Shown here: positions 1 to 64,000 of the stretch, piece after piece
Layout of the letters: each line of letters begins with the position of its first letter
How positions within the stretch are numbered: the stretch's first letter is position 1
Assembly: GCA_027021385.1 (NCBI GenBank)
Contig: JALUUL010000037.1
Span: 1-64,000, forward strand
Length of the DNA: 64,000 nucleotides
Source: Planctomycetota bacterium
GTDB lineage: Bacteria > Planctomycetota > UBA1135 > GCA-002748355
Reading direction: 5' to 3'
The notes under the pieces: generated by a model
Databases searched by the model: none
What the model was told of the DNA's origin: nothing
The model's input: only the letters and a program-made list of their open reading frames with translations
Made by a program: the position numbers and the translations under genes

Positions 1-14
1 CTGGGAAACCCCCC

Positions 15-35
15 GGGGGGGGGGGGGGGGGGGGG
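15..35. repeat. Poly-G homopolymer tract (G21)
   Basis: A run of 21 G directly follows six C, at the very edge of the window and about 40 bases past the stop of the first gene. It lies in non-coding sequence. A G run of this length is unusual even in GC-rich DNA. It could be a slippage-prone tract, but an assembly or two-colour sequencing artefact at a contig edge is at least as likely. Confidence 0.9.
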
Positions 36-75
36 ACACTGGGGAAAGAAGAATCATTCAAGAGGAGGGGGGCTC

Positions 76-1656
76 TCAGCGCCGGGTGATTCGGGCAGTG
101 GAACCCGGGCCGAGGCGATCGAGGGCCCGCAGGACCGGACCGAAGGCGGGCAGGACCCCGAGGATCCGGAAGGAGGAGGATTCGAGACGGTATACGGGCT
201 CCCTCGACGGCCGCCAGAAGGCGGACCGGGGGGCCAGTCCCGCCATGGGGGTCTTACGCGGGGGAGCGGCCAGGACGGCGAAGGTCCCCGACCCCTGGAT
301 CCCGGCCACGAGGCGGAGCCCTTCTCCCGAGGGCTCGATGCGGAGCCTCTCGAGAAAGGCCCGGGGGGCGGGAGGGCCGGGGTAGAGAAGCGCCTCGGGA
401 AGGCGGCCGAGACCTTCCCGGGAGAGACGGTCCGAGGGCCAGGGACGCCCCCGCTCGGAGACGGCGACCCGATCGGGGACCGGTTCGAGAGCCAGGAGAT
501 CCTCGAAGACCATCGGGACCCACCGGGCCCTACGCCAGGCGAGGACCGGAGTCTGTAGGGGCCAATCCCAATCCTCGTCGACCTGGGCCTGAGCGCCGAG
601 GTCGAGACTCTCGAGAAGGACGAGATCGCGCCCCGGTTCGGAGGAGATCCGCCAGCGCAGGAACGGAACGAGCGCACGCGGAGGATTCCAGGCGAGGAGT
701 CCGCCGAGGGGGGGCAGCTCCGCAAGCGCATCGACACAAGAGGATTGCTGATTCCGGAGCCAGACGCCGACCCGCTCCAGGGCGCGGATCCTGAGTTCAG
801 CGGCGAGGACGACGAGGACGGCAGGACCCAGGAGCAGGACTCGAAGAGGAACCCTCAGGCGGTGGAGGAACAGAGGGGTTCCCAGCAGGAAGAACCCGAA
901 CTCCCGGAACCAGAAGTCGGTCGCCGGGCCCGAGGATCCGAGGTCGCTCCAGAAACTTCGAGGACGGCCGATCCAGGACGGAAGGTCGGGATGCAGGAGA
1001 CGGCCGCATAACCAACCCGCGCAGAGCAAGGCCAGGGCCGGAAGAACGCTCGTCCGACCGCGGCGTCCGGAGAGGCCGTAGAGAAGGAAGAACAGGAACT
1101 GTCCCCAGGGGATCCCGGAGACGGGATCTGCGAAGCCCGCGGCCAGACCTGCGACTGGCGCGAGGAAGGGCAGGAGTCCCGGCCTCGAGGACCCGAGGAG
1201 CAGGAGCGGCCCGAGCACCAGGGGGACGCAGAGCCAGGCCTCCTGGATCGTCGCCGGAGAGGCTCCGAGCACCCATGCCCAGGCCCCGAGGGTGAACCCC
1301 GCCGCGAAACCGCCGAGCGCGGAGGGCGCCAAACGCAGCACGAGAACAGAGAGAGAGGCGGCGAAACCCGGCAAGGCGAGGGCCGCGAAGACCGCCCGCT
1401 GGACATGGAGATCGACGGCGAAGCTCCGGCAGAGGCCGGCGAGGGTGGAGGCGAGAGCGGGAGGGTCGAAGGACTCCCCCCCCGTCGCCCGGATGAAGAA
1501 CCAGTCCTCGGGCCAGGCGGAGAGTCCCGCGGTCCGCCATGCTCCGAGCATGCTGGAGAGGACCAGCCCGAACATCCCGGCGAGGAAGGCCCCCGTGGGG
1601 AATCTCTTCTCTCTCCCTTCGGAGTCCGCCTTCCTCCCGCCCTCGCCACCGTCCAT
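76..1656 (-). CDS. Multi-pass membrane protein of unknown function
   Basis: This 526-aa protein has a short charged N-terminus and then about eight to ten hydrophobic segments between residues 25 and 290 (for example GAFLAGMFGLVLSSMLGA and LLLGPAVLVVLAAELRIRAL). A mostly soluble C-terminal half of about 230 residues follows. I recognise no catalytic motif. The overall shape, an N-terminal membrane bundle with a C-terminal exoplasmic part, resembles GT-C type enzymes, but this is only a resemblance. It lies 34 nt downstream of the histidine kinase gene on the same strand, so the two are probably co-transcribed. An AGGA sequence 12 nt before the ATG is a plausible ribosome binding site. Confidence 0.75.
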   Translation of the reverse strand: MDGGEGGRKADSEGREKRFPTGAFLAGMFGLVLSSMLGAWRTAGLSAWPEDWFFIRATGGESFDPPALASTLAGLCRSFAVDLHVQRAVFAALALPGFAASLSVLVLRLAPSALGGFAAGFTLGAWAWVLGASPATIQEAWLCVPLVLGPLLLLGSSRPGLLPFLAPVAGLAAGFADPVSGIPWGQFLFFLLYGLSGRRGRTSVLPALALLCAGWLCGRLLHPDLPSWIGRPRSFWSDLGSSGPATDFWFREFGFFLLGTPLFLHRLRVPLRVLLLGPAVLVVLAAELRIRALERVGVWLRNQQSSCVDALAELPPLGGLLAWNPPRALVPFLRWRISSEPGRDLVLLESLDLGAQAQVDEDWDWPLQTPVLAWRRARWVPMVFEDLLALEPVPDRVAVSERGRPWPSDRLSREGLGRLPEALLYPGPPAPRAFLERLRIEPSGEGLRLVAGIQGSGTFAVLAAPPRKTPMAGLAPRSAFWRPSREPVYRLESSSFRILGVLPAFGPVLRALDRLGPGSTARITRR

Positions 1657-1690
1657 CGACAGGGATCCTACCGCCCCCTCCCGGAGTTCC

Positions 1691-3400
1691 CTACCAGGTC
1701 GGATGCGATTCGCGGCTTACCGGCAGCGTGAAGTGGAAACTCGCACCCCCGAGTTCCCCGGAGGCTCCGCACCAGATCCGTCCACCCATCTTGTCGAGGA
1801 TCTCCCGGCAGATCGGCAACCCCAAGCCCGTTCCCTTCGGTTTCTCCGTCAGGGAATCCCCGACTTGCTGGAACTTCTCGAAGATCCGCCTCCTCTCCTC
1901 CTCCGGGATCCCGGGGCCGCTGTCCTCGACGCGGAAGAACACCTCCTCGTCGCGGACCTCGACCGAGAGCTTGACGGTCCCCTTCTCCGGAAGGAACTTG
2001 CAGGCGTTCCCGACGAGGTTCGTAAGAACCTGATGCAGGCGGTCTCGATCCGCGTGCACAGGCGGCAGTTTCTCCGGGAGGTCCAGGACGAGTTCCCCCT
2101 TCTTCTCCTTGAGGAGGGGATCGAAGACCGCCCCCAGGGTCCGTAGGGCGTGCTCCACGTCCACCGGCCCGAAGTTGAACTCCATCTTCCCCGCCTCCAT
2201 GCGGGCGAGATCCAGGATCTCGTTCACGAGGCGGGTCAGGCGTTCCGCTTCCGTAGAAACGATGCCGAGGAACTCCTTCCAGGTGTCCTCGTCCTCCGGG
2301 GTCATGTGGAGGAGGATCTCGGTGTAGGAGCGGATCGAGGTCAACGGGGTCCTGAGTTCATGGCTCACCGAGGACAGGAACTCGTCCTTCATCCTCGAGA
2401 TCTCGACCGACGCCGTGATGTCGAGGAGAACGATCGCGACCCCTCCCTCTTCCCCGACCTCGTTCCCCCCGATCCCCGTGTCTTTGATCGGAGCGATCGA
2501 GACGTGGAAATGGCGGTCCTCGATCACGACCCCATCGACGAACTCGGTCCTTCCCCCGCGCCGGGCCCGGGAGATCGCTTCCTGAAGATCTTCTCGGGAT
2601 TCCCTCGGAAAGAGATCGCAGACGGGTCTCCCCTTGAGGTCGGAGGTTTCGCTTCCGAGGATCATCGAGGCCGAAGGGTTCGCGAGCACGACCTCCCCTC
2701 CGCGGTCCGTCACGAGCACCCCCTCGCCCAGGGAATGAAGGACGGCCCGGATCTTCTCGAAGGCCATTTCGAGGGCGAGATAGTTCGCCTGCGAGGTCCG
2801 GTTCCTCTCGACGAAATGGGCGGCCAGCCCCTTGATCTCCCGGGCGAGTTCCTCGATCTCCAGTAGTGACATCTCCGGGAAATCGATCTGCGCGTGATCC
2901 TCTCCCAGCCTGGGGATCATCCTCCTTATGAGATCGAGGGGCCTGCGGACCCTCGTCTTCAACCAGACCAGGAAGGCCAGAAAGACCGCGAGGGCGCCGG
3001 CCGCGGCATGGGCGGCCCGCCTCCACCACGTGGACGGGCGGGGGCGTAGGAGCGCTTCGAAACGGAGCCCCTTCGGGAGTTCGACGGTCTGAAGCCCTTC
3101 CTCCCCCTCGAACTCCAGATCTCCGGGAACCTGCTCGACGACGAGACCCTGGCCCGCGAGCAGGCGGACTCCGCGGATCCTGGAGGCGAGGGAATCGACG
3201 AGCGCCTCCGCCTCCTGCACGAAAGACGCTCGGTCCCCGGTCTCCACGGCCTCCACTCCCCGCAGCCGGAGCGACTCGAGCGCGACCTCGAGCCCCGGAT
3301 CCTTCCCTTCCTCCGGAAGCAAGGCCACGAACAGGACGCCCAGGAAGGCCCCGAGGATTCCGACCCGGACCCCCCCGGAAAGGAGGCTCCACGAGAACAT
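1691..3400 (-). CDS. Membrane-bound PAS sensor histidine kinase
   Basis: This 569-aa two-component sensor kinase has two membrane segments (about residues 10-28 and 130-147) bracketing a periplasmic region of about 100 aa. A HAMP-like linker (150-200) and a PAS domain (about 215-335) follow. The HisKA phosphoacceptor block is SSVSHELRTPLTSI, with the histidine near 347. The C-terminal ATPase domain shows an N-box (NLVGNACKF), a G1 box (VEDSGPGIPEEE) and a G2 box (GTGLGLPI). GGGGAGG seven bases before the ATG is a strong ribosome binding site. No response regulator is adjacent. The divergent neighbour is a sigma-54-type activator without a receiver domain, so partnership with it is speculative. 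Confidence 0.95.
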   Translation of the reverse strand: MFSWSLLSGGVRVGILGAFLGVLFVALLPEEGKDPGLEVALESLRLRGVEAVETGDRASFVQEAEALVDSLASRIRGVRLLAGQGLVVEQVPGDLEFEGEEGLQTVELPKGLRFEALLRPRPSTWWRRAAHAAAGALAVFLAFLVWLKTRVRRPLDLIRRMIPRLGEDHAQIDFPEMSLLEIEELAREIKGLAAHFVERNRTSQANYLALEMAFEKIRAVLHSLGEGVLVTDRGGEVVLANPSASMILGSETSDLKGRPVCDLFPRESREDLQEAISRARRGGRTEFVDGVVIEDRHFHVSIAPIKDTGIGGNEVGEEGGVAIVLLDITASVEISRMKDEFLSSVSHELRTPLTSIRSYTEILLHMTPEDEDTWKEFLGIVSTEAERLTRLVNEILDLARMEAGKMEFNFGPVDVEHALRTLGAVFDPLLKEKKGELVLDLPEKLPPVHADRDRLHQVLTNLVGNACKFLPEKGTVKLSVEVRDEEVFFRVEDSGPGIPEEERRRIFEKFQQVGDSLTEKPKGTGLGLPICREILDKMGGRIWCGASGELGGASFHFTLPVSRESHPTW

Positions 3401-3786
3401 CAGAGCCCTCCCCCTCGGAACGCACGGAGGTCCCGGTCAGGGTCAGGGTGATCCGACATGTACCGGACCGCCCATGGTCTCGGAAAAAGAAGAACCATGG
3501 TCATGGAAGCGGCTTCGAATCGGGCTCGGATAAGGTTGACGGTTCCGGGTCCTTGGCCCCGGAGTACTTCGGCCGCCCCGGGGCCGGACTTGCGTCCGAA
3601 ATCGAGAATCCCCGGTCATCCCCCCTTCTCCCCCCAGCTCATAATCCCCAGCGGCCGGAAATCCTTACTCCGCCTTTCCCTCGCTCCCAAAGGCTTGAAG
3701 TTCTCGGAAGCCCCCGAGCCCGGGACCGGCCCGCTTCCTCGCTTGCGCCGGAATCGGAACTTCCGGTAGCATGGGATGTTCCTGCC
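3401..3786. other. Divergent intergenic region between sensor kinase and sigma-54 activator
   Basis: These 386 nt hold no convincing gene. The upstream extension of the right-hand ORF (from 3448) has no family similarity and poor coding character. A possible sigma-70-type promoter for the right-hand gene is TTGCGC (3743-3748), 18 nt, TAGCAT (3767-3772), ending 14 nt before the chosen ATG. I saw no -24/-12 sigma-54 promoter. Confidence 0.4.
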
Positions 3787-6700
3787 ATGGTTAGGGAGTC
3801 GGAAGGCAGGTCCGTCCCGCGAAGGACCAGAGTCTTCGATCTCGCGGCGCTCCTCCACGAAGCGGCGGAGCCCCTCCCGATCGAGGTCCTGACCTCCGCC
3901 TTGGGGTTGGGCCCCGCGGAGTTGGAGGCGGCCCTAGGGCGCCTCCCCGCCCTCCTTCCCGGCGCCAGGATCCACAGGACGCGCGGGGGGATCCGTCTCT
4001 TCTTCCGCGGAAAGGACCCGGAGGAACTCCGGCAGCGGGGAGGACGCATCCGGAGGATGCTCGGACACCACCACCCCGACCCCGCCCGTCGTCTCGGTCT
4101 CCTTCGGGAGGCCGGGGACCTGAGGCGTGCCAGGGCCCTCCTCAAAACCCTCCCCCCTCCCCCTCGGTGCAGACCCGAGACCAGGATCCGATTCCTCAGG
4201 GAGGCTCTCGAACTCGCCGGAGACAACGGTGAGCGCAGAGACCGCGCCTGCAAGCTCTCGGAGGAACTCTGGTCGGAGGGACGGATCGCGGAACTTACCG
4301 ATCTCTGCGGACGCCCCTGGTTCCGGAGGAGCCGCGACCCGAGACTCCGTCTCTGGCGCGCGCGCCTCCTCCACCGCCTCGCCAGGTATTCCGAATCCCT
4401 GGAACTCACGACCTCCCTCCTTCGGTCGCGGGACGAGGCGGAGGACCTTCCCGAACTCCATGCCCGGAATCTCCTCTTCTGCGGGCGCGGGAGACGGGCC
4501 CTCTCCTACCTCGAGGCAGCCCTCCACCCCCCGTCCCCGACCTCGACGAAGGCCGAACTAGCACTCCACCTGGCCTACGCCCGCTGCCTACAGGAAGTCT
4601 CCCCGGGACGGGCCGCGCACCTCCCGGTCCTAGCGAGGATCGTCCGCGAGGCGAGACGCCGCCGGGATTCCGAACTCGAGGCCAGAGCCTCCCTTCACGT
4701 GGGCCTCGTCCTGGCGGAGCGGGATGCGGGTCCCGCGGCGGCCCGCTGGTTGGGGAGGGCGCGGCGGGCCTTCATCACGGGAGGGGACGCGTTCTATGCA
4801 GGAGAGACCGAGAACCATCTCGGCCTTCTCTTCCACCGCTCAGGGAACGGCCGTCGGGCGCGGGAATTCTTCGAATCCGCAATCCGCCGCCTGCAGGAGG
4901 GAGGGGAAAGCCGGGCGATCGCCCTGGTACGTCTGAATCTCGCGTCCCTCCTCCTCGACCTCGAGGATTTCGAACGGTCGAGGGAGACCCTGGACCTCGT
5001 CCTGGAGACCCTGGACCCCGGCCTCCTCCGCGTCCGGGCGGAGGCGCTCGGTCTCCGCTGCGACCTCGGGCGGGGCGCCGCGCCGGACCGGATCCTCGAA
5101 GCCCTCGATCGTCTCGAACGGAGAATCCCCGAGCCCGAATCCTCGCCGGTCCTCGCCTCCATCCGGGGAATCCGCGCCGAGGCCCGGATCCTCGCCGGGG
5201 ATCCTCTCGGCGCCCGGAACGAACTCGAAGGGGCTCTCGAAATCCTCGGCCCCGAACCCCCGCCGAAGCTCGAGGCCGAGATCCTCGCCGAACTCGCCGG
5301 TCTCGAATCCGATCTTTACAGGGCGAGGACGAGACTCGCCCGGGCCTTATTCCGGACGCGGAGCGACCCTCCCCTCGCCGTCCGTTCGGCCCGCGCCGCC
5401 CTTCGCGGGAAACCGCCTCTCGAGGGCGGGGCGCTCCCTCTTCCCCTGCGCCGTGCCCGGGAACTCCATGCACGCCTTCTCGCCCTCCGCTCCGGGGGCC
5501 CCCCGCCCCCGGTCTTCACGAACCGGCGCCTCCCCCTTCTCGAATCGATGTGCCGCACCCTTCTCGGCGCCGACCGGGGACTCCTGCTCAAAGCCCTCCC
5601 CGCGTTCTTCCGATCGGCCTTCGAGGCCGACTCCTGGCTCCTCCTCTCGAGGGGGCCGGCCGGGAGTTGGCGGCGGACGGCCGGGGGCGGGAACCTGGAT
5701 CCCGCCAGAGTCCTCCACTGGAATCGTTCCGGATTGCCGGAGGCGGGGGAGGGGAGCCTCCTCCTCGTCCGGAGTCCGGGGGGCGGACTCCTCCTCTGCC
5801 TCGGAAACTCGAGCCTCCGGTATCGGTACGGGACGGCCGAACGCGAGGCCCTCGTCTTCCTCCTGTCCATCCTCGAAGAACGCGGCATCTTTCTCTCAAG
5901 GACTTCCCAGGAGGCTCGCCCGGCCCCCGCCTCCCGAGGGGCACCCTCTCTTCCCGCAGCGGAGGGCGCGGAGCCCTCGTTCCTCCTTCCCCGCCCCTCG
6001 GTCCCTCCGGCCCGGGGAAGGGAAGGGAGCCGTCTCTCGAGCCCCCACCCCCCCCTCGACGGAAGGGATGCGAGGATCCGGGCGGCGATCCGCCTCGCGG
6101 AAGAGACCGCGGCCTCCACCCTTCCCCTCGTCATCCTGGGTGAGACGGGAACCGGCAAGAGCCGTTTCGCGGCCTGGATCCACGAGACCTCCGACCGCCG
6201 CGACGGGCCCCTCATCGTCCTCGACGCCGCGACCCTGCGCAGCGGACTCGGCGAGGCGGAACTCTGCGGGCATTGCAAGGGAGCCTTCACCGGAGCCGAG
6301 CAGGACCGTCCCGGTCTCCTCGAACAGGCCTCGGGCGGAACCCTGATCCTCGACAACCCCGAGATGCTCCCGGAAACCCTCCAGTCGATCCTGCTCGGCG
6401 CCCTCGAACGGAAGGAGATCCGGAGACTGGGCTCGACCCGGCCCCGCCCCCTCGATCTCCGCTGCATCACGACGAGCAGGGAAGCCCTCGAGCACTGGGC
6501 CCGCCGGGGTCTCCTCCGCCAGGACCTCCTCTTCCGCCTGCAAGGAGTCGTCTTCCATCTGCCCCCCCTCAGGGAGCGGATCCAGGACCTGCCCCTCCTC
6601 CTCACGGCGATGTGCCGGGAGGAATCCCCGAACGACCGCCCCCGGGCGGTGGATCTCTCCGCCTGCGAGGCCTTGATGCGGGAGGATTGGCCGGGGAACC

Positions 6701-6999
6701 TCCGAGAACTGCGCAACCGGCTCCGGAGGGCCCTCCTCCTCGACCCGGACCGTGAAGTCCTGGGTCCCTCCCTCCGGAACCCGGCGGGGCCGATTCCTTC
6801 CGGTCGCCCTCCCTCCCTGCGCGCGGCCCTGGAACTGGAGGAGCGGCGGCTCCTGTCCGAGAGCCTCGCGGCCTGCGGGGGGCACAGGGGAAAGGCCGCC
6901 GAAGCTCTCGGCATTTCGAGGCGCTGGCTGCAGGAGCGCTTGAAGGCCCTCGGACTCCAGGACCTTCCCCGGGACCTCCGAGTCCTCGCGAAACTCTGA
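3787..6999 (+). CDS. TPR-repeat sigma-54-dependent-type AAA+ transcriptional activator
   Basis: From the ATG at 3787 the protein is 1070 aa. The longer ORF from 3448 adds 113 residues without family character. Residues of about 90-620 are helical TPR-like repeats. Residues of about 580-710 look GAF-like. Residues of about 765-990 are a sigma-54 interaction AAA+ domain: Walker A GETGTGKS (near 782), a GAFTGA loop (near 831), arginine-finger region RQDLLFRL and LPPLRER. The C-terminus has a Fis-type helix-turn-helix (GKAAEALGISRRWLQERL). The Walker B block reads GGTLILDNPE, so the usual Asp-Glu pair is Asp-Asn. The intact GAFTGA predicts contact with sigma-54, but ATP hydrolysis may be impaired. 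The TPR part, rather than a phosphorylated receiver, probably senses the signal. A related AAA+ scaffold without ATPase activity is the alternative. Confidence 0.92.
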   Translation: MVRESEGRSVPRRTRVFDLAALLHEAAEPLPIEVLTSALGLGPAELEAALGRLPALLPGARIHRTRGGIRLFFRGKDPEELRQRGGRIRRMLGHHHPDPARRLGLLREAGDLRRARALLKTLPPPPRCRPETRIRFLREALELAGDNGERRDRACKLSEELWSEGRIAELTDLCGRPWFRRSRDPRLRLWRARLLHRLARYSESLELTTSLLRSRDEAEDLPELHARNLLFCGRGRRALSYLEAALHPPSPTSTKAELALHLAYARCLQEVSPGRAAHLPVLARIVREARRRRDSELEARASLHVGLVLAERDAGPAAARWLGRARRAFITGGDAFYAGETENHLGLLFHRSGNGRRAREFFESAIRRLQEGGESRAIALVRLNLASLLLDLEDFERSRETLDLVLETLDPGLLRVRAEALGLRCDLGRGAAPDRILEALDRLERRIPEPESSPVLASIRGIRAEARILAGDPLGARNELEGALEILGPEPPPKLEAEILAELAGLESDLYRARTRLARALFRTRSDPPLAVRSARAALRGKPPLEGGALPLPLRRARELHARLLALRSGGPPPPVFTNRRLPLLESMCRTLLGADRGLLLKALPAFFRSAFEADSWLLLSRGPAGSWRRTAGGGNLDPARVLHWNRSGLPEAGEGSLLLVRSPGGGLLLCLGNSSLRYRYGTAEREALVFLLSILEERGIFLSRTSQEARPAPASRGAPSLPAAEGAEPSFLLPRPSVPPARGREGSRLSSPHPPLDGRDARIRAAIRLAEETAASTLPLVILGETGTGKSRFAAWIHETSDRRDGPLIVLDAATLRSGLGEAELCGHCKGAFTGAEQDRPGLLEQASGGTLILDNPEMLPETLQSILLGALERKEIRRLGSTRPRPLDLRCITTSREALEHWARRGLLRQDLLFRLQGVVFHLPPLRERIQDLPLLLTAMCREESPNDRPRAVDLSACEALMREDWPGNLRELRNRLRRALLLDPDREVLGPSLRNPAGPIPSGRPPSLRAALELEERRLLSESLAACGGHRGKAAEALGISRRWLQERLKALGLQDLPRDLRVLAKL

Positions 7000-7004
7000 G
7001 GAGG

Positions 7005-7024
7005 ATCGGAAGGATCCTTCCGAT
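7005..7024 (+). terminator. Palindromic hairpin after the sigma-54 activator
   Basis: ATCGGAAGGATCCTTCCGAT is a perfect 20-nt inverted repeat starting six bases after the TGA stop and followed by TTTC. It is consistent with a transcription terminator, although the U tract is short. Confidence 0.6.
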
Positions 7025-7140
7025 TTCCCGGCCCCTCCTGCGGGTGGGCAAGGATTCCGGGGCGGATAAGACTCAAGAAAACCCTACCAGAAAAGGGGTT
7101 ACGAGCTCAACCAGGAAGCCACTCCATTGATGGCACATCC

Positions 7141-7396
7141 TTTGCTCTGTCTCGGTCTGCGACGGTCCCCCGTCGCTGTGGAGAGAGAGAGCAGAAGGGT
7201 CGTTCCCCGTCACCGTGGATCGGCCGCTTCTTGCCTTCGGATGTCCGTTTCAGAGGCACGCAGGGCCTTCGGACGACCAGATGGAGGTCGCCGAAGGTGG
7301 ACTCCGGAGGCATGTCCCTGATGGCAGACAGGGACACCCCCCGGAGGGGTGGGGCGGGAAGCCGCAGGCAGGGCTTCCATCCATCCGACCCCACCC
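7141..7396. ncRNA. Candidate structured RNA or long leader (three strong hairpins)
   Basis: The 515-nt gap before the HEAT-repeat gene (7000-7514) contains three strong inverted repeats. H1 (7143-7193) pairs TGCTCTGTCTC with GAGAGAGAGCA (10 of 11) around an inner GCGACGG/CCGTCGC stem with a TCCC loop. H2 (7313-7336) is TGTCCCTG/CAGGGACA with an 8-nt loop. H3 (7347-7396) is GGGTGGGG/CCCCACCC enclosing GGAAGCC/GGCTTCC. The region is less GC-rich than the genes and carries no credible ORF. It does not match RNase P, tmRNA, SRP RNA or 6S motifs that I know. The strand cannot be decided. It may be a separate small RNA or the 5' leader of the gene at 7515. Confidence 0.4.
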
Positions 7397-7514
7397 TTCC
7401 ACCTTCCGCCCGCGCCAGGGCGCCTTCGGGACTCCGTCAAGATCCCCACTCCCCCACCCGATAGGGCACCTGCCGTCGGGTCCGGAGCCCGGACGGTCGG
7501 AGGGGGGAGCATCC

Positions 7515-8792
7515 ATGGCGCTGAAGCATATCCGACGAATCGCCTGCGCGATCGTTCTGGTTCCGGCCCTCGTTCGAGGAAGCCTGGAAGCACAGGACCC
7601 GGCCGGGCGGGAGTCCGCCCTCGAGGCTGCCCTCGAGATCCTCGACATCTCCGAATCCCTCGAGGGCGGCACGAGAGCAATCGAGGAGGCCTACCGGCGA
7701 AAGGACCCGGAAGCCATCCGGCCCTATCTCACCCACGGACGCAAGGAGGTCCGAACCCTGGCCGTCCACCGTCTGGGCGACCTCAAGGACGGGGGGAGCG
7801 CCGGCGTTCTCGGCGCCCTCCTGCGGACCTCGAAGGACGAGGACCTGCGCGCGCAGGCGGCACGTTCCCTGAGCCTTCTCGAACGGGGAGCGGGACGGCC
7901 CTGGCTCAAGAAGGTCCTGACCGACAGGAATCCCCGTGTCCGCCTGCACGCCGCGACCTCCTTCCTCGGCGGAGCGGCCGGGCCTTCCGAGATCCAGGGG
8001 CTGCTCGAGGCGATCGACGCCTACGTCTCCGACGAGGCCGGGGCCCGGGCCCAGGCCGTCCTCGCCCTGCACGACGAAGGGGACCCCTCGGTCCTCAAGC
8101 CCCTGGCCGCGACCCCGGCCGGCGGTCCCCGCTTCCAGCAGGCCCTCGTCTATACCTTCCAGGATCTGAGTCCGCGCCTCGAGGAGGAGGCACGCCTCCG
8201 GATCCTCGGCGCGGCCCTCGCCTCCCCGAACAAACCCCTGCGTCGTTACGCGATCCAGGCCCTCGGGGCGAGCCATGATCCGAAGGCCCTACCCCTCCTG
8301 CGCGACGCGGTGGCCCGCGAACGGGATCCCGGGCTCGTCAAACTCTGCGAACTTGCGGTCCAGGCCCTCGCCCCGAAACCGCGCGGCAAACTGGGCGAGA
8401 GCTGGGCCCGATTCGTCGCGGCCTTCCGGGCGCAGCTCACATCCGCGAAGACATGGTTCGCTAACCTCCCCAGTGGCCTGCGCCTCGGCCTGCTCGGGCT
8501 CCCCGCCGGTCTGGCCCTCCTCTTCCTCGCATTTCGGATCCTGCTGCGGAGAGCGAGATCGCGGCGCTCCCGCGCCGACCTCGAGGCGATGCTCCTTCCG
8601 AGCGGGGAGGTCGAGGAGGGAACGCCCCTCTCGAAAAGAGGACTCGAATCCGAGGACCCGGCCGCCGAAAGCATTCTCGACCCCGAACTCGAGGAACTCC
8701 CGGGGCTCGCCTCCCTCTACGAGGACGAGGAAGAGGAAAGGGACGAGGAGCGGGCCATCCCGGCCGATGGCCGGAACGAAACCCGCTCCTGA
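7515..8792 (+). CDS. HEAT-repeat protein with signal peptide and C-terminal membrane anchor
   Basis: The ORF track begins at 7215, but the ATG at 7515 has a strong ribosome binding site (GGAGGGGGGAGC just upstream) and opens a clear signal peptide (ACAIVLVPALVRGSLEAQ). That gives 425 aa. Residues of about 50-310 hold HEAT/PBS-lyase-type helical repeats (for example VRTLAVHRLGDLKD, LRAQAARSLSLLE, LRRYAIQALGASHD). A hydrophobic segment near 320-340 (LRLGLLGLPAGLALLFLAF) is followed by an arginine-rich stretch and an acidic tail, suggesting a periplasmic repeat domain with a cytoplasmic tail. Such repeats bind proteins; the partner is unknown. It converges with the secreted-protein gene at 8839. 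Confidence 0.85.
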   Translation: MALKHIRRIACAIVLVPALVRGSLEAQDPAGRESALEAALEILDISESLEGGTRAIEEAYRRKDPEAIRPYLTHGRKEVRTLAVHRLGDLKDGGSAGVLGALLRTSKDEDLRAQAARSLSLLERGAGRPWLKKVLTDRNPRVRLHAATSFLGGAAGPSEIQGLLEAIDAYVSDEAGARAQAVLALHDEGDPSVLKPLAATPAGGPRFQQALVYTFQDLSPRLEEEARLRILGAALASPNKPLRRYAIQALGASHDPKALPLLRDAVARERDPGLVKLCELAVQALAPKPRGKLGESWARFVAAFRAQLTSAKTWFANLPSGLRLGLLGLPAGLALLFLAFRILLRRARSRRSRADLEAMLLPSGEVEEGTPLSKRGLESEDPAAESILDPELEELPGLASLYEDEEEERDEERAIPADGRNETRS

Positions 8793-8838
8793 CCACCGCC
8801 AGGAACCGGGGGCTCCCGGCCGGCGCCGCTCCCCGGCC

Positions 8839-9960
8839 TCAGACCGAGGAGAAGAAGAAGATCAGGCCGAAGTTCCGCGTGACGCCCGCGGCGGTCGTGT
8901 AGTTGTCGGGATTCCCGGTAGTGGATCCAGAACGAAAGAGGCGGGTCGCTTCGGTGCCTCCGGACGCTCCGCGTCCCACGGTCTGGATCAGGCCCCTCGA
9001 AGTCGTCAGGCCGAGCTTGTTCGCCCCGGGCTGGACCCAGAGCATCTGGGTGAACAGCTTCTTTCCGGCGAGGCTCTGGTTGTTCGGGATCGGCACGGGA
9101 ATCCTCGTGAACCCGCTGGCCCCGGAGGAGACCCCCGTGAGCAGGAAAAGGATGTCCTGGACCATGTAGCAACTCGTCCCGGGGAGTTGTCCGCTCATCG
9201 CCTTCGACCCCAGGAAGATGACGGAGGGGAGATTCGCCGCCCTGCCGTAGCCATAGAAGTAATGGGACGGGCTGTTGACCTTGAAGAGAGAAGTATTCCC
9301 GTAGTGGGAGACCCGGGCTCCGCTCTTCGAGAGACATCCGGCATACGTGCCGTTCTGCGTGTAGCTTCCGTTCCCTGCACTCCGCCCCCACCAGGCGTCG
9401 AGAGGATAGGTGAAGGGGCGGTTGTTGCTCGTGTTCCCGTAGGTCCTCGCCTCGAGAACGAGGGACCGCTTCCCCTTCAGTCCGAGCCACACGAAGATCG
9501 CTCCGGTGTCGAAGGGGAGCTTGAAACCGAAGTTCTGGTTGTTGAGCTTCGGGAGCAGGATCTTCTTCTTGTTGATGACGAGCTTCGTCGTCGTCGAGTC
9601 GAGGTTGTTCGCAAAGGTCGAGGAATAGTTCGCCGGGGTGACGGGAACGCCGTTCAGGCTCTTGTTCGCGAGCGACAGGTAGAGGGAAAGAGTCACGGTT
9701 TGCCCTCCATACCTCCCGTTCGCGAAATTCTTGTTCATCCGGAGAGCGACCGAGCGCATCGGGATCAGGTTCGTCTTCGTGAAGGCGTCGGGGGCGAAGA
9801 TCTGCTGATAACGGGTCGGATACCAGGAGAAGGGGATGTTGTTGTTCGTGTTGCCTCCGGGGGCGCCGCTCTTCGGGGCGATCGCGGTCAGCGCCTGTGC
9901 AGGCAGGATCGGAGCGGCGGCACCCGTCACGAGAAGGAGGAGGGGGATCAGTTTCGACAT
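8839..9960 (-). CDS. Secreted protein of unknown function (shared C-terminal beta module)
   Basis: This 373-aa protein has a cleavable signal peptide ([19 protein letters not shown]) and is rich in Asn, Thr, Tyr and Gly, as expected for an exported beta-sandwich protein. The last 130 residues (from about [15 protein letters not shown] to [13 protein letters not shown]) look like the C-terminal part of the proteins at 49153, 15423 and 31244, and more faintly those at 57122 and 58146. The first half also resembles that of the 49153 protein (an IPF...Y.Q block and I.S.A.R). Two cysteines may form a disulfide. AGGAG precedes the ATG. No enzymatic motif is visible; an extracellular structural or carbohydrate-binding role is only a guess. 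Confidence 0.85.
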
Positions 9961-10238
9961 GGCGGACTCCTGGGGTCGGGGAAAAAGGAATAGAAGAAGG
10001 CTCGGGAATCGGGGGAAGAACCCGCATCAAGAGGGGCTCCGATTCTACAAACATGAGGACGGTCCGGGAAGCCTCCACGCCTCCAGCCCGGCGGATAAGA
10101 ATAAGGAATGTCCTGTCCGAGGCGGCGACTCTGGGCATGGAGGCGGGCCCGTTCTCCTCCGGAGGTTGGCCCCCCGGCGACCCGCCGGGTACCTTGCGCC
10201 GAATCCGCGGGCCTCGTACCCGCAAGGAGCGATCCCGC

Positions 10239-11849
10239 ATGGCACCGAGAATTCCCAGCCGAATCCAGACCCGCAGCCCCGAGTTCCGGGCGAATCGGGA
10301 ACACCACCTCTCGCTCGCGGGCGAACTCCGGGAACGCCTCGCGAAGGTCCGTGAAGGGGGGTCCCCGAAGGCCGTGGCCCGCCACCACGCCCGAGGGAAG
10401 CTGCTCCCGAGGGAGCGCATCGACCGGGTCCTCGACCCCGGCAGCCCGTTCCTCGAACTCTCGCCGCTCGCGGCGAACGGGCTCTATGACGACAAGGCGC
10501 CTTCAGCGGGAATCGTGACCGGAATCGGACGGGTCCACGGACAGGAGGTCATGTTCGTCGCGAACGACGCGACCGTGAAGGGAGGCTCCTATCTCCCGAT
10601 GACGGTCAAGAAGCACGTGAGGGCCCAGGAGATCGCCCTCGAGAACCGGCTCCCCTGCGTCTATCTCGTCGACTCGGGAGGGGCCTTCCTCCCTCTCCAG
10701 GACGAGGTCTTTCCGGACCGGGACCATTTCGGCCGCATCTTCTACAACCAGGCCCGGATGTCCGCGGCCCGCATCCCCCAGGTCGCGGTCGTCCTGGGTT
10801 CCTGCACGGCCGGGGGCGCCTATGTCCCGGCGATGAGCGACGAGACGATCATCGTCAAGGAGAAGGGGACGATCTTCCTCGGAGGCCCGCCGCTCGTGAA
10901 GGCGGCGACCGGAGAAGAGGTATCGGCCGAGGAACTCGGAGGCGGAGACCTGCACGCCCGGAGATCGGGAGTCGTCGACCATCTCGCCCCCGACGAGGTC
11001 TCCGCCCTCGCGACCTGTCGCGACATCCTCGAGATGCGGAACCGCCCGGAGAGGACGCGGCTCGACATCGTCGAGCCCGAGGAGCCATGCTACGATCCCG
11101 AGGAGATCTACGGGATCCTGCCGAGGGATCCGCGGCAGACCTACGAGGTGCGGGAGATCATCGCCCGCCTTGTCGACGGCTCGCGCTTCCACGAGTTCAA
11201 GGCCCTCTACGGGACGACCCTGGTTTGCGGCTTCGCGCATCTCCACGGGATGCCCCTGGGCATCCTGGCGAACAACGGCATCCTCTTCTCCGAGAGCGCC
11301 GTCAAGGGGGCGCACTTCATCGAACTCTGCTGCCAGCGCGGGATCCCCCTGCTCTTCCTGCAGAACATCACGGGTTTCATGGTCGGCTCCAAGTACGAGG
11401 CCGGCGGCATCGCGAAGGACGGAGCCAAGCTCGTGCAGGCGGTGGCGACGTCGCAGGTGCCGAGGTTCACGGTCATTATCGGAGGCTCCTTCGGGGCCGG
11501 GAACTACGGCATGTGCGGGCGGGCCTACCAGCCGAGGCTCCTCTTCATGTGGCCGAACGCGCGGATCTCCGTCATGGGGGGGGAACAGGCGGCCAGCGTC
11601 CTCGTCACCGTCAAGCGGGACCAGTACGCGGCCGAAGGCAGGTCCCTGAGCCCGGAGGAGGAGGAGGCCATGCGCCGCCCGATCCTCGAGAAATACGAGA
11701 GGGAGGGGAACCCCTACTATTCCACGGCCCGACTCTGGGACGACGGCATCCTGGATCCCCTCGAAACCCGAAAGGCCCTCGCCCTGGGCCTCGCCGCCTC
11801 CCTCAACGCGGGCATCCCCGATTGGCGCCCCCCGGTCTTCCGCATGTGA
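10239..11849 (+). CDS. liuB: Methylcrotonyl-CoA carboxylase beta subunit (carboxyltransferase)
   Basis: This is the biotin-dependent carboxyltransferase that moves CO2 from carboxybiotin to 3-methylcrotonyl-CoA in leucine breakdown. Starting at 10239 (AAGGAG upstream) it is 536 aa, the usual MCC beta length; the longer ORF from 9897 is not needed. Diagnostic stretches are [35 protein letters not shown] and [20 protein letters not shown], which match MCC beta better than propionyl- or acetyl-CoA carboxylase. It starts a four-gene operon with a hydratase, a biotin carboxylase and a biotin carrier. Geranyl-CoA carboxylase is the closest alternative, but the neighbouring hydratase favours MCC. 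Confidence 0.95.
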
Positions 11850-11867
11850 CACCGTTTCGGAATCGAA

Positions 11868-12701
11868 ATGACCCGAAAAAGCCTCCTCCAAGCCTCGCCC
11901 CCCTACGAGACCCTCGAGATCTCGGCGCGGGATCCCGGCTTCCTCGTCGTGGCTCTGAACCGCCCCGATCGGCACAACGCCTTCAACGAGACCGTCGTCC
12001 GGGAGCTGCGGGAGGTCTTCGACCTGGCGGGCGGGGATCCCGAGATCCGCGGCGTGCTGCTGCAGGGCCATGGCCCATCCTTCTCGGCCGGAGCGGACAT
12101 CTCCTGGATGAAGGCGAACGGGGAAGGGAACCGGGAGGCAAACCTCGTCTCCGCACGCAGGATGGCGGACATGTTCGAGGCAGTCCATTCCTGCCCGAAG
12201 CCGGTCGTCGCCCGCGTCCACGGTGCGGCCCTCGGAGGGGGGGCCGGCCTCCTGTCCGCCGCCGACATCGCGATCGCAACCGAGGACGCGAAGATCGGTT
12301 TCACCGAGGTGCGACTCGGCATCCTTCCGGCCGTAATCTCCCCCTACGTCGTCGAGAAGATCGGAACGGCCCGGGCCCGGGCCCTCTTCCTCCTCGGGCG
12401 CCGGTTCGACGGAAGGGAGGCACGCCGCTTAGGTCTCGTCTTCGACGCCGTCCCCGAGGCGGAACTCGACGCCTCGATCGACCGCGCACTCGCCGACCTC
12501 ACGAAGGGCGGACCTCACGCCCTTCGTGAAGCCAAAAGGCTCGCACTCTCCTTCCTCGGGGAATCGTATGCGGCCCGCAGGGAGGACACCGCCGCGCGTA
12601 TCGCCGACATCCGGCTCTCGGAGGAGGCCCAAGAAGGCCTCGCGGCCTTCCTCGAGAAACGCCCGCCGAACTGGGTCCGGAAAACGGAGGGTGGACGGTG
12701 A
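11868..12701 (+). CDS. liuC: Enoyl-CoA hydratase family, probable methylglutaconyl-CoA hydratase
   Basis: This 277-aa crotonase-family protein probably hydrates 3-methylglutaconyl-CoA, the product of the carboxylase encoded around it, to HMG-CoA. The CoA-binding and oxyanion-hole segments are present (FSAGADISWM and HGAALGGGAGLLSAADIAIA), and the GFTEVRLGILPAVISPYVV block is typical of LiuC-like hydratases. It starts 18 nt after liuB and overlaps the biotin carboxylase gene by 4 nt (GTGA), so it is translationally coupled. Substrate assignment rests on operon context; the fold assignment is secure. Confidence 0.92.
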   Translation: MTRKSLLQASPPYETLEISARDPGFLVVALNRPDRHNAFNETVVRELREVFDLAGGDPEIRGVLLQGHGPSFSAGADISWMKANGEGNREANLVSARRMADMFEAVHSCPKPVVARVHGAALGGGAGLLSAADIAIATEDAKIGFTEVRLGILPAVISPYVVEKIGTARARALFLLGRRFDGREARRLGLVFDAVPEAELDASIDRALADLTKGGPHALREAKRLALSFLGESYAARREDTAARIADIRLSEEAQEGLAAFLEKRPPNWVRKTEGGR

Positions 12702-14230
12702 CTCCGAAGCCTCTCGAACGCATCCTGGTTGCGAACCGCGGAGAGATCGCCGTCCGGATCCTCCGCGCGGTCCGGGAGGCCGGAGGCGTCGGGCTGGCTG
12801 TCTACAGCGAGGCCGACGAGGAGGCCCTCCACGTCCGCATCGCCGACGAGGCGCGGCTCCTGGGCCCCCCCGCCCCGAAGGATTCCTATCTCGACATCGA
12901 CCGCCTGCTCGAGGCCGCGAAGGAGATGAAGGCCGAGGCCGTCCACCCGGGCTACGGCTTCCTGGCGGAGAACCCGGAGTTCGCGCGCCGCGTCCGCGAG
13001 GCGGATCTCGTCTTCCTCGGCCCGGATCCCGAGACGATGGAGGCCCTGGGTTCAAAGCAGGAGGCGAAGGCGGTCGCCGAGGAGGCGGGCGTGCCGGTCG
13101 TCCCCGGCTTCCGGAAAGCGGGGGCGACGGACGAGGAACTCATCTCCGCGGGGGATCGTTGCGGCTTCCCCCTTCTCGTCAAGGCCTCCGCCGGAGGCGG
13201 CGGCAGGGGCATGCGGCTCGTCGAGAGCGCGACGGAGCTTCCCGGCGCGATCCGTGCCGCCCGCCGCGAGGCCGAGCAGGCCTTCGGGAACGGAGAACTC
13301 CTCCTCGAACGAAGGATCCACCCGGCCCGGCACGTCGAGATCCAGATCCTCGGAGACGGTAAGGGTGGGGCCCTGGCCTTTCCCGAGCGCGAATGCTCGA
13401 TCCAGCGCCGCCATCAGAAGATCCTGGAGGAGAGCCCCTCCCCCGCCGTCGACCCGGATCTGCGCGGACGCATGCAGGAAGCCGCCCTCGCCCTGGCGCG
13501 GCGCGTCGCCTATCTCGGAGCGGGAACCGTCGAGTTCCTCCTCGACGAGGACGGCGCCTTCTACTTCCTGGAGGTCAACACACGCCTCCAGGTCGAACAC
13601 CCCGTCACCGAATGGGTCAGCGGCCAGGACCTCGTGCAGGCCCAGATCCGAATCGCCCGGGGCCGGGCTCTCGAGGAAGCCGTACCCGAGCACGACCCCA
13701 CCCCCCGCGGCTGGGCCCTCGAAGCCCGGATCTGCGCCGAAGACGTGGAACGCGACTTCCTCCCCTGCGCCGGAAGGATCGAACTCTGCCGCGAGGCGAC
13801 GGGACCCGGAGTTCGGATCGACAGCGGCGTCTACGAGGGCTTCACCGTCCCGATGGAATACGACTCCCTCCTCGCGAAGGTCATCGTCCACGCGCCCGAT
13901 CGGCCCTCCTGCCTGCGTCGGATGGAGGACGCCCTCCGCCGCTCCGCCTGGCTGGGACTCCCGACGAACCTCGACTTCCTGATCGACCTCGTCCGTCACG
14001 AGGACTTCCGGAAAGGAAGGCTGCGCACCGATTTCCTCGGAGTCCACGCATCGGATTTCACCGGGCGCGCCGGGACTCCTCCCGAGGAGGTCGGAATCGC
14101 GGCTGCTCTCGCGCCCCTCTTCCGGAAGGAGCCGAACGGAACCGTCTCCGTACCGGGTCGAACGGCCCCCCCCTCTCCCTGGAACCTCGCCGACGGCTTC
14201 CGTCTCGGGACGGGAGGTCCGGCCTCATGA
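12698..14230 (+). CDS. liuD: Biotin carboxylase half of a split acyl-CoA carboxylase alpha subunit
   Basis: This 510-aa protein begins with GTG inside the liuC stop (GTGA). It carboxylates biotin using ATP and bicarbonate. It has the BC N-domain (ILVANRGEIAVRILRAVREA), the ATP-grasp glycine loop (SAGGGGRGMRL), and the catalytic C-terminal part (FLEVNTRLQVEHPVTEW). MCC alpha chains are normally a single polypeptide of about 650 aa including the BT and biotin-carrier domains. Here the ORF stops after SPWNLADGFRLG, which is where the BT domain normally begins. The rest is supplied by the next ORF, which overlaps by ATGA. This may be genuine gene fission or a frameshift in the assembly. Confidence 0.95.
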   Translation: MTPKPLERILVANRGEIAVRILRAVREAGGVGLAVYSEADEEALHVRIADEARLLGPPAPKDSYLDIDRLLEAAKEMKAEAVHPGYGFLAENPEFARRVREADLVFLGPDPETMEALGSKQEAKAVAEEAGVPVVPGFRKAGATDEELISAGDRCGFPLLVKASAGGGGRGMRLVESATELPGAIRAARREAEQAFGNGELLLERRIHPARHVEIQILGDGKGGALAFPERECSIQRRHQKILEESPSPAVDPDLRGRMQEAALALARRVAYLGAGTVEFLLDEDGAFYFLEVNTRLQVEHPVTEWVSGQDLVQAQIRIARGRALEEAVPEHDPTPRGWALEARICAEDVERDFLPCAGRIELCREATGPGVRIDSGVYEGFTVPMEYDSLLAKVIVHAPDRPSCLRRMEDALRRSAWLGLPTNLDFLIDLVRHEDFRKGRLRTDFLGVHASDFTGRAGTPPEEVGIAAALAPLFRKEPNGTVSVPGRTAPPSPWNLADGFRLGTGGPAS

Positions 14231-14739
14231 ATCGATTCCCTGAGAACCTGAAACTCGGGGACCGCGAGGTCCATCTCTCCGCGATCCGGCTCGACGGGCA
14301 TCGGTTCCGGGTGCGGGTCGGGGAAGCGACCTTCGAAATCGAGGCACGCGACCTCGGGGAGGGAGCCTTCGCTTTCCGGGACCCTGCGGGCCGCAGGCAT
14401 CACGCTACGGCGGCCGTCGTCGAGGGAAGGGTCCAGATCCGCCTCGACGGGCGAACCTGGATTCTCGACTCCCCCGAACGTAAACAGGAGAGCGGACCCG
14501 GGGAGGACGCCCCCGGCAGGATCCTGGCTCCGATGACGGGAACGATCGTCAAGGTCCGGGTCGAGGAGGGAACGGAAGTCGAAGAAGGGGAGGAACTCTG
14601 CGTCCTGACTGCGATGAAGATGGAGCACAGGCTGTGTGCGACCTTCGCGGGCAGGGTCGCGGAAGTCCGCGCCCGCGAGGGGGAGACGGTCGAGGCGGGA
14701 ACCCTCCTAGTCCTCCTCGAAGCCCCGCAGGGGGACTGA
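14227..14739 (+). CDS. Biotin carboxyl carrier protein with BT-like N-terminal domain
   Basis: From the ATG at 14227, which overlaps the biotin carboxylase stop as ATGA, the protein is 170 aa; the track ORF from 13393 is an upstream shadow. Residues of about 1-85 are a small beta-rich region matching the BT (BC-CT interaction) part of MCC alpha chains. Residues of about 98-168 are a biotinyl domain with the lysine in TAMKMEHRL. It carries biotin between the biotin carboxylase and LiuB. A strong hairpin follows the stop, closing the operon. Confidence 0.93.
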   Translation: MNRFPENLKLGDREVHLSAIRLDGHRFRVRVGEATFEIEARDLGEGAFAFRDPAGRRHHATAAVVEGRVQIRLDGRTWILDSPERKQESGPGEDAPGRILAPMTGTIVKVRVEEGTEVEEGEELCVLTAMKMEHRLCATFAGRVAEVRAREGETVEAGTLLVLLEAPQGD

Positions 14740-14757
14740 AACCGCCCTCCTGTAGGA

Positions 14758-14795
14758 GACGCGGGGCCCGCGGGCTTTCCCGCGGACCCCGCGTC
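14758..14795. terminator. Strong bidirectional terminator hairpin
   Basis: GACGCGGGGCCCGCGGG pairs with CCCGCGGACCCCGCGTC at 16 of 17 positions around a CTTT loop. It lies between the convergent carboxylase operon and the histone gene and could serve both. Confidence 0.8.
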
Positions 14796-14841
14796 GAGAT
14801 CCTGGCCCCGCGGAAGGGATGCCCCTCCGCGAAGCACGGGA

Positions 14842-15084
14842 TCACAGATCCTGCGGTCGCAGAGTCGCGCGCTTGTTCGCTGCGGCCCGTTCGGAAGCCT
14901 TCTCGAGAAGCTCCCGGACGGCGTTGTCGAGGGCGCCGTAGAAATCCGAGGAGACCTTGAGGTCCACCGCGTTCTTCGTGCGGCTCTTCGAGATGATCAG
15001 GTCGACCGGCTTGGCCTTCCGGCTGGTCTTGCGACGCGCGGTCTTCTTCGTGGCCTTCTTCTTGGCCTTCCTTCTTGCAGCCAT
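14842..15084 (-). CDS. Bacterial histone-fold protein with basic N-terminal tail
   Basis: The track shows a 178-aa ORF, but the ATG at 15084 has a GAGG ribosome binding site and begins the recognisable protein of 80 aa. Residues 1-25 are a tail of lysines and arginines (ARRKAKKKATKKTARRKTSR). Residues 28-80 match the bacterial single histone fold: ISKSRTKNAV (helix 1), VSSDFYGALDNAVRELLEKA (helix 2) and ANKRATLRPQDL (helix 3). The Arg and Asp seven residues apart in the last segment match the RD clamp of archaeal histones (RKTIKAED). Archaeal and Bdellovibrio-type histones dimerise through this fold and bind DNA; the tail would add DNA affinity. The tail lies on the N-terminal side, as in eukaryotic core histones. 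It is monocistronic and ends at a shared terminator. Confidence 0.85.
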   Translation of the reverse strand: MAARRKAKKKATKKTARRKTSRKAKPVDLIISKSRTKNAVDLKVSSDFYGALDNAVRELLEKASERAAANKRATLRPQDL

Positions 15085-15230
15085 GTGAAACCTCGGTGCG
15101 TTTGAGAACAATCGAGTTCGGGTTACCCGGAAAGAAAGGTGACGAACCGGCGCACGCGTCCGAACCGCTCCTCCCCATCGAGGGGCCGGAAACGGCCCAA
15201 AACCCGTCGAAACCGCCGAATTCGACGTGC

Positions 15231-15259
15231 TAGATACGGAATTGGAGGCAGTGCTGCAA
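15231..15259 (-). promoter_or_regulatory. Possible promoter of the histone gene
   Basis: On the minus strand TTGCAG (15259-15254) and TATCTA (15236-15231) are 17 nt apart, about 150 nt upstream of the histone start, in a locally AT-richer stretch. The hexamers match the sigma-70 consensus only partly. Confidence 0.35.
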
Positions 15260-15324
15260 CGGAAAAGCGGAGCTTTCTTCACCCTCGTTTCCCGCCCCAT
15301 CTGCCCGATCCCGCCTCCCTCTGC

Positions 15325-15330
15325 TATCCT
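15325..15330 (+). promoter_or_regulatory. Possible -10 box (TATCCT) for the secreted-protein gene
   Basis: TGCTATCCT lies 93 nt before the ATG at 15423, in the 338-nt gap from the histone gene. The same TGCTATCCT occurs upstream of leuS. No good -35 element is visible. Confidence 0.35.
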
Positions 15331-15422
15331 CATCCCTTCCGGAGTCCCGCCCGGTGGCTCAGGATCTCTCTTCCTCAACTTCCTTCCCCGCGAGTCTCTC
15401 GTACCGAATCGGAGGTCATTCG

Positions 15423-16418
15423 ATGCGCATCCCTCTCCTTTCGACCGCTGTCCTCTTCGCCGGCCTGCTCCCGGCCCAGACCCCCTATCTCCAGGCCGAC
15501 TCCTCCCTCGGAGTCTTCGCGAAGGACCCCAAGAACCTCGCCCACCAGAGCACGAAGACCGGCACCAAGATCCTGAGCGCTCTGAACCTGCAACAGAACA
15601 CGGTCACCGGCGTCCGGGCCTCATCCCAGTTCCAGATCCGTGACACCGACGGATTCGTCGTCGTGACGATCGCCGACCGGGGAGCGGCGACGAGCCAGAA
15701 CCCGACCGCCTTCACGGAAGCCGGGACGACCGCCACCCCGAAGGGCACGAATCCCGTCCAGGGGGCCAATGTCGTGCTCCTCGTCCTTCCGGTCAAGGCG
15801 GGATCCAGGGGCAGGGTCCGTGTCCGGTATTCGGGCGTCCTGACCGGCAACGGCTTCGGAAACGCCCTCGTCGACATCGGAAACGACGGACGGGTGGAGT
15901 TCCGGGCCAAGGCGGGCGCGGAGGTCCAGAAGGACTTCCGAGCCGTCGCGGGCCCCAAGGGCGTGACGATCAAGATCTCGAGCAGCTCGGGGGCGAGCCT
16001 CAAGGGTAAGGGCACGTCGAGTTACGAGAACGGTCTCGTCGTCATGTGGATTCCGGAACCCAGCTGCTCCTACACGAACTACGGCAAGAGCTGCGGCCCC
16101 CTCCTCAGCGGAAGCGCGAAGGCCACTCCGGGCGGGGCGATCGTCTTCCTCAAGTTGACGAAGGCTCCGAAGGCCTCGCCCGTCGGACTCTTCCTCGGAG
16201 CCCGGGCAGTCAACAGGTCGATCCCCGGAACGGCCTGCTTCCTGCTCGTCGACCCGGTCATCTTCTTCCCCTTCTTCACGAACAGTCTCGGAGAAGCCAC
16301 GATGGTGCCCGGGGCGACCCCCTTCACACCGATCAGTTTCTACGCCCAGACCATCATCCTGGACCGCGTGACGCTGAAGGTCTCGAGCAGCCAGGGTCTC
16401 CTCGGCGACTGCCGCTGA
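15423..16418 (+). CDS. Secreted protein of unknown function (shared C-terminal beta module)
   Basis: Starting at the ATG 15423 (GGAGGT nearby) it is 331 aa with a signal peptide (LLSTAVLFAGLLPAQ). Residues of about 20-190 are beta-rich with Gly, Thr and Ser. The last 120 residues contain CSYTNYGKSCGPLLSG and then the recurring module IPGTACFLLVDPV...FYAQTIILDRVTLKVSSSQG, related to the proteins at 8839, 31244 and 49153. Four cysteines in the C-terminal half may form disulfides. It is monocistronic, with a strong terminator behind it. Function is unknown. Confidence 0.85.
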   Translation: MRIPLLSTAVLFAGLLPAQTPYLQADSSLGVFAKDPKNLAHQSTKTGTKILSALNLQQNTVTGVRASSQFQIRDTDGFVVVTIADRGAATSQNPTAFTEAGTTATPKGTNPVQGANVVLLVLPVKAGSRGRVRVRYSGVLTGNGFGNALVDIGNDGRVEFRAKAGAEVQKDFRAVAGPKGVTIKISSSSGASLKGKGTSSYENGLVVMWIPEPSCSYTNYGKSCGPLLSGSAKATPGGAIVFLKLTKAPKASPVGLFLGARAVNRSIPGTACFLLVDPVIFFPFFTNSLGEATMVPGATPFTPISFYAQTIILDRVTLKVSSSQGLLGDCR

Positions 16419-16458
16419 TCCCTTCCAAGGACTCCGGCGGACCCGCCGGAACGGAATG

Positions 16459-16489
16459 CGAGGCCGCGCCCTCCCGGGGCGCGGCCTCG
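16459..16489 (+). terminator. Terminator hairpin after secreted protein
   Basis: CGAGGCCGCGCCC pairs perfectly with GGGCGCGGCCTCG (13 bp) around a 5-nt loop, 40 nt after the stop codon. Confidence 0.75.
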
Positions 16490-16545
16490 TCCGCATCCCG
16501 CCCTCCCCGGCGGGATCCAAGGGAGGCCGCGGACCCTCGGGTCGG

Positions 16546-16551
16546 TATCAT
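16546..16551 (+). promoter_or_regulatory. Possible -10 box (TATCAT) very close to the AsmA-like gene
   Basis: GGTATCAT ends 11 nt before the ATG at 16563, so a transcript from it would have almost no leader. The -35 region is not recognisable. Confidence 0.3.
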
Positions 16552-16562
16552 CCCCTCCCCCG

Positions 16563-19500
16563 ATGAAGCGCCCGAAGATCCTCCGCACGACCCTCCTCTT
16601 CCTCATCCTCCTGGCCGGAGGCACCTGGGGTCTCCTCCGCTACAGCGGAATCCCGGCTTCCCTGATCCGGGATACTCTCTCCCGGCTCCTCCGCGGGGAG
16701 TTCGACCTCGGAAGTGTCTCCCTCGACCCCCTCGGAGGAACGGTCGAGATCCGGAACCTCGAGATCGGGGAACGGAACCCCGTCCGGAAGAAGGGGGACC
16801 GGAAGGTCCTCACGGTCCCGAAGGTCGTCGTCGGCGTCTCCATGAATCCCCTGTCCTCTCCCGGCCGGATCCGCAGGGTCCTCGTCGAGCGCCCGGAATT
16901 GGATCTCTGGCTCGGAGACAGTACCCCCTTCGACCTTTCCCGGATCCTCGACCTGAAGAACCTGGAGGGTGATGAGGGCGGGAGGGGGGAACCCTTTCCC
17001 GTCCTCGAGATCAGGGACATGGTCGTGCGGCTCCATCTCCCGGGTCTCGAGAACGGCGTCCTCGTCCTTTCTTCGATCCACCTTCTCGCGACCCCGAGTC
17101 GAGAGGAACCCCAGAGAATCCTCCTGGAAGGCTCCTGTCCGCACCCCCTCGGGGGAACCGTGACGATCAAGGGAACCGGAGACGCGGAGAAGCGGGAGTT
17201 CCGTCTCATCGCGGAGACCGGAGGGTTTCGGATCTCCGAGGAACGAGCGAAACCCTTCGGCGAGGCGATCCAGAGACTCGTGCGGAGACTCGGCCTGAAG
17301 GGGTGGGTGGAACCGACGCTCTGGGTCCGGTATCCCGACGGGCGGGGAGGGTTGGCGGTCGGCGTCCGAGCGAAGGTAGCGGAGTTCTCCGTGCGCCCCC
17401 CGACCTTCCGCTACCTCTTCACGCACCTGCAGGGCGAGGTCGCCTGGATCCCCGAGGGCAGGGTCCTCCAGGTCCGAGCGGAACGCACCGGCACCGACAT
17501 GAGCCTGAAGGGATCCTTCCGCCTCGAGGATCTCGGAACCGAGAACGAGACCCTCCGCCTCTCCGCCGAAGCGGACGGGGTCCTGATCGACAGGAGGATC
17601 CATCGCGCGCTCGAGGGCATTCCGGCGACCCGGCGCCTGCTTCGGGCGCTGAACCCGGAGGGGGGACGCGCGAGGGTCGCGATCCATCTCGTCTCGGGAC
17701 GCCCGAGGAACGGAGACCTGCCGACCCTCCAGCTCGACCTCGGCCTCCGCGACATCTCGCTGCGTTTCGACGGCTTTCCTTCCGGGGAGGAAGGAGGCCG
17801 GAGGATCGCCTTCCCCTATCCCCTGCGGGAGGCCTCGGGCGAGGTGCGGATCCGGGACGAGAGCATCCGCTTCACGGATTTCCATGCAAGAGGAGGGAAT
17901 GGAGGCCGGATCCGCGGAGAGGGATCGATCCTTCCCGGAACCGGCGAGGTCCGACTCTCCTTCGAGGCCGATGACCTGCCTTTTTCCCCGCTCCTGCGTT
18001 CATGTCTCGACCGGGCCGTGGTCCGCGGGGCGGAGATCTACGACGACTACGCGCCCAGGGGACGGACCTCGCTCAGCCTGGACCTCGACCTCGGTGGGAA
18101 CGGCGGGGAACCGAAACTCGATCTCCGGCTCAGGCCCCGGGGGGCAAGCGCCGCGTGGAAGGATTTCCCCTACCGCATCCACAACCTGACCGGGGAGGTC
18201 CGGATCACGACGAAGGAGGTCTCCTTCCGCCTGAACGGCAACCGGGGCCCCGAGACGCCGATCCGCGCCCGCGCCCGCTTCGTCTTTCCCGGCGAGGGAA
18301 AGGACGGCTCGGACGAGATCCACATCACCGCCAGTCGCCTACCTCTCGATGATGCGTTGCGGCGGGGCCTCGTCGGCTTCCGCGGATCCTTCGGAGAACG
18401 CTGGAAGACCTTCTCCCCCGAGGGGACGGCGGACCTCGACTTTCTGGGGTGGCGCAAGGGAGGCGGAGTCTTCCAGTACGACCTGCGGGCGGATCTAAAG
18501 GACGGGAGGATCTTCCTCGAGGCCTTCCCGACTCCGGTGACCTCCCTCCGGGGAACGATCGCCCTCCACGGGGACGGGGAACGCTCGCGGGTCGACCTCC
18601 TCGGTCTCGAGGGCCGCGGTCTCGGCGCGGACCTCCTCTTCGAAGGAGTCGTCAGGGAAGGCCCCCCCGGGGACCCGGACGACCGGAGCCCGGCCGCGGA
18701 TCTGACGATTGCCGCCAAAGGGGTCCGCGTGGACGAGAACCTCGCAGAGGTCCTGATCGCGAAAGGGATCCTGGATCGCGAGGTCTGGAAGCTCTGCCGC
18801 GCGACGGGCAGGGTCGACGCGGTCGACCGCATCCGTCGCGCCTACGGAGAAGAGGAGTTCCGTCACGAAATCCTTCTCGACCTCCGGGAGGCGGAGTCGA
18901 CGGCCGCGTTCCTCCCCGACCGGCTCCATGGACTGTCCGGGCGGGTGCGCATCGACGAAGAGCAGAGGATCCGTCTCGAGGACTGCAAGGGCTACCTGGG
19001 GGAGGCCCTCGTCCGCTGCCACGAGGGGACGATCTACCGAAAGGGCGAAAGGACGATCCTCGATCTCCTCCTGAGCGCGACCGAATACCCGGTCGACGAG
19101 CGGCTGGCCCGCCTCCTCGAGGGGGAAGTCAAGAAAGCCTACCTCGCCCGCAAGCCCCGCGGGAGGGTCTCGGTCGCGGATTGGAGGATCCATCTCGAGA
19201 TCCCGTCCACCCCCCCTGACGGCGTGGAGGGGCTCGGGCTCGTCGCACGCTTCGGCGAGGGGGAGTTCCTCGCGCACAACCTGGCGATGGAAGTCGGCAT
19301 CCCCCTGACCGGAATCCAGGGGCGGGCGCGCTTGAGGAGCGGGTTCTTCAACCCCTACGGCGCGGAGTTCCGAGGCTCGTTCAACGGTCTGAACCTCCAG
19401 GCCCTGGGCCAGATCCTGAGAGACACACGGGGCCGCTTCCTCACGACGCACGAAGATTTCGTCATCGAGGAAGGGAGTATGCGGCTGGGCCGGGGACGGA

Positions 19501-20159
19501 TCCGCGGTCCGGTCCCCCCTGCCGAGGGGGATCGGCGATCCCCTCTCCTGCGTTACGGGTTCGGAAGGAAGGGGCGCCTCGACCTGAACCTCGCCCTCGA
19601 CGACCTGCGCCTCGCTCCCCTCCTCAAGGACTTCTCCAGGAACCAACGCTACGACGGCTTCCTCAGGGGAACGATCGATCTCGGGGTGGAGACGGAGGAC
19701 CTGTCGACCCTCCGCCTCGATGCGAAGCTCGGCATCTCCAAGGGGAAGCTCGGCGACGTCCCGATCTTCCGGACGATCTACTCGTTCCTAAAGCCGAGCA
19801 AACGCCAGAACTTCAACGCGGCCGCCCTCGAGGTCCGGGGGAAGGACGGGGTCTTCCGGATCGAGCACCTGATGCTGAAATCCCCGATCTTCAAGATCGA
19901 GGGGCGCGGAACGCTCGGATACGACGGCTATCTGAAGCTCCACGTCGATTTCCCCGACCTCTTCCCCCAGGCCGAGTCCTATTTCATCCTCCCGGGGATC
20001 TACCGCTTCCTCGCGAACAGTCTCGTCAGCTACGAGATCTGGGGCTACATCGGGAACACGAGGACCGGTCCCCGCTTCCTCTTCGAACGGAACCCGAAAC
20101 ACCTTCCGATGGGCCCCCTTCCCGGAAGCCCAGTCCCCCGCCCCCCCGTCTTCCGCTGA
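16563..20159 (+). CDS. AsmA/TamB-like envelope protein
   Basis: This 1198-aa protein has one N-terminal membrane segment (TLLFLILLAGGTWGLLRYSG) followed by more than 1100 residues of repetitive beta-rich sequence, the architecture of AsmA-like proteins that form long periplasmic grooves for moving phospholipid between inner and outer membranes. The early part (EFDLGSVSLDPLGGTVEIRNLEI) matches the N-terminal AsmA motif. The C-terminal part (KLGDVPIFRTIYSFLKPSK to the end) resembles the conserved C-terminal AsmA block. It starts an apparent operon with mannose-1-phosphate guanylyltransferase (23-nt gap) and ruvX. Confidence 0.85.
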   Translation: MKRPKILRTTLLFLILLAGGTWGLLRYSGIPASLIRDTLSRLLRGEFDLGSVSLDPLGGTVEIRNLEIGERNPVRKKGDRKVLTVPKVVVGVSMNPLSSPGRIRRVLVERPELDLWLGDSTPFDLSRILDLKNLEGDEGGRGEPFPVLEIRDMVVRLHLPGLENGVLVLSSIHLLATPSREEPQRILLEGSCPHPLGGTVTIKGTGDAEKREFRLIAETGGFRISEERAKPFGEAIQRLVRRLGLKGWVEPTLWVRYPDGRGGLAVGVRAKVAEFSVRPPTFRYLFTHLQGEVAWIPEGRVLQVRAERTGTDMSLKGSFRLEDLGTENETLRLSAEADGVLIDRRIHRALEGIPATRRLLRALNPEGGRARVAIHLVSGRPRNGDLPTLQLDLGLRDISLRFDGFPSGEEGGRRIAFPYPLREASGEVRIRDESIRFTDFHARGGNGGRIRGEGSILPGTGEVRLSFEADDLPFSPLLRSCLDRAVVRGAEIYDDYAPRGRTSLSLDLDLGGNGGEPKLDLRLRPRGASAAWKDFPYRIHNLTGEVRITTKEVSFRLNGNRGPETPIRARARFVFPGEGKDGSDEIHITASRLPLDDALRRGLVGFRGSFGERWKTFSPEGTADLDFLGWRKGGGVFQYDLRADLKDGRIFLEAFPTPVTSLRGTIALHGDGERSRVDLLGLEGRGLGADLLFEGVVREGPPGDPDDRSPAADLTIAAKGVRVDENLAEVLIAKGILDREVWKLCRATGRVDAVDRIRRAYGEEEFRHEILLDLREAESTAAFLPDRLHGLSGRVRIDEEQRIRLEDCKGYLGEALVRCHEGTIYRKGERTILDLLLSATEYPVDERLARLLEGEVKKAYLARKPRGRVSVADWRIHLEIPSTPPDGVEGLGLVARFGEGEFLAHNLAMEVGIPLTGIQGRARLRSGFFNPYGAEFRGSFNGLNLQALGQILRDTRGRFLTTHEDFVIEEGSMRLGRGRIRGPVPPAEGDRRSPLLRYGFGRKGRLDLNLALDDLRLAPLLKDFSRNQRYDGFLRGTIDLGVETEDLSTLRLDAKLGISKGKLGDVPIFRTIYSFLKPSKRQNFNAAALEVRGKDGVFRIEHLMLKSPIFKIEGRGTLGYDGYLKLHVDFPDLFPQAESYFILPGIYRFLANSLVSYEIWGYIGNTRTGPRFLFERNPKHLPMGPLPGSPVPRPPVFR

Positions 20160-20182
20160 ACCCTCCGAACCGGATCCATACG

Positions 20183-21256
20183 ATGAACAAGGCCCTGCAT
20201 CTCTTCATCATGGCCGGAGGCGCCGGCACCAGGCTCTGGCCCTTCGGCCGGAAGGACCGGCCGAAGCAGGTGCTCCCGATGCCCGACGGCAAGCCCCTGC
20301 TGCAGCGGGCCGTCGATCGCGCGCGCAGGATCGCGGACCGCGGTTCCTTGAGAGTGATCGCCGGACGGAGTCTCGAGACCCCGATCCGGCGGGCGGCCCC
20401 GGGGCTCAAAGCGGAAGAGTTCCTTCCCGAACCGGAAGCCAGGGACACCGGGCCTTGCGTCGTCCTCGCCCTGGCCGACCTCGGGAAACGCGCCGGTCCG
20501 GACGACCTCGTCGTCTTCATGCCCGCCGACCACCGCTTCGTTCCGGAAGAGCGGCTCGCGGAAGCCTTGAAGACCGCCGCGGAAGCCGCGGCTGCGGGAG
20601 AGCGGCTCTGGCTCCTCGGGATCCGCCCTACGAGGGCCGCGACCGGATTCGGCTGGCTCGCGTTGGGGGACGACCTGGGCCTGGGGCGGTTCGCCTGCGA
20701 GGGTTTCGTCGAGAAACCCGGGCCCGACCTGGCGCGGACCCTCCTCGAGGGAGGGAAGCACCTCTGGAACGCTGGCATTCTCGTCGCCCGGCGCGATCTC
20801 CTCGAACGCGAACTCGCAGCCAAGGCTCCCGACCTCGGGAAGGGCCTGCGTGAAATCCGGGAGTGGAAGGCTTCTGGAAGGGACTGGACGGCCCGTTTCC
20901 GGAACCTTCCCAGACGCTCGATCGACCATGCCCTCCTCGAACTCGGTCCGCCCCTCGGCGCGGTCGCGGTCGAGGTCGACTGGAAGGATGTCGGGGGCTT
21001 CGAGGCCCTCGCCTCCCTTTGCCGGGAGGAGGACGGCGGGAATCGACGCTGGTGTCTCGAAGGAGGGGTCGCGCGGATCTCCGAGGGGGGGGACAACTTC
21101 GTTCTCGTCGAGGGGAAGCACGAGGTCCTGCTCCACGGGGTCGACGGCCTGGTCGTCGTCCATTCGGGAGGCAGGACCCTGATCCTCCCCAAGGAGCGTT
21201 CCGAGGAAGTCCGCAACCTCGCAGCGGAGTCGGTGGATTCCGAAGGGGACCGGTGA
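20183..21256 (+). CDS. manC: Mannose-1-phosphate guanylyltransferase
   Basis: This 357-aa enzyme makes GDP-mannose from mannose-1-phosphate and GTP for glycan synthesis. The nucleotide-binding signature is AGGAGTRLWPFGRKDRPKQ, and FVEKPG, NAGILVARRD and the VDWKDVG block are as in the family. The length fits the monofunctional GMP without a C-terminal isomerase domain. Its product could feed the glycosyltransferases at 33-41 kb and 52 kb. It overlaps ruvX by 4 nt (GTGA). Confidence 0.95.
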   Translation: MNKALHLFIMAGGAGTRLWPFGRKDRPKQVLPMPDGKPLLQRAVDRARRIADRGSLRVIAGRSLETPIRRAAPGLKAEEFLPEPEARDTGPCVVLALADLGKRAGPDDLVVFMPADHRFVPEERLAEALKTAAEAAAAGERLWLLGIRPTRAATGFGWLALGDDLGLGRFACEGFVEKPGPDLARTLLEGGKHLWNAGILVARRDLLERELAAKAPDLGKGLREIREWKASGRDWTARFRNLPRRSIDHALLELGPPLGAVAVEVDWKDVGGFEALASLCREEDGGNRRWCLEGGVARISEGGDNFVLVEGKHEVLLHGVDGLVVVHSGGRTLILPKERSEEVRNLAAESVDSEGDR

Positions 21257-21675
21257 AGGAGAAACGTCGTTTCCTCGCCCTCGACCTCGGCGAACGCCGA
21301 ACCGGCCTCGCCGCGACGGACGAGACGGGAACGATCGCCCTCCCCCTGCCCCGCCTCGAGCATTCCTCGATGGACGAGGTCCCCGACCTTCTCGTCCCGA
21401 TCCTCGAGGAGCGCCGCCCCGAGGTCCTCGTCGTCGGCCTCCCTCTCGCCCGTGACGGGGGCATGACGGCGATGGCCGCCCGCATCCTCGAAATCGTCAC
21501 CGTCCTCAAATCCCGCCATCCCGGTCTCGAGATCCGCACCGAGGACGAGGCGCTGACGACGGACCTCGCCCACGACCGCTTGAAGCGGAACGGCTTGAAG
21601 GCGGCGAGGCGCAAGCGCCTGGCCGATTCCCAGGCCGCGCTCGCGATCCTGGAACGCCACCTCGGGTGGGCCTGA
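21253..21675 (+). CDS. ruvX: Holliday junction resolvase RuvX/YqgF family
   Basis: It starts with GTG overlapping the stop of the preceding gene and encodes 140 aa, the normal size. The RNase H-like fold motifs are ALDLGERRTGLA (first catalytic Asp), VLVVGLPLARDG, an EDEALTT segment where most homologues have DERLTT, and ADSQAALAILERHL at the end. Family members act in rRNA processing or on branched DNA. Coupling to a sugar-nucleotide gene is probably only operon packing. Confidence 0.9.
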   Translation: MKEKRRFLALDLGERRTGLAATDETGTIALPLPRLEHSSMDEVPDLLVPILEERRPEVLVVGLPLARDGGMTAMAARILEIVTVLKSRHPGLEIRTEDEALTTDLAHDRLKRNGLKAARRKRLADSQAALAILERHLGWA

Positions 21676-21684
21676 TCCGGAAAA

Positions 21685-22226
<542 letters not shown>

Positions 22227-22286
22227 GTTCAGCCTCCTTACGCCGCGCCGCCCGGGAACCATCCCGAGCCCCCGGACCGAAGCCGC

Positions 22287-22292
22287 TACAAT
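22287..22292 (+). promoter_or_regulatory. Possible -10 box (TACAAT)
   Basis: GCTACAAT lies 29 nt before the ATG at 22322, in the short gap between divergent genes. It is a good -10 match; no convincing -35 is seen. Confidence 0.35.
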
Positions 22293-22321
22293 GCCGCGGG
22301 GAGGCGTGGAAAGTAAGGACG

Positions 22322-23731
22322 ATGCATCGACGACGGATCCAAGCCGCGGGAACCTGGCTCGCCTGGAACGGAAGGCAGGCCCCGATGGTCGTGATGGACG
22401 TCGATCCGCTCTGCCGGCCGCCGAACAGTCCGACCGTCTCCACTCTCCGCCAGTGGCGGGAGACCGGTCTCCACGGACTGGTCGTCCGTGACCCCACCCG
22501 CATCTCCCCCGAGATCCTCGACGCCCTCGGGCGGTCCTCCTCCGAACTCGGTCTCGCCCTCGGGATCGCTCTCGACCCCGACCGGCCCTCGAGCATGCCC
22601 GACCGTTCCCCCCGGTTGCGGCTCGTCTTCGAGGGACTCTCCCGCAGCCACCCGGGCCTCTTCGCCCTCTGTACGATCCCTCTCGACTTCGACCAGGAAG
22701 CCTTCGACCACCGGATCGACGACGGACTTCAGCCCTTCCTGTCGCGCCTCGGAGTTCCGTTCTGCGTCCTGTCGAGCGATCCGCTCGGCCCCCCCGGGAC
22801 CCTGCTCCGGGGGTCGGGCTTCCTCGCCGACATGACGGGCACGGACCTCGACCCCGATCTCGAGACCCCCTCGGGCAGACTCGCCCCCCTCCTCGCGGCC
22901 CGGCTCCCCGACCGCCCCCTCTGCGTGCGGATCGCCCCGGGGAAGGGACTCGACCGGCGCCGTTCCGACCTCGCCCTCGCGACCGCACTCGGGGGGGGGG
23001 CCGCCCTCATCCAGCTTCCCTGGAACCCCGACCCGGACTTCCTGAAACGGTGCTGCGCCCCCTTCCGCGAACTGCCCCCGCAATGGCCGGACCGCAGGCC
23101 CGAGGAGGCCGCCGTGCTCTGCCGCGAGTTCCCCGGGGGGATCCCCCACGGCGCACCGCCCCGCGCCCTCCACGGCGCCCTCGACCTCTGCCACCGCGCC
23201 GCCCGCATCGAGGCGGGTCTCCGGCCCGAGACCCGGCCCGCGGCCCACAAGGCCCAGTCCTTCCTCTGGATCCCCGCCCACGGCCCTCTTCCAAACAACA
23301 TCTGGAACCTCGCCTGGAGCCAGGCGCGCAGGGGCGCAACCGTCCTGATCACCGGGCTCTGCATCGACGAGACCCTCGACCGCAAGAGGATCTCCCTCCT
23401 CGGCATTCCCGAAGTCGCGGTCCGCGGCGCCCTGCGCGGCGAACTCCCTCCCTGGTTGCGCGAGAACAAGGTCCTCGCGACCGGGCCCAACGGACTCGAA
23501 CTCCCGATGGAACTCGGCCGCCTCGTCTTCCGGCATCGCTGCCCCGAATGTGAACCCGAGGACGAAGAATCGGAAACCCTGATCCGCCGCCTCTGCCGGA
23601 CCGCGGGCCTGGAGGTTCCCGAAACGGGATCCGGCTCCCCCGGGTTCCTCTACCCCAGGAGCCTGGACACCGGCGAAGGAAGACTCGAACTCGACCTCGA
23701 ACGAGGAGTCTGGAGGGAAATCCCCGCTTGA
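22322..23731 (+). CDS. Protein of unknown function, 469 aa
   Basis: I do not recognise this family. No signal peptide or membrane segment is evident, so it is probably cytoplasmic. Alternating hydrophobic strands and helices in the first 250 residues (MVVMDVDPL, HGLVVRDPTRISPE, ALALGIALD-like spacing, ALIQLPWNPDPDF) suggest an alpha/beta barrel. The C-terminal part has a CPEC-like pair (HRCPECEPE) and a short tail. Internal start ATG 22385 is an alternative, but TAAGGA before 22322 supports the longer form. It is a single-gene unit between the divergent AhpD-like gene and the convergent yjbQ. Confidence 0.75.
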   Translation: MHRRRIQAAGTWLAWNGRQAPMVVMDVDPLCRPPNSPTVSTLRQWRETGLHGLVVRDPTRISPEILDALGRSSSELGLALGIALDPDRPSSMPDRSPRLRLVFEGLSRSHPGLFALCTIPLDFDQEAFDHRIDDGLQPFLSRLGVPFCVLSSDPLGPPGTLLRGSGFLADMTGTDLDPDLETPSGRLAPLLAARLPDRPLCVRIAPGKGLDRRRSDLALATALGGGAALIQLPWNPDPDFLKRCCAPFRELPPQWPDRRPEEAAVLCREFPGGIPHGAPPRALHGALDLCHRAARIEAGLRPETRPAAHKAQSFLWIPAHGPLPNNIWNLAWSQARRGATVLITGLCIDETLDRKRISLLGIPEVAVRGALRGELPPWLRENKVLATGPNGLELPMELGRLVFRHRCPECEPEDEESETLIRRLCRTAGLEVPETGSGSPGFLYPRSLDTGEGRLELDLERGVWREIPA

Positions 23732-23747
23732 ATCGATCGCGGCGGGT

Positions 23748-24179
23748 TCAGCCGAGCATCTCCCCCGTCCGTCGATCGCGCACGTAGCCCTGGAACGATA
23801 CCCAGAGCTTCCGGGTCCGAGGGCCGTCGAACTCGCAGAAATAGATCTCCTGCCAGCGTCCGAGTTTCGGTCGCATGTCCTCGACGAGGACCTGCACCGA
23901 GGACCCGAGGAGGCTCGCCTTCGCGTGCGCGGCGGTATTCCCCTCGAAATGCCGGTAGTCGGCGTGCTTCCAGGGGATGAGGCGGTCGAGCAGCCTCGAC
24001 AGGTCTCCGGTGACGTCGGGATCCGCGTTCTCCTGGATCGTGATCCCGGCCGTCGTATGGGGGACGAAGAGGGTCAGGACCCCGCTCATCCAACCAAGCG
24101 AGCGGCAGCGCTCCCCGATTTCTCCGGACAACGGCAGGAAGGCGCAGCGTTCCGGAGTCCGGACCTCGACCTCGATCAT
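23748..24179 (-). CDS. YjbQ/UPF0047 family protein
   Basis: This 143-aa protein shows the family signature SGVLTLFVPHTTAGITIQEN, followed by DPDVTGDLSRLLDRLIP, HAKASLLGSSVQV and LGRWQEIYFCEFDGPR. YjbQ proteins are small beta-rich trimers reported to have weak thiamine-phosphate synthase activity; the true role is unsettled. The ATG overlaps the stop of the deoxyhypusine-synthase-like gene (ATGA), so translation is coupled. The track ORF from 25109 is a shadow. Confidence 0.92.
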   Translation of the reverse strand: MIEVEVRTPERCAFLPLSGEIGERCRSLGWMSGVLTLFVPHTTAGITIQENADPDVTGDLSRLLDRLIPWKHADYRHFEGNTAAHAKASLLGSSVQVLVEDMRPKLGRWQEIYFCEFDGPRTRKLWVSFQGYVRDRRTGEMLG

Positions 24180-25276
24180 CCGGCGGGGACCCCGGCCCCG
24201 GACGCCGCGCGGTAGGCTTCGAGGTCGAAGCCGCCGTCCGGGCGCAGGTAGCGTCCGAGCCGGCGGGGACGGCGGGCGGTTCCGGCCCGCCGCTCGAGCA
24301 GGGCGCAGACCAGGAGCGGGAAGGTCACGGTCGCCTCCCCGTAGACCATCTGCTCGAAGGTCGTCGAGACCTTGCCCCAGCTCGCGGCCTCCCTCAGGGT
24401 GCTGCCCGAAAGGGCGCCGTCGCGCTCGTCGGCGACCGTCAACTGCACCGCGTACTTGTGCATCGGCACCTCGTCGCCGAGGACCTCGGCCGCGACGACC
24501 GTGTCCTGCGCGAAGTTCTTCGGAACTCCCCCGCCGACCATCAGGAGGGCGGACTCCCTCGCGGCGTGCATCTTGAGATAGGAGAGTTCGAGGAAGTCCC
24601 GCGCCGTGTCGAGGCTCACCGGGTCCTGCCCCTCGAGACGGCGCCGGTGCTGGTGCAGGACGAAACCGAAGCCGGCCGAGGAATCGGACAGAGCGGGGAC
24701 GAAGACCGGGACCTCCTTGCGCGCGCAGGCCTCGACGAATCCCGTGTGGTCCTTCCCCTCGACCCGGAGATACTCGCCCATCGCCCGGACGATCTCCCGG
24801 CTCGAATGCGGGCGCGCCTCGAGCCCGTCGAGCAGGCGCGTCATCGTCTCGTCGCAGACCCTCAGTTCGTCCTCGTCGATGTAATGGTCGTAGATCCGGT
24901 CGATCCTGAGTTCCCGGAGGAGATCGTCGTCGGCGGACGGACTTCCCTGGTAATGACGGAACCCCAGGCCCTCGAAGAAGTCCTGGTCCACGACGTTCGC
25001 CCCTGTCGAAACAACCGCGTCGACGAGGTCCTCCTCGATCAGGGAGGCGATCACCCGCTTCAGCCCGGCCGAGACGAGGGAACCCGCGAGACACAGGACG
25101 ACGAGGCAATCGGGCTCCGAAAGGGCGCGCTCGAGGATGTCGGCCGCGCGGGCGAGGTTGCGGGCCTGGAAACTCGTCCCCCCCATCGCCCGCAGGAGGG
25201 CGTCGATCCCCCGGTGCTCTCCGGGTTCGAGATGCCGGATGGCCCGGTCGGGATTCAGAAAGTCGGACTTCTCCAT
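24176..25276 (-). CDS. Deoxyhypusine synthase family protein
   Basis: From the ATG at 25276 the protein is 366 aa; the track ORF reaching 26764 is antisense shadow to the lipoprotein gene. It has the NAD-binding core (VVSTGANVVDQDFFEGLG) and a GGGVPKNFAQD segment matching the GGGxxKH region that holds the active-site lysine of eukaryotic deoxyhypusine synthase. Bacteria lack eIF5A, so bacterial homologues probably transfer aminobutyl groups between polyamines (homospermidine-synthase-like) or act on an unknown substrate. It is coupled to yjbQ by a 4-nt overlap. Confidence 0.9.
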   Translation of the reverse strand: MEKSDFLNPDRAIRHLEPGEHRGIDALLRAMGGTSFQARNLARAADILERALSEPDCLVVLCLAGSLVSAGLKRVIASLIEEDLVDAVVSTGANVVDQDFFEGLGFRHYQGSPSADDDLLRELRIDRIYDHYIDEDELRVCDETMTRLLDGLEARPHSSREIVRAMGEYLRVEGKDHTGFVEACARKEVPVFVPALSDSSAGFGFVLHQHRRRLEGQDPVSLDTARDFLELSYLKMHAARESALLMVGGGVPKNFAQDTVVAAEVLGDEVPMHKYAVQLTVADERDGALSGSTLREAASWGKVSTTFEQMVYGEATVTFPLLVCALLERRAGTARRPRRLGRYLRPDGGFDLEAYRAASGAGVPAG

Positions 25277-25320
25277 GGCGGGTCTCTCGGGAAGAGGATC
25301 GTCGGACCTGAGCCGGGATT

Positions 25321-28038
25321 CTACGGAAGCGTGAAGCTCTGCGTGACCCCGGACACGGCCTCGATCTCCATGTCTCCGAAGCGGAAGCTCTGCAGGTTGC
25401 CGAGGATCCTCTGGTAGGAGTCCTGGAAGGCCCGGAGGATCGACCCGGACCCGTAGCGATAGGCCTTGAGGGTCATCACGTAGGTGCGTCCGGATTTCAA
25501 CGGATTCGGGGCCTCGGGAACGAGATCGCCGAAACGGAATTCCCCCCGATCCCCGGGAAGGAGGACGCGCCAGACGAGGCGGTCGGCCGTCCCCTCGCTC
25601 TCGATCTCGAGCGTCTGGAAATGCGCGCCCGGGGGAGGGGTCCACCGGACATCGACGAAGTCCGCGGAGGGAGTCTTCGAGCCCGCCGCCGGCAGGGCGG
25701 GGAAGGGAACGGCGAGGAAGGATGGGGCCTTCGCCTCGCTCCCGTTGCTTTCGACGAAGATCTGCTGGAAGAAGTCCGCCCCCCCGGGAGCCGAGCCTCC
25801 AGCCTTCACCGCGCAGAGGAAGGCGGCCCCTCCGAGGAGGGGGCCGTTGCGGTCGGGCACCCGGAGGGTCAGGTCCCCCCCGCTCACGGTGATTCCTCCC
25901 GATTCCGGCAGCAGGGTCAGGACACTCCCGTCCTTCCTCCGGGCCGCCAGGAGGTAGCGGTAGGCGCCGGAGTTCAGGGAGGGATCGAGCCCCCGGATCC
26001 CCCGGATCCCGATGGTCTTGTCGAGGGGGAACGAAAGATCCAGGTCCTTCGAAAGGACGTTCCCCGCGGAGGCGACCAGGTCCCCGAGCAAGCCGAGGCG
26101 TTCGGGGAGGAAGACGCCGCCGCTCTCCGTTCCGAGCACGGCCGTGACCGAAGCCCTCCCGGGAGGGATCCCGAGGTCGAAGGGAGGAGACCCGCTCTTC
26201 CCGGGCTCGACGAAGCGAGGGAGTCGTCCGAGGTCGGCACTCCCGCTCAGGACCTCCTGCCGCCACCCCCCCCCGTCTAGGGCGCCTCGCACGAGGATCC
26301 GGACCTCCTTCCCGACCAGGGCGGCCCCCGTCAGGGATCCCCGCAGCCGGGCGAAGGGATCGAAGTTTCCGAGCGGAGGGCGATGCGCCGCTGCGAGGGG
26401 AAACTCCGGACTGTTGTGATCGACGAGGACGAGGGAACGCGCGGCGACGACCTTCTTCGATCCCGGAAAGCTCGATTCGAAGGCCGCGGTCGAAACGCCC
26501 CCCCTCTCTCCCCCGACGAAGACGCGCCCGTTCTCGTCCGAAGTGCCCTTGTCCCCGGTGTTCGCATCGGCCCTCCCCTGGAGGATCGCCCCGGACAGTG
26601 GCCCGCCGCCGTCCTCGTCCAGGAGCGTCGCCGACATCCTCCCCCGGAATTCCGCGGGGCGGAGGTTCTTCGGACCCGCGAGCGTCAGGAGGTCTCTCAG
26701 CGGATCCCGGCCATCGATCCGTCCCTGGTTGAACCCCGCGAAGAGGTCCTTCGCCTCGATCCACGAGATCCGCGAGGCGACCATCCCATACGGCAGATCA
26801 TGAAGGACCCCCTTGCCGGCGGCGTCGGCGGTGACGGTCATACCGAAGCCGGAGGCCGAGCCGACCTCCACCCGGATCCAGGGTTTCGACCTCCCCCGGG
26901 ACGCGGTCAGGAAACGCATCGACCCGACCGGCCAGGTGTCGAGGTCCTTCGCCCCGGCATCGACCGAGGAGGAGTCCATCGACACCGAGAAATCGAGGAG
27001 CTTCGGGGCATGGTCGAAGGGGGCGAGGATACGGACCGCGAGGGTGGGGCTCCCGCCTCCCCCATCCCGGAGCGGAAGCCCGTCCACCCGGAAGCGGCCC
27101 GCGGCGTCCGTGAGAGCCGAGAAGCCTCCCTGGACGGTGACGACGGCGCGGGCAAGGGGGCGTTGGAGCGTGTCCCGGACCACCCCCGTCAGGCTTCCCG
27201 TCACCGCGACATTGACCGCGAAGACATAGAGGCCGCCGCCCGGAAGGAGGGCCTGATCCTGGACGAGTTTTCCTCCCGAGGTCTCGACCGTCGCGCCCCC
27301 GACGTCCTTCCAGGTCCCCGTGTAAGGATCGAGGCGGTAGAGCCGCGCCTTCCCCCCCGCCGGAAGGCCGAGATCGTTCGAGGCCTGGAGGCGCGCCCCC
27401 GAACCGAAGGAGAGCGTGATCGGGGAGAGCAGCAGGGGAGCCCCGGCCAGCCGCGCGCCCGTGGAGGGCGGCGGAAGGGGCCGGGGGAAGCCCGTCTTCG
27501 GAAGGCCGACGAGGTCCACGCGCACGATTCCCTGTACTGCCCCCTCGAGGCCGATCGCGGTCCCTGCGGCGAGATCGAGCCGTCCGCCCGAGTTCGGGCC
27601 GTCGTCGAGGACCCTGGCCCCGGGAAGGACGCCGAGGTCCAGGGTCGACCCGCTGCCGGCGTTCAGGTCGGGGAGCACGACCGGCAGGGAGAGCCGATGC
27701 TCGCCTCCCGGGTAATGCAGGCGGAAGCGGAGGAAGGGGAGGCGGTCCGTTCCGTCCGCGCTGCCGCCCCTCCCGTCGACCGAGAGGAGCAGATCCCCGC
27801 GGATCGGATTCTCGAGACGGAAGCGGCCGACCCGGTTGCTGGCCGTGACCGGAAGCGTGCGCCCGTGCATCCGGATCTCCGCGGAGACGACGGGGGTCCC
27901 CGAAGCGTCGAGCACGAAGCCGGCGAGCACCTCTCCGGTCGGGCGCCGGAGGGCGGGATCGATCTCGCTGCCGTCCCCGACGCTGCAGGAGAACGGGAGG
28001 AGAAGCAAGGGGAACAGGGTGGAAAGGTATCCGCGCAC
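25321..28038 (-). CDS. Large lipoprotein with carboxypeptidase-regulatory-like beta domains
   Basis: I place the start at GTG 28038, which gives 905 aa and a lipoprotein signal (GYLSTLFPLLLLPFSC; lipobox LPFSC). The 57 upstream residues of the track ORF are outside any recognisable domain and overlap pseudogene remains. Near residues 25-100, 300-360 and 510-560 there are segments such as VLAGFVLDASGTPVVSAEI and LTGVVRDTLQRPLARAVVTV, typical of CarboxypepD_reg/CNA-B-like modules. The rest is beta-rich without a clear family. It is probably anchored to a membrane and displayed in the periplasm or outside. No enzymatic motif is visible. AAGGAG lies rather far upstream, so the start is uncertain. 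Confidence 0.8.
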   Translation of the reverse strand: MRGYLSTLFPLLLLPFSCSVGDGSEIDPALRRPTGEVLAGFVLDASGTPVVSAEIRMHGRTLPVTASNRVGRFRLENPIRGDLLLSVDGRGGSADGTDRLPFLRFRLHYPGGEHRLSLPVVLPDLNAGSGSTLDLGVLPGARVLDDGPNSGGRLDLAAGTAIGLEGAVQGIVRVDLVGLPKTGFPRPLPPPSTGARLAGAPLLLSPITLSFGSGARLQASNDLGLPAGGKARLYRLDPYTGTWKDVGGATVETSGGKLVQDQALLPGGGLYVFAVNVAVTGSLTGVVRDTLQRPLARAVVTVQGGFSALTDAAGRFRVDGLPLRDGGGGSPTLAVRILAPFDHAPKLLDFSVSMDSSSVDAGAKDLDTWPVGSMRFLTASRGRSKPWIRVEVGSASGFGMTVTADAAGKGVLHDLPYGMVASRISWIEAKDLFAGFNQGRIDGRDPLRDLLTLAGPKNLRPAEFRGRMSATLLDEDGGGPLSGAILQGRADANTGDKGTSDENGRVFVGGERGGVSTAAFESSFPGSKKVVAARSLVLVDHNSPEFPLAAAHRPPLGNFDPFARLRGSLTGAALVGKEVRILVRGALDGGGWRQEVLSGSADLGRLPRFVEPGKSGSPPFDLGIPPGRASVTAVLGTESGGVFLPERLGLLGDLVASAGNVLSKDLDLSFPLDKTIGIRGIRGLDPSLNSGAYRYLLAARRKDGSVLTLLPESGGITVSGGDLTLRVPDRNGPLLGGAAFLCAVKAGGSAPGGADFFQQIFVESNGSEAKAPSFLAVPFPALPAAGSKTPSADFVDVRWTPPPGAHFQTLEIESEGTADRLVWRVLLPGDRGEFRFGDLVPEAPNPLKSGRTYVMTLKAYRYGSGSILRAFQDSYQRILGNLQSFRFGDMEIEAVSGVTQSFTLP

Positions 28039-28225
28039 GATGGGCGGAAATCCTAACTCCTTGTCCTCGTCGCCGCACCCCCGAGCGGCACAGACCGGCC
28101 TCCGCGGCCGCCTCGGCGTCCGCGGCCAGGCCCCGGGCGGAGCTCCTTCCCGGGGAATCGGAACCCACGCGGCCGGAATCCCCCCATGTTCGAGGTACGA
28201 GAAGAACCGCACGTAGCCGTCCTCC

Positions 28226-28620
28226 CGGCGGCCGTCCCCGACCCGTCATCGTTCGCCCCGTGGGCGTCCCGCGTCCCGTCGCGCCGCTCCTCGTTCCGAG
28301 AGTCATAGTGGGCGGAGACGAGGAAGAAGTGAGCGGAGCGATCCCCGGATCGTCGCCGAGATGTTGACAACCTCGACCGGCTCCTCCCTCCCGCGGATCA
28401 CCGAGCGATACCGGTCGACCTCCACCCTCATGCGTCCCCCGCTGCGCGCGGCCGCGGTCCGGAGGCGGGATTCGATGAACCTCCTCTCCACTCCTATCCC
28501 GCGTTTCCCCGGACCCGGATCCTAAAAGCTGTTGCGTGTGCAGGAGGAGACGAGATCCCTGATCGTTCGCTCGAGGGCCTCGGGACGGATCCTCGCGGGG
28601 AGAGGGAGGAGCACTTCCAT
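28226..28620 (-). pseudogene. Decayed M28-family zinc aminopeptidase (truncated)
   Basis: Reading from ATG 28620, PEALERTIRDLVSSCTRNSF is the expected N-terminal block of secreted M28 peptidases. A TAG stop follows in frame, then DPGPGKRGIG-VERRFIESRL continues in the same frame up to VEVVNISATIRG. A one-base shift near a GGGG run is needed to reach HFFLVSAHYDSRN and DAHGANDDGSGTAA, which hold the zinc-ligand His and Asp motifs. After this the sequence ends abruptly where about 200 further residues should be. One nonsense codon, one frameshift and a 3' truncation mark it as a dead gene. It fills most of the 656-nt gap between the lipoprotein gene and gpmI. Confidence 0.75.
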
Positions 28621-28694
28621 CCGCCGCGGCGGCCCGCAGCGGTCGGAGGGCGCTTGGGCCGGGCGCGGCCGGTCTCCACGGCATCCGGGGCTCC

Positions 28695-30233
28695 TCAAGC
28701 CTCGAGGACGAGATCCCTTCCCGTCATCGCCTCCGGCGGGTCGAGCCCGAGGAAGGGCAGGAGGGTCGGGGCGATGTCGGCCAGGGACCCGCCCTCCCGA
28801 AGCCCCCGGATCCGGGATGCCCCCTCGCCATAGAGCAGGAAGGGGACGGGACCCGTCGTATGGGCCGTCATCGGTCCTCCGGTCTTTGGATCGATCATCT
28901 CCTCGCAGTTGCCATGGTCGGCCGTCAGGCAGACGAGTCCCTTCCGTTCGACGACATCCGGAACGATCCTCTCCAGGCAGCGGTCCAGGGCCCTGACGGC
29001 CTCGATCGCGGCCTCGAGCACTCCGGTGTGCCCGACCATGTCCCCGTTCGCGAAGTTCAGGACGAGGAGCGCGTGCCGGCCTCTCCGGATCTCCTCCAGG
29101 AGCCGATCCGTGACCTCGAAGGCCGACATCTCGGGCTTCAGGTCATAGGTCGCGACCTTCGGGCTCGGCACGAGGATCCTGTCCTCACCCTCGAAGGGCT
29201 CCTCCCGCCCACCGTTGAAGAAGAACGTGACGTGCGCGTATTTCTCGGTCTCGGCGATGTGGAGCTGCCGCTTCCCGGCCCTCGAAACGACTTCGGCGAA
29301 GAGATCGGGGATTTCCTGCGGAGGGAAGCAGACTTTGCAGGGAAAGTCCTTCCGGTACTCCGTCATCGTCAGGAAGTCGACCTCGGGACGCCGGCCTCGC
29401 TCGAAACCGTCGAACTCCGCGAAGAGGAAGGCCTGCGAGAGTTCCCGCGCCCGATCCGCGCGGAAGTTGAAGAAGAAGCAGGCGTCCCCGTCGTCGATCC
29501 CCTCATGACCATCGAGAACCGTCGGGCGCACGAACTCGTCGTTCTCCCCCCGCGCATAGGCCGCCTCGAGGGCGGTCCGGGCGTCCGGGGCCCGCGGACC
29601 CTCCCCCTGCGCGAGGGCGGCCCAGGCGAGCGCGACCCGGTCCCAGCGCTTGTCCCGATCCATCGCGTAGAAGCGCCCCGAGATCGTCGCGATCCGACCG
29701 CCGATAGCTTCGAGTCTTCGATGGAAACGCTCGAGGAACGGACCCGCGCTGCGCGGCGGCGTGTCCCTGCCGTCGAGGAAGGCGTGGAGGCGGCAACGCG
29801 GACCCAATCCCCGTTCTTCGACCGCCGCGAGGACGCCCTCGAGGTGCCGGTCGCTCGAATGCACGCCGCCGTCCGACACCAGCCCCATCAGGTGCAGCTC
29901 CCCTCCTCTCGTGGCGACCCCGTCGAGCAACGCGGCGAAGGCGGGGTTCCGACCGAAACTCCCGTCCTCGATCGCGAGATCGATGCGCACGATGTCCTGA
30001 TGCACGACTCTTCCCGAGCCGATCGTCAGGTGTCCGACCTCGCTGTTCCCCATCTGCCCCTCGGGCAATCCGACTCTGAGCCCAGAGGTCCGGATCGTCG
30101 TCCATTTCCCTTCACGGCGCATCCGTTCATAGAAGCGCGGCTCCGCAGCGGTGACAGCGTTCGACGGGGACGGGGGAGCCTCCCCGAAACCGTCCAGGAT
30201 GGCCAAGAGCACCGGACCTTCGACCGTTCGCAT
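28695..30233 (-). CDS. gpmI: 2,3-bisphosphoglycerate-independent phosphoglycerate mutase
   Basis: This 512-aa cytoplasmic glycolytic enzyme interconverts 3- and 2-phosphoglycerate using two Mn ions. The first metal-site Asp is in LLAILDGFG; the phosphorylated Ser is in PEGQMGNSEVGHLTIGSGR; FLDGRDTPPRSA, a VGHTG block and TADHGNCEEM complete the signature. The length is normal. It lies 15 nt downstream of the cyclodeaminase-like gene and is probably co-transcribed with it. Confidence 0.97.
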   Translation of the reverse strand: MRTVEGPVLLAILDGFGEAPPSPSNAVTAAEPRFYERMRREGKWTTIRTSGLRVGLPEGQMGNSEVGHLTIGSGRVVHQDIVRIDLAIEDGSFGRNPAFAALLDGVATRGGELHLMGLVSDGGVHSSDRHLEGVLAAVEERGLGPRCRLHAFLDGRDTPPRSAGPFLERFHRRLEAIGGRIATISGRFYAMDRDKRWDRVALAWAALAQGEGPRAPDARTALEAAYARGENDEFVRPTVLDGHEGIDDGDACFFFNFRADRARELSQAFLFAEFDGFERGRRPEVDFLTMTEYRKDFPCKVCFPPQEIPDLFAEVVSRAGKRQLHIAETEKYAHVTFFFNGGREEPFEGEDRILVPSPKVATYDLKPEMSAFEVTDRLLEEIRRGRHALLVLNFANGDMVGHTGVLEAAIEAVRALDRCLERIVPDVVERKGLVCLTADHGNCEEMIDPKTGGPMTAHTTGPVPFLLYGEGASRIRGLREGGSLADIAPTLLPFLGLDPPEAMTGRDLVLEA

Positions 30234-30248
30234 CTCTTCCTCGGATTC

Positions 30249-30875
30249 CTAGCAGGACATGGCCGTCAGGGCCGTGTCCAGGATCTTCTTGTGCGCCGCC
30301 CGGATCGACTCCTCGATCCGATCGACCTCCTCGATCGCCCCGTCGGCATGGTCGCGGTCGGCCATCTGCACGGCATTCGAACGGATGGCGAGCGCCGCGC
30401 AGGACCCCGCGGCCTCGAGAAGGCAGGCGCCAGCGGCGAGGTCCCCGATCAGGTTCGTATTGCTCTGATCGGCGATCGCGGCCATCGAATCGAGGGCGTC
30501 CAGGACGAGGGAAAGAACTTCGAAGGGGACCGCGATGGCCTCCTTCAGGACCTCGTCCAGCCGAGGGCGGGGCTCCAATCCCTCCTTCCAGGCCTCGAGA
30601 ACCCCCCGATAGGCCTCGGCGTCCCGATCCGCAAGCTTGGTGCAGAGTTCTCCGACCCGGGCGAGGTCCGTCTCCGCCCGGTCGAGTCTCCGATCGGTCT
30701 CGAGCAGCACCTCGCTTCTCCCCTTGCGACCGCGGGAATACCGCACCGCCATCGAACCGAGAGCGGCCCCGAGGGCGGCCGCCAACGCGGCTCCGGACCC
30801 GCAACCCGGAACGGGCCGCCGTTCGGCGAAGACCCGAAGAAGTTCGATGAAGGGCAGGGATCCTAGGGGTTCCAT
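30249..30875 (-). CDS. Cyclodeaminase/cyclohydrolase family protein (FTCD-C domain)
   Basis: From ATG 30875 this is a 208-aa all-helical protein of the FTCD C-terminal family. The family acts on formimino- or methenyl-tetrahydrofolate (as in FchA). The conserved start RRPVPGCGSGAALAAALGAA and the LADRDAEAYRGVLEA and NLIGDLAAGA helices are visible. The track ORF extends to 31502 in frame, but the upstream part lacks family character. It probably serves one-carbon metabolism; no other folate gene is adjacent. Confidence 0.88.
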   Translation of the reverse strand: MEPLGSLPFIELLRVFAERRPVPGCGSGAALAAALGAALGSMAVRYSRGRKGRSEVLLETDRRLDRAETDLARVGELCTKLADRDAEAYRGVLEAWKEGLEPRPRLDEVLKEAIAVPFEVLSLVLDALDSMAAIADQSNTNLIGDLAAGACLLEAAGSCAALAIRSNAVQMADRDHADGAIEEVDRIEESIRAAHKKILDTALTAMSC

Positions 30876-31243
30876 CGGGGCTCCGGCAAAGGTCGAGAGC
30901 GCTCCAAGGTCCCCTCGCGCCTTCCCGAACGCAAGGACCTTCGGGAGATAAGGGCCGGCCGGATCGGAGAAACGGAAGTTCGGATCTTCCGTGTCATCGG
31001 GCGGAGAGACGAGGGCGGATTTTTTCTCAAGTCGGAAAGGCCTGCCTGACGAACAACCGATGCCCCGCAAAAGGCGCGGAAAACGCCCGGCGCGGGGCCT
31101 CGGGATCCGGGGGATCCCGGAATGCCGAACAGGCATAGCTCTGCGACAGGCCGGTTTCGACGTCTCCGCCCTCCCGGATCGCCCGCTGGGCTTCATGCAA
31201 GCCCGACGGATCCGCACTTTGGCACGACCACAGGGAGGGAGCC
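30876..31243. other. Divergent intergenic region, no gene seen
   Basis: These 368 nt separate the cyclodeaminase-like and FG-GAP genes. ORFs crossing it are extensions of neighbours without family similarity. AGGGAGG just before 31244 is the ribosome binding site of the right-hand gene. No promoter pair or repeat stood out. Confidence 0.5.
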
Positions 31244-32926
31244 ATGAGGAAGCCGGTCCTGGCATTCCTGCTGGCGCTCGCGCCGCCCCTGGCGGCGCAA
31301 GGGCACCCGTTCGGAACGGAACGTATCGTCCGGGGAAGCAGAAACTTCCCCGGTTCCGTCCAAATCGCGGATTTGGACTACGACGGGCGCTCGGATCTCC
31401 TTGTCGCCAACGCCTTCGGCTTCGACGTGTTGCGGGGGGTGGCCAGCGCCTACCTGCTGGATGCGAACTACAAGATCCGCAACGAAAACGACCTTCCTCC
31501 ATCCGGCGAGCCCGGACTCGTCGCGCAGGCCGGAATCCTCCTCGAAGACCTGAATGGGGACCGGCTCGTCGACCTCGTATCGATCAGCGACCGAGCCGTT
31601 CTCACGGTCTTCCTCCACGACGGAATCGAGTCGAAGAAGAGAAAGGGAGTTCCGAGATACCGGAAGAACGGCAAGTCCTTCGTCCTGAAGGTCGGAAAGA
31701 ACCCAAACCTCTCGGTCGCCGGGCTCAAGCTGCACGGAGCCCTCCTCGTCGACCTCGACGGACTCCCCCCCAAGGAGATGGTCTTGACCGGCGACCTCGT
31801 CTCGTTCTTCGAGATCGTCCAGAGTACGGGGATCTCCCTCGTCAAGTTCGACAAGAAGGGCAATCCGGTCTCGGAAACGGTACTCCAGCCCGGGCGATAC
31901 ATCGACCTCGCCGCGGGGGACCTCGACGGGGACGGCGACCAGGACCTCGTCGCCTTGAACTCCTCGAACAAGGTCACGGTTCTCAGGAACATGGGATCGG
32001 GGAAGTTCATCCCAGCCGCATTCAGTCTCGGCGGATCGGGGCGCGGAAAACGGATCGAGCTACGGGACCTGAACCGGGATGGAAGGGCCGACGTCCTCGT
32101 AGGATCGACCGGGCCCGTCCCCCGTCTCCGGATCTACCCCGGGACGCGCAACGGGACCCTCGCGAGCGCCGTATCGGTCCCTCTTCCCAAGTTGCCAAAA
32201 CATGCGATCGAAGGAATCGTCGCCCGTGATTTCGATCGGGACGGAAAGCAGGACCTCGCCCTCCTGATGTCCTCCGACACATCCCAGGCCGCGGTCCTCC
32301 ACCTCGCCGGACGGGGCAAGTTCGTCTTCACCGGCGCCTCGGTCCTCGGGTTGTCCCAAAATATCCCGACCCACGAGACCCCGACCTTCGTCAACCTGAT
32401 CCAGGCCGCCGACCTCGACGGCGACCTGGCCGAAGAACTCGTTCTCGGGTCGATCAACGATCCAAGAAACCAGAAGATGGTTCAGATCCTCTTCCCGAAC
32501 CTGACGAAAACGGGAGTCGGGGTGCGCTGGAGGGGGAAGGGAGTTCGAGGAAGCGACGGGATCATCCCGGCCATCGCGGTCCGGAGCGGGCGGCCGGTGC
32601 TCGGCGATGCCTCCTTCGCGGTAGGTCTCTCCTATGCAAAGGGTGGAGGAAGCCACGCGATCCTCTTCCTGAGTCCCCGCTACATCCCCCTGACCTACAT
32701 GGGGTTGACCTGGCAGAGCTTCCCCTCGTTCGTTCTCGTGACGAAGACGACGGGCGCGGGAAGAGGAGGAGGAATGGCCTTCGTTCCGATGAGCATCCCG
32801 AAGGATCCCCGTCTGCCCGGGATCACCTGGTTCATGCAATGGGTCGTCGCGGACCGGGGGGCGGGCAACCTCCCGAGGCTCGCGCTCAGCCCCTCCCTCG
32901 AGGTCAGGGTCGCGAAGTCCCGCTGA
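31244..32926 (+). CDS. Secreted FG-GAP/VCBS beta-propeller protein
   Basis: This 560-aa protein has a signal peptide (VLAFLLALAPPLAAQ) and FG-GAP-type repeats with Ca-binding Dx(D/N)xDG loops: IADLDYDGRSDLL, LEDLNGDRLVDLV, AGDLDGDGDQDLV, RDLNRDGRADVL, RDFDRDGKQDLA and AADLDGDLAEELV. These form an integrin-alpha-like propeller at about residues 30-420. The last 130 residues (SFAVGLSYAKGGG to ARLAL-like end) carry the same C-terminal module as the secreted proteins at 8839, 15423 and 49153. Likely exported and adhesive or structural. AGGGAGG precedes the ATG. Confidence 0.9.
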   Translation: MRKPVLAFLLALAPPLAAQGHPFGTERIVRGSRNFPGSVQIADLDYDGRSDLLVANAFGFDVLRGVASAYLLDANYKIRNENDLPPSGEPGLVAQAGILLEDLNGDRLVDLVSISDRAVLTVFLHDGIESKKRKGVPRYRKNGKSFVLKVGKNPNLSVAGLKLHGALLVDLDGLPPKEMVLTGDLVSFFEIVQSTGISLVKFDKKGNPVSETVLQPGRYIDLAAGDLDGDGDQDLVALNSSNKVTVLRNMGSGKFIPAAFSLGGSGRGKRIELRDLNRDGRADVLVGSTGPVPRLRIYPGTRNGTLASAVSVPLPKLPKHAIEGIVARDFDRDGKQDLALLMSSDTSQAAVLHLAGRGKFVFTGASVLGLSQNIPTHETPTFVNLIQAADLDGDLAEELVLGSINDPRNQKMVQILFPNLTKTGVGVRWRGKGVRGSDGIIPAIAVRSGRPVLGDASFAVGLSYAKGGGSHAILFLSPRYIPLTYMGLTWQSFPSFVLVTKTTGAGRGGGMAFVPMSIPKDPRLPGITWFMQWVVADRGAGNLPRLALSPSLEVRVAKSR

Positions 32927-32927
32927 A

Positions 32928-32959
32928 GGCCCGACGGCGAAGCCTCCGGCTGTCGGGCC
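32928..32959. terminator. Bidirectional terminator hairpin
   Basis: GGCCCGAC pairs with GTCGGGCC and encloses an AGCC/GGCT inner stem. It sits immediately after the FG-GAP gene stop and just before the stop of the convergent GT2 gene. Confidence 0.75.
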
Positions 32960-32974
32960 ACCCCTCCGGGGGCC

Positions 32975-33964
32975 TCACACCCCCCGGCGCAGGATCCGAT
33001 CGAGCCACGCGTAGGCGCGGCTCCCTTCCTTCAGCTTGCGGACGGAACGCGCCCCCAGGAACTGGGCGAGGTTCTGGGAGAAGGCGTAGGGGATGACCTT
33101 GCTCCACCAGAGGAGCCTCCCCGGAGGGCTCAGCCCGGGGTCCCGGGCCACGACCTTCAAGAAATGGCCGATCCCGTGCAGGCTGCAGTTCCAGACATCC
33201 CTCCAGCGGGGGATCGTATGCACCCCGAAGAGCTGGTGGAGGTTGTGGTGGTCGAGATAGATCCTCTTGAACTCGTACCAGATCGAGTTGTTGTGCGAAT
33301 GGACGACCTTGGATCTCGGTTCGAAGACGACCTTCCAACCCGCAAGGACGACCCGGTGCCCCCAGTCGAGATCCTCCCCGAATCGCCGCTTGCGGAACGG
33401 GATCTCAAGGGCGGTCGCGCGGCGGACGCTCGAACTCACGTTGTCGAAAGCGACCCGCGCGAGTTTCTCGAGCGGGGGAAGGGCTTCGAAGCTCGAGGGA
33501 TCCTCGATTTCCTGGACCCGCGGCTCCTCCCGGGACGCGACCCAGCTCGAGAGGCGGTCCTTGATGAAGGGGTTCGCGTCGGGACGGGGCAACTGGCGGC
33601 TGTAGGCCCCCGCGACGCGGGGATCGTCGAAGCAGTCGACGAGACGCTGCATCCAATGTTCGTCGAAGGGCATCGCGTCCTGCGTCGCCAGGATGACGAT
33701 TTCCCCCTTCGCCTCGCGAATGCCCAGATTCCTCGTCAGGCCATGATCGAACTCGTGGTTCGGGATCCGGATCAGGCGCACGGGCCGTGATTCCAGGAAC
33801 TCCACGGTCCCGTCCCCGGATCCCGAATCGATGCACAGGATCTCGTAGGGCCGGTCGCAGTTCTGGGCCATCATCCGTTCCAGGATCGCGGGGAATTCCT
33901 TTCCCGCGTTCCAGGTCGGAATCACGATGCTGACTCCGGGTTTATCCTCGGGGGCGAACGGCAT
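32975..33964 (-). CDS. GT2 family glycosyltransferase
   Basis: This 329-aa GT-A enzyme is the last gene of the four-gene glycan operon, starting 3 nt after the preceding stop. It has the nucleotide-sugar-binding N-terminus (SIVIPTWNAGKEFPAILERM), an ILCIDSGSGDGT loop, and a TQDAMPFDEHW segment corresponding to the DxD region. The later GEDLDWGHRVVLAGW block matches the ED motif of rhamnosyltransferase-like GT2 proteins, so transfer of rhamnose is possible. No membrane anchor is seen. Confidence 0.93.
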   Translation of the reverse strand: MPFAPEDKPGVSIVIPTWNAGKEFPAILERMMAQNCDRPYEILCIDSGSGDGTVEFLESRPVRLIRIPNHEFDHGLTRNLGIREAKGEIVILATQDAMPFDEHWMQRLVDCFDDPRVAGAYSRQLPRPDANPFIKDRLSSWVASREEPRVQEIEDPSSFEALPPLEKLARVAFDNVSSSVRRATALEIPFRKRRFGEDLDWGHRVVLAGWKVVFEPRSKVVHSHNNSIWYEFKRIYLDHHNLHQLFGVHTIPRWRDVWNCSLHGIGHFLKVVARDPGLSPPGRLLWWSKVIPYAFSQNLAQFLGARSVRKLKEGSRAYAWLDRILRRGV

Positions 33965-33967
33965 GAA

Positions 33968-35287
33968 CTACCCTCCGGCCCTCGCCCGCAGCTCCTCGTA
34001 GAGGGCGCAGGTCTCGGCGGCGCACTCCTCGATCGAACGGACGAGCCCGCCCTTTCCGGCCATCTCCCTGCGGAGTTCGCGGTCCCCGCAGAGCCGCTCG
34101 AGCACACGCGCGAGGTCCCCGGCGTTCCCGGCCTCGAAACCGAGTGCGAGCCCCTGTTCGACGGCTTCCCCGACGCCCCCCAAGCGTCCCGCGACGACCG
34201 GAAGACCGGCGAGGGCCCCTTCCCGGGCGGTCAGACAGAAGGTCTCCCACCAGATCGAGGGGACGACGAGGAGATCGAGCCCTTTCAGGATCCCGGGGAG
34301 TTCCCCGCTCCGATATCCTCCGTGCAGGCGGAGTTCGATGTCATCGCCTGCGAGTTCCCGGAGCCGGTCCCCGTATCCGCGGTCCCCGTGGTAATCGAGC
34401 AACTCTCCGTGGATGTCGAGGACTATCCCCTCCCGTTCGAGCCTCTTGCAGGCCTCAACGAGGACGTGGACGCCCTTGCTCGGAATCACCGAGCCCAGGA
34501 AGCCGATGTGCCGGACCTCATCGCAATCGTGCGGAGGGGCCTCGAGCCCCTCACGGGGCAGGCCGTGCTCGATGAAACGACAGCGGGCCCCGTCCAGCCC
34601 CCACTCGAGGAAACGGTCCCGGTGGAATCGGGAGGGGGCGATCGTCGCATCGCAGAGGTCTAGCATGCGTTTCACGAAGGCCTCGCGCCAGGCGTAGTTC
34701 TCCTCGGCCTCCCCCGGACCGTGGAACCATGCGCGGATCCTCCCGAGGAGCCCGCCCTGCGGATCGCCGCCCGGGAGGAGATGCGGCCAGAGCCTCCGCA
34801 GGCACGGAAGGCAGCGTTTCCGCTCGATCCTCGTGCAGATCTCCAGATCCTCCGGGCGGATCCGCTGGCCCCGCGGGCATTGGAGCCAGTAATCGTGGAG
34901 GGTCATGACGAGGGGAAGCCCCCTCTCCTTGACTTCCCGGAGGATCGAGCAAGAGAGGCAGGTCAGGTGATGGACATGGACGAGATCGGGCCTGCATTCC
35001 TCGAGGACCTCGACGAACTTCGCATCGATCCCCGGGTGCTCGAAGAGAAGGGAGAAGCGATCGACATCCAGGAAGTTGTTCCGGAGGCGGTGGACGGGTA
35101 CGCCCTCGAACTCGTCCCGCTGGATCTCGAACTCGGGACCCTCCCCGTCCTGCCGCGTGAAGATCACCGGCTCCCAGCCGAAGGATCCCTGCGCCCGGCA
35201 GAGATCCCGAAGATGGAGCTGCGTGCCCCCCGCGTCCCCGGGGAGGTAGCCGCTGACGACGTGCAGGACCCTGCGGGGGGCGCTCAT
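33968..35287 (-). CDS. GT4 family glycosyltransferase
   Basis: This 439-aa GT-B enzyme starts ATG at 35287, overlapping the previous stop (ATGA). The N-terminal domain has VVSGYLPGDAGGTQLHLRDL and DLVHVHHLTCLS; a cysteine-containing CPRGQRIRPEDLEICTR insert follows. The C-terminal nucleotide-sugar domain has HIGFLGSVIPSKGVHVLVEA and the acidic ETFCLTAREGALAGLPVVAG region with the EX7E-type motif. It is closely similar in layout to the GT4 gene upstream and the GT4 part of the fusion protein, suggesting duplication. Donor and acceptor are unknown. Confidence 0.94.
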   Translation of the reverse strand: MSAPRRVLHVVSGYLPGDAGGTQLHLRDLCRAQGSFGWEPVIFTRQDGEGPEFEIQRDEFEGVPVHRLRNNFLDVDRFSLLFEHPGIDAKFVEVLEECRPDLVHVHHLTCLSCSILREVKERGLPLVMTLHDYWLQCPRGQRIRPEDLEICTRIERKRCLPCLRRLWPHLLPGGDPQGGLLGRIRAWFHGPGEAEENYAWREAFVKRMLDLCDATIAPSRFHRDRFLEWGLDGARCRFIEHGLPREGLEAPPHDCDEVRHIGFLGSVIPSKGVHVLVEACKRLEREGIVLDIHGELLDYHGDRGYGDRLRELAGDDIELRLHGGYRSGELPGILKGLDLLVVPSIWWETFCLTAREGALAGLPVVAGRLGGVGEAVEQGLALGFEAGNAGDLARVLERLCGDRELRREMAGKGGLVRSIEECAAETCALYEELRARAGG

Positions 35288-36657
35288 CGTTCGGGAAGCC
35301 CCCCGTCACGGAGGATCCGGTACCTCTCCTCCATCAGGTCCGTGTCCTCCCCGATGGTCTTGACCTTCGGAAATCGGCCCCGCAGGGACTCGAGGAGGCC
35401 CGGCTCTTCGAGCAGTCGGCGGATCTTCCGCGCGAGGTCAGCCGCGTTCCCCATCTCGAAGTGCAGGCCGTGGACTCCGTCCTCGACGAGTTCCGCCATT
35501 CCTCCCCGGTCCGCGGTCAGGACCGGAACTCCGGCGAGGAAGGCCTCGTGGATCGTCAGTGGGCTGTTCTCGAACCAGAGCGAGGGGACGACGAGGACAT
35601 CGAGCCCGGCGAGCACCTCGCCGATCCTCGCATTGTCGAAGCGCCCTTCGAAGCTCAGGTTCGAGGGCCGCTCCATCGCCTCGAGTTCCTCCCCGTAATC
35701 GGGGAAGGTCCGCATGTCCCCGTAGATCCGGCACTCGATCCCGGGAAGATCGAGATCCCGGAAGGCCTCGACGAGCAGGTGTACGCCCTTGTAGGGTGCG
35801 ATCGTTCCGATGTAGCCGATCCGGAGGCGATCGGAGGGGACCCGCTCGACCTTGTGGAAATGAGCGATCTGGAACCCGTTGTCCGAATGGAGGATGCGCT
35901 CGGGAGCCATCATTCGGTTCTCGAGGAAGAGCTTCCTGAGGAAGGCGGAGGGAGATAGGAAGAGATCGACCTTGGAGAGCCGCCTGCGCACCTCGACCAG
36001 CCTCCTCGAGACGGCCGCGACATAGGGGTCCTCCCCGTTCCCGGGGACCGGGGGGGCGGCCTCCCGGCGGAAGAGCCCGCCGATTCCGCTGCGGAGCCCC
36101 TTCGGAAGGAGGCGCTTGGCCCATCGCTCCAGGGGACCCGGGGGGGGAACCGGCGGGGCGTCGGGCCGGGGGAGGAAGGTCGCGCAGGCGGCGCAGAGTC
36201 CCGGATCGGGGGCCTCGCAGACCCCTCCGTCAGGCCGGAGCAGCTGTCCCCCGCGCAGGCACATCAGGATGTATTCATGGAGGGTGTAGACCATCGGCAG
36301 CCCCCGGCGGTGAACCTCGTCGATGTAGCCCAGGCTGTGGAGATGGAGATGCTGGAAATGCACGAGGTCAGGGGGGAACGAGGCAAGGACCTTCCGGAAG
36401 TTCTCCTCCTGGCGCGGATCGAGGTAATGGGCCTCGAAACGATCGAAGGCGTGGTTGTGCACGGCCTCGTGGATCCAAAGGCCCTCGTGTTCCCGTTCCC
36501 CCAGTTCGTATTGGGGACGTTCGGGATGGATCTCGGTCGTGAAGATCCGCACCTCGTGGCCGCGGGCCTGGAGTTCCTTCGCGAGCACGAAGGTGTAGAT
36601 CTCCGTGCCGGCGGCGTGCCGGGGGAGGAACTGGTGGACGACGAAGAGAATCTTCAC
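35284..36657 (-). CDS. GT4 family glycosyltransferase
   Basis: This 457-aa GT-B enzyme starts with GTG at 36657, overlapping the end of the fusion gene (GTGA). Motifs: FVVHQFLPRHAAGTEIYTFV at the N-terminus, DLVHFQHLHLHSLG, a CxxC-like region (EAPDPGLCAACATFLP), RIGYIGTIAPYKGVHLLVEA and NSPLTIHEAFLAGVPVLTAD. Like its neighbours it carries a cysteine-rich insert after the first Rossmann half. It is part of the four-gene glycan operon. Confidence 0.94.
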   Translation of the reverse strand: MKILFVVHQFLPRHAAGTEIYTFVLAKELQARGHEVRIFTTEIHPERPQYELGEREHEGLWIHEAVHNHAFDRFEAHYLDPRQEENFRKVLASFPPDLVHFQHLHLHSLGYIDEVHRRGLPMVYTLHEYILMCLRGGQLLRPDGGVCEAPDPGLCAACATFLPRPDAPPVPPPGPLERWAKRLLPKGLRSGIGGLFRREAAPPVPGNGEDPYVAAVSRRLVEVRRRLSKVDLFLSPSAFLRKLFLENRMMAPERILHSDNGFQIAHFHKVERVPSDRLRIGYIGTIAPYKGVHLLVEAFRDLDLPGIECRIYGDMRTFPDYGEELEAMERPSNLSFEGRFDNARIGEVLAGLDVLVVPSLWFENSPLTIHEAFLAGVPVLTADRGGMAELVEDGVHGLHFEMGNAADLARKIRRLLEEPGLLESLRGRFPKVKTIGEDTDLMEERYRILRDGGLPER

Positions 36658-39600
36658 TTCGCGAAGCGTACCCGGATCGCCGCCCCGAGGTCGAGGACGC
36701 GGTTCAGGGGCCAGGTTAGCGGAAGTAGGATGAGGTGCACCCTCCGGTAGCGCCGGTTTTCGCGTTGGGTCGCGGCCAGGACTTCCCGGGTCGCCCGGAT
36801 TTCCTCGGCCAGACGGTCGCGCTCCTTCGTCCGCAGGGCGAGATCGGCCGCGAGCCTGTCACGCTCCTCCGTCCGCAGGGCCAGTTCCGATTCGACACGT
36901 TCCCGGGCCTCCCGATTCTCCCTGAGAGCTTCCTCGACCTCGGCGTATTCCCTCCGGACGCGCGCGAGTTCCCGGCGGTGCTCCGCCAGGTCCTCCCGGT
37001 GCTCGTCGAGGCTCCTGCGATGCTCCTCGAGACTCTTGCACAACTCGGCCCGCTCGGCCTCGTAACTCTCCTCGAGGTCGACCAGCCTGCGCCTGTGCTC
37101 TGCGAGATCCGCTTCCTGGTCCTCGACCCGTTCCCGGTATTCCTCGACGCTCCTCTCGAGTTCGGCCAGGGCTTCGGCCAAGGCCGCCCGTTCCGATTCG
37201 GCCTTTTCGCGCAAACCGTCGAGTTCGCGGCAACGGTCCTCGAATCTCCGGGCCGTATCCTCCCATCTGGCGAGTGCTCGCATGTCTTCCTCCGATCCCG
37301 CCACGGGCGGGGGGGGGCCGCCTTCCGTCTCCCGGACCGCGGCGTACAGGGTTTTTAGTTCGTTCCAATGTTCGGCCATGCTCCGGGGCGCGGGCAGCCT
37401 CTCCCTCCAGGCCTCGAGCCTTGCCGGGTCCTCGAGCACGGATTCGAGCAGGGCGGCCAGGGCGCCGGCGTCCCCGGGAGGAAACAGGGCTCCGGCCCCC
37501 CCGATCCGCTCGGGCAGGGCGCCCCTCTCCGAGCCCAGGACGGGAAGGCCCAGGGCGAAGGCCTCGTCGAGGACGAAAGACCAGCTCTCGTGCGCGAGGG
37601 TCGGAAAGACCGCGAGGTCGGCCTCGAGTTCGGCGAGGTCTTCCCTGCGGAAGGCGGACCTCCGCCGAACCTCGATCCCTTCGAGGAGGGAGGCGAGACC
37701 GTCACCGTATTTCGCCTCGACCGCCTCTCCCCAGAGTTCGAGAACGACCTGTCCGGGACGTTCCAGCCGGTGGAGGGCCTCGAGAAGGAGATGTACCCCC
37801 TTGACCTCCTGGAGATGCCCCCAATGGGCGATCCGCAGAGGGCGCCCGGCGTCGAAGGCCGGCGGGAGGGGACGGGTCGCGCGGCGCTCCCCGTCGAAGA
37901 GCGCTCCGTGCGGCAGGACGGTGATCCGACCCTCGAGGTCGGGCCGGAATCGGGTGAGGAGTCGGGCGTGAGCGCGGCTCGGAGCCAGCAGGAGGGAGGC
38001 GGCCCCGGTCTCGGCCGCGAAGTCCTCGTCGAACCATTCGAGAAGGGCGTCAAGATCCTCCTCCCGCATCCAGCGCTCCCTAGGAACACAGTCCCGGCAG
38101 CCCTCGGGCCCGAGCGGCCTCATGCAGAAGGACTCCCCCTCCCTGATCCGGACGATCCGGGGACAGGTCGTGAAGAGATCGTGAAGATGGAGGACGACCG
38201 GAAGCCCGGCATCCCGGCAGAGGCGGACCAGGGAACGCGAAAGGCGCAACCACTGGTGCACATGGACGAGGTCGGGCCGTTCCTCCTCGAGGATCCCCAG
38301 GATCGTCGACTCGAGACGCGGGCAGGGTACGTGGTCCCAGCGTTCGTGGAACATTCCGGGATGCAGGCAGCGCCAGACCGAGATCCCCCCTTCCTCCTCC
38401 CTTCGGGCGAGGGGGATCGTCTCACCCTCCGGCGCCCCCGCTCCGCTTCCGGCGGCGACCGCGACTTTCCAACCGGAGGCCCGCTGCTCCTCCGCGAGGA
38501 GACGCACGTAGGACTCGGTGCCCCCGACGAACTCCGGCGGGAATCCGTGACAGAAATGGAGGACCTTGGGCCGGGGCGGAGCTTCTTCCCCCTCCGGTTC
38601 CGGTGCGCCTCGAGGTTCCGGCCGGGTCCCCCAGGAAAACCGGACCTCCCGCCTCGCCGGGCGGCCCTCCTCCCCTTCGAAGTCGAGGACCAGGGCCCCG
38701 TCCCGAATCTCCGCCCCCTCGACCCTTGTGGGCCTCTCCCCGCGGAGGCGGAGACGGACGCTCCGGCGGCCGGGCGGGGCCTCGAAGAGGAAGCGGCATT
38801 CCCGTTCCCCGAGTTCCCCCTCCCGTTCGAGGAGACGGACATCCCCCTTCCCGGCGGTCTCGACGAGGATCCGGGGGCGGATCCGGAACTCGAGCCCGAG
38901 TTCGAGCCCCGGCCGGAGTTCCCGATCCCTGAGCCAGAGGAGGCAGCCCCCCGGAAAGGTCTCGCATTCGTTAGGCAGCGCGCGATCCCCCTCGAAGACG
39001 CCCTCGACCTCGGAAGGGGCGGGCGCGAAGATCCCCAGGTCGGCCACGCCCTCCCCCTCCCCCTCGACGGTGAGCCGCAGGAGGAATCCTTCCTCCTCCC
39101 TCTGGATCTCGCCCGAGAGTTCGAGATCCCTCCAGCGGAGACGGCGGAAGGAAAGGCGGTCGAGTTCGTCGGGCAGCCGGGGAGCCAGTTCGAACCGGCC
39201 CCCATCCCCCGGACGGGCGCCGAGAAGGCCCGTGACGAGGGGGCCGAGCAAGGCGGCGTGGCTCCAGGCCTGGTGGGGACAGACACCCCGCGGTTCGTAG
39301 CGTTCTCCGTCGAGTACCTCTGCGAGAAGCCCCCGGTCGAAATCGAGGACCAGCCGGAGCAGGGCCTCGGTCCTGAGCCAACCGAGGTCCGGGCGGCCGT
39401 AGAGATAGGAAGCGAGCGCCGCGAAGCCCCCGAACAAGGGCCAGACACTCCCGCCCTGGTAGGAACGAGGGTCGTAGCGCGGATCCCCCGCCGGGAGCAG
39501 GCGCTGTCCCCAGGGAGCGAGGGCCGCCAGGGTCGAGGCCTGGGCAAGCGCTCGGGCCGCTCTCCGCCCGTCCCGCCCGGGGAGGAGAAAGGGTTGCAGA

Positions 39601-41864
39601 TGGAGGGCCGAGGGCGAGGGGTCGAAGGACCCGTCGGTCTTGAGCGCATGCGCATAGCGGCCGCGCTCCTCGTCCCAGAAGCCCTCCTCGATCGCCTCCC
39701 GGATCCGGCGGGCCTGCGCGGCCCATTCGGCCGCGCGCCCCGGTTCCCCGAAATCCCCGGCGAGCCGTGCCCCTGCCCGATAGGCCTCTTCCTGCCGGAC
39801 CGCGTGGTAGAGCTCGACCCGCACCCCGTCACGGAGCGGCCCCCCCTCGATCCAACCGTGCCCGACCCCCTCGTTCTCCGAGAGACCGTCACCGTCCCGG
39901 TCCCGTTCGCTCAGGAAGGTGAGGGCGCGTTCGACGGCCGGGAAGAGTTCTCGGGCGAGATCGCGGTCGCCTGTCCAGTCGAGATGGTCCGCGACCCCGG
40001 CGACGAACATCGGGGTTGCGTCGGCCGCGTCGTAGTGTGCGGTGCCCGCAGGCGTGATCTCGTGGGCGATCTCCCCCCGCGGTCCCTGCGTCCGGGCGAG
40101 CAGGCGCAGGTGATCGGCCGAGCCCTCGCGATCCCCGAAGGGCAGGAAGGCGCGGGCGCACCAGAGGCCGTCCCGCCCGAACCACCAGGCGTAGCCGGGC
40201 CTCGCCGCGTTCCAGCCCGGACGGCAGAGCGCGAAGCCCGCGAACCAACCCCGGGCGCCGGGCAGGACCGGGGCGTCCCCGGCCGTGCCAAGGCGGAAGT
40301 CCCAGCTCTTGTCCAGCGCGAAACGCAGTCCTCGGTCGCGCCGCGGATCCCCGAAGGAGATTTCGAGCCTAGCAGACCGCCTCTCCCGGACCCGCCGGCG
40401 ATGGGCCTCGAGCATCGAGTGCATTGGAATGGACCGGAGGTCCATCAGCGCGCGGACCGCCCCTCCCGCCTTCCGTCCGGCGGCCAGCCTCCAACCGCAC
40501 AGCTCCCCGGCCGGGAGGTCGACCTCGAAACGGATTTCGACCCCCGGTCCTCCGTCCTCCGGTTCCCCGGCCTCGAGGGACCGGAGCAGGTCTTCGCGGT
40601 CGAGGGCGAGGGCGAAGGCGCCGAGGCCGGACTCGCACTCACAGAGAACCGCCCCCCCGCCCCCATCCCCGAGGAGGAGCCCCCCCTGGGCTCCTTCCGG
40701 ATAGGGCCAGTAGAGCCTGAGATCGGCTACGAAGCGGAACCGGATGCGGAGATCCCGTTCCGCGTGGAGGAAGCCCGCGAGGCTCCGGGGCTCCGACCCG
40801 GGAAACCAGGTCTCGACGAGCCCCGCTTCGCTCCTCCTCGAGGCGACGAGGGGATGCAGGTCGAGCCTGCCCCCTTCGAGTGGAACCGGCTCCCCCTCCC
40901 CTTCCGCCGCCTCGACCGACAGGGCGCGCAGCAACCGCAGCGGAGGAGCCCAGACCTCGGCCAGCCCAAGGTCGGCCCGCCCGAGCGCGAACAGCTCCCC
41001 CTCGGGGTCCACTAGGTCGAAGAACTCGTTCCCGGCCCCCTCGCCGGGAAGGCCGTCCTCCCGGAACAGCGACGAACGGGTCTCGAGCAAGGCCTCGGGA
41101 TCCTCCTCCGCGCAGGGGCTCGCAGCGAAGGTCTCCCCTCCCCAGCCCCCGAAGGCCTTTCCCCGCCGCATCCTCCAGGCCGGACCCTCTCCTCCCCGTC
41201 CCGCCATCAGGTAGTCGCAGAGGTCTCCTGTGAAGCGCAAGCGGGCTTCGAGGAACGGATCCTCGACGACCTCCCCGGGATCGAAGACGAGATGCGCCCC
41301 GACCGACAGGACGAGACCGCGGCCGGGACGGTGTTCGGCCAGGAGCCCGGTATGCGCATCGATGCCGAGGAAGACCCTCTCGACGGCGAGCAATCTCCCG
41401 TCCTCGGGGCTCTCCCCTCCCCACCACCCGGCCCCACCGACCCTGCATCCTCCATACGGACGGCGGAGGTCCACTCCTCCGGGAAAGCGGTGGAAGAGCG
41501 GCGCTCCGGGCATCGGTGCGAGGCCGAGCCGGTCCTCGGGCCGGAGCGGGCCCTCCCAGACCCGGACCCTCGGGACCGGGGGGCGACGTTCGAAGCCGAG
41601 CGGACCCAGGAGGGCCGCGGCCGTCCCGCTCAGAAGGAGCCGCCCTCCCTCCCGGACCCAATCGGCCAGGGCCTCGCAGGCTAAGGGATCCGGCGTGAAG
41701 GGCTCCTCCCCGGGTCCGAGATGGATCCAACAGAGATCCAGCTCCGCGAACTCGGCCGGAATCCCCGCGGCAAGGCCGAATTCCTGCCTCTTACCGAAAT
41801 CCCGAACCAGGGCCCTCCGTTCGGGGCCCTCTCTGGCGACCAGGAGGATTCGGGCCGTTCCCAT
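36654..41864 (-). CDS. Giant fusion: glycosidase, GT4 glycosyltransferase and coiled coil
   Basis: This single uninterrupted ORF of 1736 aa is the first gene of the glycan operon. Residues 1-230 form an alpha/beta region (MGTARILLVAREGPER). Residues of about 500-900 are an (alpha/alpha)6 glycosidase of the amylo-alpha-1,6-glucosidase/GH15 type, with AWWFGRDGLWCARAF, DRDGDGLSENEG and GVCPHQAWSHAALLGP. Residues of about 900-1095 are beta-rich. Residues of about 1100-1505 form a complete GT4 enzyme (VLHFCHGFPPEFVGGTESYV, DLVHVHQWLRL, AHWGHLQEVKGVHLLLEA). Residues of about 1528-1706 are a long charged coiled coil with heptad-like LAEHRRE/RDRLAADLAL repeats. A short hydrophobic end (VHLILLPLTWPLNRVLDLG) may bind membrane. 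A trimming-and-adding or length-measuring glycan enzyme is possible; this is inference. Confidence 0.9.
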   Translation of the reverse strand: MGTARILLVAREGPERRALVRDFGKRQEFGLAAGIPAEFAELDLCWIHLGPGEEPFTPDPLACEALADWVREGGRLLLSGTAAALLGPLGFERRPPVPRVRVWEGPLRPEDRLGLAPMPGAPLFHRFPGGVDLRRPYGGCRVGGAGWWGGESPEDGRLLAVERVFLGIDAHTGLLAEHRPGRGLVLSVGAHLVFDPGEVVEDPFLEARLRFTGDLCDYLMAGRGGEGPAWRMRRGKAFGGWGGETFAASPCAEEDPEALLETRSSLFREDGLPGEGAGNEFFDLVDPEGELFALGRADLGLAEVWAPPLRLLRALSVEAAEGEGEPVPLEGGRLDLHPLVASRRSEAGLVETWFPGSEPRSLAGFLHAERDLRIRFRFVADLRLYWPYPEGAQGGLLLGDGGGGAVLCECESGLGAFALALDREDLLRSLEAGEPEDGGPGVEIRFEVDLPAGELCGWRLAAGRKAGGAVRALMDLRSIPMHSMLEAHRRRVRERRSARLEISFGDPRRDRGLRFALDKSWDFRLGTAGDAPVLPGARGWFAGFALCRPGWNAARPGYAWWFGRDGLWCARAFLPFGDREGSADHLRLLARTQGPRGEIAHEITPAGTAHYDAADATPMFVAGVADHLDWTGDRDLARELFPAVERALTFLSERDRDGDGLSENEGVGHGWIEGGPLRDGVRVELYHAVRQEEAYRAGARLAGDFGEPGRAAEWAAQARRIREAIEEGFWDEERGRYAHALKTDGSFDPSPSALHLQPFLLPGRDGRRAARALAQASTLAALAPWGQRLLPAGDPRYDPRSYQGGSVWPLFGGFAALASYLYGRPDLGWLRTEALLRLVLDFDRGLLAEVLDGERYEPRGVCPHQAWSHAALLGPLVTGLLGARPGDGGRFELAPRLPDELDRLSFRRLRWRDLELSGEIQREEEGFLLRLTVEGEGEGVADLGIFAPAPSEVEGVFEGDRALPNECETFPGGCLLWLRDRELRPGLELGLEFRIRPRILVETAGKGDVRLLEREGELGERECRFLFEAPPGRRSVRLRLRGERPTRVEGAEIRDGALVLDFEGEEGRPARREVRFSWGTRPEPRGAPEPEGEEAPPRPKVLHFCHGFPPEFVGGTESYVRLLAEEQRASGWKVAVAAGSGAGAPEGETIPLARREEEGGISVWRCLHPGMFHERWDHVPCPRLESTILGILEEERPDLVHVHQWLRLSRSLVRLCRDAGLPVVLHLHDLFTTCPRIVRIREGESFCMRPLGPEGCRDCVPRERWMREEDLDALLEWFDEDFAAETGAASLLLAPSRAHARLLTRFRPDLEGRITVLPHGALFDGERRATRPLPPAFDAGRPLRIAHWGHLQEVKGVHLLLEALHRLERPGQVVLELWGEAVEAKYGDGLASLLEGIEVRRRSAFRREDLAELEADLAVFPTLAHESWSFVLDEAFALGLPVLGSERGALPERIGGAGALFPPGDAGALAALLESVLEDPARLEAWRERLPAPRSMAEHWNELKTLYAAVRETEGGPPPPVAGSEEDMRALARWEDTARRFEDRCRELDGLREKAESERAALAEALAELERSVEEYRERVEDQEADLAEHRRRLVDLEESYEAERAELCKSLEEHRRSLDEHREDLAEHRRELARVRREYAEVEEALRENREARERVESELALRTEERDRLAADLALRTKERDRLAEEIRATREVLAATQRENRRYRRVHLILLPLTWPLNRVLDLGAAIRVRFAK

Positions 41865-41940
41865 CTCGAGGCGCGAGACTAGCCCGGGAAGCCCCGGAAT
41901 CCACGCCGGTCCCTTTCTCCGGGCCTCCCGGTTCCTGTCC

Positions 41941-41946
41941 TATACT
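41941..41946 (+). promoter_or_regulatory. Possible -10 box (TATACT)
   Basis: TCCTATACT lies 55 nt before the ATG at 42002, in the 137-nt gap between the glycan operon and the radical SAM gene. It is a good -10 match without a clear -35. Confidence 0.4.
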
Positions 41947-42001
41947 TCTCCACGAATCCGCCGTCCTCTCTCCTCTTCCGTCGCGATCCGACGCCTCGCC
42001 G

Positions 42002-43594
42002 ATGCGCATCACGCTGATCCACCCTCCGGTCTTCCTCAACGTCCACGCGATGACGGCCCTGCGGCCCGCCCTCCCCCTGGGACTCGCCTACGTGGCTGGC
42101 AGCCTGCGCGCGGCCGGCCACGAGGTCTCTCTGATCGACGCGGTCGCGGAGGCCCCCGACCGGGTGACCCGCGACGACCTCGACCCCCGAATCTTCCGCC
42201 TGGGCCTTTCCCCCGAGGAGATCTCCGCCCGCGTCGGGAAGGACTGCGACGCGATCGGACTGACGAACATGTGGTCCTTCTCCTGGCCGCTCGTCCGCCG
42301 GATCGTGAAACGCCTGAAGGCCGACCACCCCGAACTCCCCCTCGTTTGCGGCGGCGAACACTTCTCGGGGCTTCCCGAGTTCTCGATGTCCCAGGCCCCG
42401 ATCGACGTCATCGTGCGGGGCGAGGGCGAGGAGGCCGCAGTCGAGGTCTTCGCCGCCCTCGAGAAGGGACGCCGGACCTTCGAGGACATCCAGGGGGTCG
42501 TCTACCACGAGGGCGGAACCCTCGAGGGCCGGCCCGTCCGGACCCCGGATCGGACGCGCCGCCGCGAACTCGACGAGATCCCCTGGCCAGCCTGGGACCT
42601 ATTTGACGTCAAGGCCTACGACGAACACGACCTCGTCGCGGGCTTGCACGCCGGCAACACGATCCCGATCCTTGCGACCCGCGGCTGTCCCTACCAGTGC
42701 ACGTATTGCTCCAATCCCGGCATGTGGACGACCCGCTGGTACGCCCGCAACCCCGCGAAGGTCGTCGACGAGATCGAGTACTACGTCCGCCGTTACCAGG
42801 CCCGGAACTTCCCGTTCCAGGACCTGACGGCCATCCTGAAGAAGGATTGGATCGTCGCCTTCTGTGAGGAACTCCTCCGCCGCAACCTCCGGATCACCTG
42901 GCAGTTCCCCTCGGGCACGCGCTGCGAGGTCATCGACGACGAGGTGGCCCGCCTGCTGCGCCTGACCGGAGGTCGTTCGCTGGCCTTCGCCCCCGAAAGC
43001 GGCAGCGAACGGACGCGCAAGCTGATCCGCAAGCAGATGAAGGAGGAGTCCCTGATGGATGCGGTCCGCGCCTCCGTCCGCCACGACCTGAACATCACCT
43101 CCTTCACGGTCATCGGCTTCCCCCACGACACGAAGGAGGACCTGAGGGAGACGACCCGCCTCGCCCGACGTCTCGCGGCGGCAGGGATCGACGACATCGC
43201 GATCGGCTTCTTCTTCCCGATCCCGAACACCCGGCTCTTCGACGAACTCCTGGAACGCGGGCGGGTCGACCTCTCCGACCGTTTTCTGCTGACTCCGATC
43301 TTCGCGAACGACGAGCGCTGCGAGGAGGAGAACAACTACTGCGACCACCTCACGGCCAAGCAGCTCACTTCCTGGAAATACCGGATCCTCCTCAACTTCT
43401 ACCTCGTCTCCGTCCTGACCCATCCCTGGCGGGTCTTCTCCCTCCTCTGGAACGTCCTTCGGGGCCGGGAAACGCGGAAGATGGAGACCTTCCTGATCGA
43501 GTTGAAGCGCAAGGGTTGGATCTGGATCCGCTCCAAACTCGGTCTCGAGGGCGTCCCCGCCCGGAATTCGGGAGCCGAGGCCTCCGCTACCTAG
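42002..43594 (+). CDS. B12-binding radical SAM protein
   Basis: This 530-aa protein has an N-terminal cobalamin-binding-like Rossmann region (LIHPPVFLN, GLAYVAGSLRAAGHEVSLID, VIVRGEGEEAAVEV), then a radical SAM core with the 4Fe-4S motif CPYQCTYC (near residue 230), a TRGCPY lead-in and a FAPESGSERTRKLI segment. The C-terminus has hydrophobic stretches (FYLVSVLTHPWRVFSLLWNVL). The family catalyses methylations and other radical steps on lipids, sugars or natural products. It is divergent from the glycan operon, so a glycan or lipid substrate is possible. No strong ribosome binding site precedes the ATG. Confidence 0.93.
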   Translation: MRITLIHPPVFLNVHAMTALRPALPLGLAYVAGSLRAAGHEVSLIDAVAEAPDRVTRDDLDPRIFRLGLSPEEISARVGKDCDAIGLTNMWSFSWPLVRRIVKRLKADHPELPLVCGGEHFSGLPEFSMSQAPIDVIVRGEGEEAAVEVFAALEKGRRTFEDIQGVVYHEGGTLEGRPVRTPDRTRRRELDEIPWPAWDLFDVKAYDEHDLVAGLHAGNTIPILATRGCPYQCTYCSNPGMWTTRWYARNPAKVVDEIEYYVRRYQARNFPFQDLTAILKKDWIVAFCEELLRRNLRITWQFPSGTRCEVIDDEVARLLRLTGGRSLAFAPESGSERTRKLIRKQMKEESLMDAVRASVRHDLNITSFTVIGFPHDTKEDLRETTRLARRLAAAGIDDIAIGFFFPIPNTRLFDELLERGRVDLSDRFLLTPIFANDERCEEENNYCDHLTAKQLTSWKYRILLNFYLVSVLTHPWRVFSLLWNVLRGRETRKMETFLIELKRKGWIWIRSKLGLEGVPARNSGAEASAT

Positions 43595-44156
43595 CGAAGA
43601 CTTGGAGATCGGCGCAGTCCGGGCCGATCAGGAGGTTCTCGAGCCTGTCGATCCGGAGCGCGCAGTCCTCCCCCCCGAACCGGAACGAGACCTCCCCGCC
43701 TTGACGGATGGAGCGCGGGGGGAGGAGGATCCGGCCCTCGCCGTCCACCACTCAGAGGAGCACCTGCCCCCTCGTGATGTCGTCGAGCACGACGCGGGCC
43801 CATCCGCGGAAACCCGGAATCTCCGCCGTGTGGCGCTGTTCGACGAGGAAGGTTCCGGTCGCCTTTCCGAGGTCCCATTTCCGGGGCCGCCAGCGGAGCA
43901 CGATCGGCTCGAAGTCCCCCCCTCGGATCTCGAGACGGCCCGCGGCCTCCCAGGCCTTCCGGATCTCTCGGGTCAACGCCAGGCGGGCCCGGCCCTTCCC
44001 CTCTCCCGGGCGGAAGCTCCAGGAATCCCCTTCGGCCCGCGCCTCGAAGCCCCCCCGCGGGGGCACGGCCCCCGGCGCCTTTCCCTTCCCGAAATGCAGT
44101 TCGAGGCGCAGGACCCCTTCCCCCTCGACCCAGCGGTGGAGGCCCGGAGCGGGAAC
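43587..44156 (-). pseudogene. Small beta-rich ORF interrupted by in-frame TGA
   Basis: Directly after the metallophosphatase TAG, the same frame stays open with good GC3 codon use: LHRWVEGEGVLRLELHFG through EIPGFRGWARVVLDDITRG. A TGA occurs at 43754-43752, and the frame then continues sensibly (VVDGEGRILLPPRSIRQ to GPDCADLQVFAR) to a TAG at 43589-43587. The TGA could be a CGA-to-TGA change (Arg). Its context has no Cys or metal motif, so selenocysteine is unlikely. The only ATG-like start is GTG 44066; a CTG near 44110 with GGGGAAGGGG before it is an alternative. The family is unknown to me. The stop of the neighbouring gene at 43594 overlaps its 3' end. Confidence 0.5.
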
Positions 44157-45164
44157 CTACTCGGAACCGCCGCCGGTGACGATCTCGAGCGAAGGCTCCC
44201 CCCTCCGGACGTCCGGCCAGGGGAGGAAGGTCGGATCCTCGATCTGGAAGCTCCCGTCGGGATGGAGCCGGTGCATCTCGAGCGAGATCCCCCCCTTCTC
44301 GATCTTTCCGCAGATCAGGTGGCGCGCCGGAACGGCGGCCAGCAACTCCGCGCCCGCGGGCAGGCCCGGGCCCTTCGTGAAGTAGAGGGGAGCCCCCCCT
44401 CCCCCGGTGACGAAGGCGTGACGGCCGTCGATGCGGATGTGCTGGTAGTCGTGATGATGCCCGCTGAAGACCGCGACGACCTTCGAGAAACGCATCGCGG
44501 GATCCCAGAAGAGCCGGCGCACCCGCTCGTTCCCGCCGCTCATGTGCGCCGAGAACGGAGGGTGATGGACGACGAGCATGACAGCGCGCACCTCACCGTC
44601 GCGTTCCGCCTCCTCGAGGCTCCGGACGAACCACTCCTGCTGGACCCGGATCTCTTCGGCGCTCATCTCCCCGAAATTCGAATCCAGCATCAGGAAGGCC
44701 AGGGGCGGCCGCCGCAGGAGATAGAAGCGCCGGCCCTTCAGCCTCGGATGGATCGAGAAGAAGGAGGCGAGGGCGACGAGGTTCGACCCGAAGAGGTCGT
44801 GATTGCCGAGAACGGGCCAGAACGGCAGGTCTCGGTACTCCTTCCGGTAGGCCCTCCAGTAGATCCGGAGCCCCCCGTAGGTCACGATGTCCCCCGCGTG
44901 CAGGCGGAGGTCCGGCCTCAGTTCCCGGATCCTCCGGCGGATCCTCTTCCGCTCCAGGGGTCCCCCCGCCACGAGCTTGTCGACCACGGGCAACTGCTGC
45001 GTGTCCCCTACGACGACGAAGCTCGAGAGCGGAGTCCCGGCCTCCTCCTCCGTCAAGGATACGGCCCGCTCGTAGGCCCGCCGCTGGAGGACCGAGGGAT
45101 CCGTCGTCGAGCCGCCCGCCCCGAATCCCACGCACAAAACCGTGATCACAAGGGTGATCTTCAT
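44157..45164 (-). CDS. Secreted calcineurin-like metallophosphoesterase
   Basis: I choose the ATG at 45164, which opens a signal peptide (ITLVITVLCVGFGAGG), giving 335 aa; the track start at 45254 adds an unlikely basic leader. The dinuclear metal motifs are complete: VVVGDTQQ, LHAGDIVTY, VLGNHDLF, LVVHHPPFS and SGHHHDYQH. This gives a phosphomonoesterase or phosphodiesterase in the periplasm. It ends with TAG, after which the same frame stays open (next entry). It is downstream of the small lipoprotein gene with a palindromic terminator between. Confidence 0.92.
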   Translation of the reverse strand: MKITLVITVLCVGFGAGGSTTDPSVLQRRAYERAVSLTEEEAGTPLSSFVVVGDTQQLPVVDKLVAGGPLERKRIRRRIRELRPDLRLHAGDIVTYGGLRIYWRAYRKEYRDLPFWPVLGNHDLFGSNLVALASFFSIHPRLKGRRFYLLRRPPLAFLMLDSNFGEMSAEEIRVQQEWFVRSLEEAERDGEVRAVMLVVHHPPFSAHMSGGNERVRRLFWDPAMRFSKVVAVFSGHHHDYQHIRIDGRHAFVTGGGGAPLYFTKGPGLPAGAELLAAVPARHLICGKIEKGGISLEMHRLHPDGSFQIEDPTFLPWPDVRRGEPSLEIVTGGGSE

Positions 45165-45313
45165 CGTCCCGCCGGGCGGATCAGGGAAGGGGAGAGCGGC
45201 CTCGTCCGAGGCCGTCCGAGCCCGGAGGGTCCTCCTTTTCAGGGGCGCGGTCAACCCCTCCCCCGTCCTTCCGTCCGAGGCGGAGGGGTTCGGGTTTCCG
45301 TCCGTACATGCGA

Positions 45314-45335
45314 ACGGCCGGACGCGTCCGGCCGT
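45314..45335 (-). terminator. Perfect 22-nt palindrome (terminator-like)
   Basis: ACGGCCGGACGCGTCCGGCCGT is its own reverse complement. It lies 40 nt past the stop of the lipoprotein gene and upstream of the phosphoesterase, so it probably ends the lipoprotein transcript. Confidence 0.6.
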
Positions 45336-45374
45336 CGGGGGGAAGCGGAGGAGGGGAACCGCTTCCGCTCGGAC

Positions 45375-45788
45375 TCAGCGGCCCTCGCCGGTCTCGACGT
45401 CGCCGTCTTCCCCGGGCTGCTCGTCGAAGAAGGTCCCGGTGTAGATCTGCAGGGGCTGGATATCCGGACCGTTCGGATGCAGCTCGGCGAGCCCGTAGAG
45501 GGGCGTGGCGACGAAGTCCAGGGCGTGCAGCGCGCAGGAGAACGTATGGTCGACGAGCCGGTAGGCGAAGGTGAAGGGGAAGAAAACGACCTGGGTCGCG
45601 TCGCTCCCCTCGAAGCCTTTCTGGATGTTGGCCGCGTCGGCGGCCCCGTCGGTCCCGGCCCCATAGAGGACGATCAGCGGGGAGCCGGCGGTGATCAGGA
45701 GGTCCTTCCCCGCACGGCGGACGGTTCCGCAGCTGGTCAGGGAGAAGAGGAAGGATCCGAGCAGTGCAGCGAGGAGGAGCTTCTTCAT
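45375..45788 (-). CDS. Small lipoprotein of unknown function
   Basis: From ATG 45788 (AAGGAC upstream) it is 137 aa. The start of the track ORF is 11 codons earlier and would spoil the signal peptide. KLLLAALLGSFLFSLTSC is a lipoprotein signal with lipobox LTSC. The mature part is mildly hydrophobic in the middle (SPLIVLYGAG, VVFFPFTFAYRLVDHTF) and acidic at the end. No known domain. Confidence 0.8.
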   Translation of the reverse strand: MKKLLLAALLGSFLFSLTSCGTVRRAGKDLLITAGSPLIVLYGAGTDGAADAANIQKGFEGSDATQVVFFPFTFAYRLVDHTFSCALHALDFVATPLYGLAELHPNGPDIQPLQIYTGTFFDEQPGEDGDVETGEGR

Positions 45789-45852
45789 GTCCTTGGATTC
45801 CTGCAGAAGGCTTGAGCCCAACGGGCCTTAGGGGCGTCTCCGGTCGGGGTCC

Positions 45853-45872
45853 GGGAGAGGAGTCCCTCTCCC
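45853..45872. terminator. Hairpin between AtuA-like and lipoprotein genes
   Basis: GGGAGAGG pairs with CCTCTCCC around AGTC. A second inverted repeat follows at 45902-45949 (GGGAGGCG/CGCCTCCC). They lie in the 210-nt gap downstream of the AtuA-like gene; the first is terminator-like, and the second may be structural in the lipoprotein leader. Confidence 0.5.
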
Positions 45873-45998
45873 TTCCGACGTGGAAGGCTCATATCAAAGG
45901 GGGGAGGCGGATCGGAGACAAGTACCGTTTCCCCTCCAAGTCGCCTCCCGGCCGGGCGGGAACTCCGCAGGAAAAGGGATTCCCTCCCTGGGGGGACC

Positions 45999-47363
45999 TC
46001 AGCCGCCGACGACCGTGCAGCGGGGCTCGACCCGGTCCTTGGAGAGGAGGGCCGGCCAGTAGCCGACGACTTCCTGGGGTTTCGGCCGTCCTCCGGCGAA
46101 GCCGGTCACTCCGGGTGGCCCCGAGGTCACGAGGGGGACGATCTCCATGCCGAAACGGGCGACCTTGGCCCGGTCGGGGTCCCGAACCCCGATCCGGAGC
46201 ACGACTTCCGGGGGATCCCCGGGGGCCTCAACGATGCCCCGATGGCAGACTCCGGTTCCGAGGAACTCGACCGTCTTCCTCTCCTCGGGGAACTCGACCC
46301 CGTCCATCGCCGCCCTTTCGAAGACGATATCCGCACAGAGGCGGGCCTTGGCCAAGGCGTCGGGGCCCGAAATCACGAGCTGCCCGCTCGCCTTCCAACC
46401 GTCCCTGTAGGAAATCGAGACCTTGTAGGTATCGGTCGGCGGGCGGCCGCGGACTCCGTGCACCCGTACCCGGTCGGGTCCTTCCGGATCGAGCCGGATG
46501 CTCGTGAAGTCCGCGACGACATCGGGGCCGATGTAGGCGGAAGGATCCCCCATCTCGTAGACGAGCTGGGAACTCACGGTCTCGCGGGTCACGAGACCGC
46601 CGGTCCCCTCGTGCTTCGTCACGACGAACGAGCCGTCCGGACGGGCCTCGATGATCGGGTAACCGATCCGGGCCATGTCAGGGACCTTCCTCCAATCCGA
46701 GAAGTTCCCCCCCGTGCACTGCGGGCCGCATTCGAGGATGTGCCCCGCGACGGTCGCGGAGGCGAGTTCATCCCAGTCGTCCATCGACCAGCCGAACTCA
46801 TGGATCATCGGAGCCATGACCAGGGAAGGATCCGTCAACCTGCCGCCGACGATGATCTGCGCGCCCCGCCGAAGACATTCGACGATCGGAGCCGCCCCGA
46901 GGTAGACGTTCGCGCTGCTGATGCGGTCACGGATCGCGTCGAGAGCCTCTCCATCGTCCATGTTCCGGAGTTCTTCCCCCGAGGCCCGCAACTCGTCGAG
47001 CCGATCGAGGATATCGTCGCCCTCGATCCTCCCGACCTTCAGCCCCTTGCACCCGTGACGGGCCGCGACCTCGAGCACGGCCTCGACACAGGCTTGAGGA
47101 TTCACCCCCCCTGCGTTCGCGATGACCGTGACGCCCTTCTCGACGATCTCCGGAAGGAGACGGTCCAACATCCGGATGAAATCGGTCGCGTACCCGGCCT
47201 CGGGGTTCCGGGAACGTTGCTTCTGCAGGATGCTCATCGTGACCTCGGCCAGGTAGTCGAGGGTCAGGTAGTCGAGGGGGCCCTCGCGAAGGAGGCGGAC
47301 CGGACCGAGGATCGAATCCCCCCAGAAACCCTGCCCGTTGGCGATGCGCACCAGGTCCTTCAT
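45999..47363 (-). CDS. AtuA-like protein (DUF1446 family)
   Basis: This 454-aa protein matches the acyclic terpene utilisation AtuA/DUF1446 family over its length: RIANGQGFWGDSILGP at the start, LTLDYLAEVTMSILQ, VIANAGGVNPQACVEAV, IIVGGRLTDPSLVMAPMIHEFGW and GPQCTGGNFSDW. In Pseudomonas, AtuA is needed for growth on citronellol-type terpenes alongside geranyl-CoA carboxylase and the leucine enzymes, but its reaction is not established. It is alone here, 32 kb from the liu operon; a fused AtuA/C domain is absent. Confidence 0.93.
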   Translation of the reverse strand: MKDLVRIANGQGFWGDSILGPVRLLREGPLDYLTLDYLAEVTMSILQKQRSRNPEAGYATDFIRMLDRLLPEIVEKGVTVIANAGGVNPQACVEAVLEVAARHGCKGLKVGRIEGDDILDRLDELRASGEELRNMDDGEALDAIRDRISSANVYLGAAPIVECLRRGAQIIVGGRLTDPSLVMAPMIHEFGWSMDDWDELASATVAGHILECGPQCTGGNFSDWRKVPDMARIGYPIIEARPDGSFVVTKHEGTGGLVTRETVSSQLVYEMGDPSAYIGPDVVADFTSIRLDPEGPDRVRVHGVRGRPPTDTYKVSISYRDGWKASGQLVISGPDALAKARLCADIVFERAAMDGVEFPEERKTVEFLGTGVCHRGIVEAPGDPPEVVLRIGVRDPDRAKVARFGMEIVPLVTSGPPGVTGFAGGRPKPQEVVGYWPALLSKDRVEPRCTVVGG

Positions 47364-47502
47364 CTCGACGATCCCGCCGCGGCGAAGTCCGCGGCCACGA
47401 GGCCGTGCATCCCTGCAACCCGGAATGCGAAGGGGCCGACCGCCCGAACGATCGACCCTGGGAACCTAGCCCCCGCGCGTGGAACGCGGAAGGGCGGACC
47501 TC

Positions 47503-48915
47503 TCAGCGCCGGCGCAACGGTGTGTGTGTGTGGCTCCCGAGCCGGGTCGGCCCCCTGTTCTTCCAGACGCCCGAACCCCGCCCTTTCCCGGGACGGTTCG
47601 TCTCGATCTTCCGGCCTCTCGACGGGGCCTGGCCCCGGGGCGGCCGGGCCTTTCGGTCCCATCCCGGCAGATTCCCGGTCGCGCTTTCCGCCGGAGCGCT
47701 CCGTCTCCGCGCTGAGGTGCCCCGCCCCGCGACTTCGACCCTCGGCGGCGCCTCGACCGGGAGGGCCAGTGCCCGGATCAAGGCGGGGCGGTGCGCGTAG
47801 AAGAGCCGCCCGAGCATCCGGGAAAGAATCATTCCCTGCAGGACAAAGAACGGTCCGGCCATGCCGATTCGCAGAAGGATCGGCGCATTCCCGAGCAGGA
47901 GAAAAACGAAGGCCACCGGCAGAAGGCTGAGGGCGGTTCCGAACGCAAGGAGGAGCGATCCGCCGGGAGCCGCCCGATAGGCGGCGAAGATCCGGGTCGG
48001 GATCACCGCGTCGAAGGTTCGACCGACGACCAGGCCTCCGGTCGCCATTGGAAGCCACGCGACGCCGAGGGCGGCCAGGGTGATCCATACTCCGGGCGCG
48101 AACCCCGCGAGGGCCGCGAGGACGGCAGGGACCCCGGCGAAGGAAAGCAAGGTCGAGAACCCGAGAAGAGCCTTCCAGGTCCCATCGGTGAAATCCCTCG
48201 TCAGGACCGGAGCATCCTCCATTCCCTCGGAGGACGCCTGGAGGACCCTCCGCATGCAGTGCAGGCTCATGCCCAGCGCAATCAGGGTCGGAAGGGCGCG
48301 CAGCATCTCGTCCAGCAGGGGCATGCCCGGCGCCGGGTGATAGAAGCTGAGAGCCGCCGCGAAGGGGAACGAAAGGATCAGGCAGACCGAGGCGAAAGGC
48401 ATGTGCTCGACGAAGAGATAGTGCACGCCGTCGAGGATGCGGGCCGCCGCGGACTCCCGCGCGACCTCCCGCCTCCGCGACTGGATCCTTCTCGCCCGCT
48501 GCAGGGCCGAGGAGATCCTCGTCCGGTTGCGCCGCTGCGGTTCAGGCGAGGCCGGCCGACCCATCCCGGACGATCCGCGCGGCGCGGGAGCGCCTCCCCG
48601 CTTCCGCGAGGGCGGGGCGGCCGGCCTTCCGGGAGGTCCCTCCTTGCGCTCCAGCAAAAAATGAACGCCGCGCTTCTCGAGCTTCCGGGTCAAATCGATC
48701 GCAAGTTCGGGAGAAGAGATATGGCGGAGGGCCTTTGCAGCCTCACCGAGCCGATCGGTCTCGAGGCAGACCTCGCAGTACGCCGCCCAGGTCTCGTCCT
48801 TCGCGAACCCCTTCTCGATGTCCTTCTTGAGCTTCGCATAACGGACCTCCGGCTGGACTTCGGCCCGGAAGTCACCGAGTGCCTCGATCTCGAGGTGTTT
48901 TCCGACCTCCCCCAT
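47503..48915 (-). CDS. Multi-pass membrane protein with soluble N-terminal domain
   Basis: From ATG 48915 (AGGGAGG upstream) it is 470 aa; the track ORF reaching 49437 is too long. Residues 1-85 are a helical soluble part (EVGKHLEIEALGDFRAEVQPE). A basic Pro/Arg-rich linker follows, then about six membrane segments (ASVCLILSFPFAAALSFY, LLGFSTLLSFAGVPAVLAAL, WITLAALGVAWLPMATGGLV, LLAFGTALSLLPVAFVFLLL). The C-terminal 80 residues are basic and low in complexity. Function unknown; the layout resembles DUF4013-type proteins. Confidence 0.8.
   Translation of the reverse strand: MGEVGKHLEIEALGDFRAEVQPEVRYAKLKKDIEKGFAKDETWAAYCEVCLETDRLGEAAKALRHISSPELAIDLTRKLEKRGVHFLLERKEGPPGRPAAPPSRKRGGAPAPRGSSGMGRPASPEPQRRNRTRISSALQRARRIQSRRREVARESAAARILDGVHYLFVEHMPFASVCLILSFPFAAALSFYHPAPGMPLLDEMLRALPTLIALGMSLHCMRRVLQASSEGMEDAPVLTRDFTDGTWKALLGFSTLLSFAGVPAVLAALAGFAPGVWITLAALGVAWLPMATGGLVVGRTFDAVIPTRIFAAYRAAPGGSLLLAFGTALSLLPVAFVFLLLGNAPILLRIGMAGPFFVLQGMILSRMLGRLFYAHRPALIRALALPVEAPPRVEVAGRGTSARRRSAPAESATGNLPGWDRKARPPRGQAPSRGRKIETNRPGKGRGSGVWKNRGPTRLGSHTHTPLRRR
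47521..47532. repeat. (TG)6 dinucleotide run in a coding 3' end
   Basis: Six TG units lie in the last 10 codons of the membrane-protein gene (encoding HTHT on the minus strand). Slippage would only alter the C-terminal tail. Confidence 0.7.
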
Positions 48916-49152
48916 TCCGTCCTCCCTCGTCGTTTCCGGACCGTGGTGTCGCGGATCTCGTCGATCCCTCCCTCCTGTGTCGGAATTCCCTACAGTCGAC
49001 TTGAATCGGCGCCCGATACGAAAGAAGCGGACGGCGCGCCGGAAACTCCGTGGCCCCGGTCCCACGGCGCCTTCGGGCCTGGAGCCCTCCCTTCCATCCT
49101 TCAGAAGATGGGCCCTTTTTTCCGATCCCAGCGGAAGAAAGGATCCCCTCCG

Positions 49153-50250
49153 ATGCCGAAACGAGTCCTCATCCCCGTTCTTCTCTTCGCGGCGGGACTT
49201 CCGCCGCGTGTCCCCGCCCAGGGCGGCAGCCTCGTCTACCCAAAAGAGTTCCGCGGGCAGGAAGGAATCGGAGGCACGAGCATCCCCTTCGGCCTTTCCG
49301 GTCCGGTCCGGCTCCAGACCCTTTATCAAAGCTGGGTCGTCGACCAGGTTCCCCGGACGATCACTTCCCTCGCCATCCGTCCCGATTGGTCCCCGGTGAA
49401 AGGTCAAGACGTGATCCGGGGCAAACAGTGGGTACACCTACAGATCTACATGTCCCACAGCCGGAAGACCTTCGACACGGTCTCCAGCGACTTCGGCCTG
49501 AACCGCGGCAAGGACGCGGTCATGGTCTTCAAGGAGAAAGCCGTCGCCCTCCCGACCCAGGGGCGGCTCACCCAGGGCCCGCGCCCCTTCGGCCTGGTTT
49601 TCAAGCTCGACACGCCCTTCGTGCACGTTCAGACCAAGGGCCCCCTCCTCATCGAATACGTCATCACGAGACAGCCGGCCGGCGACTACCGGCTCGACAC
49701 GACCCTGACCTGCCGCAGCGTCGCCGCCGATTTCGGCCGGCGCGGACCCCGCTGCGTGCTCTCCTCCTCGAAGAAGCCCCTCCTCCTCGGGAACGGGCCG
49801 AGCTTCATGGTCGGACAGCGCATGGATTGGCGCCTCTCAGGCGCGGAGGCAGAGGCGGTCTGCGTCTTCACTCTCGGTTCCCACGAGCCTCCCGGAAAGG
49901 CCCTCGGACTCCCGACCCCCCTGGATCTCGGAAAGTGGGGCGGAACCGATTGCTACATCAACACCGACTGGCTCTTCGTCACCGGCCGGGTGGCCTCGGC
50001 CGCGGGTACCGCAGGCTTCACCTTCCCGATCCCGAAGGGACGGGAATTCTGGAGACGGTGGTTCTACTGCCAGGCCCTGACCGTCGACGTGAAGGCCAAC
50101 AAACTCGGGTTCGTGACCAGTCTCGGCCGGAAAGTCCGCTCCTGCGGTCCGATCCGGACCGCGCGGATCTTCCGGATCGGGGACCTCAAGGCCAGGACCG
50201 GAACCGTCCAGGTCGGCGCCGCTCCGGTCGTTTCCCTGACCTGGAAGTAA
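49153..50250 (+). CDS. Secreted protein of unknown function (shared C-terminal beta module)
   Basis: From ATG 49153 it is 365 aa with signal peptide VLIPVLLFAAGLPPRVPAQ. The N-terminal half has TSIPFGLSGPVRLQTLYQSW and TSLAIRPDWSP, resembling that of the 8839 protein, followed by DTVSSDFGLNRG. The C-terminal module begins near TDCYINTDWLFVTG and ends NKLGFVTSLGRKVRSCG, again like 8839. Cysteines may be disulfide-bonded. Unknown function; an exported structural or binding protein is likely. Confidence 0.85.
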   Translation: MPKRVLIPVLLFAAGLPPRVPAQGGSLVYPKEFRGQEGIGGTSIPFGLSGPVRLQTLYQSWVVDQVPRTITSLAIRPDWSPVKGQDVIRGKQWVHLQIYMSHSRKTFDTVSSDFGLNRGKDAVMVFKEKAVALPTQGRLTQGPRPFGLVFKLDTPFVHVQTKGPLLIEYVITRQPAGDYRLDTTLTCRSVAADFGRRGPRCVLSSSKKPLLLGNGPSFMVGQRMDWRLSGAEAEAVCVFTLGSHEPPGKALGLPTPLDLGKWGGTDCYINTDWLFVTGRVASAAGTAGFTFPIPKGREFWRRWFYCQALTVDVKANKLGFVTSLGRKVRSCGPIRTARIFRIGDLKARTGTVQVGAAPVVSLTWK

Positions 50251-50294
50251 GCCGGAACTTCCACGGAACGACGCGGAACCCGATACTCCGGAGA

Positions 50295-50747
50295 ATGACG
50301 CCCGGGGAAAAGCGGCTGCGGAGGATCTTCGAAGCGGACCCCGAGGCCCTCCGGGAACTCCGGGCCCTGGCCGGGCGCTTCCTGAGGATCTGCGCCCATC
50401 GACTCCGGGACCGTGACCTCCAGGAGATCCTGCTCGCCGTCGACGAGGTCGTGTCCAACATCGTTCGTCACGGAGACCTTCCGGAGGGGGGAAGCATCGA
50501 ACTACGGATGCGGGCCCTCGAGGACGGCGTCGAGATCGTCCTGATCGACGAGGCTCGGAACGCTCCTCCGCGGACCCTCGCGATCGAACCTCCCGGCGGT
50601 TGCGAGGAGAGCGGCAGGGGGCTGCCGATCATCCGCGCGACCTTCGACCTCGTGGAGTTCCGAAGCCTGCCCGGAGGAGGGACGCATTGCCGATTGTTCC
50701 GCAGCTTCTCCCACCGCCCCTGGACCCGGTCCGGAAGGAACCCATGA
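50295..50747 (+). CDS. RsbW-like anti-sigma serine/threonine kinase ATPase
   Basis: From ATG 50295 this is a 150-aa HATPase_c_2 protein. The N-box is ILLAVDEVVSNIVRHG, the central box is reduced (IDEARNAPP instead of the usual DxGxPFDP), and the G-box is ESGRGLPIIRATFD. Proteins like this bind sigma factors and phosphorylate an STAS antagonist; neither partner is nearby. It overlaps the next gene by ATGA, and the operon contains no sigma factor, so regulation of something else is possible. Confidence 0.85.
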   Translation: MTPGEKRLRRIFEADPEALRELRALAGRFLRICAHRLRDRDLQEILLAVDEVVSNIVRHGDLPEGGSIELRMRALEDGVEIVLIDEARNAPPRTLAIEPPGGCEESGRGLPIIRATFDLVEFRSLPGGGTHCRLFRSFSHRPWTRSGRNP

Positions 50748-51817
50748 CCCCGCCCGTCATTCTCTCGGTCCTCTTCGGGATCCTGCCCGGAACGGGAACC
50801 GGACAAGCCGGTGGGGAGGCCTGGCGCATCGACCACAGGCAGCTCCCCGAGATCAGCGGTCTCGTCGCCTCGCGCCGGAGGAAGGGTTGGTTCTGGGCCC
50901 ACAACGACTCCGGCGACGGCGCCTACCTCTACCTGATCGACCCCGCGCACCGCCTGCGCTGCCGGTTCAAGCTCCAAGGAGCGAAGGCCCTGGATTGGGA
51001 GGACCTGACCCTTGGGATCGGACCCGGCGGACGTCCCTGGATCTACGTCGCGGACACCGGAAGGAATCTCTTCCCGAAACAATCCTTACCCGTCCCGAAG
51101 GTCTACGCCTTCCCTGAACCGGATCCCGGGGCCCTCGCGGCGGGGCTCCCCCTCCCAGACGGCGGGGATGCACCGCTTCCCGTCCTTCGCGGCCCCTATG
51201 TCCATACTTTGGAACTCCGCTTCCCGGATCGGACCTATCCTCCGAACATCGAGGCCGTGACGCTCTCTCCGGACGGGAGCCGCCTTTGGCTGTTCCAGCG
51301 ACGGGGGGCGGACCCCTCGGCGATGTACGAGGTCCGCCTCTTCGAGAGCCCGCCGCCGGCCGCCCCCCCCTGGAAGGAGGACCAGGTCCTCACCGCGCAC
51401 AGGCGTGGCCGGATCCGGACCCGGGCCTCCCGACCCCACGGACGCCTTATCACGGCCGCCGCCACCCTCGGAGATCGGAAGCTCCTCGCGATCCTGACCT
51501 ATTCGGAAATCCTCATTCTTCCGTTGCCGCCCGGCCCGGACTCCTCCGGACGCACGGAGTTCTGGGCCTCCCCGAAAATCCTTCGGAGGATCCCCCTGCC
51601 CCCGATGCCCCAGGCCGAAGCGCTGGCCTACGTCGAGGAAAAGGGCATCCTTTGCGCGGCCAGCGAGGGCCGGCCCGTCCTCTTCCGGACCTTCCCGCTC
51701 GAGGAAAGAGAGAAAGTCGATCGGAAGCGGGAAGCCCCGCGGGGAAAAGGACCGGAATCCAAGAAGGAGCCGGAGCAGGGCTCCCGGGGAAGCCCGAGGG
51801 GAGGGAGAAAACGGTGA
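50744..51817 (+). CDS. Secreted beta-propeller/phytase-esterase-like protein
   Basis: Starting with the overlapping ATG at 50744 it is 357 aa with signal peptide PPVILSVLFGILPGTGTGQA. ISGLVASRRRKGWFWAHNDS, DWEDLTLGIGPGG and NIEAVTLSPDGSRLWLFQRRG match a propeller family resembling the esterase-like domain of phytases or SdiA-regulated proteins. The C-terminal 40 residues are basic and low in complexity. A binding or sensing role in the periplasm is possible. Overlaps with genes on both sides imply coupled translation. Confidence 0.82.
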   Translation: MTPPVILSVLFGILPGTGTGQAGGEAWRIDHRQLPEISGLVASRRRKGWFWAHNDSGDGAYLYLIDPAHRLRCRFKLQGAKALDWEDLTLGIGPGGRPWIYVADTGRNLFPKQSLPVPKVYAFPEPDPGALAAGLPLPDGGDAPLPVLRGPYVHTLELRFPDRTYPPNIEAVTLSPDGSRLWLFQRRGADPSAMYEVRLFESPPPAAPPWKEDQVLTAHRRGRIRTRASRPHGRLITAAATLGDRKLLAILTYSEILILPLPPGPDSSGRTEFWASPKILRRIPLPPMPQAEALAYVEEKGILCAASEGRPVLFRTFPLEEREKVDRKREAPRGKGPESKKEPEQGSRGSPRGGRKR

Positions 51818-53076
51818 GGGCGACGGTCCTCTGCGGTTACGGTCTCCATCCACCGCGTTCCGCGGGACATCTCGCGGTCCTCGCGCCGCTCCTCCGGCTC
51901 GCGGAGCGCGGACATGTATTCGAGATCTGCAGCTTCGGGTGGCGCCGCGGTGACGGAATCTGGCCCCGATCCCACCGCAGGGAGATCGCCCCGGGCCTGA
52001 CCGAACATCGTGTCGTCGACCGGCGTGGCCTCTTGCGCTCCTTCCTCGGCGGAAGACTCCGCCTGCCCCCCCTCGGTCTCTCGGAGACCCTCGAGGCCCG
52101 GATCCCCCCTTCCCTCCTCCGGGAACTCGAGAAGGCGGACATCTGGTGGTGCGAAGGCCCCTGGGGCTACGCCTTCGCTCGGAAACACGCCGGCGGACCG
52201 GTGGGCCTCGTCGCCCACAATGTCGAATCCGACCTGCACGGAGACGCGCTCGAGGCCGCGGGCGGCCCGGGGATGCGGGGTCGCGCGTTCGAACTCGAGG
52301 GGCGGGCCTTCCTCGAGGCGGATTTCGTCTGGGTCTTCCACGAGAACGATGCCCGGAGGCTGCGCGAACTCCACGGGAAGCCGAAGGGTTTCCTCGCGGT
52401 CCGCCCCCTCGGGGCCGATCTCCCCGAGGGCGCCCCCTGGGACCCGCGGGTCCGCGCGCGCGCGCGCCGGAGCCTGGACCTGCCCGAGGACGGTCGTTAC
52501 GCCCTCTTCCCCGCCTCCGCCCACGCTCCGAACCGCGAGGCCGCGACCTGGATCGTCGAGGTCCTCGCCCCCCGGCTCGCGGAACGAGGCGTCTGGACCG
52601 CAGTCCTCGCGGGCTCGGTCCTTCCCCGTCGCGTCTCGGGAAAGGGCTGGCTCGCGACCGGTCCTCTCCCCGACCTCCTCGAAGCCTTCCGGGCCGCCGA
52701 CCTCGCCCTCAATCCGATGACCGAGGGCAGCGGCATGAACCTCAAGGTCGCCGAATGCCTGGCCCACGGGCTTCCGGTCCTGTCCACACCCTTCGGCGCG
52801 CGGGGATACGCAGCTCTTCCGGAGCACGGCATCCTCCTCGCAGGGACGGACGGGGAGGAAGGGGGATCCCCCCGGGATCCCGAAGCCTTCCTCGAGATTC
52901 TCGGGGACCTCGAAGACCCCGCGCGGCTCGCCGAGGCCGGACGGGCCGCGCGGGCCTACGCCTCCCGCGCCCTCTCCTGGGAAAGCATCGCCGAGGGGCG
53001 CCTCGCCGATCTCTCGCGCTGGTTCGAGGACCTCAGGATCCCCGCGCCTCCCGCTCCCGCCGCCGCCGGATCATGA
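51814..53076 (+). CDS. GT4-like glycosyltransferase
   Basis: It starts with GTG overlapping the preceding stop (GTGA) and has 420 aa. The GT-B layout is clear: VLCGYGLHPPRSAGHLAVLA at the N-terminus, DIWWCEGPWGYAFARKHAGG, VGLVAHNVES, and a C-terminal half with ALFPASAHAPNREAATWIVE, GSVLPRRVSGKGWLATGPLP and NPMTEGSGMNLKVAECLAHG, which is typical of GT4. Its 3' end overlaps the convergent membrane-protein gene by 44 nt. Substrate unknown. Confidence 0.93.
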   Translation: MRATVLCGYGLHPPRSAGHLAVLAPLLRLAERGHVFEICSFGWRRGDGIWPRSHRREIAPGLTEHRVVDRRGLLRSFLGGRLRLPPLGLSETLEARIPPSLLRELEKADIWWCEGPWGYAFARKHAGGPVGLVAHNVESDLHGDALEAAGGPGMRGRAFELEGRAFLEADFVWVFHENDARRLRELHGKPKGFLAVRPLGADLPEGAPWDPRVRARARRSLDLPEDGRYALFPASAHAPNREAATWIVEVLAPRLAERGVWTAVLAGSVLPRRVSGKGWLATGPLPDLLEAFRAADLALNPMTEGSGMNLKVAECLAHGLPVLSTPFGARGYAALPEHGILLAGTDGEEGGSPRDPEAFLEILGDLEDPARLAEAGRAARAYASRALSWESIAEGRLADLSRWFEDLRIPAPPAPAAAGS

Positions 53077-53578
53077 AGGCCGCCGCGGCCCCGACCGCCG
53101 CGCCCCCCAGGGCGTGGAGCACGGCGGTCAAGGCGTCCCCGTAATGCTGCAGGAAGACCTGCGCATCGAGGAGTTCCCTCAGCGCCCGGGCTCTTTCCTC
53201 CTCCCCGAGGCCCTGGAAATACCCGAGACGTTCGAGGGTCTCCCGCGCCCTCTCTACGGCCTCGTCGAGAGGGATCGACTTCCAGGATCCGAGCCCGAAG
53301 GCAAGGGCGAGCAGGACACGGAGCACCGCAGCCCCTCCGCCGACCAGGAACCCGATCCTCGCCCCCTCGAGGGGGACCGGGCGCTCCCGGGTCGCGACGA
53401 GCCGGGTTGCAAGGATGACCCCCGGCCAGACGCCGAGCCCCATGCAGGCTCCCCCCATTCGGAAGCAATCGAAGAACAGGATCGGGAACAGCGCGAAGAA
53501 CAGACCGATCGTAATCGCCGCCCGGCGGACGAGCCTGGGCGGCGGCGGGTCTCCGGTCTTCCTTCCTTCGTCCCACAT
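53033..53578 (-). CDS. Small membrane protein of unknown function
   Basis: This 181-aa protein has membrane segments at about 20-38 (AAITIGLFFALFPILFFDCF), 44-60 (MGLGVWPGVILATRLVA), 73-98 (IGFLVGGGAAVLRVLLALAFGLG) and near 155-170 (ALGGAAVGAAAAFMI), with a helical soluble part between. The acidic stretch ERARETLERLGYFQGLGEEE lies between the last two. Unknown; its 3' end overlaps the opposite GT gene by 44 nt. Confidence 0.8.
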   Translation of the reverse strand: MWDEGRKTGDPPPPRLVRRAAITIGLFFALFPILFFDCFRMGGACMGLGVWPGVILATRLVATRERPVPLEGARIGFLVGGGAAVLRVLLALAFGLGSWKSIPLDEAVERARETLERLGYFQGLGEEERARALRELLDAQVFLQHYGDALTAVLHALGGAAVGAAAAFMIRRRREREARGS

Positions 53579-53636
53579 GATCCGATTCCCGCTCGAACCC
53601 GGAAGACCTGGAGCGCCCGCGGTCGGAGCGGCAGGT

Positions 53637-54089
53637 TCAACCCGCCCTGAACACGGCGATCTTCCACGACCAGGACCCGAGGAGGACGACCGTAGCGGTC
53701 ACCAGGATCCACGACCAGGGCCAGAAGGCCATGCGGGCGAAGAGGCTGCGCCCCCGGACGACATGCCGGAGGGCCAGCAGCCCGAACCAGATCCCCGCCA
53801 GCGTGAATAGGGCCCCGAAGGGCTGGATCCGGAAGGCGGTGAGGGGATCGAGATGCAGCAGGGCCACCGCGGAGGTCGTCACCCCGCAGGTCGGGCAGGG
53901 CATATCGTATTGAATCGGCCAGGAACAGGGGGCCATGCCGAGCTGTTCGTGCGTTCCCATGCCTCGGGGGTCCGGCTCCAGCGAAGCCAGCAGGGAAAGG
54001 ACGTAGACGAGAACCGTCACGAGGAGCAGTAGGACGAGACGCTCCCAGAACGGCATCGGAAAGGGCAGGTCTTTTCCCGGAACCTCCAT
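53637..54089 (-). CDS. DUF2752 membrane protein
   Basis: From ATG 54089 it is 150 aa with three to four membrane segments. The DUF2752 hallmark [11 protein letters not shown] (CPxCGxT) follows the first segment, and [16 protein letters not shown] comes next, as in the family. Function is unknown; the two cysteines may bind metal or be redox-active. It probably precedes the 53578 gene in one transcript. Confidence 0.9.
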
Positions 54090-54187
54090 CGGCCCTAAGC
54101 CTAGGGCGGAGGGCCTTCGCTTTCCTCCCGCCTTCCCCCAAGGCTTCGATCTCCCTTCTCCCGCCTGTCCCCCGCCGGCCCGCCTGC

Positions 54188-54193
54188 TATCCT
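54188..54193 (+). promoter_or_regulatory. Possible -10 box (TATCCT) for leuS
   Basis: TGCTATCCT lies 36 nt before the leuS ATG and repeats the element found before the 15423 gene. The -35 region shows no good match. Confidence 0.4.
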
Positions 54194-54229
54194 CTTCCGC
54201 TTCGTTTCCCGGGAGGACGAGCGCTGGCC

Positions 54230-56878
54230 ATGGCCCGACAGAACTACAGACCCTCCGAAATCGAACCCCGCTGGCAGGCCTTCTGGGCCGAACGTGAGGT
54301 CTTCCGCTGCCCGAACCCCGGGGATCCGGATTTCGACCCGGACCGGCCAAAGTTCTACGTCCTCGACATGTTCCCCTATCCCTCGGGGGCGGGTCTCCAC
54401 GTCGGCCATCCAGAGGGCTATACGGCCACCGACATCATCGCCCGATGGAGGCGGATGCAGGGATACAACGTCCTGCATCCTATGGGCTGGGACGCCTTCG
54501 GCCTCCCCGCCGAACAGTACGCGATCCAGACCGGCACCCATCCGGCCGAGACAACCGCCAGAAACATCGAGGGCTTCAAGGCCCAGCTCCAGAGGCTCGG
54601 ATTCAGCTACGACTGGAGCCGGGAGATCACGACGACGGATCCGAAGTACTACCGCTGGACGCAGTGGATCTTCGCCCGCCTCTTCGAGAGGGGTCTGGCC
54701 TACATGGCGGAAGTCCCGGTCTGGTGGTGCGAGGCCCTCGGAACGGTCCTGGCCAACGAGGAGGTGATCGACGGCCGGAGCGAACGGGGAGACCACCCCT
54801 GCGAACGGCGGCCGATGAGGCAGTGGATGCTCAGGATCACCGCGTACGCCGATCGGCTTCTCGAAGATCTCGAGGAATGCGACTGGCCGGAGTCGGTCAA
54901 GGCCATGCAACGGGAATGGATCGGGCGCAGCGAAGGGGCCGAGGTCAAGTTCCGGGTCGCGGATCGCGAAGACCTCGAGTTCGAGATCTTCACGACCCGG
55001 CCGGACACCCTCTTCGGGGCCACCTTCATGGTCCTCTCACCCGAGCATCCCCTCGTGGATCGGATCACGACCGGCGAACGACGCGAAACGGTGCGGGCCT
55101 ACAAGGAGCAGGCGGCCAGGAAGAGTGACCTCGAACGAGCGCAGTTGCAGAAGGAGAAAACGGGGGTCTTCACCGGAGCCTACGCATTGAACCCCGTCCA
55201 TCCCCCCGAGGACCCGAAGGCGAGGATCCCGATCTGGATCGCGGATTACGTGCTGATGTCCTACGGGACCGGAGCGATCATGGCGGTCCCGGGAGGCGAT
55301 GAACGGGACTTCGACTTCGCGATGCGATACGGCTTGCCGATCCTGAAGGTCTGCGACGGCGGGCCGAAGCCACAGGATCCCAAGGAGGCCGAACGTCTCG
55401 GGTTCCTTCGCGAGGCGGAACGGGACGGAGAGGTCCTCGAATGCTTCGTCGGCGAGGGCCGCGCCGTCAACTCCTCGAACGCGGAGATCTCGCTCGACGG
55501 TCTCCCGAAGGCAGAGGCGGTCCGGAAAATCACCGAATGGCTCGAATCGAAGGGACTCGGCAAGGCGAAGGTCAACTACCGCCTCCGCGACTGGTTGTTC
55601 TCGAGACAGCGCTACTGGGGCGAACCCTTCCCGATCCTCCACGACGCGGAGGGGAACCCCAGGCTCGTCCCCGACGAGGACCTGCCGGTCACCCTTCCCG
55701 AACTCGACGACTTCTCCCCCTCGGGTTCGATGGAGCCGCCGCTCGCAAGAGCGAAGGACTGGATCGAGGTCGAGGACCCCTCCGGCGGCCCCCCGCTCCG
55801 CAGGGAGACGAACACGATGCCCCAATGGGCCGGATCGTGCTGGTACTACCTGCGCTTCATGGACCCCCGCAACGAAGAGGAGGCATGGTCGAAGGAGGCC
55901 GAGGATTACTGGGGACCCGTGGACCTCTACGTCGGCGGCGCGGAACACGCGGTCCTGCACCTGCTCTACGCGAGGTTCTGGCACAAGGTCCTCTACGACC
56001 TGGGTCTCGTACACACGAAGGAGCCCTTCAAGAAGCTCTTCAACCAGGGGATGGTACTCTCCTTCGCCTACAAGGACGCCCGCGGCGCGCTCGTTCCGAC
56101 CGACGAGGTCGAGGAACGCGGGGAGGGGAGGTTCTTCCGGAAGGGAAGCGACGAAGAACTGACCAGGATCGTCGCGAAGATGTCCAAGTCCCTGAGGAAC
56201 GTGGAGAACCCCGACCGCGTGATCGACGCCTGGGGCGCGGACACGATGCGGCTCTACGAGATGTTCATGGGTCCCCTGGAGGCAAGCTGTCCCTGGAACC
56301 CCGACGACCTCCCGGGCGTGCATCGCTTCCTGAACCGATCCTGGAGACTCGTCGTGCCCGAGGACGAGGAGGACGGCCGCGCGCATCCATGGCTCGGCGG
56401 GGAGGGGCCCGACGACCCCACCCTCGAACGGGCTCTCCACCGCTGCATCGCCAAGGTCACGCGGGACCTCGAGGAAATGCGGTTCAACACCGCGATCTCC
56501 GCGATGATGGTCTTCGTCAACGAGGCCACGAAGGACCCCGAACGGCTCTCCCGCTCCCAGGCCGAACGCTTCGTGAAGATCCTCTCCCCCTTCGCCCCCC
56601 ACCTCGGCGAGGAACTCTGGAACCGCCTCGGTCACAAGGATTCGCTCGCCTACGAGGATTGGCCGGACTTCGATCCCGAACTCCTCGTCGAGAACGAGAT
56701 CGAGATCGCGGTCCAGGTGCTCGGCAAGGTCCGGGGCCGGATCCGGATCGGCTCCGACTGGGAGGAGCGGCGCGTCCTGGAGGACGCCCGCCGGGCCGTC
56801 TCGAAACATCTCGAAGGAAAGCGGATCCTGAAGGAGATCCTCGTCCCCGGAAGGCTCGTCAATTTCGTTGCGAAGTGA
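54230..56878 (+). CDS. leuS: Leucyl-tRNA synthetase
   Basis: This 882-aa class I aminoacyl-tRNA synthetase charges tRNA-Leu. The HIGH-type motif is [11 protein letters not shown], the editing domain contains [20 protein letters not shown] and the DERDFDFA-like segment [10 protein letters not shown], the KMSKS loop is [10 protein letters not shown] (near residue 650), and an anticodon-binding domain and C-terminal domain follow. The length is typical. GGGAGG upstream serves as a ribosome binding site. It is a single-gene unit followed by a hairpin. Confidence 0.99.
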
Positions 56879-56882
56879 ACAC

Positions 56883-56899
56883 CGCCCCCCCCGGGGGCG
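56883..56899 (+). terminator. Short terminator-like hairpin after leuS
   Basis: CGCCCCC pairs with GGGGGCG around three C, starting 4 nt after the leuS stop. There is no U tract. Confidence 0.5.
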
Positions 56900-57052
56900 C
56901 TGCCGGCCTGCGGCCCCGCTTTTCCGATGGCACCGGAGTTTCCGGTCTCCTCCGGGATTCCCGTCGATTCCCCGGCCTTCCGAGGGAGGATCGGGGAAGC
57001 CCTGACACCCTCATCTTTTCGCCCCGGGAGGGTTCCTCGCCGCCGATTGGCG

Positions 57053-57058
57053 TATCCT
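57053..57058 (+). promoter_or_regulatory. Possible -10 box (TATCCT)
   Basis: GCGTATCCTTG lies 63 nt before the ATG at 57122. It matches the TATCCT found upstream of leuS and the 15423 gene. Confidence 0.35.
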
Positions 57059-57121
57059 TGTTTCGGACCCCTGCCGGCCCAAGGGCCGTCCCCACGACCG
57101 ATTCTCCGGAGTTCTCCTACG

Positions 57122-58123
57122 ATGCGAATCCCCCTGACTCTTTCCGCCGCGGGCCTCCTCGCCCTGCCCTCGATCGCCCAGACCCGCACCGGTCTCAACG
57201 AAAAGATCTTCCACAACGCCGCTCATACGAGCGCCACGACGCGCGTGAGCGCCAACGCGGTCGATACGATCTACTTCATGCAGCCCGGCGCCTTCCATAC
57301 CGGTTACGGAATGGTTTCGGGATGGCGCGGAATCTTCCAAGATCAGAACCAGGCCACGAGCGAGCAGGTCTCGATCGCCGTCGTCAAGTACGCCGCGAAC
57401 GGGGTCTCCCCCGACATCACGCCGGCGGGAACCGTGACCGGCAGCAAGACGACCTTCACCCTCTTCGGTTCAGGGACCGGGGCGGCCGCCTACTCATGGA
57501 CCTTGACCATGCTCAAGCCGGTCACGATCCCGGCGAAGGCGGGCATCGCCCTGACCCTTGCAGCCCCACGGGGCTGGCCGAACGACGGGGTCTCGATCCA
57601 CTATCAGGCCGGCACGACCTTGAAACTCCCGGCCGGGGTCTCTCCCGCCCGCTACACGTTCTACAAGACGACGACGAACACCCTCGGTAACTTCGCGACA
57701 GCGGGATCGACCCTCGCCCTCGGGTTTCTGCTCGAACGCCCGATCCTCCAGGTCTTCACGAATTCCTCGGCCTACGGGACCGCCGAGAACCTCTACGGCC
57801 CCGAGTCCCTGTTCCCCGGTCAAAGCCGAGGCGACAAGATCGGCTTCCGCTTCGAGGGCGACGCCTTCCCCTCCCAATTCGTCATCCTCATGCTCGCGAA
57901 GAACATTCTCTCGAAGGGCATCACCTCCCCCTTCGGAATGATCCTGATCGACCCCCTCTCGGTCGTGTCGGTCCCCCCGATCGCGCTGGACAAGAAGGGG
58001 AAGGCCGTGACCCCGTCCTTCGCGATCCCAGCCCAAACGACCCTGGCGGCCCAGTCGATCTTTGTCGATGTCAAGAACCTCAAGCTCGTCACCTCCGACG
58101 CACAGTCCTTCCAGGCTCGCTGA
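57122..58123 (+). CDS. Secreted protein of unknown function, paralogue of the next gene
   Basis: From ATG 57122 it is 333 aa with signal peptide LTLSAAGLLALPSIAQ. It shares blocks with the following gene: SAYGTAENLYGPESLFPGQS versus PAYGLGTETLHGLEAV, then a K.GF.F.G segment and a C-terminal beta module (TLAAQSIFVDVKNLKLVTSD). The C-terminal module also weakly resembles that of the 8839-type proteins. No cysteine pair or catalytic motif. Unknown exported protein; 22 nt separate it from its paralogue. Confidence 0.85.
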   Translation: MRIPLTLSAAGLLALPSIAQTRTGLNEKIFHNAAHTSATTRVSANAVDTIYFMQPGAFHTGYGMVSGWRGIFQDQNQATSEQVSIAVVKYAANGVSPDITPAGTVTGSKTTFTLFGSGTGAAAYSWTLTMLKPVTIPAKAGIALTLAAPRGWPNDGVSIHYQAGTTLKLPAGVSPARYTFYKTTTNTLGNFATAGSTLALGFLLERPILQVFTNSSAYGTAENLYGPESLFPGQSRGDKIGFRFEGDAFPSQFVILMLAKNILSKGITSPFGMILIDPLSVVSVPPIALDKKGKAVTPSFAIPAQTTLAAQSIFVDVKNLKLVTSDAQSFQAR

Positions 58124-58145
58124 AACAAGTCCCGCTACTTCCCGG

Positions 58146-59189
58146 ATGTCCCCCCCGAAGCTCCTTCTCCTCGCCCTTTCCGCCCTGACCTTCCTCGGGA
58201 TCCGGGCCAGGGGACACGGTTTCTTCGAGAAGCCGCTCTGGAACCAGGGCAAGGAGAACGGGACCTCCCGCGGGCAGGCGGGAACGAATGCCGTGAGTCT
58301 CTGGATGATGCAGCCGGCGAGATACAGCACCGGCAGGCACCAGACCGTCGGCTTCAAGCTGACCGCCCAGGACGAGGAGGCCTCGACCCCGGAAACCGTG
58401 ACGATCGCCTACGTCCCCTACGCGAAGAACGGGATCCTCCCCGATCCCTCGCAATCCTTCGCCCGTTCGACCTTCCGGCTCTTCGGAATGGGGGACAAGG
58501 GGATCAAGGCCTACGCATTCCTCGTCACGATCGGATTCCCGAAGAAGGTCCCCGACCGCTTCGGCATCCAGGTGGACCTCCCCCCGGCTCCGAAATGGCC
58601 GTCGGACGGCATCAGCATCCACGGCCAGTTCAATCTCCCGAAGGACTCCCGCAGGCCGCGCGTCCCCCCTCCCTGGGACAAGCAGGTCTTCGCGTTCCAG
58701 CGCCCTTCCGGGACCAAGAGCCCGGCCCCCCATCACGGACGGACTCTCGACGTGCTGCAGATCACGGGGGTCTACTTCGAGCCCGCTCTCAGGACCTATC
58801 TGCGCTCCCCGGCCTACGGCCTCGGCACCGAGACCCTGCACGGACTCGAGGCCGTCCATCCGGTCGCCTCGAGGAAAGACGCCTTCGGCTTCGAGTTCCA
58901 GGGCGGGCAGATCGGCTCCTCCGGTTTCGGCTTCCTCTTCCTGTCCAACGCCCTGAGCCCGAAGCCGATCCCCGGACCCGTCGGCGCGTTCTTCCTCGCG
59001 ATCAAACCCCCGTTCCCGATCCTCCTCGACGTCCTGAAACTCGATGGAATCGGCAACGGGAAGACCGGGACCTGGCCGGTCTCTCTGCTACCGGCCGCAC
59101 TCGGCGATATCTGGTTCCAGATCATGGTCGTGAATCCGGTCACCCGGGAATACGAGTATTCCGACGCGGTGGCGATCCGCAGGGTCTGA
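58146..59189 (+). CDS. Secreted protein of unknown function, paralogue of the previous gene
   Basis: This 347-aa protein begins with signal-like LLLLALSALTFLGIRARG. It follows its paralogue in tandem and shares the PAYGLGTETLHGLEAVHP and DAFGFEFQGGQIGSSG blocks. The C-terminus (GDIWFQIMVVNPVTREYEYS) corresponds to the shared beta module. N-terminal MMQPARYSTGRHQTVGFKL parallels FMQPGAFHTGYGMVSGW in the previous protein. Likely co-expressed; function unknown. Confidence 0.85.
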   Translation: MSPPKLLLLALSALTFLGIRARGHGFFEKPLWNQGKENGTSRGQAGTNAVSLWMMQPARYSTGRHQTVGFKLTAQDEEASTPETVTIAYVPYAKNGILPDPSQSFARSTFRLFGMGDKGIKAYAFLVTIGFPKKVPDRFGIQVDLPPAPKWPSDGISIHGQFNLPKDSRRPRVPPPWDKQVFAFQRPSGTKSPAPHHGRTLDVLQITGVYFEPALRTYLRSPAYGLGTETLHGLEAVHPVASRKDAFGFEFQGGQIGSSGFGFLFLSNALSPKPIPGPVGAFFLAIKPPFPILLDVLKLDGIGNGKTGTWPVSLLPAALGDIWFQIMVVNPVTREYEYSDAVAIRRV

Positions 59190-59253
59190 GGCTCGGGAGG
59201 AACCCCCGGGAAGGATCGAGGGGGCCCGCTGCGGGGCCGAGGGTCCGCGGCGG

Positions 59254-59859
59254 TCAAGCGGAACCGGAACCGAAGAGCGAGCCTTCCCCACTCGCCGCCC
59301 GTTTGGCCTCCTGTCCTTCGCGAAAGCACCGAGCACAACGGGGCTCGTAGTAGTCGCCGGCGCCGACGAGCACCCGTTGGACCCTTTCGGCCGGGGCTTC
59401 CGCCCTGCGGAAGGTGAAATACGCATCGGCCTTGCAGACCGCGCAGACCGCGGGACACTTGACGACTTCTTCCGCAATTCCCAGGAGTTCGCCGACGCTC
59501 TCCCAGACCTTTCCCTCCGAATCCATGTCGAGGGTCGAGACGACGACCTTGATCCCCAAATCGTTCATCGTTCGGACGGCCCCGAAGGCTCCCTCGATCA
59601 TGAAGAACTCGTCGATCCCGACGACCTTGGGCCGCTCCTCCCTTACCGTCTTCAGGATGTCCGCGCCCTTCCCGACCGGGACCGCCGGGAAACCCGCCCC
59701 GGAATGGGCCCGGATGTCCCTCGTCCCGAACCTCGTGTTGGAAACGGCGTTGAAGGCCAGGGTCGGGATCTCCTGGATCCGGGCCCGGACGAGTCTCGAG
59801 ACCAGGGCCTCGGTCTTTCCGCCCCACATTGGACCGCAATAGACGATCGGCGAACGCAT
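59254..59859 (-). CDS. tdk: Thymidine kinase (class II)
   Basis: This 201-aa enzyme phosphorylates thymidine for salvage. Motifs: P-loop GPMWGGKTEAL, a VGIDEFFMIEGA block where homologues have DEAQF, TLDMDSEG before the lasso region, and four zinc-type cysteines (CPAVCAVC and PRCARC). The length is normal. It is transcribed alone, divergent from the amidohydrolase-like operon. Confidence 0.95.
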   Translation of the reverse strand: MRSPIVYCGPMWGGKTEALVSRLVRARIQEIPTLAFNAVSNTRFGTRDIRAHSGAGFPAVPVGKGADILKTVREERPKVVGIDEFFMIEGAFGAVRTMNDLGIKVVVSTLDMDSEGKVWESVGELLGIAEEVVKCPAVCAVCKADAYFTFRRAEAPAERVQRVLVGAGDYYEPRCARCFREGQEAKRAASGEGSLFGSGSA

Positions 59860-60145
59860 GGGACCGTTCTACCAGAGGCCGGCCGGCCTTCCAGGCCGAG
59901 GGAGGGATCCTCCCCCTCCCAAGCGGGTCCCTCTTCGGAATTCTCCGGCGGATACGTTAGAGTGTTCCGCTGGGATGCGTCGCGACGCGTCCCGAATCTC
60001 CGGATCCGGCAAGCCCTTGCCTCCGGAACCGGCCCCGGTCGCCGGCAACCGGGCCCTCGGTTCCCCTTCGGGATTTTTCCATCCTTCCGCGCCGGCTCTC
60101 GTATGGAAGGGGCTCCCCCGCCTTCCGCCCTCGACGAGGCTAGCG

Positions 60146-61780
60146 ATGAGGTCGAACCGTCTTTTCGTTCTCCCCCTCCTGTTCCACCTCGGGTCCGCCC
60201 CCTCTCTCCTCCAGGGACAGGACTCCCGGGAACCCGTCAATATTGCGGTCGGGATCGCATCCCCGAATGAGCTCCAGAATCTCCTCCGGGACGAGAACGT
60301 CCTCTTCATCAAGACCTCCGCCTTCTTCGACCCGACCAGCGCGGGCAAAGGTTCCCGCGAGCCCGTCTGGCTGGCCTTTCGCGGCAGAGAGAGGGTCGGC
60401 GTCTTCTCGATGGACGAAGTCCCCCCCCGGGGAGAGGGGGAGGAGGCGAAGCGGATGGACTTCACGAAGGACGCCCCCGGCTCCTGGCTCACTCCGGGAT
60501 TCTGCGACGCGCTCAGCGCCTGGTTCCTCGACCCGGCTTCCTGGAAGGAACGGGGCCTCGATCTCTCGGTAAAGGCCCGGGAACGACTCCAGCCCTGGCA
60601 GAAAGGCTGGGACGAGCTTCCGCTCGGATCCGGCATCACGACCGTCTACGTCCCCCCATCCTTCGGGGCGGATCAGGCGGGCCCCGGCGCCCTCGTGAAG
60701 CTCGATTCGGGCGGGGATCCCGAGGCCGGACCTGGCGGCGCGCTCTTCCTGCGCCTGGCCTCCCCGACGCGCAAGGCCACGAACCTCGACCGGGGCAAGG
60801 TCGCGAAGACCCTGGCCTCCCTCCTCGACGCAGCCAAGGCCTACGAGAAGGCCCGCCGGAAATGGAAGAAGGAACGGAAGGAATACGAGAAGAAACGGAA
60901 GGCCTTCCTCGACTGGTATCGGAAGAACCCCTTGAAACCCGGGGACAAGGAGCCCTCCGGCGCGACCCCGGCGAAGAAGGGGAAGGGCCGTCGGAGCGGA
61001 AGACGCATGGCAAAACTGACGCCGGAGCTGATCGAGAAGATCCTGAAACGCTACCCTCCTCAGCTCCGCGACCGGATCCGCAAGCAACTCGAGGCCCAGA
61101 TGAAGCTGCAGCAGGCCCGCGCCGCGAAGGCGAAGGCCGAGGCGGCTCCGAAGGACGGGAAGAAGACGGCGTCGGCGAAGGACCCCAAGAAGAAGACGGC
61201 GCCGAAACGCCCCGCGTTCCCGAAGGAACCGAAGCGGGACCCGGTGAAGGAAGCCCTGCTCGAGGTTCTCGCCGGCAAGCGCCTCCTGCGCGTCGAGGTC
61301 CATCGTGCCGAGGAGATCCGCGCGGTCCTAGCTCTCGCAAAGGAACGGAAGATCGGCAAGATGGTCCTCGTCGGGGCGAGCGAGGCCTGGAAGGTCGCGA
61401 AGGAGATCCGCCGGGCCGGGGTCTCGGTCCTTCTCCTACCGGAGACCGTCAAGCAACCCGGCCTCGAACTCCTCCCCGATCACGCCGCGGCCAACGCCGC
61501 GGCCCTCGCCCGCGAAGGGGTCGAGTTCTGCTTCGGCTCGGCCGGCCGGGAATCCGCCCGTCTCCTTCCGGTGCTCGCGGCGGCGGCCGTCGCCCGGGGC
61601 GCGGACGAGAACGCGGTCCTGACCGCCCTCAGCCGAGCGGCCTACGAAAGTTCGGGACGGGACTGGAAATCGGGGGCGACGGGCTGGGTCGTCTGGTCCG
61701 AGGACCCCTTCGCCCCGACGGCCCGGGTCCTGGGGCTCTTCGACGGACGGAAGCTCCGGTTGCTCGGAGGTGGACGATGA
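60146..61780 (+). CDS. Secreted amidohydrolase-related protein 1, with charged low-complexity middle
   Basis: From ATG 60146 it is 544 aa with signal peptide LFVLPLLFHLGSAPSLLQGQ. Residues of about 230-370 are very rich in Lys and Ala (KARRKWKKERKEYEKKRKAF; KDPKKKTAPKRP). The C-terminal 180 residues (RVEVHRAEEIRAVLALAKE, KMVLVGASEAWKVAKEI) align in pattern with the later half of the two following proteins, which is amidohydrolase-like. No HxH metal motif is present. It overlaps the next gene by ATGA. Probably an exported, non-catalytic relative; partners are likely the next two products. Confidence 0.75.
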   Translation: MRSNRLFVLPLLFHLGSAPSLLQGQDSREPVNIAVGIASPNELQNLLRDENVLFIKTSAFFDPTSAGKGSREPVWLAFRGRERVGVFSMDEVPPRGEGEEAKRMDFTKDAPGSWLTPGFCDALSAWFLDPASWKERGLDLSVKARERLQPWQKGWDELPLGSGITTVYVPPSFGADQAGPGALVKLDSGGDPEAGPGGALFLRLASPTRKATNLDRGKVAKTLASLLDAAKAYEKARRKWKKERKEYEKKRKAFLDWYRKNPLKPGDKEPSGATPAKKGKGRRSGRRMAKLTPELIEKILKRYPPQLRDRIRKQLEAQMKLQQARAAKAKAEAAPKDGKKTASAKDPKKKTAPKRPAFPKEPKRDPVKEALLEVLAGKRLLRVEVHRAEEIRAVLALAKERKIGKMVLVGASEAWKVAKEIRRAGVSVLLLPETVKQPGLELLPDHAAANAAALAREGVEFCFGSAGRESARLLPVLAAAAVARGADENAVLTALSRAAYESSGRDWKSGATGWVVWSEDPFAPTARVLGLFDGRKLRLLGGGR

Positions 61781-62976
61781 AGGCCGGCGCCGTTGCGTTC
61801 CTCGTCCTGCCCTTCCTCCTCACCTCTCTCCTCGATGCGCAGCGAAGCCTCGCCCTGAGGGTCGGACGCGCCTGGCTCGGCCCCGACCAGAAGCTCGAAA
61901 GGCCGGTCTTCCTGATCGACGGGGGAAAGATCGTGGACGTCGCGCAACGGGGGAAGGACGGTTCCTCGTCCCCCTTCGCCTCCCAGGCGGAACGGGTCCT
62001 GGACTTCGGGGAGGCGGTCGCGACCGCGGGTTTTCTCGATCTCCAGAACCTGACGGCGCCCCCGGGCGAACTCCATGAACGCGTCGAGTCCCTGACGCCC
62101 AGGCTCAGGGCCGAGGACGCCTACGACCCCTTCCTTCCTTCCTGGAAGGAACTCTGGCGACGGGGCGTGACCTCGATCTGCCTGAGTCCGGACGACCAAA
62201 ACCTGGCCGGGGGACTCGCCGCCTTCCTCAAGCCCGGACCGACCGAATGGAAGGCCCGCGAGGAGGCCTTCCTGAAGATGAGTCTGACCCGCTCGATGCT
62301 GAACCGGGAACGCCGGCCAACCAGCCTTCTCGGCGCCGTCGACTATCTGCGGGAGGTCTTCGAGGGGATCGGCCGGACGGAACCCCCGGCGTGGGACCCC
62401 CTGCAGCGGGCGATGGCCCCCTGCCTCGAGGGCGGGAGGACGGTGGGGATCGCGGCCTCGACGAGGGCCGAGATCCGCGCGGCCTTGAACCTCGTCAAGG
62501 AGTTCCGACTGCGCGCCTTCCTGATCGGGGTCGAGGAGGGGGCGGACGAGATGGAGGCTCTCCGCGCCGCGGGGATACCCGTCGTCCTCAGGGCCTTCGC
62601 CCCCTCCGCCCCGAAACGGGCCCTCGAACTCCCCGCCCGCCTCGCGAAGGCCGGGATCCCGGTCGCCTTCTGCGGCGAGAGCACCGACCGCTACGGGCTC
62701 TCTCGCCTACGGACCTCGATGTATTTCGCGATCCGGAACGGACTCCCCCCCTCGAAGGCGCTGGCCGCGGTGACCTCGGTCCCGGCGGAAATCCTGAAGC
62801 TCAAGGACCGGGTCGGGGGCCTGTTCAAGGGGAGAGACGCCGACGTCTGCATCTGGTCGAGAGCCCCCTGGGACCCCCGCGCCCGCTTGCTCGCGGTTCT
62901 CAGGGACGGGACCCTCCTGTGGAAAGCCCCCGGGAAGGACGCGACGAAGGTTTCGACCCGCACCGGAGCACGCTGA
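61777..62976 (+). CDS. Secreted amidohydrolase-related protein 2
   Basis: The 399-aa protein starts inside the previous stop (ATGA) with signal peptide AVAFLVLPFLLTSLLDAQ. It shows the small beta-sandwich of amidohydrolases (VFLIDGGKIVDV) and AVATAGFLDLQNLTAPPG where PGxxDxHxH would be, so the HxH is absent. Later blocks are family-like: GRTVGIAASTRAEIRAALNL, AVTSVPAEILKLKDRVGGL and KGRDADVCIW near the end. It is missing the metal-site residues, suggesting loss of hydrolase activity. Only 2 nt separate it from the third gene. Confidence 0.82.
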   Translation: MKAGAVAFLVLPFLLTSLLDAQRSLALRVGRAWLGPDQKLERPVFLIDGGKIVDVAQRGKDGSSSPFASQAERVLDFGEAVATAGFLDLQNLTAPPGELHERVESLTPRLRAEDAYDPFLPSWKELWRRGVTSICLSPDDQNLAGGLAAFLKPGPTEWKAREEAFLKMSLTRSMLNRERRPTSLLGAVDYLREVFEGIGRTEPPAWDPLQRAMAPCLEGGRTVGIAASTRAEIRAALNLVKEFRLRAFLIGVEEGADEMEALRAAGIPVVLRAFAPSAPKRALELPARLAKAGIPVAFCGESTDRYGLSRLRTSMYFAIRNGLPPSKALAAVTSVPAEILKLKDRVGGLFKGRDADVCIWSRAPWDPRARLLAVLRDGTLLWKAPGKDATKVSTRTGAR

Positions 62977-62978
62977 AC

Positions 62979-64000
62979 ATGATCCATTCGAAGATCCCCC
63001 TGGTCCTCTCCATCCTTTTGGCTCCGGCCTTCCTCCACGGCCAGACCTCGCCGCTCCTGCTGCGCGGAGCCCGGGTCTTCACCGGAGAAGGCCCGTTCCG
63101 AGAGGGCCTCTCGATCCTCGTCGACGGGGGGAAGATCCGCGCAGTCGGCAAGGACTTGCCCGCCCCGAAGGGGGCGCGGATCCTCGACCTCGAGGGGACC
63201 TGGATCACCCCGGGCCTGATCGACGGCAACACGAGCCTGGGCCTCCCTTCCCCCCACGAGAACGAGGAATCCTCGGAGGTCACCCCCCAGATCAAGGTTT
63301 CGGAGGGCCTGGACCTGGGTTCGGCGGACTTCCGCTTCGCCCTTCACGGCGGCGTGACGACCGCCTGCGTCTCCCCCGGCGGAAAAAACGTCTTCGGCGG
63401 CCTCGACGTCCTCGTCAAGACCGCGGGAGGCCCCGAGGGGGCGAGAATCTTCAAGGACGCGGTCGGCTTGCGCATCACGCTCGGAACGATGCCGGGAATG
63501 GGCAATCTCGCCTTCCGCGGTGGAAGGAGCGACAGCATGTATTTCCGGCGGCCGACGACGCGCATGGGGACGATCTGGGAGATCCGCAGGGCCTTCTACG
63601 AGGCGCAGAAGAACCGGGAATCCTTCACCGGGAAGGAACCCGACCGCGCGACGAGGGTCCTGCTCGCCGCCCTCGACCACAAGATCATGGTCCGGATGAC
63701 GGCACGTTCGGACGCGGATCTGCGGACCGCCCTTCGGCTGGCCCGGGAGTTCAAGCTCCGGCTGGTCCTCGACGAGGCGGTGGACGCGTACTACCTGTGC
63801 GACGTCCTCGCCGCAGCGGGTTTTCCCGTCATCGCCGCCCCACCCTCGGTGCCGCAGGCCGGGGACCAGGCAACCCCCCATCTCGACACGATCGCGCTGC
63901 TCGCGAAGGCCGGAGTCAAGGTGGCCCTCCAGACCGGACAAGGCCTGGGCGCCCAAGCCCTGATCCGCGAGGCCGCCTTCGCGGTTCGCGGAGGCCTCCC
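62979..64000 (+). CDS. Secreted amidohydrolase-related protein 3 (partial, runs off the window)
   Basis: This ORF is absent from the track because it has no stop inside the window. From ATG 62979 at least 340 codons are open. It has signal peptide LVLSILLAPAFLHGQ, the beta-sandwich start LLLRGARVFTGEGPFREGLS, and WITPGLIDGNTSLGLPSPHE, where the normal HxH is DGNTSLG. GGVTTACVSPGGKN and LDVLVKTAGGPEG match the imidazolonepropionase-like branch. The metal ligands appear lost, as in its two neighbours. Confidence 0.88.
   Translation, partial: MIHSKIPLVLSILLAPAFLHGQTSPLLLRGARVFTGEGPFREGLSILVDGGKIRAVGKDLPAPKGARILDLEGTWITPGLIDGNTSLGLPSPHENEESSEVTPQIKVSEGLDLGSADFRFALHGGVTTACVSPGGKNVFGGLDVLVKTAGGPEGARIFKDAVGLRITLGTMPGMGNLAFRGGRSDSMYFRRPTTRMGTIWEIRRAFYEAQKNRESFTGKEPDRATRVLLAALDHKIMVRMTARSDADLRTALRLAREFKLRLVLDEAVDAYYLCDVLAAAGFPVIAAPPSVPQAGDQATPHLDTIALLAKAGVKVALQTGQGLGAQALIREAAFAVRGGL

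Follow-up and report, generated by a model that had tools for sequence, protein, structure and literature searches.

A single gene of a Planctomycetota bacterium encodes a predicted glycosidase, a complete GT4 glycosyltransferase and a coiled coil in one polypeptide of 1736 residues. The fusion is lineage-specific and unites genes that are kept apart in sister genera. With a probability of about 0.45, we read the product as a coiled-coil glycan-assembly protein of the WbbB/WbdD kind to whose distal end a glycosidase has been added and which would act, membrane-associated, in a glycosyltransferase complex building a lipid-linked surface glycan.

Gene organization

The stretch of DNA analysed (the window) comprises 64 000 nucleotides of contig JALUUL010000037.1, which belongs to a draft genome of 86 contigs. 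The fused gene is a single uninterrupted open reading frame with an ATG start. The features discussed below are:

32975..33964 (-), GT2 gene
33968..35287 (-), GT4c gene
35284..36657 (-), GT4b gene
36654..41864 (-), fused glycosidase-GT4-coiled-coil gene, 1736 aa
36657..36746 (-), residues 1707-1736, conserved amphipathic C-terminal helix
36747..37292 (-), residues 1525-1706, predicted coiled-coil helix
37332..38576 (-), residues 1097-1511, GT4a glycosyltransferase
38577..38630 (-), residues 1079-1096, Pro/Glu-rich linker, the fusion point
38631..39218 (-), residues 883-1078, glycosidase C-terminal beta domain
39219..40244 (-), residues 541-882, (alpha/alpha)6 glycosidase domain (GDE_C / MGH1-like)
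39318..39320 (-), E849, predicted general base
39846..39848 (-), E673, predicted general acid (motif GW-I-E-GG)
40245..41189 (-), residues 226-540, glycosidase beta-sandwich domain and linker helices
41190..41864 (-), residues 1-225, Rossmann-like (GATase-like) N-terminal domain
42002..43594 (+), B12-binding radical-SAM gene

The stop codon of the fused gene and the start codon of the GT4b gene overlap in GTGA (36654-36657), as stated in an earlier note on this DNA, which had described a coupling to further GT4 and GT2 genes. GT4b and GT4c overlap in ATGA (35284-35287), and the GT2 gene starts 3 nt past GT4c. Given these overlaps and the short gap, the four genes seem to form a single operon. 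The family assignments of the three downstream genes and of the radical-SAM gene, which lies head-to-head with the fused gene, are based on Pfam; a PHROGs search gave nothing useful. An AtuA-family gene (window 45999-47363, minus strand) has apparent homologues near the glycosidase locus in two related genomes, G007 (L044:11401-12828) and G005 (L042:168-1589), so that the neighbourhood is partly conserved.

The glycosidase half

Pfam matches above the curated cut-offs were obtained for GDE_C and MGH1-like_GH (residues 563-873), Glyco_hydro_65C (887-924) and a complete GT4 pair (1113-1488). The AlphaFold model of residues 1-1090 (pLDDT 82, pTM 0.88) begins with a Rossmann-like domain, continues with a beta-sandwich and an (alpha/alpha)6 barrel, and ends in a C-terminal beta domain. 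The domains named in the earlier note are thus all found in one chain, while two others had escaped it: the N-terminal domain of 225 residues, in which strands and helices alternate in the model and which matched no Pfam family, and the C-terminal beta domain of about 195 residues, delimited by its modelled strands and by Glyco_hydro_65C and shared by L039 and L017, two relatives with split genes. The beta-sandwich and linker helices were assigned from the secondary structure of the model. The linker at the fusion point was recognized from its composition and has pLDDT values below 50 at residues 1081-1090.

The (alpha/alpha)6 fold which had been postulated for the glycosidase was recovered in the model. 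The closest solved structure by sequence is 7vma, an archaeal amylo-alpha-1,6-glucosidase (1.3e-15), and the same structure leads the Foldseek ranking (2.7e-22), followed by the cyclic beta-1,2-glucan synthase 8rf0 and GH94 phosphorylases, and then by GH63 and GH15-type enzymes. The combination of an (alpha/alpha)6 barrel with an N-terminal beta-sandwich, with 7vma on top, is that of the GH133/GDE glucosidases. The GDE_C score is 31.9 at a cut-off of 21, and MGH1-like_GH scores higher; among the homologues, L108 falls below the GDE_C cut-off and L109 is unlisted. From sequence and model, the domain is best read as a GDE/GH94-like, predicted exo-acting alpha/alpha6 enzyme.

When aligned to 7vma, the protein has E673 (in GWIEGG) opposite the Asp of GWKDS and E849 (in LLAEVLDG) opposite the Glu of LPELYSG, and LPELYSG itself can be aligned, though weakly, to FPEYYDG of alkaline invertase. 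Both acids expected of such a glycosidase are therefore present by alignment, and we predict that they form the acid/base pair; in the glycogen debranching enzyme CgGDE, the acid is Asp1241 and the base Glu1492 (PMC4837477). The putative base Glu favours hydrolysis over phosphorolysis, judged by how glycosidase families work. Both residues are intact in seven members, the window protein and six relatives, with Glu at the acid position in all seven. They have been lost together in G003 and G004 (L054, L055) and in L113. The last (L113:6774-9881, genome G053), from another family, is thus a second instance of this double loss, and still lies beside the radical-SAM gene.

A housekeeping role in glycogen debranching is unlikely. 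A true glycogen debranching enzyme with GDE_N and GDE_C is encoded elsewhere in the genome, on contig C71 (L050:6574-10136), so the glycosidase of the window is probably not that enzyme. A GT4/GT5-like glycosyltransferase gene directly follows the debranching enzyme gene.

GT4a, coiled coil and tail

The second half of the protein has the traits of a GT4 enzyme: matches to GT-B folds, both Pfam halves and the EX7E pair (E1426/E1434). In the AlphaFold model of residues 1096-1736, the GT-B enzyme is followed by one helix (1525-1706) and a second helix (1718-1735), with low confidence near the C-terminal end. The first helix, about 182 residues long, agrees with the predicted coiled coil of about 180 residues. 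Its 3.5-residue periodicity signal was matched by 34 of 2000 shuffles and is modest evidence. The hydrophobic end which had been assigned to the coiled coil did not stand. The tail is amphipathic with a net charge of +5 to +7, is shared with four relatives and has a low pLDDT; its hydrophobicity is below transmembrane strength, and a transmembrane C-terminus is not supported. No transmembrane segment is apparent in the sequence or the models of the fused protein. In the ruler-type proteins WbdD and WbbB, too, a catalytic module is followed by a long coiled coil. The GT4a proteins of G005 and G001 are devoid of the coiled coil.

Occurrence and origin of the fusion

Fused reading frames with the same domain order and 39–40% identity occur in two other Planctomycetota assemblies, placed in the phylum by their contig names, which represent one other genus of the same family: G003 (1624 aa, loci L040/L054) and G004 (1639 aa, L041/L055). 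Since homologous frames share the domain order in independent assemblies, the layout is more than chance. The join in the window might be an artefact of assembly or sequencing, considering that relatives encode the parts separately and that the genome is a draft; because the identical join is found in two independent assemblies of another genus, we regard a mis-join or chimeric read as hardly credible.

The search for the domain order in other genomes gave a mixed picture. In G002 and G007, the glycosidase and the GT4-coiled coil protein are encoded by separate adjacent genes in the same order, with stop codons between them in direct translation; in G007 the glycosidase is also cut by a contig break. 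The glycosidase of G005 lies on the opposite strand. In G001, GT4a is fused to a GT4 and abutted by the radical-SAM gene, and the search gave no strong match to the glycosidase. The order glycosidase-GT4-coiled coil was met in three genomes of two genera only, and no fusion was found in other families in samples of 61 genomes of the order and 119 of the phylum.

When the N-terminal domain and three glycosyltransferases are concatenated, the resulting tree groups the three fused genomes (95/98). The tree of GT4 alone does not decide between one and two fusions (p-AU 0.33) and leaves two independent events possible, but the concatenated tree favours a single origin. The simplest history is one fusion in the ancestor of the two genera and a later loss of catalysis in G003/G004. 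Between these two proteins, identity is 72% for the N-terminal domain and GT4, 66% for the coiled coil and tail, 54% for the barrel and 45% for the sandwich. Their glycosidase module lost the acids without acquiring stop codons (dN/dS about 0.18, at near-saturated dS).

Radical-SAM partner and related planctomycete proteins

A few genomes, both within the order and in the wider phylum, encode the glycosidase as a standalone protein of about 1000 residues. Head-to-head pairing with the B12-binding radical-SAM gene recurs in three standalone genomes (L108, L109, L113), in G007 (L044) and in the window. The three standalone genomes have several radical-SAM paralogues, of which the glycosidase-linked copy is the most window-like. 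In another family, the pair stands without neighbouring GT genes. The glycosidase thus has an association that is independent of GT genes, and its substrate may be unrelated to the glycan of the cluster. The radical-SAM protein is 63–77% identical across several genera and families.

Other planctomycetes carry large proteins of 1200–1450 aa (L060, L063, L064, L061, L059 and others) in which GT4a is followed by a coiled-coil-like segment of 300–400 residues and by GT4b in one chain; the separate GT4b of the window resembles their C-terminal part. In L060, the next protein is a GT4c-GT2 fusion (L060:7527-9785), and proteins of similar length occur in others. The modules of the window (GT4a-coiled coil, GT4b, GT4c, GT2) are colinear with these (GT4a-coiled coil-GT4b, GT4c-GT2) and only the cut points differ, as would be expected of interacting subunits of one complex. 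The large proteins lack a glycosidase and no description of them was found in the literature; they look like an undescribed modular glycan-assembly family. In L063, PIG-L and SPASM radical-SAM genes lie upstream of the GT4-coiled coil-GT4 gene.

Comparison with known systems

In the O-antigen systems of Klebsiella pneumoniae and E. coli, a coiled-coil protein holds the terminating enzyme distal to the membrane-bound polymerase and so sets chain length, while the polymerase modules are spread variably over one or several polypeptides (PMC11231755). WbbB (K. pneumoniae O12), WbdD and the K. pneumoniae O4/O7 terminators likewise carry an N-terminal catalytic module on a long coiled coil, and WbdD has an amphipathic membrane helix (PMC11231755), to which the conserved cationic tail described here, modelled at low pLDDT, may correspond. 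With the terminator at the distal end and variable polymerase modules, on the same or on separate polypeptides as in the window, the WbdD-type layout is one into which GT4a, coiled coil and tail fit. The distal modules differ: methyltransferase-kinase or Kdo transferases there, GT4 and a glycosidase here. Unlike in those systems, no local ABC transporter was seen in the cluster (no Wzm/Wzt among the cluster genes scanned), and a ruler function is suggested here by analogy. The sole Wzt_C match of the genome is on contig C30 in another glycan cluster (L051, 10000-28000), which comprises a Wzt-like ABC ATPase, two PIG-L-like genes, and GT4 and GT2-like genes.

In cyclic beta-1,2-glucan synthase, an (alpha/alpha)6 domain within the synthase controls length (PMC10901819). 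This enzyme (GT84 plus GH94) shares with the window protein the presence of a glycosyltransferase and an (alpha/alpha)6 domain on one polypeptide, in line with its second place in the fold ranking, and the window protein may be read best as its functional analogue. It is not a member of that class, which has GT84, six transmembrane helices and a phosphorylase, whereas the window protein has GT4, no transmembrane helix and a putative base suggestive of hydrolysis. The class of amylo-alpha-1,6-glucosidases and GC domains of debranching enzymes, to which 7vma and CgGDE (PMC4837477) belong, gives the best match in sequence and fold, and the acid and base positions align with those of 7vma; compared with these enzymes, the acid is Glu rather than Asp, GDE_N is missing, and the N-terminal Rossmann-like and C-terminal beta domains are additional.

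No enzyme of this layout was known to the earlier note, and our literature search found no paper describing the order glycosidase-GT4-coiled coil. As far as searched, the exact domain order appears new; each design principle has a precedent, in the length control by (alpha/alpha)6 domain and glycosyltransferase and in the GT-coiled coil-GT architecture of WbbB.

Proposed role and alternatives

We propose that the fused protein is cytoplasmic and membrane-associated, its amphipathic tail binding the membrane, and that GT4a at the N-terminal end of the coiled coil would make it a ruler-type subunit. Together with GT4b, GT4c and GT2 it may form the complex that builds a lipid-linked surface glycan. 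An upstream exo-glycosidase gene would have become fused onto the distal, N-terminal end in the common ancestor of the two genera; the glycosidase may trim the chain, and the sister genus may have kept it as a dead module, perhaps a binding domain. The machine for glycan editing or chain-length control which had been suggested for this gene finds a precedent in the coiled-coil rulers of WbdD, WbbB and K. pneumoniae O4/O7 (PMC11231755). The lineage-specific nature of the fusion, the lost acids and the radical-SAM association of the glycosidase away from GT genes weaken it. Against the proposed role also stand the missing Wzm/Wzt among the cluster genes scanned, the GT4a proteins without a coiled coil in G005 and G001, the modest periodicity and the catalytically dead glycosidase of L113 and of the second fused genus.

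Trimming is the most attractive reading of the glycosidase, to be set alongside two others. The glycosidase may serve another process, together with the radical-SAM protein, and may have been joined to GT4a merely through adjacency in an operon, the two halves acting independently. We consider this possible, if less probable than the proposed role: the glycosidase/radical-SAM pair stands by itself in another family, the halves are separate in G002 and G007 and on opposite strands in G005, and in G001 the radical-SAM gene directly abuts GT4a. A chance joining is at odds with the single reading frame having been kept in two genera since their split, even after the loss of catalysis in one, and with an N-terminal domain that is as conserved as GT4 in G003/G004. 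Alternatively, the module could be a glycan-binding or scaffold domain of the glycosyltransferase complex, catalysis being secondary or dispensable. The barrels of G003/G004, maintained after the loss of their acids, and the similar loss in L113 point in this direction; the window protein and the majority of its relatives retain the acids and surrounding motifs, and we find this explanation rather unlikely. The catalytically dead copy of the sister genus lends both alternatives some support over trimming, and the fused form cannot depend on active trimming. Slightly more doubtful still is a 'ruler with scissors', in which a working exo-glycosidase at the far tip of the coiled coil would trim the growing chains reaching it, and length would be set by cutting, not by capping.

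Implications

The coiled-coil length-control proteins of known function that we met in the literature come from proteobacteria and carry distal modules which add a cap. A lineage with a glycosidase in this place, in which sister species encode the parts separately and one genus has lost catalysis, provides a natural series for asking whether cutting can set glycan length. The finding draws attention, moreover, to a set of modular glycan-assembly proteins in Planctomycetota which appears to be undescribed.
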